This document shows positions 1-37,592 of a stretch of 37,592 bases of DNA, piece after piece. The stretch is from Terriglobales bacterium (GTDB lineage: Bacteria; Acidobacteriota; Terriglobia; Terriglobales; Acidobacteriaceae), in NCBI GenBank assembly GCA_025936825.1, contig JAICSO010000035.1:1-37592 (forward strand). Reading direction: 5' to 3'. A program made the translations under genes and the position numbers. Under the pieces are notes generated by a model, which saw only the letters and a list, made by a program, of their open reading frames with translations, was not told the origin of the DNA and did no database searches. Numbering within the stretch: position 1 is the first letter of the stretch; each line of letters opens with the position of its first letter.

Positions 1-239
1 CGCTCAATTTCGCCAACAGCAGTGACGGCGCTCTTGCGCAACCCACCACAGGTGAATTCAAACATGGACGCGGCGAATTTTTCGACCAGGAACCCTTTCA
101 TGGCCGCGCGGTCCAGGTGCGGTTCGTCATCACTCCGCTCACTCCTGACTCCTGTCGCTTCGAACAAGCATTCTCCGATGATGGCGGCAAAACCTGGGAA
201 GTAAATTGGATTGCAACTGACACACGGATCAAAAAATGA
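1..239 (+). CDS. C-terminal part of an unrecognised protein
   Basis: The window opens inside a gene. The frame read from base 3 stays open for 78 codons and stops with TGA at 237-239. The visible tail contains a run with GRGEFFDQEPFHGRAV and then SDDGGKTWEVNWI, a soluble beta-rich style of ending common in small secreted or cytosolic hypothetical proteins. I cannot name the family with certainty. Its stop codon overlaps the start codon of the next gene (ATGA at 236-239), so the two are probably translationally coupled and in one operon. The 5' end lies outside the window. Confidence 0.75.
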   Translation, partial: LNFANSSDGALAQPTTGEFKHGRGEFFDQEPFHGRAVQVRFVITPLTPDSCRFEQAFSDDGGKTWEVNWIATDTRIKK

Positions 240-883
240 ATAGAACAGATCGCACTCAACTTCGCAGATTGCCAAAACGTGGTTTTCACGATTCCGCCAC
301 CATCAACCAAATCCTCGACGCTGGCTTTCTCGCGCACGTCGGATTTCAGGTTGACGGCCAGCCTTTCGTTATACCCACGCTTTACGGTCGGGATGGCGAA
401 AAGCTTTACCTGCACGGTTCAGCCGCCAGCCGAATGCTCGGAGAACTCTCTCAAGGTGTACCCGCATGTGTCACTGTCACGTTGGTCGACGGCCTGGTAC
501 TCGCCCGATCCGCCTTTCACCATTCCATGAACTACCGTTCTGTGGTCGTCTTCGGCACGGCCCGCAAACTTGAGTACGAGACTCAGAAGCGAAGCGCCCT
601 GCGCGTAGTTTCCGAGCATCTGATCCGCGGCCGCTGGGACGACGTACGCGAACCCAACTCCAAAGAATTGAAGGCTACATCAGTTCTGGAATTCCAAATT
701 GAGGAAGCGACCGCCAAGGTGCGTCAAGGCCCACCCCTGGACGATGAGGAGGACTACAGCCTGTCGATGTGGGCAGGAATCGTGCCCCTGAAGCTTACGG
801 CCGGAAATCCGGCCGCCGATTCCCGACTGGCTCCCGGCACTGCCCTGCCAAGCTATCTCGCTGATTTTTCGGACAAACACTAG
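236..883 (+). CDS. Pyridoxamine 5'-phosphate oxidase-fold flavin-binding protein
   Basis: The 215-residue product resembles the PNPOx-like split-barrel flavoproteins of the NimA (nitroimidazole resistance)/flavin-nucleotide-binding group. The N-terminal run LPKRGFHDSATINQILDAG, the strand VDGQPFVIPTLYGRDGEKLYLHGS and the later SVVVFGTARKLE are typical of that group, which binds FMN or a related flavin and is often a reductase of unknown substrate. Length fits the family (about 200-230 residues). The ATG overlaps the stop of the upstream gene by four bases, which supports this start. No signal peptide or membrane segment is visible, so it should be cytosolic. The exact substrate cannot be inferred. 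Confidence 0.85.
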   Translation: MNRTDRTQLRRLPKRGFHDSATINQILDAGFLAHVGFQVDGQPFVIPTLYGRDGEKLYLHGSAASRMLGELSQGVPACVTVTLVDGLVLARSAFHHSMNYRSVVVFGTARKLEYETQKRSALRVVSEHLIRGRWDDVREPNSKELKATSVLEFQIEEATAKVRQGPPLDDEEDYSLSMWAGIVPLKLTAGNPAADSRLAPGTALPSYLADFSDKH

Positions 884-993
884 TCCCGTTACTTCAGTTA
901 CTTGGACTTCACCCGTTCGTGCCGATATCTTTCAAAGTGGATTCTCCAGCAGTACCCGAGAAGAAGCTCTCAGTCTTTCATCAAGGCATCCTC

Positions 994-1392
994 ATGGGCC
1001 GGAAACTCAGCACAACGGTAATCGTCGGCGGCACGCTCCTGATGTTAGCGGGGCTCATCTTCTTGGCCTCAAGCATTTCCCAGAAGCAGGATGAAGCGGT
1101 TTCGGGCATCGGACTCTGCGCTTTTTCACTCGGGGCACTTCTTTGTTCGACCGGAATCTATCTGAAAGCCAGGACTGCGCAGGCGGAGATCCCAGCTACA
1201 ACCAGCAAAAGACCTGAGCCTAAGCAGCGTGGCGGATGCGATCTCTGCGGCACGGAAGTGCCCGCAGTGATGTGCCGCGTACATCAGTTGCATCTCTGTC
1301 CTAATTGCCTGGCCCGTCATTACGACACCCGTTCCTGCATTTTCATTCCCAGCACCCGCCGTTCTCCCGCCGCCAAGGCGGCAAGAGCGTAG
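994..1392 (+). CDS. Small membrane protein with Cys/His-rich tail
   Basis: A protein of about 132 residues with two hydrophobic segments (roughly residues 7-28 and 36-57) followed by a Cys/His-rich tail: C82-x2-C85, C94, H97, H100, C102-x2-C105 and C115. The tail looks like a zinc-binding finger (B-box or zinc-ribbon like), probably on the cytoplasmic side. I prefer the ATG at 994, preceded by AAGG, because it gives a natural N-terminus for a membrane protein; an in-frame GTG at 919 would add 25 residues but has no clear ribosome binding site. Function is unknown. It lies 110 bases after the flavoprotein gene and may be expressed with it. Confidence 0.6.
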   Translation: MGRKLSTTVIVGGTLLMLAGLIFLASSISQKQDEAVSGIGLCAFSLGALLCSTGIYLKARTAQAEIPATTSKRPEPKQRGGCDLCGTEVPAVMCRVHQLHLCPNCLARHYDTRSCIFIPSTRRSPAAKAARA

Positions 1393-1416
1393 ACGGTTCG
1401 CAAAGATTCTCCTCAC

Positions 1417-1437
1417 GACGTACGACCGACGACTCAC
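1417..1437. repeat. Short heptamer array, GACNNAC x3
   Basis: Three adjacent 7-bp units share the pattern GACNNAC (GACGTAC, GACCGAC, GACTCAC). The array sits just after the stop codon of the small membrane protein. It belongs to the set of 7-bp-period intergenic arrays found through the window, although its unit sequence differs from the others. Confidence 0.5.
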
Positions 1438-1525
1438 CACGTCCGATCTGCGACGTAACTTACGGACCGGCCATTCATCTCTAGTCCCGAGGGTCGGACG
1501 CGCATTCTCTCAGGCTTATGGCATT

Positions 1526-1550
1526 TCAAGTCGCAAAAGCGGCGACTTGA
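1526..1550. repeat. Intergenic hairpin
   Basis: TCAAGTCGC at 1526-1534 is perfectly complementary to GCGACTTGA at 1542-1550 with a 7-base loop. There is no T-run after it, so it looks more like a dispersed palindromic element than an intrinsic terminator. Confidence 0.5.
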
Positions 1551-1661
1551 GAGCGGGTCACCGGGACGGGGATCCGATGGGCCGAGGCAGGCTACCCCAC
1601 TTTCCAATCCTCTTGCTCAGCGTCGAGATCCTTGATAACGTCCGGGGCATTGGGAGGATGT

Positions 1662-2144
1662 ATGGTTGAGTCGACTTCAATTGAACCGGGCAAAGACTAC
1701 TCCTCGCTTACTCCAGTTCTCGCAGCGGAGATGGGGAAACCGCCGTTTGAGCCTAAAGTGGCGGGGCGCATTGCGTTCTTCTTTGGGCCGATCGCTGGGG
1801 CACTGGTTTCCGTAGTAAGCCTGCGGCGTGCGGGCTATCCTCTGCGATCGGGGAAGATCCTGCGTTGGACGCTTCTGGTGTCGGCGGCGATGGCGGTGGT
1901 GCTGGTGATCTTGCCGGACGCTCTTGGCCGCCTGTTTGGATTGGCCGCGGAAATTACGTTTTACAGCGTGTATCCACGCTTGCAGCAGAAGGAATTTTAC
2001 GAGTGGCAGGGAGCACATACGGAAATCCTTCCGGCCAATGGCTGGGGAGCAATCGGCTGGGGAGTGCTGGGCGTGGTCCTTTTCTTTGTCGTCGCGATGG
2101 CGGTCATTGTTCCGCTGATGATCCTGTTTCCGTCGTTGCAATAG
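1662..2144 (+). CDS. Unrecognised multi-pass membrane protein
   Basis: A 160-residue protein with about three hydrophobic segments: one around GRIAFFFGPIAGALVSVVSL, one around WTLLVSAAMAVVLVILPDAL, and a C-terminal one around GVLGVVLFFVVAMAVIVPLM. The ATG at 1662 has GGAGG four bases upstream (1653-1657), which decides the start over an earlier in-frame TTG at 1632. I do not recognise the family; similar short membrane proteins near metabolic genes are usually annotated as hypothetical. It ends 300 bases before ahcY, with which it converges. Confidence 0.65.
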   Translation: MVESTSIEPGKDYSSLTPVLAAEMGKPPFEPKVAGRIAFFFGPIAGALVSVVSLRRAGYPLRSGKILRWTLLVSAAMAVVLVILPDALGRLFGLAAEITFYSVYPRLQQKEFYEWQGAHTEILPANGWGAIGWGVLGVVLFFVVAMAVIVPLMILFPSLQ

Positions 2145-2348
2145 TTGGCGGGCAAGCTGGCGCGACCCGCTGTCGTGGCGTCGTTGAGATTGCGTCTCAC
2201 AGGCCGAGTATTTTCAATGCGGTGCCTGTCTGTGACGCATGAACACCGAACGCTGGGTTCCCGCGCACGTTTCGAAAGCCGCGAAAAGCCCGCCCTGAGC
2301 GACTGAATGCAGTGAAGGAGTCGAATGGGGTGGGGCACCTCAGAAAAG

Positions 2349-2374
2349 AAAAGGGCGGCTTGCGCCGCCCTTTT
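2349..2374. terminator. Bidirectional intrinsic terminator
   Basis: GGGCGGC (2353-2359), a TTGC loop and GCCGCCC (2364-2370) are flanked by AAAA and TTTT, making a strong GC stem with a T-run on either strand. It lies between the membrane protein gene on the + strand and ahcY on the - strand and can serve both. Confidence 0.85.
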
Positions 2375-2388
2375 ACCAGCCGTTATTT

Positions 2389-2416
2389 GACTAGCAACTA
2401 TCCCCTAGCCACTGCA
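2389..2416. repeat. Heptamer array of the CTAGTG family
   Basis: Read on the - strand there are four 7-bp units: TGCAGTG, GCTAGGG, GATAGTT and GCTAGTC. They match the units at 3739-3766 and 21789-21840. The array lies just downstream of ahcY. Confidence 0.6.
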
Positions 2417-2442
2417 TTGCGGACGCAAAGCGTCCGCAATGC
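2414..2442. repeat. Perfect 13-bp stem palindrome after ahcY
   Basis: The 13 bases from 2414 to 2426 are perfectly complementary to 2430-2442 with a 3-base loop. The element starts one base after the ahcY stop codon (2444-2446). With no T-run it could protect the mRNA 3' end or act as a REP-like element; the real terminator follows at 2349-2374. Confidence 0.7.
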
Positions 2443-2443
2443 C

Positions 2444-3766
<1,323 letters not shown>

Positions 3767-3810
3767 GTACCAGAACCTGAACTGACCTGAACTGCAAAAC
3801 CAAAATCTTG

Positions 3811-3912
3811 AACCGCAGAGATTGCCGAGTACGCCGAGAAACAAATAAAAGTTCTTCATATGTGACCAGGGAATCCCTGAAAACCTCTGCGATCTCGGCG
3901 TACTCTGCGGTT
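3811..3912. repeat. Long imperfect inverted repeat of the CGCAGAG type
   Basis: A 28-base arm at 3811-3838 and its imperfect complement at 3885-3912 surround a loop of about 46 bases. The arms are built from GCCGAG/GCAGAG units joined by TAC or ATC. The element fills the metK-ahcY interval. A second copy is at 16839-16953 and a single arm at 5391-5434. Such sequences are dispersed palindromic repeats in many bacterial genomes and carry no gene. Confidence 0.75.
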
Positions 3913-3950
3913 AATTGCTTTTGTTTTTCTCCGTATCTCCGTGGTGAACT

Positions 3951-5135
3951 CTACTTCTTCGCTCCCGCGAGCGCCGGCTCTCTCAGGCCCGCTTCGCTGG
4001 CGAGCAGACTGGCCTTGTCCGTCGCTTCCCACGTGAAGTCCGGATCGTTGCGTCCGAAGTGTCCGTACGCAGCCGTCTTGCAATAAATCGGACGGCGCAG
4101 CTTTAACGACTCGATAATCCCCTTCGGCGTCAGCTTGAAGTGCTTGCGTACCAGGTCCGAAATTTTTTCGGACTCGATCTTGCCCGTGCCAAACGTGTCG
4201 ATCAGCACGCTGACCGGCTCAGCAACACCGATGGCATAGGCAAGCTGCACTTCGCAGCGGTCCGCGAGGCCGGCCGCGACCACGTTCTTCGCGATGTGAC
4301 GCGCCATGTAAGCGGCCGAGCGATCCACCTTGGTCGGATCCTTGCCGCTAAACGCGCCGCCGCCGTGACGTCCCATGCCGCCGTAAGTATCGACAATAAT
4401 CTTGCGGCCGGTAAGACCGGTATCGCCCATCGGTCCGCCAATCACGAAACGTCCCGTGGGATTGATGTGGTACTTGGTGTCTGCATCGAGCAGTTCGGCC
4501 GGAATGGTGGCCTGGATAACGTGCTTCAAAATGTCCGCACGCAGCTCTTCGGTAGAAACGGTTTCGGAGTGCTGGGTCGAAATAACCACTGCGTCAACGC
4601 GAACCGGCTTGCCCTTGGCGTCGTACTCAACCGTAACCTGCGACTTACCATCCGGCCGTAGATAGGGCAGCTTCCCATGCTTCCTTACCGCCGACAGCTT
4701 CTCCGTCAGCTTGTGCGCTAATGAAATCGGCATGGGCATCAGTTCCGGCGTCTCATTACACGCGTAGCCGAACATCATCCCTTGGTCGCCGGCGCCGCCG
4801 GTGTCCACGCCCATGGCGATATCGCCGGACTGCTTGTTGATGCTGGAGATCACGGCGCAGGTGTTGGAGTCGAATCCGTAGAGGGCGTTGTCGTAGCCGA
4901 TGGAGGCGATCACGCCACGCACCAGCGCCTGGAGCTCAACGTAGGCCTTGGTGGTGATTTCGCCGGCCACGACCACCAAACCGGTGGCGGTCAGGGTTTC
5001 GCAGGCAACGCGGCTCGATGGGTCCTCGGCGAGGCATGCGTCGAGGACGGCGTCGGAAATCTGGTCGGCGATTTTGTCCGGGTGACCCTCAGTGACAGAC
5101 TCCGACGTGAAAAGGTACCGATTTTTCGATGGCAA
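3951..5135 (-). CDS. metK: S-adenosylmethionine synthetase
   Basis: The product makes S-adenosylmethionine from methionine and ATP in the cytosol. Signatures are [21 protein letters not shown] near the N-terminus, [13 protein letters not shown] in the first third, and [19 protein letters not shown] in the last third. I place the start at the TTG at 5135: it follows AAGGAG at a proper distance and gives 394 residues, close to the usual 384-400, with the family N-terminus a few residues in. A longer in-frame ATG at 5294 would add 53 residues of unrelated sequence. A TTG start and a structured leader suggest translational control. ahcY lies downstream on the same strand. Confidence 0.97.
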
Positions 5136-5235
5136 TGCAGTCTCCTTCAAAGGCCCTGGGAGGGTTTTGCCTGGCGGGGTGAACAGGAACCGTTTCGCAC
5201 CACAAGGGCCATGAAATGAATATGTTGCGGTCTTG
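5136..5235 (-). promoter_or_regulatory. Structured metK leader, possible SAM-responsive element
   Basis: On the - strand GGCCCT (5205-5210) can pair with AGGGCC (5152-5157), closing a domain that also holds a GGTG/CACC helix (5198-5201 with 5178-5181) around a CGAAACGGTTCCTGTT loop. The domain ends a few bases before the metK ribosome binding site. The AACGG-TTCCTG core loosely recalls the SAM/SAH riboswitch core (AACGGCTTCCTGG) but one base is missing and the rest does not fit cleanly. The pairing is seen in the sequence; ligand binding is a guess. Confidence 0.3.
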
Positions 5236-5357
5236 TAAAGGCTATCAAAGAACCCCCTGGGAGGCAATGAATTTCGAGGTAACCATGGGGTCATGCAGCG
5301 GAACGGGGGTTACTTGCGGTGGACGGGGAGAGGAGGAGGGTGAATGGGGGACGGTAA

Positions 5358-5385
5358 CTGGTCCTTGGTCCTTGGTCGTTGGCCG
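5358..5385. repeat. Heptamer array, TTGGTCC type
   Basis: Four consecutive units: CTGGTCC, TTGGTCC, TTGGTCG and TTGGCCG. The period is again exactly 7 bp but the unit differs from the CTAGTG family. Confidence 0.75.
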
Positions 5386-5390
5386 AAACA

Positions 5391-5434
5391 TTTCACCGCG
5401 GAGTAAGCCGAGATCGCCGAGATTGGAAAGGCCA
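5391..5434. repeat. Single arm of the CGCAGAG-type repeat
   Basis: This stretch starts TTTCACCGCGGAG and continues with GCCGAGATC units, matching the arms of the inverted repeats at 3811-3912 and 16839-16953, but no partner arm is nearby. It is probably a degraded copy. Confidence 0.5.
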
Positions 5435-5533
5435 GCTTCCTTTGCGGACTTTGCTTTGGGGATCAAATTTACAGGCTGTGAACCGCAACCGACTAGTTTC
5501 GGAATTAAAGGCACACGCCGCCCCAATTCAATT

Positions 5534-5917
5534 TTAGGGAAAATTGCGCCGCGAGGGTGGGCGGAGGGCCCAGGAGGCGAAGGTGATGCCGGTCATCATG
5601 GAGAGGTATATCAATGCGCCGACGTCTATGAATCCCGCTGTCAGGTGGGAAGCGATCGCACCGGTGAAATTGAAGATTGCCCCGGCATAGGTCCATTCCT
5701 TCAATCGAGGAAACCTAGGAATGACCAAGGCAATGGCGCCGAGGAGCTTCCAGATCCCCAGGATCGTGAGGAAGTACTCCGGGTAGCCGAGCCTATCCAC
5801 AGCCATGCGCACGTGCGGAACCCGGAGCACGTCCCAGATACCTCCCAGGATGAACTCGAATTCGAGCAAAGCGGTGGTTACCCAATAGGCAACAGTCCGA
5901 CGTGTTTCGGGGCTCAT
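5534..5917 (-). CDS. DoxX-like membrane protein
   Basis: A 127-residue protein with four hydrophobic segments in the arrangement of the DoxX/DoxX-like family: WVTTALLEFEFILGGIWDVL, then the family-like YPEYFLTILGIWKLLGAIALV, a segment around YAGAIFNFTGAIASHL, and a C-terminal segment around LIYLSMMTGITFASWAL. Members are small inner-membrane proteins; most have no proven function. The ATG at 5917 gives the expected N-terminus; a start at 5965 would add 16 residues of doubtful sequence. It lies on the same strand as the small zinc-ribbon gene upstream, about 100 bases away. Confidence 0.85.
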   Translation of the reverse strand: MSPETRRTVAYWVTTALLEFEFILGGIWDVLRVPHVRMAVDRLGYPEYFLTILGIWKLLGAIALVIPRFPRLKEWTYAGAIFNFTGAIASHLTAGFIDVGALIYLSMMTGITFASWALRPPSRRNFP

Positions 5918-6019
5918 GGAGAAGACCGCGCACCGAAGTTTATCGCAGGCACGATGCCTGGGCACCCCTTTTTCATTGGGTGTAAAGTCGGCCTGGAACC
6001 ATCGGTCGGATTGAGAAAT

Positions 6020-6367
6020 TTAGAAGAGGCTCTCCTCACATTTCGGGCAGATGCCCTTCAGCCACGGCGATGTGCGGCCGAAGAGCGGAGTGTGACAAGA
6101 ATGGCAGACGTAGCCCCACCGGCGACAAAGCGAATAGTCGTACTGGAAGATCCTATAGATCCCATACGCTTCGCACGATATCACCCCAAGCAGGCACAAC
6201 AGAGCCGAATTGTGATGGGTGCGACCATGAGGCACGAAGATGGCGACTACGAATAGCAACGCGAAGGTACCGCATGCCAACAGGATGACCAACTGGTTGT
6301 GTCTTTTCGCGATGGTACGGCGCTTCAATTCGAGATCGGGCGGCAGTACCGACTTTACGAGTGGCAT
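6020..6367 (-). CDS. Small membrane protein with C-terminal zinc ribbon
   Basis: A protein of 115 residues with two predicted membrane segments (about residues 25-46 and 55-75) followed by a C-terminal C88-x2-C91 ... C107-x2-C110 arrangement, which looks like a four-Cys zinc ribbon. The family is not recognised. The ribbon suggests a structural zinc site on the cytoplasmic side. The ATG at 6367 is the only sensible start. It may share a transcript with the DoxX-like gene downstream. Confidence 0.6.
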   Translation of the reverse strand: MPLVKSVLPPDLELKRRTIAKRHNQLVILLACGTFALLFVVAIFVPHGRTHHNSALLCLLGVISCEAYGIYRIFQYDYSLCRRWGYVCHSCHTPLFGRTSPWLKGICPKCEESLF

Positions 6368-6633
6368 AATTGAGAGTGGGGCTCCGGATCGATGCTATGC
6401 CGCTGTTGATGGAGCAGGAAGTAACTCTCGTAACGGCTGCAGACGACCTCAGGGGCTAAAGCCCGGCACCCAAAGGACCTTTTCGGCACGGCTGAAGCCG
6501 TGCCCTCCCGACTTGCTTCTCGGCAACGATTTCGCGGTCAGTCTGTAACGTCGACCAGGTTTGTCGCAAGAAGGATCAGAATTCCGAGTTCCTGAGCCCC
6601 ACTTGCCCGCGCCTGCGTCGTTACTAAGGTTCA
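6368..6633. other. Divergent intergenic region with palindromic elements
   Basis: This region lies between the divergently transcribed zinc-ribbon and GGDEF genes. Apart from the palindromic element at 6452-6504 and the promoter just downstream I find no gene in it. Confidence 0.6.
6452..6504. repeat. REP-like double hairpin
   Basis: Two hairpins lie side by side: GGGC-TAAA-GCCC (6453-6464) and GGCACGGC-TGAA-GCCGTGCC (6485-6504). From memory, sequences of this kind, with GGGGCTAAAGCCC followed by GGCACGGCTGAAGCCGTGCC, are frequent between genes in acidobacterial genomes, which supports the taxonomic guess. They are probably dispersed repeats. Confidence 0.65.
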
Positions 6634-6663
6634 TTGATCGGGGTTCCGAAGGGTGCCTATAAT
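6634..6663 (+). promoter_or_regulatory. Probable sigma70-type promoter of the GGDEF gene
   Basis: TTGATC at 6634-6639 and a perfect TATAAT at 6658-6663 are separated by 18 bases. Transcription would start near 6670, 27 bases before the ATG at 6697, which also argues against any start codon further upstream. Confidence 0.6.
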
Positions 6664-6696
6664 CACTCAACTAGCGGCAATTCAAGGACCTCATCG

Positions 6697-7749
6697 ATGT
6701 CCCAAGCCACAGGAACGGAGACTGCCCGGCAGACGCAGGAACTGCACATCTTTCATGATGTTGCGAAGGCCCTGACGTCGTCGCTGGACCTTGCCTCCAT
6801 CCTGCAGACCATCATGGAAAAAATGGCGGAGTATTTCCGCCCGGACACGTGGTCTCTGCTCATGGTGGACGAGCCGAAGATGGAGTTGTATTTCGCCATC
6901 GCGGTGGGCACGGCCTCGGAGACGCTGAAAAATGTGCGATTGAAGGTGGGCGAAGGCATTGCTGGGCACGTTGCAAAGTACGGCGAGAAGCTGGTGGTGC
7001 CGGATGTGCGCGCGGACAAGAGATTCACGAAGCGAATCGACGAAGTCACGCAATTGGAAACGCACTCGATCATTTGCGTCCCGCTGAAATCGAAACTACG
7101 AGTGCTGGGCGTGATTCAACTCGTGAACGTCGATATGGCGCGCTTCACGCACGAGGAGGAATTTTTCCTGCAGGCGCTCTGTGACTACGCCGCCATTTCC
7201 ATCGAGAATGCGCGGGCAGTTGAGAAGATTCAGGAACTGACGATCACCGACGACTGCACCGGGCTTTTCAATGCGAGGCATCTCTACAAAACGCTGGAAA
7301 CCGAAGTGTATCGGTCGGCGCGATTTGGCTACGAATTTTCTGTGTTGTTTATCGATCTGGACCATTTCAAGAGTGTGAACGACACCCACGGACACTTGAT
7401 CGGCAGTAAGCTGCTGGCGGAGATTGGATACCTGATCAAAGCGCAGTTACGCTTGATCGATTTTGCCTTCCGCTACGGTGGAGATGAATTCGTTGTTCTG
7501 CTGCCACAGACGGGAAAAGATTCTGCTTTAGTTGTTGCGCATCGTTTGCGCGATAGCTTGCGCGCCAGTTGCTTCTGTAAAGAAGAAGGATTGAACCTTA
7601 ATGTGCGGGCCTCGATGGGGCTCGCCACCTATCCACATGATGCGAAATCTCCGCACGATATCATCCGCCAAGCCGACGAGATGATGTACATGGTCAAGAA
7701 CAGCACGCGCGACAATATCGGTATTGCGCAACGCGGCGTGGAGGAGTAA
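6697..7749 (+). CDS. GAF-domain diguanylate cyclase
   Basis: A 350-residue soluble protein with an N-terminal GAF sensor domain (about residues 20-165, with VGEGIAGHVAKYGEKLVVPDV and a later VPLKSKLRVLGVIQLVN) and a C-terminal GGDEF domain (about 175-340). The active-site loop is an intact GGDEF at 261-265 and an RxxD inhibitory site (RLID, 252-255) lies exactly five residues before it, so it should make cyclic di-GMP and be feedback-inhibited by it. The GAF ligand is unknown. The ATG at 6697 is preceded by AAGGA and by the promoter at 6634-6663. A PilZ-like protein and a PP2C phosphatase elsewhere in the window suggest related signalling, but they are not in one operon. Confidence 0.93.
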   Translation: MSQATGTETARQTQELHIFHDVAKALTSSLDLASILQTIMEKMAEYFRPDTWSLLMVDEPKMELYFAIAVGTASETLKNVRLKVGEGIAGHVAKYGEKLVVPDVRADKRFTKRIDEVTQLETHSIICVPLKSKLRVLGVIQLVNVDMARFTHEEEFFLQALCDYAAISIENARAVEKIQELTITDDCTGLFNARHLYKTLETEVYRSARFGYEFSVLFIDLDHFKSVNDTHGHLIGSKLLAEIGYLIKAQLRLIDFAFRYGGDEFVVLLPQTGKDSALVVAHRLRDSLRASCFCKEEGLNLNVRASMGLATYPHDAKSPHDIIRQADEMMYMVKNSTRDNIGIAQRGVEE

Positions 7750-8024
7750 AGAGGCCTCAGGCTCCAGGCTCTTGTTCGGCGTTCAGTCCCAGATTGTTGG
7801 TATTCACAACAGGCTTAGCGATGCCAAATCGTTCATGTGTACTCCCGCCGACTGTACGGTCCGTTTTTCGATTGACACAAAAAATCCAGCCTGATAGTTT
7901 CACACCAATTCTCGTGGGTTCATATCGACGTCCGTTCGATTCATAAACATCCATAAGCAAGTCCGCAAAACGGCGCTGTGCCATTCATCTGATCGATCGC
8001 ACTGATTCCGATTGAGGGTGAAGA

Positions 8025-8987
8025 ATGCGCAACTGGGTGGCCCTGTTTCTGTTTGTATTCACGCTGTATTCCTTCGGTCAGTCCATCCCGCCACACGCTC
8101 CGAATGTTAATTACCTGCTCAAAGGCGCCGCGAGGGGTGACACGAAAGCCGAACTCATGCTCGGATTGGCGTTCGAGTTTGGCCGTGGGGTGGCTCAGGA
8201 CTTCGTTGCAGCCGCCCACTGGTACGAGAAGGCGGCAGACGCTGGGGATTCGCATGCGCAGGCCCTGTTAGGAAACTTGTATGCACATGGTAAAGGGGTG
8301 GCGCAGGATCAGGCGAAGGCGTTGAAATGGTACCTGCGCGGGGCAGTCGACGGCGATTCAGCAGCTCAGACCAATGTTGGGTTCATGTACTTCAATGGCT
8401 CAGGCGTACCCCAGGACTATGGCGAGGCAGCACGATGGTTTGAAAAGGCAGCCGCACAAAACAATCCCCTCGCCCAGGCGAATTTAGCGACCCTGTATTC
8501 GGCAGGACTTGGGGTGCCGCGCGATCCGGCAAAGGCAGCGGATCTATACCTCGAAGCTGCCAGGCAGGGGAATTCGTACGCACAAGTGAAGCTGGCGTGG
8601 ATGTTTGAGCATGGTGTCGGTCGGCGGAAAGATTTGGCGGAGTCGCTGCGTTGGAACCGCACGGCGGCTGAACACGGAAATGCCGTAGCCTTCAACAATC
8701 TCGGCTACATGTATGAGCATGGGATCGGAGTTGCAAGAGACCTTTCTCAGGCGGCCAGATTCTATTGCGAAGCGGCCAGTTCAAAGATGCTGGAGGCGGA
8801 GCACAACTGGGCGGTGATTCGGTCGGATGTGAAGGGACTGCCCACGGATTGCGAGGAGGCCGCAAGGTGGGTGGCGAGAGATGCTCCACAATCTTTCGGG
8901 AACACCAGCGAAAGCATTGAGATGGGCAGTACGGCTCCCGCCCACGGCAGCAATACCGCAAACGCTGTGCTGTCCGCAAAGAGGTGA
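8025..8987 (+). CDS. Secreted Sel1-repeat protein
   Basis: The 320-residue product starts with a signal peptide (MRNWVALFLFVFTLYSFGQS) and then has six consecutive 36-residue Sel1-like repeats, with the recurrent pattern A..LG..Y..G.GV..D...A..WY..AA. They run from about residue 42 to 257. A tail of about 60 residues follows. Sel1 repeats form a helical solenoid used for protein-protein contact; the partner is not evident. GAGGGTGA just upstream of the ATG supports this start. It is convergent with the aldo/keto reductase gene. Confidence 0.9.
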   Translation: MRNWVALFLFVFTLYSFGQSIPPHAPNVNYLLKGAARGDTKAELMLGLAFEFGRGVAQDFVAAAHWYEKAADAGDSHAQALLGNLYAHGKGVAQDQAKALKWYLRGAVDGDSAAQTNVGFMYFNGSGVPQDYGEAARWFEKAAAQNNPLAQANLATLYSAGLGVPRDPAKAADLYLEAARQGNSYAQVKLAWMFEHGVGRRKDLAESLRWNRTAAEHGNAVAFNNLGYMYEHGIGVARDLSQAARFYCEAASSKMLEAEHNWAVIRSDVKGLPTDCEEAARWVARDAPQSFGNTSESIEMGSTAPAHGSNTANAVLSAKR

Positions 8988-9047
8988 GGTCAGGCCCTCG
9001 GCTTCCTAGACGCTGAAAGGCTGGCTACCATCGTCGCCCCCGGCTAG

Positions 9048-9935
9048 TTATGCGAAAGCCTGGTTCACGTTGTTGATGGCCTCGTCGATTTCGGCGGTGC
9101 TCTTGTAGCCCACGGTGACGCAGTCAACGCCGGCATTTCGGAATGCAAAGCGCATCGCTTTCTGGCGATCTTCGCGATTGAAGATGCCTTCCCCGATCAA
9201 CTTCATCGAGATCACGCCCATTCCTTCCTTGCGAACTTCTTTGACGTGACTGACGACTTCGGGCACATTGCCTAACCCCTCGGTGGCGTAATCCTCGGCA
9301 TCCATGCGGGTACCTTTGTGATTCACACGGATCATCGCGATGTCGAGCCACTTATTGCCTGGAACCTTTCGGAGTGCGGGCAGGCCGTGGACGGAAGCGC
9401 CGCGACTCACGATGACTTTCTTCGATTCGGCTTCCTGGATCGCGTCTTGCCAACGAGCTGTGTCGGTTGGCCACGTGCCGGTATGCTGCCAATGAAGCAG
9501 CATGATGTCGAAGTACTCGGTGTTTGCGAGCTTACGCAGCTCGTCGAACTTCTCCTGCGGATTTACGCCTTCATGAAATGTGGTCACCTTGGACATGAGT
9601 TGATAACTATCGCGGGGAATGCCTTTGAGCGCGACACCGAGCATGCGGTGCATGTCGCCGTAGGATTCGGCCGTCTCGAAGAAGCGGATTCCGTGGTCAT
9701 AAGCGTAGCGTACAAGGCGCGTGAAGCCGTCTTGGCCCAGAGAGCGCTGCACCGCACCGCTGATGCTGCCGGTGCCAAACGCAAGGCGAGTTACCTTCAC
9801 TCCGGAGCGGCCGAGCGTCACATAGTCGGTCGCGGCAGTCTTGGTTTCCGCAATGAGTGGGAAGGTGCCGGTTAGGGCGAGGGTTCCGGCGGTCAGCCCG
9901 GTTTTCAGGAAATCACGGCGGGTGAAGTTAGACAT
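9048..9935 (-). CDS. Tat-exported aldo/keto reductase family protein
   Basis: A 295-residue protein with a twin-arginine signal (TRRDFLK followed by a hydrophobic stretch) and an aldo/keto reductase barrel beginning at YVTLGRSGVKVTRLAFGTG. Of the usual Asp-Tyr-Lys-His set, Tyr (AESYG), Lys (LMSKVTT) and His (LLHWQH) are present, but the Asp position reads Glu (FFETAESYG instead of DTA). Export through Tat suggests a folded NADP-bound or cofactor-independent periplasmic protein. The ATG at 9935 follows GGAGG with five bases between; the ATG four codons upstream is less likely. Substrate unknown. Confidence 0.9.
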   Translation of the reverse strand: MSNFTRRDFLKTGLTAGTLALTGTFPLIAETKTAATDYVTLGRSGVKVTRLAFGTGSISGAVQRSLGQDGFTRLVRYAYDHGIRFFETAESYGDMHRMLGVALKGIPRDSYQLMSKVTTFHEGVNPQEKFDELRKLANTEYFDIMLLHWQHTGTWPTDTARWQDAIQEAESKKVIVSRGASVHGLPALRKVPGNKWLDIAMIRVNHKGTRMDAEDYATEGLGNVPEVVSHVKEVRKEGMGVISMKLIGEGIFNREDRQKAMRFAFRNAGVDCVTVGYKSTAEIDEAINNVNQAFA

Positions 9936-9993
9936 GCGGTCCTCCACGAAGCCCCAATTCGCGCAATGTTATCAGAAGTTGTGAGCAGATGGC

Positions 9994-11088
9994 TCAGGAA
10001 GATCGTTGAATTGACATAAGAGTTAAATCGTCGAGCAGAGGGCCATGCGAGAACGTGCGCAGGTCCTGCAAAGACGCCTCTATCACGTCCGCGGGAGGGC
10101 GTCCGAACTGCTGACGCACCAAGGCAGTGACGCGGTCGGCGCCATACTCGTCATCTGCGCTCCGGGCCTCGGTCAAGCCATCGGTGTAAAGGAAAAGCAT
10201 GTCGCCCGGATCCAGGTGCAGCCGGGTAGTGGCAAACTCGGCGTCACAAAACATGCCCAGCGGCAGTCCCGTAGATTCGACACGCAGCACGCCTCCATGG
10301 CCGACGACGATAGCGGGCCAATGACCGGCATTGTGAATTTCAACTTCGCCGGTCGGTTTGGCGTGCCCGCAAATCAAAGTGGCATAGTGCCCTGCCAGCG
10401 CGCTCTCGCAGAACACGCGATTTGCCCCGGCGACGATCTGCCCAAGCGGCAGCGCCATACGAGTGAGAGTGCGAAACAGCGCGTGTAACTGGGCCATGAG
10501 CATCGAGGCCGACACGCCTTTGCCGGAAACATCACCAAGAGCGAAGAAGAGATTACCGTCGGCTTGAATCAGATCGCAGTAATCTCCACTGACCGGGCCA
10601 ACCGGAGAGTAATGAAAGGCCGTCCGCCATCCTTCGGTATGAAGTCCCACTTCCGGCAGGAGGTTGCGCTGAACCTGTGCGGCAAGATCGAGGTCTAGCT
10701 GGAGAGCATTGCGCTGCGAATTAGTCAGGTGGTCGAGGCAGTAGCAGATCAGGGGATCGGCAAGGAGGCGGTCCTGCTCGATGCTTAGGTGGCACTCATC
10801 GCAAATGCCGTAAGTGCCCTTCGCCATTCGGTCGAGAGCTGAATCGACTTCATGGAGCAATCGAGCGAGACCGGTTTGCTGAGGCGAAAGCGTAATTGCC
10901 TCTTGCAGACGGCGCTTGCGCTCCTCCAGTTGGTCGTGCAGGAACGCCACTTCGAGGGTTGCCATAACAACGTCCTGCGATATGAGATTGTTGGTTCGAG
11001 CGTGCGGATTCAGGTTAAGCAAACAGCCGTCAGCCGCTAGGAGCTGCTTTTCTCTTATGGTGGTAGCGTGTTGTTCCGCGAGAGCCAT
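9994..11088 (-). CDS. PP2C/SpoIIE phosphatase with DksA-like zinc finger
   Basis: Up to 364 residues. The N-terminal half has a coiled-coil stretch (about 48-90), then a DksA/TraR-like zinc finger with C96-x2-C99 and C117-x2-H120 around RLLADPL. Residues 135-360 form a SpoIIE/RsbU-type PP2C phosphatase with metal-binding motifs SGDYCDL, ALGDVSGKGVSASMLMA and LDDLTLM. Enzymes of this type dephosphorylate anti-sigma-factor antagonists in partner-switching systems. No partner switch genes are in the window. The start is uncertain: the ATG at 11088 has no clear binding site, while ATG 10965 is preceded by AGGA and would drop 41 residues. A PilZ-like gene lies upstream on the same strand. Confidence 0.88.
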   Translation of the reverse strand: MALAEQHATTIREKQLLAADGCLLNLNPHARTNNLISQDVVMATLEVAFLHDQLEERKRRLQEAITLSPQQTGLARLLHEVDSALDRMAKGTYGICDECHLSIEQDRLLADPLICYCLDHLTNSQRNALQLDLDLAAQVQRNLLPEVGLHTEGWRTAFHYSPVGPVSGDYCDLIQADGNLFFALGDVSGKGVSASMLMAQLHALFRTLTRMALPLGQIVAGANRVFCESALAGHYATLICGHAKPTGEVEIHNAGHWPAIVVGHGGVLRVESTGLPLGMFCDAEFATTRLHLDPGDMLFLYTDGLTEARSADDEYGADRVTALVRQQFGRPPADVIEASLQDLRTFSHGPLLDDLTLMSIQRSS

Positions 11089-11277
11089 TCAGGTCATTCA
11101 TACGCGAGCGGAATCAAGGTTCAGGCGAGGCATATGAATGAGAAAGCCGAGCGCGGCGTCGTGCTAACTATGCTCGTGCAAACGATGACTGCGGACGTGG
11201 ACGGATTCTGCGGGTTCACCCGGTTGAAACCTGCAGCAGGAAGCAATCGCAGTGCGTGGAGATTCGGAGATCGACAA

Positions 11278-11982
11278 TCAGGCGTGGGCGGCAGAATTGC
11301 GCTGGGACTTCTGTGCGCGGAGCCATTCCATCAATTGTTGCCTGGCCGAGGATGGCATATCGAGAAAGCGAAGCCCGCCGGAGCCTTGGTAGTCCTGCCA
11401 AACTACTTCTGCCAGACAACGAATTCGATTGAAGTTTCCAGGTAACGCGAACTCAAGATTAAGCCCGTTCGTAGTTGGAAGATCACCACGTTCAAAGCGA
11501 ATGGCGGCGCCGAATTCATTCACGTCCGCCAACAATACTTGACTCACCGATAGCCGCGCGTGGCGCGCGCTGATCCGCGCCGGCACCATCGCCGCAATGC
11601 GCTTGGTGCCGCGGCGCCGCTCGCGGCCCATCAGATTGCGAACTGCACGCAAGCCCTGGCGTACACGTTCCGACGAGAGCGGTTTATATAGAACAATCTG
11701 AGACCCGGTCTTAAACATGGCCGGCATCGCAATCTTGTGCTCGGCCAGCACAATGCGCACAGACTTGCTGCACGTGGTGTAGCCATGAATCTCCAGCAAC
11801 GCCGCTTGCGCTTCCTCGAAATCGTCATCAAGAACAAGCGCATCGAATCGAGTTTCAAGGGCGCGCGCAAGGAAGTTGTCGTAGTCCGCGCAATGCTCCA
11901 GTTCGACTTCAAGGTCCTTGAAGCCGCGAGCGATCATCCGTACCGTGCTTTCATTGCGGCTAAGAATCAGACTGCGGAGCAT
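11278..11982 (-). CDS. Receiver-like plus PilZ domain protein
   Basis: A 234-residue protein. Residues 1-115 look like a degenerate response-regulator receiver (LRSLILSRNESTVRMI, then FDALVLDDDFEEAQ, and VLYKPLSSERV where the conserved Lys would be). Residues about 120-225 resemble a PilZ cyclic-di-GMP-binding domain, with a basic RRRGTKR start and DVNEFGAAIRF in place of the usual D/NxSxxG; the Asn for Ser change makes ligand binding uncertain. The start at 11982 is chosen because the longer frame (from 12039) adds 19 residues unlike the family. It could respond to cyclic di-GMP made by the GGDEF protein. Confidence 0.75.
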   Translation of the reverse strand: MLRSLILSRNESTVRMIARGFKDLEVELEHCADYDNFLARALETRFDALVLDDDFEEAQAALLEIHGYTTCSKSVRIVLAEHKIAMPAMFKTGSQIVLYKPLSSERVRQGLRAVRNLMGRERRRGTKRIAAMVPARISARHARLSVSQVLLADVNEFGAAIRFERGDLPTTNGLNLEFALPGNFNRIRCLAEVVWQDYQGSGGLRFLDMPSSARQQLMEWLRAQKSQRNSAAHA

Positions 11983-12267
11983 ATCCACCGATGCTAGGTG
12001 CGCCGTTGATGACCGGCAAGTTACTGAAGTGACTCGCAACGGGTGCCGGACGCCCCCTTCGAAAAGCAGTAGTCTCCCTCACTCGGCCAATTCCTGAATC
12101 CGGCGAAGTCAAGCGAAAATTCGACTTTGAGGCTTGCTCGATCAGAATTGATGGAGTATCGTTTGGGCGCCAATAGATTGCTGCGATTCCCAAAAAGCAG
12201 CCAATCGGCGTCCAGGACACGCGCTGGTTCGGTTTTCGATGTCTTCGGACCCAACGGGAGTAACTTT

Positions 12268-12762
12268 ATGGCTTTCTGCGCAAATTGTGGAGCATCGGTA
12301 GCAGAGGGAGCAGGCTTCTGTGCAGGTTGCGGCAAGGCAGTAGGTCCGGCGGCCGGAGCCGTCGCGGGTGCGTCCGGGCAAGCTGCCGCACCAGCGCCTG
12401 CGGTCGCGACGGGAATGACATCGAATGTTGCGGGAGCCCTCGCCTATATCGTGGGCTTTATCACCGGCATCATTTTCCTATTGCTCGAGCAATACAAGAA
12501 TGATCGCTTTGTGCGGTTCCATGCCATGCAGTCGATCTTCTATAGCGTGGCTTGTATTGCATTCAGCATTGCCTGGGGGATCGTCTGGGGCATTCTATTC
12601 GCCACCAGTACGTCGCTTGGGTTGTTGCTCGTTCCCATTCGTGCGGTCATATCGCTCGCGATGTTCGGTTATTGGCTTTATCTGATGTATCAGGCCTACA
12701 GCAACCGCGAGTATCGCATCCCGTTTCTGGGTGATTTAGCGGCGAAGCAGGTAGGACAGTAA
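12268..12762 (+). CDS. Zinc-ribbon DUF4870-like membrane protein
   Basis: A 164-residue protein. It opens with a zinc ribbon (C4-x2-C7 ... C18-x2-C21), has an Ala/Gly/Pro linker, and then a membrane part that resembles DUF4870/TM2-like proteins: NVAGALAYIVGFITGIIFLL, KNDRFVRFHAMQSIF and a final YWLYLMYQAYSNREYRIPFLGDLA. Three or four membrane segments are likely. The function is unknown. GGGAG seven bases before the ATG fixes the start. A hairpin terminator follows at 12778-12812. Confidence 0.85.
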   Translation: MAFCANCGASVAEGAGFCAGCGKAVGPAAGAVAGASGQAAAPAPAVATGMTSNVAGALAYIVGFITGIIFLLLEQYKNDRFVRFHAMQSIFYSVACIAFSIAWGIVWGILFATSTSLGLLLVPIRAVISLAMFGYWLYLMYQAYSNREYRIPFLGDLAAKQVGQ

Positions 12763-12777
12763 GTTCTGAACGGCGAT

Positions 12778-12812
12778 AAACGCCAGAAGGCCGCTAGATG
12801 CCTCTGGCGTTT
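12778..12812 (+). terminator. Probable intrinsic terminator
   Basis: AAACGCCAGA (12778-12787) pairs perfectly with TCTGGCGTTT (12803-12812). The stem closes in an A/T-flanked hairpin 15 bases after the stop codon of the zinc-ribbon membrane protein. Confidence 0.7.
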
Positions 12813-12979
12813 GAATTGCTTGGAAAATGGGGCGGAAATCCTCGCCTTCTGCTCACGAACTTCACTCGAAACGACTGTGCAGCAATGACTTATAACAGCT
12901 CTCGAAATTTCGCAAAAAGTTCAATGAAAATCTTGCAGGTACCCCACCGCAAGTCGTACCATTCGCATCTGAGGGGTTT

Positions 12980-13633
12980 GTGGTGCGTCTCATCGTCATA
13001 GCCGCGCTGTGCGCCACCATTGTTGACGTCCTGTGGTTCCTAATCTTTGCGCGATATAACCGTCGCAAGGGCGCCTTGGTGCTACGCTGGGTAGAAGCCG
13101 CGTGCTCCTCTCGCGGTCGCCTCCTGCAGACTCAGTGGCTCGGCCGCAGTTGCCTCCAGGCTCAGTTAAGTTTTGCCTCCCACTGGTTTGAAAATGCGAG
13201 GGTTACAGTGCGATTGCTGCCCCGCCCCTTACTGGTGCAGTGGCTCGTTTGCCTGTGGAAGCGACAGCGCGAGACGGTTACCTTCGAAGCCGATTTAGAC
13301 GATTCACCTGGATTCAACCTGGAAATTTCGCGTCACCGCTGGCTAACTCAGAAGCCGAAGGAGATTTCCGAGCGCACTCGGAATTGGACCATCTCCCGCC
13401 CAGGACCCGTGGTGCTCACCACGCGTACCGAATGGGCGGATGAACTCACGCCCTTGGTCAATACCTTGATGACCAGCCGTGGGCACAACCTGCTCACAGT
13501 TCGGTTCCGGCGAGAGTCTCCGAATCTCACCGCGACGATTCCGCTGGATGCGTTGTCCGGTGAGGAAACCACGGCCTCGTTCCTCAGTGTGCTCCGGGAT
13601 TTGGCAGCGGGATCGTCTGCCTCAAGGCACTAA
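12980..13633 (+). CDS. Unrecognised protein with N-terminal membrane anchor
   Basis: About 217 residues starting with a single hydrophobic helix (VRLIVIAALCATIVDVLWFL), followed by a soluble mixed alpha/beta region with many Arg and Trp residues. No motif identifies it. GAGGGG at 12971-12976 supports a GTG start at 12980 or, with better spacing, the next GTG at 12983. It converges with the response-regulator gene, with only 22 bases between the stops. Confidence 0.6.
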   Translation: MVRLIVIAALCATIVDVLWFLIFARYNRRKGALVLRWVEAACSSRGRLLQTQWLGRSCLQAQLSFASHWFENARVTVRLLPRPLLVQWLVCLWKRQRETVTFEADLDDSPGFNLEISRHRWLTQKPKEISERTRNWTISRPGPVVLTTRTEWADELTPLVNTLMTSRGHNLLTVRFRRESPNLTATIPLDALSGEETTASFLSVLRDLAAGSSASRH

Positions 13634-13655
13634 CCTGCAAGCAGGTCCACACTAG

Positions 13656-14414
13656 CTACTCTGCGTTGGTCTCAAACCTATAGCCCACGCCGCGCACCGT
13701 GAGCAGGTGCTTGGGACGTGCAGGATTCTCCTCGAGGTAACGGCGCAGGCGGACGATAAAGTTGTCGATGGCACGGGTATCGGTGTCTTCCCGTAGCCCC
13801 CAAACCTCTTCCAGAATCGACTTGCGCGAGACCACTCGCCCGCGGTTGCGAACCAGGTGACGCAGCAGTTCAGACTCCATCAGCGTGAGATGAGTTGTGC
13901 TCTCACCGGTACGCAGCTCCAAGTTGCCGAAGTCAATAGTGCGTCCCGCAAAGGAGAACATTCCGAATTCGTTTTCCGCCGAGGTGGCCTGCTCAGCCGC
14001 TACGGGCGTAGTTTCGGCGTGAGCGACCCCGGCCTGGCGCATCCATTGACCGCGGCGCAGCAAGCCCTGCAGGCGCGCCAACAGAATGGGAAGTTCGAAG
14101 GGCTTCGCCAAATAATCGTCGGCGCCGGACGCAAAGCCCTTGAGAACGTCTTCCGGGTGTCCGCGTGCTGTCAAGATCAAAATCGGAATGAAGTTCTTAG
14201 CCGCGCGAAGTTCGGCAGCCACTGCGAACCCATTTTTCCCGGGCAACATGACGTCGAGAATCATCGCGTCAAACAGTTCTTTCCGCTGCAGCAAAACATC
14301 AGTGGCACTCTCGCCGTCGGAAGCCACCTGCACGGAGTGTCCTTCCGCTTGAATGTTGAACCGCAAGCCGTCGGCCAGATGAGCTTCATCTTCGACGATC
14401 AGGACGCGGCTCAT
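13656..14414 (-). CDS. OmpR-type response regulator
   Basis: A 252-residue DNA-binding regulator. The receiver has acidic residues E8/D9, the phosphorylation site D54 (MILDVMLPGKNGF), and Lys in DYLAKPFEL. A linker of about 35 residues leads to an OmpR/PhoB winged helix ending in TVRGVGYRFE. It partners the sensor kinase encoded directly upstream: the two genes overlap by four bases (ATGA at 14411-14414), which indicates coupled translation. The regulated genes are not evident, and the desaturase gene upstream of the pair may or may not belong to the regulon. Confidence 0.95.
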   Translation of the reverse strand: MSRVLIVEDEAHLADGLRFNIQAEGHSVQVASDGESATDVLLQRKELFDAMILDVMLPGKNGFAVAAELRAAKNFIPILILTARGHPEDVLKGFASGADDYLAKPFELPILLARLQGLLRRGQWMRQAGVAHAETTPVAAEQATSAENEFGMFSFAGRTIDFGNLELRTGESTTHLTLMESELLRHLVRNRGRVVSRKSILEEVWGLREDTDTRAIDNFIVRLRRYLEENPARPKHLLTVRGVGYRFETNAE

Positions 14415-15307
14415 GAAGCTCTCCGTGGCAATTCGAGCGTTACCTTTGTGCCTCGGCCTTCGCCAGCGCTCTCCGCAAACACCTTACCTCCATGGCGCTT
14501 CGCGATGGTTCGCACCAGGAAGAGCCCGAGTCCAGTTCCTCGGACTTGCGGAAGCGCTCGTCCCGGCACGCGATAGAAGCGCTTAAAAATGCTTTTTAGC
14601 TCGCCCGCCGGAATCCCAACGCCGCGATCCTGCACCGTTAATGTGAGCTGGCGCGAATCAGCAGAACTGAGTCGCACTGACACGTCAACCGTGTTGCCTG
14701 AGTATTTCACCGCATTATCGAGAATATTCGAGACCGCCGTTTGAAGTTCTTCAGGATCACCTGAAATGCTGGAGCCTTGGCCATTCAGCGTCGATTCAAA
14801 GCGCAGCGCCTCAGGCTGCAGGCGATAACTTGTGCGCGTACGCTCGACCGAGTGTTCGACCAGTTGAGCGAAATCCACCGTTGCGTGCTCACGCTTGTGA
14901 GCGCCAGCTCGTCCCGCTTTCAGGACCTGCTCAACCGTATTCATCAGGCGATCGGCATCGTCAAGCATAAGCCTGTAGAACTCACGCCGCTGATGTTCGG
15001 GCACGTCGCGCCGTTCAAGGGTCTGCAGGTACAAGCGAATCGAGGCAATCGGAGTCTTCAGTTCATGAGTGACAGAGTTGATGAAGCTATCGTGCTGCTC
15101 GTTTCGTCGAATTTCTCGGACAAGGAAACTTGTGTTCAGGACGAGGCCGGTCGCAATGGCGCCGAAGAAGAGAACTCCGAGAACAACTTTGACGTCATGT
15201 TCCCAGTTGAGGATGATCCAGCCGAAGCCCACGGCGACGGAGGCAGCGGCCAGCAACACTCCGAGAGTGAGGAAGAAAGCGACTTTTGCGCGCCGGCTGA
15301 TGCGCAT
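14411..15307 (-). CDS. Sensor histidine kinase
   Basis: A 298-residue membrane kinase. Two membrane segments (about 9-30 and 40-63) with almost no periplasmic loop come first, so it may sense membrane or cytoplasmic signals rather than an external ligand. Then comes the phosphoacceptor box with H81 (HELKTP), and the ATPase boxes NILDNAVKYS, DRGVGIP and GTGLGLFLV. There is no clear HAMP domain. It overlaps the response-regulator gene by four bases. The signal is unknown. Confidence 0.94.
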   Translation of the reverse strand: MRISRRAKVAFFLTLGVLLAAASVAVGFGWIILNWEHDVKVVLGVLFFGAIATGLVLNTSFLVREIRRNEQHDSFINSVTHELKTPIASIRLYLQTLERRDVPEHQRREFYRLMLDDADRLMNTVEQVLKAGRAGAHKREHATVDFAQLVEHSVERTRTSYRLQPEALRFESTLNGQGSSISGDPEELQTAVSNILDNAVKYSGNTVDVSVRLSSADSRQLTLTVQDRGVGIPAGELKSIFKRFYRVPGRALPQVRGTGLGLFLVRTIAKRHGGKVFAESAGEGRGTKVTLELPRRAS

Positions 15308-15440
15308 TCAAGAATTGTAGCGCGGCACGGAAAAGTTAAGCGCAGAGAACGCCGACAACGCCCAGGGAACTGGAAGAATGTGTTACCTGTGGAAGCAGAT
15401 CAGGTGTTCGAACTAGCAATTGGAAACTTGAGACTCCCGA

Positions 15441-16337
15441 CTAAACCGACACCGGTTCCGGTTCTGCAGGGACCAGCTTTTCTCGCTCGTGCTCGTTCAA
15501 CTCAGAGAGCTTCACGCGATAGACGTGTCGAGCCAGGCCAAGCTTCTTTAGCGCCCAGATGCCGTACCAGTTCAGATCGAACTCGTACCACTTCAATCCG
15601 TGGCGAGCAGAGACGGGATGCGCATGGTGATTGTTGTGCCAGCCCTCGCCAAACGTGAAGATCGCCACCCACCAGCTATTGGTGGAGAGATCGCGCGTCA
15701 CAAAGCGGCGCGTTCCCCAACTGTGAGTTGCCGAGTTAACCAGCCAAGTCGCGTGCAGGCCGATCACAGTACGGAAGAAGAGTCCCCACATCAGGAACGG
15801 CAGTCCGCCGATCGCGAGCAGCGCGAGACCGACCATGATCACCGGAACGTAGTGGTACTTGGTCATCCAAAGATGGAATTTGGATTTTGCGAGATCCGGA
15901 ACGTAGCGGCAGAGGGTCTGGGTGTCCTGGTGAAGGCTCTTGCCCATGAGGATCCATCCCATGTGCGCCCACCATTTCCCGTCGATCGGCGAATGCGGGT
16001 CGCCTTCTTTGTCGGAGAACTGATGATGAATGCGGTGTGTCGCCACCCAGAAAATTGGACCGCCCTCAAGCGCGAGGGCTCCGCAGGTCGTCAGAAAATA
16101 CTCTACCCATTTCGGAGTCTTGTATCCGCGATGCGTGAGCAGCCGGTGATAGCCCATGCCAATTCCGAGGCTACCCGAAACCCACCAAAGGAATGCGGAT
16201 ACCCAAAATGCTTTCCAGGTAAAAAAGAAGAGTGCCGCAATTGCGCCCACATGGAACGCGAACATGAATCCTGCTGTGACCCAATTGATCTGGTCGTCCT
16301 GACGAGAGCGTTCCAGCGCTTCAATCTCAAGGTTCAT
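15441..16337 (-). CDS. Membrane fatty acid (acyl-CoA/acyl-lipid) desaturase
   Basis: About 298 residues. The three histidine boxes that bind the di-iron centre are complete: HRLLTH, HRIHHQF and HNNHHAH. Three or four hydrophobic stretches cross the membrane. The arrangement fits the delta-9 stearoyl-CoA desaturase-like family, which puts a cis double bond into saturated acyl chains and adjusts membrane fluidity. The ATG at 16337 follows AAAGG; an in-frame TTG at 16355 would add six residues. A 7-7-7 palindrome (16417-16437) lies 80 bases upstream and could be an operator. Confidence 0.95.
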
Positions 16338-16416
16338 CCCACGAGCCTTTCCCAAAAGTACCTGTTTTAAACTAGCAGGGGGATCAGAGCTGGTGGGTAA
16401 TAGTTCTGTAACAGGG

Positions 16417-16437
16417 ACGTTCGCGCATTACGAACGT
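16417..16437. promoter_or_regulatory. Candidate operator palindrome upstream of the desaturase
   Basis: ACGTTCG and CGAACGT are perfect complements separated by 7 bases. A further GTACGTTCG half-site lies at about 16467-16475. The position 80-100 bases before the desaturase start is suitable for a regulator site, but the protein is unknown. Confidence 0.35.
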
Positions 16438-16838
16438 AAGCACGGGGCAAGCAGAGTTCGTTCAGTACGTTCGCCACGAGGGGATAACTAGATCCCGTGC
16501 TCGTGCGTGTTCGCAGGAGGATGCGGCCAGTCGCGCAGAAGATCGTCTGCGAGGCGAATCCAGCGCTCAAACGGTGGTTCCCACAGCTCGATTGGGTGTT
16601 GGGGTGCGTTACTCGGAACCTGCGGAGGTTTTGGGGAGCCGATTTTGATTTTGCGATCCATAAGTCACCTGGGTATTCAAACACTAAGATGAGTTGAGAG
16701 TCTCACGTAGTTGCAGAAAATCGCTAGCGGGTAAATTGCCGATTACTTTAGTACCGCGCCAGGATGGTGGCTGCGAGAATACACGGTTCGGAAAGAACAA
16801 CTTAGAAATGTAAAGCTATTTATCAGAAAGCGAACGAA

Positions 16839-16953
16839 TTCACCGCCGAGTACGCAGAGATCGCAGAGAAGATTTATGTTCACCTCACCGCCTTTGTCGA
16901 CCTGTAATTGAAGCATTGCTTTCCTCCGCGTACTCGGCGATCTCTGCGGTGAA
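16839..16953. repeat. Long inverted repeat of the CGCAGAG type
   Basis: A 30-base arm at 16839-16868 (starting TTCACCGCCGAG) is nearly complementary to 16924-16953, with 55 bases between. The arms use the same GCCGAG/GCAGAG units as the element at 3811-3912. Confidence 0.75.
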
Positions 16954-17003
16954 ACGGTTTTGGTTTTCATTTTTGCGCTCGTTTGCCAGACAAGCCGGAT
17001 CGC

Positions 17004-17942
17004 TCAGCGGGCCTTCGCGCGCGGATGATGTTTCTGGTACACGCTCTTCAAACGATCCAGGGCAACGTGCGTGTATACCTGCGTAGTGGAAATATCAGCG
17101 TGTCCTAGTAGCGTCTGCACAGTGCGCAGGTCAGCGCCATTTTCCACCATGTGCGTGGCGCAACTGTGGCGCAGCATATGCGGGCTGGCGTGACGTCCGG
17201 CTTGTGTGGAAGCTGCATTCACCATCTGCCAGACGCGCTGACGTGTGATCTTTTTTGCGGCCTGGGCAATGAAAAGGTATGGGGATGTCTTCCCTGCTGC
17301 CAAGATCGGCCGAGAATCGCGCAAGTAGGCAGTAAGGGAATCCTGCGCCGAGCGGCCTAAGGGGACAATGCGCTCTTTGTCTCCTTTGCCGCGAACGAGA
17401 ACGTAGCCCATTTCGAGTTTCACATCTTCCATTCGCAGCGAGATGACTTCTGAAACTCTGAGTGCACCCGCGTAGAAAACCTCGAACATGGCGCGATTGC
17501 GGAGCGCCAGGGCATCGGCATGTTTTGAGTTCGGACGAGCGAGGGAACCCGCTGCGCCATTACTCGGTTCCAGCATCTGCTCGACCTCTTCTCTACCCAG
17601 AGATTTGGGCAGAACCTTCCACTGTTTTGGGAGTGGAATATTCAGAGTCGGATCCCGGTCAACCCGCTTATCGAGCAGCAGGTACCTGTAGAGATGCCGT
17701 AGCGCCGAAAGCTTGCGCGCGACAGAGCGCCCGTCCACTGAATTGGAAAAGAGTTGCTGAATGAAGGCACGCACGTCGTCACGGCGAGCGTTCAGCAATG
17801 TTCGTTTTTGCTTTTCCAGGAAATCAGCGAACTGACTAATGTCGCGCGTATATGCGGAGACCGTCAGTAAAGCCAGCCCCTTCTCAATCTTCAGGTAATC
17901 GATGAAAGAAGAGACCACTCGAGCATTGGCGTCGGAAGCCAC
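17004..17942 (-). CDS. xerD: Tyrosine recombinase XerD
   Basis: A 312-residue site-specific recombinase that resolves chromosome dimers at dif with XerC. The N-terminal SAM-like domain covers about residues 10-95 and the catalytic domain follows. Catalytic residues are visible: Arg in ALRVSEVISL, Lys in GKGDKER, HMLRHSCATH, and LLGHADISTTQVYTHV with the Tyr nucleophile. The last motif is of XerD rather than phage-integrase type. The start is GTG at 17942, without a strong binding site. No attachment site or phage gene is nearby, so this looks like the housekeeping enzyme. A DUF72 gene lies 40 bases upstream. Confidence 0.92.
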   Translation of the reverse strand: MASDANARVVSSFIDYLKIEKGLALLTVSAYTRDISQFADFLEKQKRTLLNARRDDVRAFIQQLFSNSVDGRSVARKLSALRHLYRYLLLDKRVDRDPTLNIPLPKQWKVLPKSLGREEVEQMLEPSNGAAGSLARPNSKHADALALRNRAMFEVFYAGALRVSEVISLRMEDVKLEMGYVLVRGKGDKERIVPLGRSAQDSLTAYLRDSRPILAAGKTSPYLFIAQAAKKITRQRVWQMVNAASTQAGRHASPHMLRHSCATHMVENGADLRTVQTLLGHADISTTQVYTHVALDRLKSVYQKHHPRAKAR

Positions 17943-17981
17943 GGAATCAGTATGAGCGATCCCTGAAATCCGGAGAAGTGC

Positions 17982-18704
17982 TCAAGCCGGTGCAACGCCG
18001 GCTTGCTTCAACACATCAACCGCATAAATCGCGCCTTGCGGCGTTTCCTCATGCTTGAAATATGCGTAAGTATCGCGGCCGTTCGAGAGATGTTCCTGCA
18101 TGCGCCGCAGCATGGCCTGGCGCTCCTCGGGTGTGTATTCGGGTTTGCGATAACGGTAGTAGCAGAAATCAGCGGTGACCACGTCGGGCGTGGTGCGCTC
18201 CTCGGTCTCAGCGACACAGAGCGCGCGGTTGTGTTGCTTCAGGCACGAAAAGATGTCGTCGGCGAACCAGGACTCGTGCCGAAACTCGAACGCAGCTCTC
18301 AGACCCCTGGGAATTGTGGTCAGGAATTCCTGCAGCAGTTTGGGATCCGCCTTCATGTTCGGCGGCAATTGAAAAAGCACGCAGCCGATCTTCCCTGCCT
18401 GCGAAAGCGGCTCGATGGTGCTGACGAAGCGCGTCAGGAATTCCTCCGCGTTCTTCAGGCGTTTGATGTGTGTGATGACCTGGTGCGCCTTGATGGTGAA
18501 GCGGAAGTCCGGCGGGGTCTGCGCGATCCATTTCGCGGCAGTCGTATCTTTCAACAACTGGCGAAAGGTCAAGTTGACCTCCACCGTATTCAGTTGGCTG
18601 GCATAGTAGGTGAGGAATTTCGTTTGCGCAAGCTTTTCAGGATAAAAGGCGGGTTTCCAGCTTGGATAGGCCCATCCGGAAGTGCCGATGAAAAGTTGAG
18701 GCAT
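17982..18704 (-). CDS. DUF72 family protein
   Basis: A 240-residue soluble protein that matches DUF72 throughout: the start FIGTSGWAYPSWKPAFYP, then LNTVEVNLTFRQL, the central FRFTIKAHQVITH and CVLFQLPPN, and DTYAYFKHEE near the end. The fold is a TIM-barrel; the biochemical role is not established. It is on the same strand as xerD and the LigD-like polymerase gene, but the upstream gap holds repeats. Confidence 0.92.
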   Translation of the reverse strand: MPQLFIGTSGWAYPSWKPAFYPEKLAQTKFLTYYASQLNTVEVNLTFRQLLKDTTAAKWIAQTPPDFRFTIKAHQVITHIKRLKNAEEFLTRFVSTIEPLSQAGKIGCVLFQLPPNMKADPKLLQEFLTTIPRGLRAAFEFRHESWFADDIFSCLKQHNRALCVAETEERTTPDVVTADFCYYRYRKPEYTPEERQAMLRRMQEHLSNGRDTYAYFKHEETPQGAIYAVDVLKQAGVAPA

Positions 18705-18715
18705 GTGAAGAAGCG

Positions 18716-18736
18716 GTCAGCACTCAGCATTCAGCA
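18716..18736. repeat. Heptamer array, NTCAGCA x3
   Basis: Units GTCAGCA, CTCAGCA and TTCAGCA follow each other directly upstream of the DUF72 gene. The unit is related to the AGCCATC array at the end of the window (shared TCAGC core). Confidence 0.6.
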
Positions 18737-18834
18737 CCCGGCCAAGTGCGAGAATGGAATTATATCTTTTCGTCACGCTGCAATCATGTGTGTCGTCCCC
18801 GGGGGGACTCGGCTTATATACGAACACTACCCAG

Positions 18835-18880
18835 GGCTAATGCCCCTAGGCTATTTATGTTCCGCTCCTGCAGAGCTGGT
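18835..18880. repeat. Palindromic intergenic element
   Basis: Starts with a GGGCTAATGCCC hairpin and continues with CCTAGGCTA and CTCCTGCAGAGCTGG. From memory this resembles a repeat type found between acidobacterial genes. It lies just downstream of the polymerase-domain gene. Confidence 0.5.
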
Positions 18881-18891
18881 TTTTCGCCCGC

Positions 18892-19959
18892 TCAACCTTT
18901 CCGGGTACGCTTCCGGGTTGACGATGTCCGGATTGTTGTTCCTTTGGACTTTATTGAGGCGGGCTTCGCACGCGCAGCGGCCGGCTTCTCCGCCTGCGCA
19001 GCCATCTCCAACCCGGTCTTAATCGCTTCGGCTTTACCGCCGTCGATGCCTTCGAGTTTCGGCAGTTTTTGCTTCATTGTGAGCACCGGAGCAAACAAGT
19101 CTCCCATCTTTTCCACTCGCTTCAGCACCTGGTCGAACTCGAACACCAGCAGGCTGGCATCCTTTTTCTTCAGCGTACGTTCGACTTCTTCCCATGTAAC
19201 CGGCGTTGAGACCGTGGGACGCTCACGCGCGCGCAGGGAATAGATGCTAACTGTGGTCTTGTGTTCGTCGTTCTGGCTCCAGTCGACAAAGACTTTGTTC
19301 GTGCGGATGGCCTTCTTCATATCAGAGACCACCATGTCGCGATGCTCGTTCTCGAGCAGGCGCGCCATGGCATGGGCGAAGGGCTTGGTCTCGTCGTAAT
19401 GCGTCTTCGTATTTAGTGGGACGTAAATCTGGAGCCCCTTGGAACCGGAAGTCTTGGGGAAGCTTTCGAGTCCGAAGTGCTCAAAGATGGATCGCAGCCA
19501 CCTTGCGACTTGGCAACATTGCACGATGTTGGCGGGCGGCCCGGGATCAAGATCGAACACCAGTTGCCGCGGGCACATAATGTCTTCCGCATAGGAAAGC
19601 GAGGGGTGAAGCTCGATGGATGCGAGATTGGCGATCCAGACTAGCGTCGGCAGATCGTTACAGAGAATGTAGTTCACATTACGCTGGTTTCCATGACTCC
19701 AAATAGGAACGGTTTTCACCCAATCGGGGCGGTGCTTGGTAGCATTCTTCTCGAAGAAAAATTCTTCGTTGACCCCACCGGGGTAGCGCTTCAACGTAAG
19801 CGGGCGATTGGAGAGGTGCGGGACGAGCACGGGCGCAATGCGCGCGTAGTAATCGATGATTTGACCTTTGGTGAAACCGGCAGCAGGGTACAGCACCTTC
19901 TCCAGGTTGGTGAGCTTGAGGGTTCGACCGCCGATCTCGACAATTTGGTCAGATGCCAT
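18892..19959 (-). CDS. Stand-alone LigD-type polymerase (primase-polymerase) domain
   Basis: A 355-residue protein matching the polymerase module of LigD, used in non-homologous end joining. Motifs: RTLKLTNLEKVLYP at the N-terminus, RPLTLKRYPGGVN, the metal-binding DLDPG (in LVFDLDPGPP), TSGSKGLQIYVPLNTK, and a C-terminal SIYSLRARERPTVSTPVTWEEV. A Lys/Arg/Ala-rich tail of about 40 residues follows, which may bind DNA. The His that many LigD polymerases have after KGL is Gln here. There is no ligase or nuclease module and no Ku gene in the window, so its partners must be elsewhere. recN lies upstream on the same strand, separated by a 100-base dyad. Confidence 0.92.
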   Translation of the reverse strand: MASDQIVEIGGRTLKLTNLEKVLYPAAGFTKGQIIDYYARIAPVLVPHLSNRPLTLKRYPGGVNEEFFFEKNATKHRPDWVKTVPIWSHGNQRNVNYILCNDLPTLVWIANLASIELHPSLSYAEDIMCPRQLVFDLDPGPPANIVQCCQVARWLRSIFEHFGLESFPKTSGSKGLQIYVPLNTKTHYDETKPFAHAMARLLENEHRDMVVSDMKKAIRTNKVFVDWSQNDEHKTTVSIYSLRARERPTVSTPVTWEEVERTLKKKDASLLVFEFDQVLKRVEKMGDLFAPVLTMKQKLPKLEGIDGGKAEAIKTGLEMAAQAEKPAAARAKPASIKSKGTTIRTSSTRKRTRKG

Positions 19960-19962
19960 TGG

Positions 19963-20060
19963 AAAATTGCGTAATTGAGCAATCTGGTAATTGACGGCAA
20001 CTCGACTGCCTGAGTTGCTTCAAATCCCCCAATTACCAAACTACAAAATACTCAATTTTT
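19963..20060. repeat. Nested inverted repeat between recN and the polymerase gene
   Basis: Two imperfectly complementary 31-base arms (19963-19993 and 20030-20060, sharing TGGTAATTG/CAATTACCA) enclose a perfect inner hairpin GCAACTC (19997-20003) / GAGTTGC (20012-20018). The element fills nearly the whole gap and could form a cruciform or a transcript hairpin. Confidence 0.65.
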
Positions 20061-21745
20061 TACGCGTTTGCCTTCAGCATCTGCTCGGCATGTTTGAGGG
20101 ACGTTTCAGTCAGCTTGGCGCCGCTGATCATGCGCGCAACCTCTTCGGTGCGCTCAGAGCCGGTAATCTCGCGAACGGTCGTCTTGGTGCGGTCGCCGGA
20201 GCGCTTCTTTTCGATCAGGTAATGATGGTCGGCGAACGTGGCGATCTGCGGAAGATGCGTAACGCAGAGAACTTGGCTGGTCCGCGACAGCGACTTCAGC
20301 TTCTTCCCTACTGCTTCGGCGGCACGTCCGCCAATTCCAGTGTCGATTTCGTCAAAAATGAGCGTGCGCTGCGCCCCCGAAGCTTTCTTGCGGGATCCGG
20401 CCTCGACGGTCGCCTTCAGTGCAAGCATCACCCGCGACATTTCTCCGCCGGATGCAATCTGATCGAGGGGATGCATCGGTTCACCGGGGTTGGTCGAAAT
20501 CATGTATTCAACATGGTCAAAGCCACTCGCGGTCCAGTTTGCCTCGTCATCGGTTCCGCTGATCTCGATGCGGAACTGCGTTTTCATCGAGAGCTCGTTG
20601 ATCTCAGCCTCGACCAGCCTTTCGAGCTTCTTGGCCGCCTCGTAACGCTTTTTCGACACGGTCCTCGCGATCTGTAGGTAAGCCTCTGCCGCCGTAGCGA
20701 GCTGCTTCCGTAGATCCCGAAGGATGTCGTCCTTGTTTTCGATTTCCGACAGCTTCTGCGTAACGTCCGCGCCAAGCTTCATCACCTCTTCGAGCGTCGG
20801 GCCATATTTGCGCTTCAGCCGATCCAAAAGGGCGAGCCGGTCTTCAATCTGGGCTAAGTGCTCGGGTGAGGCCTCGATGCCTCCGGCATAGTCGCGAAGG
20901 CTGGCGCCGACGTCTTCCACGCTGATGCGCGCCGACTCTAGTGATGCCAGAGCCTCATGGAATTTGGGTTCATAGCGGATCAGCTCTTCCAAATGCTTTT
21001 GTGCAGAGCGCAGAGATGCTGAGGTCGAGGCACTGCCCTCGTAGAGCAGGTCGAATGCCTGCATCGCAGAGTTGTAGATTTTTTCGGCGTTGGCGAGCAC
21101 ACGCTTCTCGGTCTCGAGCCGCTCGTCTTCTCCGGGCTGCAGTTTGGCATCGTCAATCTCACGCTTCTGGAAAGTCCAGAGATCGACAAGACGCAAGCGG
21201 TCCTGCTCGCCTGTCTCCAGTTCCTGGATCTTGTCTCGGACCTGCTTCCAGCCGGCGAACGCCTCGACTAAAGGATCAAGATGGGTTCCGGCGTACGAGT
21301 CCAGCAGTGCCAGCCGGACTACACCGTCGAAACTGACCAGCGATTCATTTTGGGCGTGAATGCTGGCGAGATACGGTGCAAGTTGCTTCAGAACCGAGAC
21401 TGTCGCGGGCTGGTTGTTGACGAACACTCTGCCTTTTGCCGCGGAAATCTCGCGGCGCAGAATCAGGTTCTCATCTTCGGAATCAATGCCGTTGCTTTCG
21501 AGGATTCTTGCGACCACCTTTTCCGCGGCGCCATCGACTTCGAAAACGGCAGAGATCACTGCCCGATCGGTTCCAAAACGAATGATGTCCGGGGAGGCCT
21601 TGTCGCCCATCAGCAAAGCCAGCGCGTCGATCAGAATGGACTTCCCCGCCCCGGTCTCGCCCGTGAGCAGGTTCAGCCCGAGCGCGAACTCCACCGCCAG
21701 ATGATCGATGACGGCGTAATTCTCGAGGCGCAGTTCGAGGAGCAT
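20060..21745 (-). CDS. recN: DNA repair protein RecN
   Basis: A 561-residue SMC-like ATPase that helps double-strand-break repair. It starts MLLELRLENYAVIDHLAVEF and has Walker A GETGAGKS (about residues 30-37), a long coiled-coil centre (about 150-370), the signature region ASGGEMSRVMLALK, Walker B LIFDEIDTGIGG, and the D-loop region. Length fits the family (about 550-570). No SOS-type operator is evident upstream. The polymerase-domain gene downstream gives the region a repair theme. Confidence 0.97.
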   Translation of the reverse strand: MLLELRLENYAVIDHLAVEFALGLNLLTGETGAGKSILIDALALLMGDKASPDIIRFGTDRAVISAVFEVDGAAEKVVARILESNGIDSEDENLILRREISAAKGRVFVNNQPATVSVLKQLAPYLASIHAQNESLVSFDGVVRLALLDSYAGTHLDPLVEAFAGWKQVRDKIQELETGEQDRLRLVDLWTFQKREIDDAKLQPGEDERLETEKRVLANAEKIYNSAMQAFDLLYEGSASTSASLRSAQKHLEELIRYEPKFHEALASLESARISVEDVGASLRDYAGGIEASPEHLAQIEDRLALLDRLKRKYGPTLEEVMKLGADVTQKLSEIENKDDILRDLRKQLATAAEAYLQIARTVSKKRYEAAKKLERLVEAEINELSMKTQFRIEISGTDDEANWTASGFDHVEYMISTNPGEPMHPLDQIASGGEMSRVMLALKATVEAGSRKKASGAQRTLIFDEIDTGIGGRAAEAVGKKLKSLSRTSQVLCVTHLPQIATFADHHYLIEKKRSGDRTKTTVREITGSERTEEVARMISGAKLTETSLKHAEQMLKANA

Positions 21746-21788
21746 GTTTGGCCCGTGGGAGTTGAGCGAAGAATAGCTGAAAGGACTG

Positions 21789-21840
21789 GCCAGTGGCTAG
21801 TGATTAGTTGCTAGTAGTGGCTAGTGGGCGGTGGTTAGTG
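21789..21840. repeat. Heptamer array of the CTAGTG family
   Basis: Seven units with one 3-base interruption: GCCAGTG, GCTAGTG, ATTAGTT, GCTAGTA, (GTG), GCTAGTG, GGCGGTG and GTTAGTG. This is the longest CTAGTG-type array here; it lies about 45 bases upstream of recN. Confidence 0.75.
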
Positions 21841-21862
21841 ACCACTCTCGGGAGTTCGCTTT

Positions 21863-21884
21863 GCACGGGCGAGGGCGCCCGTGC
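21863..21884. terminator. Hairpin after the CPBP gene
   Basis: GCACGGGCG and CGCCCGTGC pair perfectly around an AGGG loop, 12 bases after the stop of the CPBP gene (read on the - strand). There is no long T-run, so it may be a weak terminator or a dispersed palindrome. Confidence 0.45.
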
Positions 21885-21896
21885 CTCCAGCCCCGA

Positions 21897-22595
21897 TCAG
21901 TGGAAGCATAGATACCCTATTCCTACCCGCATGTGATGGAGCCAGCGGTCGGGCAGACTGGCAGCGATTGTGAGTCCCAGCGCTCCATGGATGATTCCGA
22001 GCGGATAGAGATTCCTGAAACGCCGGAAGAGTTCGCAGAACAGTATTCCTCCGAGGAGGGAAAGCGCCGTCAGCACGGGGCTGGGAAGGTGCGCGATGGC
22101 GAATAGTCCCGCGGCAGCCAGAACGGCGCGGCGTGATCCGAGCAGGGACTCCAAGCGCACAAAGAAAATGCCTTGCAAGATGAACTCCTGCGCCAGCGCC
22201 CAAACGACGTACTGCCACGACCGGCTTAACGGCAATGAGTTCCCTGCCGCAGCAAACCGAAGCGGGATTCCAATCAGCACGATTGCGCCACACAGGAGCG
22301 CGCCGGCCAGCAATATGTAACCCAATCCGGCCCACCGACGAGTGAGTCCCAGTTCAGGGGCCGACCATCTGCCCGCCATCGCAAAGGCAACGACGCATGC
22401 TGCCGCAGAAATGCTGACGCAAGCATTGAATCGACCCTGCGGCGTCCACACCGTGATCAAAACGAGTGTGAAAACAATTCCGATTTCGACCACGTCGCGG
22501 ATGTGGTGCCACGAGGAGTGCGGCTCAATTCGCCTGCGCTCTGTTCGCAACTTGCTGCAATCACTGGCCGAAAAAACTTCCGACTTCTGGGGCAT
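21897..22595 (-). CDS. CPBP-family intramembrane protein, degenerate active site
   Basis: A 232-residue multi-pass membrane protein with CPBP (Abi/CAAX protease-like) signature regions in order: AQEFILQGIFFVRL, FAIAHLPSP and GIIHGALGL. The two His-bearing motifs are intact, but the first motif, normally EExxxR, reads QEFILQ, so one Glu and the Arg are missing and activity is doubtful. The ATG at 22595 avoids overlap with the divergent NADH dehydrogenase gene, whose start is 61 bases away; the 171 bases further upstream in frame give an unlikely N-terminus. Confidence 0.78.
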   Translation of the reverse strand: MPQKSEVFSASDCSKLRTERRRIEPHSSWHHIRDVVEIGIVFTLVLITVWTPQGRFNACVSISAAACVVAFAMAGRWSAPELGLTRRWAGLGYILLAGALLCGAIVLIGIPLRFAAAGNSLPLSRSWQYVVWALAQEFILQGIFFVRLESLLGSRRAVLAAAGLFAIAHLPSPVLTALSLLGGILFCELFRRFRNLYPLGIIHGALGLTIAASLPDRWLHHMRVGIGYLCFH

Positions 22596-22656
22596 GAGCG
22601 AATCTAACTTATGTTCAGATGCGGGCCGCTCGTGGGCGGCCGGACAGGAGGGAGCC

Positions 22657-23967
22657 GTGAACGCTACGATACCCCGTGTTGTCATTGTCGGAGCAGGTTT
22701 TGGTGGACTCGAAGCCGCTCGCAAGCTGGCCAAGCTTCCCGTCCAGGTCACGGTCATCGACCGCAAGAATCATCATACTTTCCAGCCTTTGCTGTATCAG
22801 GTGGCGACAGCCGGAATCTCGCCCGGCGAAATCGCCGCTCCAATCCGTTGGATTCTGCGCGGGCGCAAGAACGTGGAAGTCCTGTTGGCCGACGTTCAGG
22901 GATTTGATCTCGAGCGCCGCAAGGTTCTCTGCCCTGACCTCGCCATCAGTTATGACTACCTGATCGTTGCCGCGGGTGCGGGCCACTCTTATTTCGGGCA
23001 CGATGAGTGGGAGCCGATGGCGCCGGGCCTCAAGACCATCGAAGATGCTCTGGAAATCCGCCGCCGCGTGCTGCTGGCGTTTGAGCTGGCTGAAAAGGCG
23101 AAGCTGGCCGGAGAACCTGAGCTGCCACTCAATTTCGTGATTGTTGGCGCTGGCCCGACGGGAGTGGAACTTGCGGGGACACTCGCAGAGATTGCGAATA
23201 ACGTTCTGAAGCACGAATTCGCATCGATAGACCCCAGCCGCACCAAGATCATTTTGCTTGAGGGTGGACCGCGAGTATTGCCTGCCTACGCGCCTGATCT
23301 CTCAGAAAGCGCGGTGCGGCAACTTGAGCATTTAGGCGTGGAGGTGCGCACCTCGGCGCTGGTCACGAACATTGAACCGGGAGCTGTCTGGATCGGGAGC
23401 GAACGCATTCCTGCCAGCGTGGTGCTGTGGGCTGCGGGAGTTCAGGCTTCTACTCTCGGCAAGCAGCTTGACGCACCTCTAGACCGCGCGGGACGCGTAA
23501 TGGTGAATCGTGATCTAAGCGTTCCCGGGCATCCAGAAGTTTTTGTAGTAGGGGATTTGGCATCGTTGAAAGATGAACATGGCAACCTGCTGCCGGGGGT
23601 CGCACCCGTCGCCCTGCAGGAGGGTCGCGCGACTGCCGACAACATTAAGCGCGATCTGCAGCAACAGCCGCGTAAGGATTTCCATTATTTCGATAAGGGC
23701 AGCCTGGCAACTATTGGGCGCGCTGCCGCAATCGCACAACGCGGACGCATTCACATCTCCGGTTACTTTGCGTGGTTGGCGTGGCTCTTCGTCCACGTAT
23801 TCTTCCTGATAGGTTTCCGAAACCGTATCATCGTCCTGATCCAGTGGGCCTGGTCGTATCTCACCTACGAGCGTGGGGCGCGGCTCATCACCGGTAAGAC
23901 GGACCTGCCTGGGTGGCAGGGCATAGAAGATGAGTCCGGTGAGCCGGCATTACAAAAGACAAGATAG
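22657..23967 (+). CDS. ndh: Type II NADH dehydrogenase (NDH-2)
   Basis: A 436-residue FAD enzyme that oxidises NADH and reduces quinone at the membrane without pumping protons. The FAD Rossmann motif (VVIVGAGFGGLEAARKL), the run HHTFQPLLYQVATAG, the second GxGxxG (FVIVGAGPTGVELAGTLAE) and VFVVGDLA are all family-typical, and a C-terminal hydrophobic helix (about residues 365-390) may anchor it. The start is the GTG at 22657 with AGGAGG five bases upstream; reading further upstream gives sequence unlike the family. It diverges from the CPBP gene. Confidence 0.95.
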   Translation: MNATIPRVVIVGAGFGGLEAARKLAKLPVQVTVIDRKNHHTFQPLLYQVATAGISPGEIAAPIRWILRGRKNVEVLLADVQGFDLERRKVLCPDLAISYDYLIVAAGAGHSYFGHDEWEPMAPGLKTIEDALEIRRRVLLAFELAEKAKLAGEPELPLNFVIVGAGPTGVELAGTLAEIANNVLKHEFASIDPSRTKIILLEGGPRVLPAYAPDLSESAVRQLEHLGVEVRTSALVTNIEPGAVWIGSERIPASVVLWAAGVQASTLGKQLDAPLDRAGRVMVNRDLSVPGHPEVFVVGDLASLKDEHGNLLPGVAPVALQEGRATADNIKRDLQQQPRKDFHYFDKGSLATIGRAAAIAQRGRIHISGYFAWLAWLFVHVFFLIGFRNRIIVLIQWAWSYLTYERGARLITGKTDLPGWQGIEDESGEPALQKTR

Positions 23968-24093
23968 CACTTGGCAGCGTCTCTCAAGATGCACCAGAGA
24001 TCCCTCGCCCCGTTCGCGAAAACGCGGGACTCGGAATGACGCACTCCAATTTAGAATGACTTCTTAACCCGGCAGTAGATCGACCCAATCGCA

Positions 24094-24122
24094 TTGACGC
24101 AACCTCCTACTACGGATATCCT
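24094..24122 (+). promoter_or_regulatory. Candidate promoter of the iron-transport operon
   Basis: TTGACG (24094-24099) and TATCCT (24117-24122) are spaced 17 bases apart. Transcription would start near 24129, just before the palindrome at 24140-24156. Confidence 0.45.
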
Positions 24123-24139
24123 TAAGAGTAGATTGCTAG

Positions 24140-24156
24140 TTGCAACTCAGTTGCAA
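24140..24156 (+). promoter_or_regulatory. Palindromic operator, TTGCAAC-N3-GTTGCAA
   Basis: A perfect 7-3-7 palindrome (TTGCAAC, TCA, GTTGCAA) lies 22 bases before the first start codon of the iron operon and directly after the predicted promoter, where a bound repressor would block transcription. The shape suits a dimeric metalloregulator. The TGCAA half-site resembles some Fur-family boxes (for example TGCAAATNATTTGCA of alphaproteobacteria) more than the classical DtxR box, but the DtxR domain encoded in this operon is also a candidate. Confidence 0.6.
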
Positions 24157-24177
24157 TAAAAACCAGCTAAGGATACC

Positions 24178-25425
24178 GTGCTTCAAGCCTTTATCATCAC
24201 CCTTCGCGAGGGGGTAGAAGCTGCCCTGATCGTAGGAATCACCCTTGCTTATTTGAACAAGATTCAGCGCACCGACTTGCGAAAGTCGGTGTATGCGGCC
24301 CTCGCGGCTGCGTTCGTCGCTAGCATTGGCGTTGCCATTGCGCTCTCCCGTCTCGACTTGAACGAAGACATCTTCGAAGGCTGGGTCATGCTGGGCGCGG
24401 CCTTTTTCGTGGTCACCATGATCATTTTCATGATGCGGACGGGCCGCAAACTCAAAGGCGAGATCGAAGGTAAGATCGGATCTCTTGCCGGGCGCGGATC
24501 GCAACTGGGCGTGTTTCTCTTCGTCTTCTTAATGGTGCTCCGCGAAGGTGGGGAAACAGTGCTGATCCTCTCGGCGGTCAAGTTGGAGTCGACCGCGCTG
24601 ATGAGTTTCATCGGAACGCTGCTGGGAGTCTTTGCGGCCGTGCTGTTTGGGGTGATGTTTATCAAGGGCAGCGTGCGCATCAATCTGCAAAAATTTTTCC
24701 GCTTTACGACGGTAATTCTGTTTTTTGTCGCGGCGCAGCTTGTGATCTCGGGTCTGCATGAGCTTTCCGAAAATGGGGTGCTTCCCTCCTCCAAGCGTGA
24801 GATGGCGCTGATCGGACCGATCGTCACCAACGAGTGGTTCTTCTTTGTGACGATTGTCGCGCTTGCGGGACTGATGGTCCTGTTCGACGCTCGCCGCCGA
24901 CAGCCTCAAGCGCTCCCCGGTGCTGGCGCAGAACGCCGTAAGGCACTGTGGAGCGCGCGGCGCGAGCGCCTGTGGATGGTGTCGGTCTATGCGACGTCAT
25001 TCCTCTTCATCTTGCTGGTCACTGCGGAGTTCATCTACGCAAAGAGCGTGAACGAGCTCTCGCCTGCGACTCCGGTCAGCTTCAGCAACGGCGCGGTGAG
25101 CATTCCCCTGGCGCAGGTTTCGGATGGAGATTTACACCGCTATGTTGCGCGGGAAAACGGAACTGATGTCCGTTTCCTGCTCTATAAGAAACCGGACGGC
25201 AAGGTTGTAGCGGTGTTCGACTCGTGTCAGATTTGCGGTCCAGTGGGCTTTTTCAAAGGACCGAGCGGGATCGTCTGCAAAAACTGCGCCGCCCCGATCA
25301 ACTCGCAATCCGTGGGCACACCCGGCGGCTGCAATCCGGTACCGCTAAAGTCCGATTCGACCTCTGACGCCATCGTGATCGAGGAAGCCGACCTGCTCTC
25401 TGGCGCGTCGATGTTCCAACACTGA
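24178..25425 (+). CDS. FTR1-type iron permease fused to DUF2318 Cys-rich domain
   Basis: A 415-residue membrane protein. Residues 1-235 form an FTR1/EfeU-like permease with both REGxE iron-binding motifs (REGVE 10-14, REGGE 122-126) in membrane helices. After another helix (about 265-290), residues 295-415 match DUF2318, a domain of iron-transport loci with C350-x2-C353, C367-x2-C370 and the GGCNP motif (C385); it should face the periplasm and may handle a metal or Fe-S site. Start is GTG at 24178 with AAGGA upstream. The next gene starts one base after its stop. The layout resembles the Campylobacter FTR1/P19 iron locus, but no P19 gene is present here. Confidence 0.93.
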   Translation: MLQAFIITLREGVEAALIVGITLAYLNKIQRTDLRKSVYAALAAAFVASIGVAIALSRLDLNEDIFEGWVMLGAAFFVVTMIIFMMRTGRKLKGEIEGKIGSLAGRGSQLGVFLFVFLMVLREGGETVLILSAVKLESTALMSFIGTLLGVFAAVLFGVMFIKGSVRINLQKFFRFTTVILFFVAAQLVISGLHELSENGVLPSSKREMALIGPIVTNEWFFFVTIVALAGLMVLFDARRRQPQALPGAGAERRKALWSARRERLWMVSVYATSFLFILLVTAEFIYAKSVNELSPATPVSFSNGAVSIPLAQVSDGDLHRYVARENGTDVRFLLYKKPDGKVVAVFDSCQICGPVGFFKGPSGIVCKNCAAPINSQSVGTPGGCNPVPLKSDSTSDAIVIEEADLLSGASMFQH

Positions 25426-25426
25426 A

Positions 25427-26680
25427 ATGTTCGTCCGCCTCGTTTACGAATCCTTCCGCCGTCAGACCCGGCGCAAAGCCCTGGTTGCCGTGGCTGTGAC
25501 TTTCGGAGCGGCGGTATCGACGGCCATGATCGGAATTGCCACCGGCATCGGCGACAAGATCACGCATGAGCTGCGGAATTACGGGGCCAACCTCATCGTC
25601 ACGCCGGACTCGGACAGTCTTGATGTCGAGATCGGCAGCGTGAACTTGAAGCCGGCGTCCGGTGGCGCATATCTCGACGAAGGTGCGCTCCCGCAGATCA
25701 GAGGAATTTTCTGGGGCAACAATATTGCTGCCTTAGCGCCTGAGCTGCCGGTAAACGTGGATGCCGGCGGGCGCGAGGTCACGCTTGTCGGCACCTACTT
25801 TTCGAAAACATTGACGCTTGGTAAGGACCAATTCACTACTGGGGCGCCTTCGACTTTTCCCTGGTGGAAGGTGAAGGGTAATTGGCCTAAAGACGACAGC
25901 ACAGATCTTCTCGTGGGTGAGAAGCTGGCCGAGTCCCTCAAGTTTCAGCCGGGATCGGAGATTACTCTCGCCGGAACTCCTCATCGCGTGAGCGGGATTT
26001 TGTCTACAGGTGGCAACGAAGATGGCCAGATCGTCGCGCCGTTGAATGTGGCGCAGACCTTGGCCGGTGTTCCCGGAAAGCTTCGCACGGTTTACGTCAG
26101 CGCCTTACTGAAACCGGAGGACGCGTTCGCGCGCAGAAACCCGGATACCCTGAGTCCTGCCGAGCGCGATCGCTGGTACTGCACTCCATATCCTCAATCG
26201 ATTGCGTTGCAACTGACCGAAGCCATCCCGCACTCTCATGCCGAACAGATACGCCAGGTGGCACAGAACGAGGGTACGATTCTCACACGTATCGAAGGCC
26301 TGATGCTGCTGATCACTCTGGCCGCGCTACTGACCTCAGGCCTTGCAGTGTCGGCCGCAATGGCAACGGCGATGTTTGAGCGTCGAGTGGAAGTCGGACT
26401 GATGAAGGCTCTGGGCGCCGGACACTTTCCGCTCTCCATGATCTTTATCACCGAGTCGGTGCTCATCGCCTGCATCGGCGGGCTGATCGGATTTGCCATC
26501 GGCGCACTGCTCGCAAAGGAGCTGGGGCAAGCAATTTTCGGTTCGCAGATCGCGGTTCAGCCGGTGCTCTTCCCGGTGGTGATTGCGCTGGCAATTGGCG
26601 TGACTTTCGGCGGGAGCGCGGTGGCAATTCGGCGCGCCGTGAAGTACGATCCCGTGCTCGCCTTGCGAGGTGAGGCATGA
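25427..26680 (+). CDS. FtsX/MacB-type ABC permease, iron operon
   Basis: A 417-residue ABC permease of the MacB/FtsX type: one N-terminal membrane helix (about 20-42), a large periplasmic domain (about 45-290, starting HELRNYGANLIVTP), then three C-terminal helices with the coupling motif FERRVEVGLMKALGA and the family ending VKYDPVLALRGEA. This type usually does not import solutes in the classical way but transmits ATPase motion to the periplasm. It begins one base after the FTR1 gene and overlaps the next permease by four bases, so the three are co-translated. It probably pairs with the next gene as a heterodimer. Confidence 0.93.
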   Translation: MFVRLVYESFRRQTRRKALVAVAVTFGAAVSTAMIGIATGIGDKITHELRNYGANLIVTPDSDSLDVEIGSVNLKPASGGAYLDEGALPQIRGIFWGNNIAALAPELPVNVDAGGREVTLVGTYFSKTLTLGKDQFTTGAPSTFPWWKVKGNWPKDDSTDLLVGEKLAESLKFQPGSEITLAGTPHRVSGILSTGGNEDGQIVAPLNVAQTLAGVPGKLRTVYVSALLKPEDAFARRNPDTLSPAERDRWYCTPYPQSIALQLTEAIPHSHAEQIRQVAQNEGTILTRIEGLMLLITLAALLTSGLAVSAAMATAMFERRVEVGLMKALGAGHFPLSMIFITESVLIACIGGLIGFAIGALLAKELGQAIFGSQIAVQPVLFPVVIALAIGVTFGGSAVAIRRAVKYDPVLALRGEA

Positions 26681-27789
26681 GGAGCGGTACGAAGACCGCG
26701 ATGTATTTCCGCATGCTTTATCGTGCGGCCATGCTGCGGAAGGGCCAAGCTGCCTCAGCTTTGACGGCCATCATCGTCGCGGCTGCTGCCGCCACCGCGA
26801 TGCTGAATCTCTACGTGGATGTCCAAGCCAAGCTGCGCAAGGAATTCCGCAATTTCGGCGCGAACATCGTGGTGCAGTCCAAATCGCAGCAAGGATTCAG
26901 TCCTGCAGAGTTGCAGACGCTCAAATCTTCCGTTGGGAATCACGGCCTCGCAGTTCCCTTCTCTTATGCGGTGGCGCGCGATGAGCGGGAGCAGGCGGTA
27001 GTGGCAGTCGGAACGGATCTCGATCTTGCGCGCAAACTGAATCCTTGGTGGTCAGTTTCTGCGTGGCCGGCCGCAAGTGGTCAGGCGCTCGTGGGAGTAC
27101 GAGCGGAACGTGTCCTAGGCTCATCCGACAAGGCGTTTACGCTTTCATTTGAGGGTAAGCGCCTTCAACTGCAACAAGCGGGAACCGTGCGCACAGGTGC
27201 AGGCGAAGACAGCCGGGTTTACATTTCACTTCCCCAATTCCAGGCGTGGACGGGTCTCGGGCCCACCGCGTTTGAGATTGCAGCTTCGGGAACATCGGAC
27301 GAGGTCAACGCCCTGCTTCACAAACTTCAGCAGACGCTTCCAACGGCTGACGTTCATGCGGTTCGACAAGTTACAGAGGGGGAGGCCAACGTTCTCGGCA
27401 AGACGCGCTCGACACTTCTCTCGTCGGCAGCGTTCATCGTATGCACGGCTGCGCTGTGTGTTCTCGCCACGCTCATGGGATGGGTCTTCGATCGGCGCCG
27501 CGATTTCGCGATCATGAAGGCACTCGGCGCGTCGGACGGGTTGATCGCCATGTTCGTGGCGGGAGAAGCTGCAGCGCTCGCTTGTGTTGGCGCGATCGCA
27601 GGCTTCGCAGCAGGTATCGGTATCGCTGCGCTGATTGGACGCTTGAACTTCAACGCTCCCATTTCACCGCAAGTCAGAGTCTTCCCGGCGGTGCTCATCG
27701 GTGCGCTGGTGGTGACGCTTGTGGCTACGCTGCTGCCGTTGCGATTGCTGCGGCGAATCCAGCCAGCTATGATTTTGAGGGGAGAGTAA
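26677..27789 (+). CDS. Second FtsX/MacB-type ABC permease, iron operon
   Basis: A 370-residue permease with the same plan as its neighbour: N-terminal helix (about 22-45), periplasmic domain beginning KLRKEFRNFGANIVVQ, and three C-terminal helices around FDRRRDFAIMKALGASDG and LLRRIQPAMILRGE. Its smaller periplasmic domain and divergent sequence suggest a distinct subunit of a heteromeric transporter. The ATG overlaps the preceding stop (ATGA, 26677-26680); an ATG at 26701 is a second possibility. The stop shares a base with the ATPase start (TAATG). Confidence 0.92.
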   Translation: MRSGTKTAMYFRMLYRAAMLRKGQAASALTAIIVAAAAATAMLNLYVDVQAKLRKEFRNFGANIVVQSKSQQGFSPAELQTLKSSVGNHGLAVPFSYAVARDEREQAVVAVGTDLDLARKLNPWWSVSAWPAASGQALVGVRAERVLGSSDKAFTLSFEGKRLQLQQAGTVRTGAGEDSRVYISLPQFQAWTGLGPTAFEIAASGTSDEVNALLHKLQQTLPTADVHAVRQVTEGEANVLGKTRSTLLSSAAFIVCTAALCVLATLMGWVFDRRRDFAIMKALGASDGLIAMFVAGEAAALACVGAIAGFAAGIGIAALIGRLNFNAPISPQVRVFPAVLIGALVVTLVATLLPLRLLRRIQPAMILRGE

Positions 27790-29012
27790 TGATCCGTCTC
27801 AACCATGTCAGCCGCCTGTATCCCGCTCGCGCCGAGGCTCCGGGCGGCATGATTCGCGCGCTCGACGACTTCTCGCTGCACGTACAACCCGGCGAATGGA
27901 TCGCCGTAATGGGACCATCGGGTTCCGGAAAATCCACTTTGGTAAACCTGATTGGCTGCCTCGATCGCCCCAGTTCGGGCGAGATCTGGCTGGATAGCGA
28001 AAATGTCGCTGGACTGGGGAACACGGAACTCAACCGCGTGCGCGCGGAGAAGATCGGGTTCATCTTCCAGCAATTTCACTTGATTCCATATCTTTCCGCG
28101 CTCGAGAACGTCATGCTTGCGCAATATTTCCACAGCATGACCGACGAGCAAGAGGCGTTGGACGCGCTAACCCGCGTGGGATTGAAAGACCGCGCTAACC
28201 ACCTCCCTGCGCAGCTTTCTGGCGGCGAGCAGCAGCGCGTGTGCATTGCGCGGGCGCTGATCAACGATCCCAAAATCATTCTGGCTGACGAACCTACCGG
28301 CAATCTCGACGCGATGAACGAGGAGATCGTCATTGGCCTATTGCGCGATCTTCATGCCCAGGGACGCACGATCATCATGGTGACGCACGATCCGGTTGTG
28401 GCGCGACTTGGCGATCGCCGAATCGAGCTTCACCACGGCAAGATCGCGGCGCAGGAAGTCTTCGCGATGGCGGACGAAGAACAATTCGATGAAGTGCTCG
28501 AAGAACTCTGGGTTTTGGAGGAGCACGGCCAGTCGGCAGAAATCGAGCGCATGGAAGTGCATGGCGCGCTTCCGGTGAGCTTGGCAGTCGAGAAGATGCG
28601 CGAGATGGGACTGGTTACTACCTCGCCTCACCCGCCGGAAACACACGATCACAGGCCATTTGTTAATCCGTGCCACGACGCTCTGAAGCCGGCAGGCGTC
28701 TCCGTCGGCGACGGCAGCATGGTGGTGCAGTTAACCGACCGCGGCCGTCAGAAGGCGGGAGACATCATTCGACGTCATCGGTTGGCAGAGCGCCTGTTCA
28801 CCGATAGCCTTGCCCTCGACAGTGAAACCGAGATCGAGCAGCAGGCCTGCAAGTTTGAGCACATCCTCTCGCCGGAAGCGACCGACAAGATCTGCACCTT
28901 CCTGAACCATCCCAAGACCTGTCCACATGGCGCGCCAATTCCTCCGGGCCAGTGCTGCGGCATTGCACAACCAATGGCTACTGCGATAGGCCGATCGGAA
29001 CGGGTGCAATAA
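27789..29012 (+). CDS. ABC ATPase fused to a DtxR/IdeR-type metal-dependent repressor
   Basis: A single 407-residue frame. Residues 1-225 are a LolD/MacB-type ATPase: Walker A GPSGSGKS (42-49), Q-loop Q94, signature LSGGEQQR (143-150), Walker B IILADEPT (163-170), H-loop H200. Residues 228-390 match the DtxR family: a first helix [15 protein letters not shown], a probable helix-turn-helix (about 248-278), then [25 protein letters not shown] and [11 protein letters not shown], and CPHGAPIP. Likely metal ligands are H330, E334, C354, E357 and H358; the Cys favours iron over manganese. There is no C-terminal SH3-like domain. An internal ATG (28467) with AGGAAG eight bases upstream could give the repressor alone. 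Confidence 0.93.
28453..28469 (+). promoter_or_regulatory. Possible internal ribosome binding site and start codon
   Basis: AGGAAG (28453-28458), eight bases, then an in-frame ATG (28467-28469) lie exactly at the border between the ATPase and DtxR parts. Translation from here would give a free 181-residue repressor beginning [14 protein letters not shown], a natural DtxR-family N-terminus. Whether it is used is not known. Confidence 0.4.
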
Positions 29013-29014
29013 AC

Positions 29015-29815
29015 GTGGCGCCCACGATTGGAGTCTTCGACTCCGGCTTTGGCGGCCTGACCGTACTTAAAGCTTTACTTGAAGTCATTCCACAGTCCAA
29101 CTATCTGTATTTCGGCGACACTGCCCGACTTCCGTACGGGTCGAAATCGGTACAGACGGTTGCGAGGTATGCCTGCGAGGCGGCGAGATTTCTTGAACAG
29201 CAAGGCGCCGAAATGCTGGTGATTGCGTGCAATACGGCCACTGCACTTGCCCTGCCCCAGATCAAAGAAGCTGCGTCGGTGCGGGTGCTCGGAGTGGTGG
29301 AACCCGGGGCCCAGAGCGCGCACGCGGCTTCGAAATCGGGAAGAGTTGTAGTGATCGGAACCGACGCCACGGTTTCCAGTCACGCCTACCAGAAAGCACT
29401 TGCTTCTCTGAAAATCGAAGCGCGTGAGAAGGCTTGTCCTTTGCTGGTTCCGCTGGTTGAAGAAGGATGGGTGGATCATCCTGTGACCGAGCAGGTCGCG
29501 AGCATCTACCTGCAGGAAGCATTCAGCGACGGCTTCAGTTCCGCTGATGTCCTGCTGCTTGGGTGCACGCATTATCCGCTCATCAAGCCTGTGCTGCGGC
29601 GTGTAGTTCCGACTACGGTCACTCTGGTCGATTCGGCGGAATCAACGGCGCTAGCGGCGCGTGAACTTGTGCGTTCAACGTCGGAATCCAACTCTCAGGA
29701 ACGTTCTGAATTGCGCTTCTTCGTTACAGATTCCGCCGAAAAATTCAAACGACTGGGCCAGCAATTTCTGTGCAGGCCGATTAGCAACATCACGCACATT
29801 GATCTGAAGGAATAA
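29015..29815 (+). CDS. murI: Glutamate racemase
   Basis: A 266-residue cofactor-independent racemase that makes D-glutamate for peptidoglycan. The signatures are GVFDSGFGGLTVL at the N-terminus, YFGDTARLPYGSK, the first catalytic Cys in VIACNTATALALP, and the second Cys in LLLGCTHYPL. I choose the GTG at 29015, two bases after the ATPase stop, because it gives the normal length and N-terminus; an in-frame ATG upstream overlaps the ATPase gene. It is therefore probably translated together with the iron operon. It converges with the cytochrome gene only four bases away. Confidence 0.95.
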   Translation: MAPTIGVFDSGFGGLTVLKALLEVIPQSNYLYFGDTARLPYGSKSVQTVARYACEAARFLEQQGAEMLVIACNTATALALPQIKEAASVRVLGVVEPGAQSAHAASKSGRVVVIGTDATVSSHAYQKALASLKIEAREKACPLLVPLVEEGWVDHPVTEQVASIYLQEAFSDGFSSADVLLLGCTHYPLIKPVLRRVVPTTVTLVDSAESTALAARELVRSTSESNSQERSELRFFVTDSAEKFKRLGQQFLCRPISNITHIDLKE

Positions 29816-29819
29816 GGGC

Positions 29820-31436
29820 TCAATATCTGGCTTCAGCATGCGCCAACACGATCGCCGTAGCCTGCGGAGCCGAGTCGTAATATCCCACGAAACGCGCCGT
29901 CTCGAAAGATTTGTACGAAGCCAGATTGTGCGCCCAGCGGTATCCGATCGGCTGATACCAGAGCTCAGCACTGATTTGGAACGGCCCCTGCGAGCCGTGT
30001 GTATCGATGGAATAGCGCACCGTGTCAGCCCCGCCTACGAAATTCGGATCGCCGGAAGCGTCTCCGATAACCGCCACGTCCGGGTCGGCGTTCTCCTTGT
30101 TGAAGCCGGACGGCAGCAAGCGATTGTCTTTCAAGGAGCCAACTGCGGCTGCTAGGCCTGTTGTCACTTTTCCTTCCGAGTCCTTAAGAATGGGCTCGTA
30201 AATCTCGACTTGGTCGCTGCTGGTGATCTCGCGAAAATGCGGCTCAAAGCGAAGCGCGTCGAGATCATTCACGTTGCTTTCAATCGAGCCATTCGCATTC
30301 AGCGCTCCGGACTCGAATACAGTTTTGCCGTCCCGGTCTTTTATCAGAACATGCAACCAGGCGCGACGTGACGGGAACGCGGTGGGGAGCTTATGCCCTG
30401 TGAGGTTCTCCACCACAACATCCAGACTGAGTTTGCCGGCTTCCGCGCTAAGGTTTCCAATGCTCACGCGGGCCGCCTGGGTTTGGAGAAACTCCTCGGT
30501 CCGATTCGCCTCTTCCGTTAGTTCGTTTGGCAGCGCGGTTACGCCGAGTTCGTCGCGATGCTGGTTGAGCAAGCCGAGCACAAAAAAGTTGCCACCGGGA
30601 AAAGTATGCTGGTGCATTCCCGTCCGCGGCACCCCCAGCACAGCCGTAATGTGTACCGGTTCGTGAACTTCGGGCATATGGCATGCCTGGCAGGTGTAGC
30701 GCTGCGGGTAGTCGCTGTGCAACCACTCCTGATAGGGCACCTGCTCGGGAAATGTGCCCAGCACTTTCCCGCCGGGCGCCAGGGATTTCGTGTACAGCGT
30801 GTGGCAGGTCGCGCAAAGAGCGGCGTCGCGAATATGTGCGGCCTCGGTGGGCCGAAAGCCGCCAGTGGAGGTCTGCATGATGTGAGCGCGAGCGTTGTCC
30901 ACGTCAAAGGGCCCGAACTCCGGATGATCATGTTCCGATTTCGGCGTTTCAATGAGAAAACCGCCATTGAAGCTTTGTCGCGTTCCAAAGTTGCTGTTCG
31001 AAACCTGATGACAAATCGAGCAGGTGACGCCATCCTCTGCAAACGCCGTCTTCTTAGGATCGCGATCGAACGGAAGATTGGCGAATACCTGACCCAACTT
31101 CCCTTCCAGCTTGCGTTGATATCGCGCCACGGGCATGTGGCAGTCGGCACAGCCGTCCTCCACTTCGGCCGCCGACTCGGGATGATCCATGTCCTCACGG
31201 CGAACGCTCGCCTGCCAATACGGATCGCGTGCGGAATTCGCCATAATGCTGGCGCGCCAATCAAAACCGATGGAAATGTCTTTTCCCGATGCAGTCTTCA
31301 GCTGGTTGTGGCACACCTGGCAGCGATCCGAAGTGTGAAATTCTGGCTTAGTTTCCTTTTGCGGACCAGCCGCGGGCAGCAGCACCGGCAGGAGCACGAT
31401 GATCAGAAAGGCGCAGAATCCGGCACGTCTCCGCAT
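29820..31436 (-). CDS. Exported pentaheme c-type cytochrome
   Basis: A 538-residue protein with a signal peptide (hydrophobic AFLIIVLLPVLLPAA after basic residues) and five CxxCH heme-binding motifs at residues 39-43, 96-100, 139-143, 208-212 and 249-253. Additional His residues could serve as distal ligands. The C-terminal half, with VENLTGHKLPTAFPSRRAWLHV, is a beta-rich part seen in many multiheme cytochromes. The hemes suggest a periplasmic or outer-membrane electron carrier. ATG 31436 overlaps the stop of the upstream gene by one base (TGATG), so the two are translated together. Precise family unknown. Confidence 0.9.
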   Translation of the reverse strand: MRRRAGFCAFLIIVLLPVLLPAAGPQKETKPEFHTSDRCQVCHNQLKTASGKDISIGFDWRASIMANSARDPYWQASVRREDMDHPESAAEVEDGCADCHMPVARYQRKLEGKLGQVFANLPFDRDPKKTAFAEDGVTCSICHQVSNSNFGTRQSFNGGFLIETPKSEHDHPEFGPFDVDNARAHIMQTSTGGFRPTEAAHIRDAALCATCHTLYTKSLAPGGKVLGTFPEQVPYQEWLHSDYPQRYTCQACHMPEVHEPVHITAVLGVPRTGMHQHTFPGGNFFVLGLLNQHRDELGVTALPNELTEEANRTEEFLQTQAARVSIGNLSAEAGKLSLDVVVENLTGHKLPTAFPSRRAWLHVLIKDRDGKTVFESGALNANGSIESNVNDLDALRFEPHFREITSSDQVEIYEPILKDSEGKVTTGLAAAVGSLKDNRLLPSGFNKENADPDVAVIGDASGDPNFVGGADTVRYSIDTHGSQGPFQISAELWYQPIGYRWAHNLASYKSFETARFVGYYDSAPQATAIVLAHAEARY

Positions 31437-32584
31437 CACCAACCCTCGGTAATCTTTCCGTCCTGCCAATCCCAAAGGAGGTAGAACTCTAGTTGGATGG
31501 AGCGTCCGGCGGTGTTGGTCATGGGAACCCGCACGCCCAGGTCGCCGCGAATATGCTGGCGATGGCTGATCGTCACCTGCATCTGCGGCAAGATGTCCCA
31601 ATCGGTTTTTGCCCCATCGACCAGGTCGCGATCGGCGATGAACTCCACCATCGGAGACCAAAGTCGTCCCATGCCATGATCCGAAGCGAAGCTCTGGCCA
31701 AATGCTGTGTTGAAGAAGATAGATTGGGGCGCGATCTGGGTATGCCTTGGCAGGTCGGCACCGAGTTGCGTCTGTATGAACGTATTACTTCGAAGCAGCT
31801 GATCGAATGCGGCAAACGTTTCAAAAGTTGTAGTGCCGCTGCCGAAACCGCGACTCCTGTTTCCCGTGGGAAGAAGCACGCTTCCTTGCAAACTCAGAAT
31901 CGATCCCGAGCGAAGGCTCGAAAACATCACGCGCTTGATGCCTAGAGTCGTGTCGCCGACACCTCCATACCAGATGTGGTTCTGGTCTTGGAAAGTGAGA
32001 GGCACGTCGACTTCAATCTGATTCTTCACTCCGAATCGCTGCTCGTGAATGACGTGCCCGCTGACGCTCGGACCGTCAGTAGCATTCGCTGAGGTTGAGA
32101 TGACGACTTCGTCTTCCGGATAAGCTTTCTCCGTTACGAGTGCCCGGGGCAAATTCAATTCGCCACGCGGCCAGCCTTTGCCATGGCAAAAAGAACGCAG
32201 ATAGGAGATGACTTTATCAATGTCCTGCGAGCTCAGCGCCTCGCCGAATGAGGGCATGATCTGCGCGAAGCCGCGGTACGGACCTCCATTGGTGATAACG
32301 GCTTTGTAAGCGATGTCGAGTTCGGCGGTGGTTTGATCGCAGCGCGTGAAATCGGGGAAGCTGTCGGGGCGTTCAAAGACCGTCGTGCTTGGTTCACCCC
32401 CGCGGCCATCGGAACCATGACAGGCTACACAGGCCGATTGGTAAATGCGTTTTCCCTGCGCGATGGAATCCGCCGAAGAGTCCACGGCCTGCGCTGAATT
32501 GGCGATCTGGCCCGCTGCAGTGCATGCGAACATGAGCCCAACTGCTGCGACAAGGCAGACACCTGCGTTCAGCGTGCGACACAT
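31436..32584 (-). CDS. Monoheme cytochrome c fused to a probable outer-membrane barrel
   Basis: A 382-residue exported protein. After a signal peptide (VCLVAAVGLMFACTAAGQ) comes a cytochrome c domain with C52-x2-C55-H56 and a probable Met ligand at M110 (IMPSFGEALSS). Residues about 165-382 are beta-strand rich with alternating polar and hydrophobic residues and end in a Trp (KITEGW), as outer-membrane beta-barrels often do. The start ATG at 32584 lies after the tonB terminator; an in-frame ATG at 32650 lies within the terminator hairpin and is unlikely. Directly coupled to the pentaheme gene. Confidence 0.8.
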   Translation of the reverse strand: MCRTLNAGVCLVAAVGLMFACTAAGQIANSAQAVDSSADSIAQGKRIYQSACVACHGSDGRGGEPSTTVFERPDSFPDFTRCDQTTAELDIAYKAVITNGGPYRGFAQIMPSFGEALSSQDIDKVISYLRSFCHGKGWPRGELNLPRALVTEKAYPEDEVVISTSANATDGPSVSGHVIHEQRFGVKNQIEVDVPLTFQDQNHIWYGGVGDTTLGIKRVMFSSLRSGSILSLQGSVLLPTGNRSRGFGSGTTTFETFAAFDQLLRSNTFIQTQLGADLPRHTQIAPQSIFFNTAFGQSFASDHGMGRLWSPMVEFIADRDLVDGAKTDWDILPQMQVTISHRQHIRGDLGVRVPMTNTAGRSIQLEFYLLWDWQDGKITEGW

Positions 32585-32630
32585 TCTCGGCAACTTGCTC
32601 CGATGGATTTCGGGACGCGGGGTTGAACAG

Positions 32631-32660
32631 GAAAAGAAAAAGCCAGCCATTCGGCTGGCT
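32631..32660 (-). terminator. Intrinsic terminator of the TonB-like gene
   Basis: On the - strand AGCCAGCC (32653-32660) and GGCTGGCT (32641-32648) pair around a 4-base loop and are followed by TTTTTCTTTTCC. It lies 18 bases after the TonB-like stop and separates that gene from the cytochrome pair. Confidence 0.9.
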
Positions 32661-32677
32661 TCTTCAGGATGTGTGCA

Positions 32678-33673
32678 TCAGTAAAGCCGGAACTGGACCT
32701 CTACGTTGATGGCAACTGCTACCGGGCGGCCATCTTTCTGGGCCGGCTCAAACTTCCACTGATTGACGGCTTCAATTGCCTTTTCATCGAGACCGAGACC
32801 AAGGCTGCGAGCCACGCGGATGTCACGCGGCTTGCCATCGGGGCCCACGATAACGCTAAGTACGCAGGTTCCCTGGTACTTGGCCTTACGGGCTTCTTCC
32901 GAGTACTCGGGATCGGGGCTGAAGATCGCTTTGGGTGCGCTGACGCCGCCACCCACACGGAACACGCCGCCACCGATTCCACCGCCGCGGCCTTCACCGA
33001 CGCCGGGCCCCGTACCTGACCCAATTCCACCACCTGCACCGGAACCAATTCCTGAGCCTGATCCGGTACCGTTCGAAGGCGGGCCGGAAGGCATCACCGC
33101 AGTGGGGTTGCCAAGGTTGGGAGCATTCATCGCGAGATGGACCTGCGGAGGCATAACCACCGTGGGCTCGACTGCGAGCTTCGGATGATCATTCCGAACC
33201 ACGATCGCAGGCGGAGTAACTTGCTCCATGGCCGGCTTAGGGATATTTCCCTTCGGTGCCTGGAACTTGTCACGATCTCCTCCACCACCACCGCCGCCAG
33301 ACTGCGTCTTAGCAGGCTTCATGATGGGCACGTCCAGGTTGGGAGCGATCAAAGTGACGGTTTCCTTCGCCTTCTCAACTACCTTACGACCGAACAAGAT
33401 CGTGCCGCCGATCATCAAGGCAAGAAGCACGATGTGCGAAATCAGCGAGACAGTCGCACCTTTTCCTTTGTAGTTGTAGAAGCCCCAGATGTCCTTTACG
33501 GGAACTGGCTTCGAGGTCAAGACCAGTGGCGGAAGCTTCTCGGGGAAGAAGGTTTCCTTGAAGTTTCGACGAAGCGAGGACCAGGTTCCCTGCTCCGAGC
33601 CTTTCGGCATCAGCAGGTGCAGTTCTGGTTCCGGTTCGGTGGTGTGCGGCGGCTTAAATTCCAATGTGGCCAT
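32678..33673 (-). CDS. TonB-like energy transducer with Gly-rich linker
   Basis: A 331-residue protein with an unusually long cytoplasmic N-terminus (about 70 residues), one membrane helix (about 73-95), a periplasmic linker (about 115-245) rich in Gly, Ser and Pro rather than Pro/Lys repeats, and a C-terminal TonB domain (about 245-331) with YSEEARKAKYQGTCVLSVIV, GPDGKPRDIRV and AVNQWKFEPAQKDGRPV. TonB proteins pass proton-motive energy to outer-membrane receptors. No ExbB/ExbD gene is visible in the window. It stands alone behind its own terminator. The upstream region is shared with ileS, divergently. Confidence 0.93.
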   Translation of the reverse strand: MATLEFKPPHTTEPEPELHLLMPKGSEQGTWSSLRRNFKETFFPEKLPPLVLTSKPVPVKDIWGFYNYKGKGATVSLISHIVLLALMIGGTILFGRKVVEKAKETVTLIAPNLDVPIMKPAKTQSGGGGGGGDRDKFQAPKGNIPKPAMEQVTPPAIVVRNDHPKLAVEPTVVMPPQVHLAMNAPNLGNPTAVMPSGPPSNGTGSGSGIGSGAGGGIGSGTGPGVGEGRGGGIGGGVFRVGGGVSAPKAIFSPDPEYSEEARKAKYQGTCVLSVIVGPDGKPRDIRVARSLGLGLDEKAIEAVNQWKFEPAQKDGRPVAVAINVEVQFRLY

Positions 33674-34030
33674 ATGCTACCCGAGATCCTGCTAGTGAGC
33701 CAACGTTACTTCCATACTTGATGAGCACCCGGAGCGCCAAACTTGACCCGCCGGTTCTAACCAAGCCCCAAATGATTGCTGGCAACCCACTTAATTTCGG
33801 CGCAAAGAACTCTGTTCCTTACACCAGTTTAGATGCTCACTCTCGGGAAACGTAACTTTGCGAAAATTGTACACCCGATGGGTCATTTCCTGTATGTCGA
33901 AGTTCGGTAAATTTCCGCACCAACGTTTCATGCCCGATTAGATGCAAAAACAGCAGAAGAGCTGCACATTAGACGTTCCCGAGATGGCTCCCTATAATGA
34001 GAAAAATCAGCAATTTGGAGATACCCGCGA
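33674..34030. other. Divergent region between the TonB-like gene and ileS
   Basis: About 360 bases without a gene. The ileS promoter lies at 33970-33998. I looked for a T-box leader, which often precedes ileS in Gram-positive bacteria, and found none of its conserved elements. The rest, including the upstream region of the TonB-like gene, shows nothing clear. Confidence 0.6.
33970..33998 (+). promoter_or_regulatory. Probable ileS promoter
   Basis: TAGACG (33970-33975), a 17-base spacer and a perfect TATAAT (33993-33998) lie 32 bases before the GTG start of ileS. The short leader leaves no room for a riboswitch. Confidence 0.7.
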
Positions 34031-36883
34031 GTGCCCGTGGACTTAAAATCGTCGATAAACCTGCCTAAAACCAGCTTTCCCATGAAAGCCAACCTGCCGC
34101 AAAACGAGCCAAAAACGCTTGCCCGGTGGGAAGAAATGGGGCTTTATCACCGCATAAGGCAGGCTCGCAAAGGCGCAAAACAGTACGTTTTGCACGATGG
34201 TCCGCCCTACGCCAATGGCCCCATCCACCTGGGGCACGCGCTTAATAAGTGCCTGAAAGACTTCGTGGTGAAGTCCAAAAATATGGCCGGATTTGATGCT
34301 CCATACATTCCAGGCTGGGACTGCCATGGCCTGCCAATCGAGATCAAAGTCGACCAGAAACTGGGCGGCAAGAAGCTCCAGATGCAACCGCTGGACGTTC
34401 GCCTGGAGTGCCGGAAATATGCAAAAAAGTTTCTAGATTTGCAGCGAGAGCAATTTAAACGCATCGGCGTGGTCGGACGTTTTGAGAAACCTTATTCCAC
34501 GATGACCCCGGAGTACGAGTCCGTGGTACTCGCAACTTTTTACAATTTTTTTGAAAAAGGGTTCGTATATAAGGGGCTGCGTCCGGTGTACTGGTGCATG
34601 CATGACCGCACCGCGCTGGCCGAGGCGGAAGTTGAATACGAGACACATACCAGCCCGACTGTATGGGTGAAGTACAAACTGCAGTCGGACCCGCGAACCA
34701 TCGATCCAGCGCTGGCCGATGCGCGCATTCACAAAGACAAGCCCGTATTCACCATCATCTGGACCACGACACCGTGGACGCTCCCGGCTTCGCTTGCGGT
34801 CGCATTTCACCCGGATGAAGAATATGTTGCCCTGGAAGCGACCGACGGGATCTACATCGTTGCGGAAAAACTGGCGAAAAATGTTGCCGCCAAGTGCGGA
34901 TTTCCCGATGCTCCTGTGATTGCCAGCTTCCCTGGCCGCCTCATGGAGAACACCTGGTTTTACCATCCGTTCTTGCCATGGGAACGCAGGAAGGTTCTGG
35001 GCGTGGTGGCCGACTACGTCACCATGGATACTGGAACTGGCGTCGTCCACACGGCCCCGTCGCACGGTGCAGAGGACTTCGCGACCGGCGTGCGCTACAA
35101 GCTGGATCCGACCTGTGAAGTCGACTCAGCCGGACGCATTCAGAACGGACTGCCGGAATACGACGGCCTCCTGGTTTTCAAGGCCAATCCGGTCATCATT
35201 GAACTGCTGAAGTCCCGCGGCGCGCTGCTGCATGAGGAGAAGGTTGAGCACTCGTATCCGCACTGCTGGCGCTGCCACAATCCGGTTATCTTCCGCGCAA
35301 CCGAGCAGTGGTTCATCTCCATGGAAACGCCGATGGGCGGAGGCACCTTCCGCACGCGGGCGTTGGAAGAAATCAAGAAGGTGAAGTGGGATCCGGCGTG
35401 GGGCGAAGAACGCATTTCTAACATGGTCGACACCAGGCCGGATTGGTGCATCTCGCGCCAACGCGTCTGGGGAGTGCCGATCGCGGTGTTCGTCTGCACT
35501 GAATGCAAGAAGCCGCTGAACGATCCCGCGGTGAATAAGAAGGTAGTCGACCTGTTTGCGACTAAGGGAGCCGACGCCTGGTACACCCGTGAAGCCGATA
35601 CTCTGGCAAATGGTGCGAAGTGCCCGTGCGGCGGAGGTTCTTTCCAACGGGAAGCCGACATCCTTGATGTCTGGTTCGAGTCTGGCTGCAGCTACCTGGT
35701 TGAGGTGGAGCACGAAGCGAATTACCCGTGGCCCTCGGACCTGTATCTTGAAGGCGGCGACCAGTACCGCGGATGGTTTATGTCTTCCCTGCTCTGCTCA
35801 ATCGGAGCAAAGGGGAGCACGCCTTACAAGTCAGTCGCGACGCCAGGATGGACGCTCGATGAGCAAGGCCGCGCGATGTCGAAGTCGCGTGGGAATGACG
35901 TAGATCCGGCGGACATTGCCAACCGGTTAGGAGGCGAGATCGTTCGGTTGTGGGTTGCGTCGGTCGACTTCCGCGAGGACGTGGTCGGCTCGGAAAACCT
36001 GATGCAGCGCATTGCCGAGAACTATCGCGCGGTCCGCAATAATCTTTTCAAGAATTGTCTTGGCAATCTTTATGACTTTACCGCGGACAAAGCTGTGCCC
36101 TTCGAGCAGATGCCGGCGATCGATCAGTACATCCTGCGGCTGACTGCGGAGGTTGCAGCAGATGTGGCTCGCTGGTACGAGGAATTTGCTTTCCACAAAA
36201 TCTACCAGCGCGTGAATCACTTCTGCACGGTGGAGTTGAGCGCCTTTTACGCGGACATCGTTAAAGATCGGTTGTATACCTACGCGCCGAACTCACTGGG
36301 CCGACGCTCGGCGCAAACAGCGCTGTGGCGCATTTGCGAAGCGATGGTCCGCCTGCTCGCGCCCATTATGAGTTTCACCTGCGACGAGGTGTGGCAGTAT
36401 CTGGGAGCAATTCAGGCGCGCGAAGAAAGCGTGCATCTGGCCAAGTTCCCGAGCGCAGCTGATGTTTTGGGTAGTAGTTCCGTGAGCACCGAAGATGCGC
36501 AGCAACTCCAGGAATGGACGACCCTGCGCAGCGTTCGCGATCAGGTGCTGAAGGCTTTGGAAGAAGCACGCAACCAGAAGCAGATCGGAAAGAGCCTGGA
36601 AGCGCAGGTGAAACTGATTGCCAGCGACGCGATGTATCCGGTACTTGAGCGACATAGAGATGAGTTGCGCTACTTATTCATTGTTTCTCAAGTGACTCTG
36701 GAGAAATCCCCCTCCGGGAACGGCACGAATCCACTGACAGTTGAAGTCAGCAAGGCTGATGGTCAGAAGTGCGATCGCTGCTGGAATTACTCTGTTCATG
36801 TGGGAGAAGACAAAGAATATCCGACCGTGTGCGAACGGTGCTCAGCGGTGCTGAATGAATGGAGTCTGGCAGGTAAAGCCTGA
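34031..36883 (+). CDS. ileS: Isoleucyl-tRNA synthetase
   Basis: A 950-residue class I synthetase that charges tRNA-Ile. Visible: NLPQNEPKTLARWEEMGLYH, the HIGH signature as HLGH (residues 66-69), an editing domain in the middle (about 180-390, with TTPWTLPASLAV), the WDCHGLPIEIKVDQKL region, the KMSKS loop as MSKS (616-619), and a C-terminal zinc finger with KCDRCWNY and VCERC. Start is GTG at 34031, 10 bases after GGAG; GTG 34037 is an alternative. The size fits the eubacterial type. lspA follows on the same strand, as in many bacteria. Confidence 0.98.
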   Translation: MPVDLKSSINLPKTSFPMKANLPQNEPKTLARWEEMGLYHRIRQARKGAKQYVLHDGPPYANGPIHLGHALNKCLKDFVVKSKNMAGFDAPYIPGWDCHGLPIEIKVDQKLGGKKLQMQPLDVRLECRKYAKKFLDLQREQFKRIGVVGRFEKPYSTMTPEYESVVLATFYNFFEKGFVYKGLRPVYWCMHDRTALAEAEVEYETHTSPTVWVKYKLQSDPRTIDPALADARIHKDKPVFTIIWTTTPWTLPASLAVAFHPDEEYVALEATDGIYIVAEKLAKNVAAKCGFPDAPVIASFPGRLMENTWFYHPFLPWERRKVLGVVADYVTMDTGTGVVHTAPSHGAEDFATGVRYKLDPTCEVDSAGRIQNGLPEYDGLLVFKANPVIIELLKSRGALLHEEKVEHSYPHCWRCHNPVIFRATEQWFISMETPMGGGTFRTRALEEIKKVKWDPAWGEERISNMVDTRPDWCISRQRVWGVPIAVFVCTECKKPLNDPAVNKKVVDLFATKGADAWYTREADTLANGAKCPCGGGSFQREADILDVWFESGCSYLVEVEHEANYPWPSDLYLEGGDQYRGWFMSSLLCSIGAKGSTPYKSVATPGWTLDEQGRAMSKSRGNDVDPADIANRLGGEIVRLWVASVDFREDVVGSENLMQRIAENYRAVRNNLFKNCLGNLYDFTADKAVPFEQMPAIDQYILRLTAEVAADVARWYEEFAFHKIYQRVNHFCTVELSAFYADIVKDRLYTYAPNSLGRRSAQTALWRICEAMVRLLAPIMSFTCDEVWQYLGAIQAREESVHLAKFPSAADVLGSSSVSTEDAQQLQEWTTLRSVRDQVLKALEEARNQKQIGKSLEAQVKLIASDAMYPVLERHRDELRYLFIVSQVTLEKSPSGNGTNPLTVEVSKADGQKCDRCWNYSVHVGEDKEYPTVCERCSAVLNEWSLAGKA

Positions 36884-36888
36884 TTTTC

Positions 36889-36960
36889 CTTTGTGCGCCT
36901 TCGTGTGCTTCGTGGTTAAAGATCTTGATTTCACCACCAAGGACACGAAGGTGCACGAAG
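36889..36960. repeat. Inverted repeat between ileS and lspA
   Basis: A 28-base arm (36889-36916) is complementary at about 24 of 28 positions to 36933-36960, with a 16-base loop; the arms use GTGC...TTCGTG units. It is another dispersed palindrome, related in style to the CGCAGAG repeats. It ends just before the lspA start and could form a hairpin in the ileS-lspA transcript. Confidence 0.7.
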
Positions 36961-36971
36961 ACAATCGAAGA

Positions 36972-37478
36972 ATGCCCCGTCGTCGAATTATGCGTGCTTA
37001 CAGTTTTCTGATTGCCCTTGCCGTTGTTGTCCTCGACCGCTACACCAAGTGGCTGGTTGCGACGCGCATTTCCCTGCATGACAGCATCACCGTCATCAAG
37101 CGGATTTTCTACATCACTCACGTCGAGAACCGCGGCGCGGCATTCGGCATCTTCAACGACTCGCCTGCACAGTGGAAGATTGGGCTTCTGGTGCTGTTTT
37201 CGATTGCCGCCCTCGTGATCGTCTCTGCACTCCTATGGAAGAGTCGGCATGCCATGACAGCCAGCGCAATTGGACTGTCGCTGATTCTCGGCGGCGCGGT
37301 CGGTAATTTGTGGGACCGCCTGCTGAGCGGCCGTGTGGTTGATTTTCTCCTTGTCTACATCGGTTCGTATCAGTGGCCAGCTTTCAATGTTGCGGACAGC
37401 GCGATCGTAGTGGGAGCGGGACTGCTGGTATTCGAGATTCTGTTCACCAAGGCGCCGGAAGCGGAGAAGACGGCGTAG
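36972..37478 (+). CDS. lspA: Lipoprotein signal peptidase
   Basis: A 168-residue inner-membrane aspartyl protease that cleaves prolipoprotein signal peptides after lipid attachment. Four membrane helices are visible. Conserved motifs are LDRYTKWLV, HVENRGAAFGIF and GGAVGNLWDRLLSGRVVDFL; the catalytic Asp pair is in VVDFL and FNVADSAIVVG. I prefer the ATG at 36972; an ATG at 36990 is possible, and a further upstream ATG at 36855 would overlap ileS and include the hairpin at 36889-36960. It follows ileS closely. Confidence 0.95.
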   Translation: MPRRRIMRAYSFLIALAVVVLDRYTKWLVATRISLHDSITVIKRIFYITHVENRGAAFGIFNDSPAQWKIGLLVLFSIAALVIVSALLWKSRHAMTASAIGLSLILGGAVGNLWDRLLSGRVVDFLLVYIGSYQWPAFNVADSAIVVGAGLLVFEILFTKAPEAEKTA

Positions 37479-37480
37479 CC

Positions 37481-37592
37481 AGCCATCAGCCATCAGCCAT
37501 CAGCCATCAGCCATCAGCCATCAGCCATCAGCCATCAGCCATCAGCCATCAGCCATCAGCCATCAGCCATCAGCCATCAGCCATCAGCCATC
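37481..37592. repeat. Perfect heptamer tandem array, AGCCATC x16
   Basis: Sixteen identical copies of AGCCATC run from just after the lspA stop to the window edge, and the array may continue beyond it. The unit shares its TCAGC core with the imperfect array at 18716-18736. Confidence 0.95.

Follow-up and report, generated by a model that had tools for sequence, protein, structure and literature searches.

An ABC transporter ATPase fused to a DtxR-type metal-binding domain in iron operons of Acidobacteriota

In the genome of a Terriglobales bacterium (GCA_025936825.1), an ABC ATPase and a DtxR-type metal-binding domain are encoded as one polypeptide within an iron operon. The window, which is the whole stretch of DNA analysed, is 37,592 nucleotides long. 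The fusion is real, recurs widely within one phylum, and joins known parts in a new way. No description of an ABC ATPase-DtxR fusion was found in the literature, as judged by titles and the beginnings of abstracts, with few subscription papers covered. From its conserved residues and genomic setting, we lean towards reading the fusion as a metal-gated ABC ATPase, in which the C-terminal domain would sense metal and dimerise but no longer repress genes.

Extent, domains and ligands of the fused frame

The stop-free frame occupies positions 27789–29012 of the forward strand, with an ATG at 27789 and a stop codon at 29010–29012, and encodes 407 residues. The uninterrupted frame, the complete LolD/MacB-type ATPase, and the DtxR-family domain claimed by the preliminary description are all borne out. 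The ABC ATPase comprises residues 1–225 (27789–28463, +), of which residues 25–170 match the Pfam family ABC_tran with an E-value of 1.9e-35. Walker A and B, the signature, the Q-loop, and the H-loop are all present. Across 68 fusion rows, Q94 of the Q-loop, LSGGE, DEP, and H200 are invariant, and Walker A is conserved at 90% or above. The nearest profiles are those of MacB, LolD, and FtsE, although none of the 25 best matches listed reaches its curated cut-off.

The remainder of the protein is predicted to consist of a degenerate winged helix followed by a metal-binding and dimerisation domain. Helix 1 (residues 226–246; 28464–28526, +) bears Glu235 and Glu238 at the positions of DtxR Met10 and Arg13. 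It leads into the degenerate helix-turn-helix (HTH) core (residues 247–277; 28527–28619, +) and the wing region (residues 278–312; 28620–28724, +), the latter having a His/Cys-rich insert (His281, His286, His288, Cys295, and His296) confined to same-family fusions. The DtxR-type domain spans residues 316–390 (28734–28958, +) and contains His330, Glu334, Cys354, Glu357, and His358. Its C-terminal end, residues 369–390 (28893–28958, +), hosts a Cys/His cluster made of Cys369, His374, Cys378, His380, Cys389, and Cys390. Residues 316–385 match Fe_dep_repr_C (PF02742) at 91 bits (cut-off 27; E 4.1e-26), and the C-terminal 181 residues retrieved IdeR from the PDB sequences (phmmer, E 4.6e-15). The motifs RHRLAERLF, CKFEHILS, and CPHGAPIP lie at residues 329–337, 354–361, and 378–385, respectively. 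A chance domain match is ruled out by these E-values together with the conservation. The weak point of the earlier claims is the HTH region: PF01325 matches residues 233–280 with 14.5 bits (cut-off 26) and an E-value of 0.041. A Pfam scan found no third, SH3/FeoA domain in the fusion.

The AlphaFold model of the protein has a mean pLDDT of 82 and a pTM of 0.59, and the relative orientation of its domains is not fixed. A helix (residues 226–245) directly follows the last ATPase strand and is succeeded by a helix at residues 263–272, strands at 276–280 and 311–315, and helices at 317–339, 346–357, and 362–371 as in DtxR. Modelling of the C-terminal part, which the preliminary description had proposed, thus gives a winged-helix-like order of helices and strands plus DtxR-like helices. 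The model of a distant form of the fusion resembles that of the window protein. When the full model was used for a fold search, the best 50 of 1758 matches were all ABC ATPases, including the MJ0796, MacB, and LolD structures, and the search is therefore uninformative on the C-terminal part. MetN chains aligned with the model over about 360 columns only at an rmsd of 11 Å.

We then inspected the ligand positions in two sets of fusions, namely 85 of the same family (near rows) and 11 of other classes (distant rows). Cys354, Glu357, His358, and Glu334 are identical in all 85 near and all 11 distant rows. His330 is found in every near row and in 7 of the distant ones, the other four having Gln. 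Of these residues, the Cys, Glu, and His correspond to the primary site of DtxR-type repressors, and the other His and Glu to the ancillary site. Glu235 and Glu238 of helix 1 are present in 85/85 near and 10/11 distant rows; they align with Met10 and Arg13 of DtxR, so the Met10 position is a Glu in the fusion. The ligand roles at these two positions, like the ligand numbering, are presumably those of DtxR and MntR. No near row that extends this far deviates at the six residues of the Cys/His cluster (83 or 85 of 85 rows), nor does any of the 11 distant rows. At the place of CPH, the canonical acidobacterial DtxRs have DPHG (19/19), with an Asp at the Cys378 position. Each residue of the wing insert occurs in 84 or 85 of the 85 near rows, and the insert is a gap in all 11 distant rows. 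PF02742 was matched in 68/68 fusions, and the fusion carries the sole PF02742 domain of the window's genome.

The DNA-binding part behaves differently. PF01325 is recognised in 5 of 68 fusions at E-values up to 0.1 (best 0.017) and in 5 of 25 FeoB-linked kin (best 0.0027), versus 17 of 19 canonical acidobacterial DtxRs used as control (best 1.9e-18; 19 proteins from 20 stretches, as L210 gave none). Profile-profile comparison indicates that the N-terminal part of the fusion's DtxR region is still distantly homologous to DtxR winged helices. For near-row pairs (400 of 1378 sampled, 122 to 276 kept per region, dS near saturation), the median dN/dS is 0.075 for the ATPase, 0.097 for helix 1, 0.205 for the HTH core, 0.209 for the wing, and 0.082 for the metal domain; the HTH core value is thus well below 1. 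The protein divergence of the HTH core relative to the metal domain is 1.87 in near rows, 2.08 in distant rows, 1.80 in FeoB-linked kin, and 1.42 in canonical DtxRs. The corresponding ratio of column identity is 0.74 to 0.88 in near rows, no worse than the 0.59 to 0.71 of canonical DtxRs. As this ratio resembles that of canonical DtxRs, the wear of the HTH appears moderate, and something still seems to hold its core. By these sequence comparisons, the DNA-binding part of the fusion is degenerate, while the metal ligands and the Cys cluster are nearly or fully invariant.

Recurrence of the fusion and of its operon

The preliminary description had raised the questions of whether the fusion recurs in acidobacterial iron operons and whether related genomes have a stop and start between the two parts. 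From a scan of named genome records, we retained the best 80 of 563 relatives. In 79 of them, the ATPase and the DtxR part share a single stop-free frame (three of these, L076, L093, and L116, are clipped at one end by their contigs); in the 80th, L118, the contig ends at residue 259. Among 396 evenly drawn genomes of the phylum Acidobacteriota, to which this sample is restricted, at least 22 have the fusion: seven genomes of the same family, counting the window's own, and at least 15 from other classes. Outside the family, about the best 40 places were opened, of which 15 are fused and 25 free-standing. The two parts were encountered as adjoining genes in none of 41 further loci opened. As relatives hold both parts in one frame and split pairs are absent from these loci, the fusion is neither a chance event nor an assembly error, and a sequencing error or merging of genes is ruled out. 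Separate internal translation of the DtxR part was considered as well and is not supported: residue 227 is Met in 69/85 near rows, and Met is not among the common letters there in distant rows. The DtxR part matches 57 plasmid records, none over 80% of the query; among the matches listed, 27 of 30 are annotated as metal-dependent transcriptional regulator.

The fusion gene is the last of four. The first (24178–25425, +) encodes an FTR1 iron permease fused to an FtrD-like (DUF2318) domain (E 5e-40 and 5e-28, respectively). It is followed by two FtsX/MacB-type permeases, one at 25427–26680 (+; FtsX E 6e-13, MacB_PCD E 9e-14) and the other at 26677–27789 (+; FtsX E 2e-17), which overlaps the fusion start by one base. 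The domain order in the window is therefore FTR1-DUF2318-FtsX-FtsX-ATPase. This gene order is complete in 66 of the 80 relatives, and the other 14 show its later part. Six further same-family genomes have the full order, and so do 15 distant genomes as far as the stretch reaches. Directly 3′ of the fusion lies a glutamate racemase-like (MurI-like) gene (29000–29815, +), and a like gene follows in 42/80 relatives. Farther on are a frame with weak matches to multihaem cytochromes (29820–32650, −; MtrC/MtrF-like), noted together with a cytochrome c having a longer C-terminal part, and a TonB-type protein at 32678–33673. No RNA family was matched in the window at gathering scores.

The operon also exists without the domain. 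Using FtsX1 as the query in the same 396 genomes and opening the strong matches, we found 23 operons, 21 of them from the same family, whose ATPase frame (249 to 432 residues, stop to stop) has no DtxR match. Five further FtsX1 regions showed no ATPase: four are at a contig end, and the fifth, L183, has FTR1-FtrD, FtsX1, and FtsX2 but no ATPase found in its 9-kb stretch. In one domain-less operon (L179:122-1135), the ATPase frame ends in a different Cys-bearing tail (CPNCGMNLFKKHEH), which may be an alternative metal tail. Because the same operon lacks the domain in 23 genomes, the DtxR-type domain is a module and not part of the engine. In the ATPase tree, which took in 19 of 23 domain-less operons, those of the same family lie next to the fused rows of that family; two state changes are needed, and gain and loss are indistinguishable. 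The simplest, though unproven, history is a single old fusion followed by losses.

From its gene order, the window operon looks like the acidobacterial version of a system from Campylobacter. The Campylobacter 1649-1656 genes comprise FTR1, a DUF2318 protein, two ABC permeases, and an ATPase in the same order, according to the portions of the paper available (PMC6083913). Similarly, the accessible text on Bifidobacterium bfe/sif describes an FTR1-type permease followed by two FtsX-like permeases and an ATPase (PMC5449479). Different from both, FTR1 and DUF2318 are one protein in the window, the periplasmic protein P19 (PF10634), which belongs to the Campylobacter system, has no match in the window's genome at E-values up to 0.01, and a glutamate racemase-like gene follows the operon in place of a thioredoxin or FMN protein. 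In the parts available, these two papers mention a plain ATPase where the window has the fusion (PMC6083913, PMC5449479).

FeoB-linked kin and the operator upstream of FTR1

In 24 of 26 loci, the free-standing kin of the domain are preceded by a feoB gene of the same strand; the query for these neighbourhoods was the FeoB of one kin locus, L160. All 25 kin scanned have a FeoA domain. In the alignment of 25 of the 26 loci (L155 was left out), five of five Cys positions shared with the fusion are invariant, and the profile match has an E-value of 2.8e-47. A tree of the domain alone, built from 83 columns, places 54 fused rows on one side of a branch and the 26 free-standing kin on the other; this branch has a support of 91/85 (not starred) and is found in 88% of 200 bootstrap trees. 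The domain thus has its closest relatives among the DtxR-FeoA proteins that Acidobacteriota and Pelobacter encode next to feoB. Like the fusion, they have the same Cys positions, the Glu pair of helix 1, and a poor match to the HTH profile; unlike it, they are free-standing, bear FeoA, and follow feoB. Following feoB in 24/26 loci, these kin too would be partners of an iron-transport NTPase. The DtxR-FeoA proteins after feoB (among L120-L160), with their Cys cluster and barely recognisable HTH, may themselves act on FeoB and not on DNA. A DtxR-FeoA protein of Pelobacter is annotated as metal-dependent transcriptional regulator. FeoB_C has no match in the window's genome.

Just before FTR1, at 24140–24156, lies a perfect 8-1-8 palindrome, TTGCAACTcAGTTGCAA, which is a candidate operator of the Fur-family type. 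Of the 68 fused operons of the same family, 65 have a box of one of two types ahead of FTR1: TTGAAATTCATTTTCAA-like boxes in 58 and boxes of the window's type in 7 (14 of 17 positions or better). In 5200 shuffles, these types appeared 0 and 10 times, respectively. Within the fused group, both arms of the box change together, TTGAAATT-ATTTTCAA giving way to TTGCAACT-AGTTGCAA in the window and in six loci close to it. When up to two mismatches are allowed, the window box occurs at five places in the window's genome, and the reversed control at none. These are the window's own, one abutting the likely start codon of a fur gene, one before the next gene, and two without evident link to iron (one at the start of a contig, the other in front of a reductase-like gene). 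The copy at the fur gene, on contig C15, is a variant of the window-type box with two mismatches; the genome encodes three Fur proteins. A classical Fur pattern has a single match in the window, which is at chance level. The predicted operator upstream of FTR1 points to Fur. DtxR/IdeR operators are of a different type, and repression of its own operon by the DtxR-type domain is disfavoured by the Fur-type box.

Less in line with control by Fur, 12 of the 13 fused operons from other classes show neither box. Of the domain-less operons, 22 of 23 carry an Rrf2/IscR-like motif, GACGACCAATTTAGTCC; L161 has a Fur-type box in addition, and L179 has neither. The GACGACCAATTTAGTCC motif is also present in one of the 68 same-family fused operons. 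A swap of operators accompanies the domain, with Fur-type boxes where it is fused and GACGACCAATTTAGTCC where it is missing, and it may have been a single event in one clade.

A proposed metal-gated ATPase and its alternatives

In DtxR, the bound metal pins helix 1 to the dimerisation domain, which positions the two DNA-binding heads. As helix 1 is joined to the ATPase in the fusion, the two ATPases would be positioned by this same lock. Specifically, two copies of the fusion would pair through the DtxR-type domain, and Fe(II) from the cytoplasm (alternatively Mn(II), or an Fe-S cluster carried by the Cys residues) would bind between helix 1 and the dimerisation domain. The movement that spaces two DNA-binding heads in DtxR would then space two ATPase subunits, and a Fur-family protein would control transcription of the operon. 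By analogy with MetN and ModC, an ample supply of cytoplasmic iron would most likely inhibit the motor as feedback; the direction of this control is nonetheless a guess, because the substrate of the ABC part is not established even in Campylobacter, according to the available portion of that paper (PMC6083913). In MetN, which has a C2 domain, and ModC, the ligand-bound C-terminal dimer restrains the ATPases, as described in the accessible part of PMC10710835. Both have a C-terminal dimerising ligand sensor on an ABC ATPase, which is the working likeness proposed here. Their sensor domain and permeases are different and their ligands are methionine or molybdate/tungstate; by Pfam, the C-terminal domain of the fusion is DtxR-type and not homologous to the MetN/ModC regulatory domain. 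That a small partner can influence the NTPase of an iron transporter is shown by FeoA, which slows GTP hydrolysis in a FeoA-FeoB fusion, according to the part of PMC8980893 available. The preliminary description had offered a metal sensor gating the ATPase as its alternative. This reading fits best with the degenerate HTH, the retained ligands, and the Fur-type box, with gating itself inferred.

The primary claim of that description, an iron repressor within the fusion, stands as regards a conserved DtxR-type metal domain in an iron operon and is not supported as regards repression at DNA, though some DNA binding may persist. A bifunctional protein that drives the transporter and, with metal bound, represses its own or other genes would tie regulation to transport. 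It would accord with the profile alignment of the N-terminal part to DtxR winged helices, the winged-helix-like order in the model, the fairly conserved HTH core of near rows, and a genome in which no other PF02742 protein was found. We nevertheless consider it quite unlikely, given that the HTH profile is recognised in 5/68 fusions (best E 0.017) versus 17/19 controls, and that the operator is of the Fur type, is found again beside a fur gene in this genome, and differs from DtxR/IdeR operators; moreover, L161 has the same kind of box without having the domain.

Two other explanations keep the domain on the transporter. Cys369, Cys378, Cys389, and Cys390, perhaps with Cys354, may hold an Fe-S cluster or Zn, in which case the domain would report cluster status or oxygen instead of Fe(II). 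These cluster Cys residues are the same in all near rows reaching them, in 11/11 distant rows, and in 25/25 FeoB-linked kin, the canonical DtxRs have Asp at the Cys378 position (19/19), and FeoC, a small partner of FeoB, is described in the accessible part of PMC10710835 as having an oxygen-damaged Fe-S cluster. Such a switch is possible but doubtful, as the classical DtxR ligands are conserved too, which makes a mononuclear site at least as likely. The least probable explanation in our view is that the domain tethers two ATPases or buffers iron near the permease and does no gating. The Pfam family is named for dimerisation, the wing insert is rich in His and Cys, and the same operon does without the domain in 23 genomes, but a mere tether would need no ligands, and the domain is kept about as tightly as the ATPase.

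Returning to metal gating of the ATPase, we regard a broader proposal as evenly balanced, namely that a fold which served DtxR as a switch for genes has come to switch a transporter. The acidobacterial branch with the Cys cluster and the worn HTH would serve iron-transport NTPases, either beside FeoB or fused to the ATPase of FTR1/FtsX systems, with a metal or an Fe-S cluster opening or locking the motor. Accordingly, the label of DtxR repressor may be wrong for some of the proteins encoded next to feoB. Operons of both kinds, with the domain and without it, occur naturally, so gating can be tested directly, and the fusion offers a handle on the role of the ABC part in the widespread FTR1/DUF2318 systems. 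Accounts of iron control in bacteria centre mostly on gene repression; if the motor of a transporter does contain a metal sensor of its own, feedback would be fast and act at the protein level.
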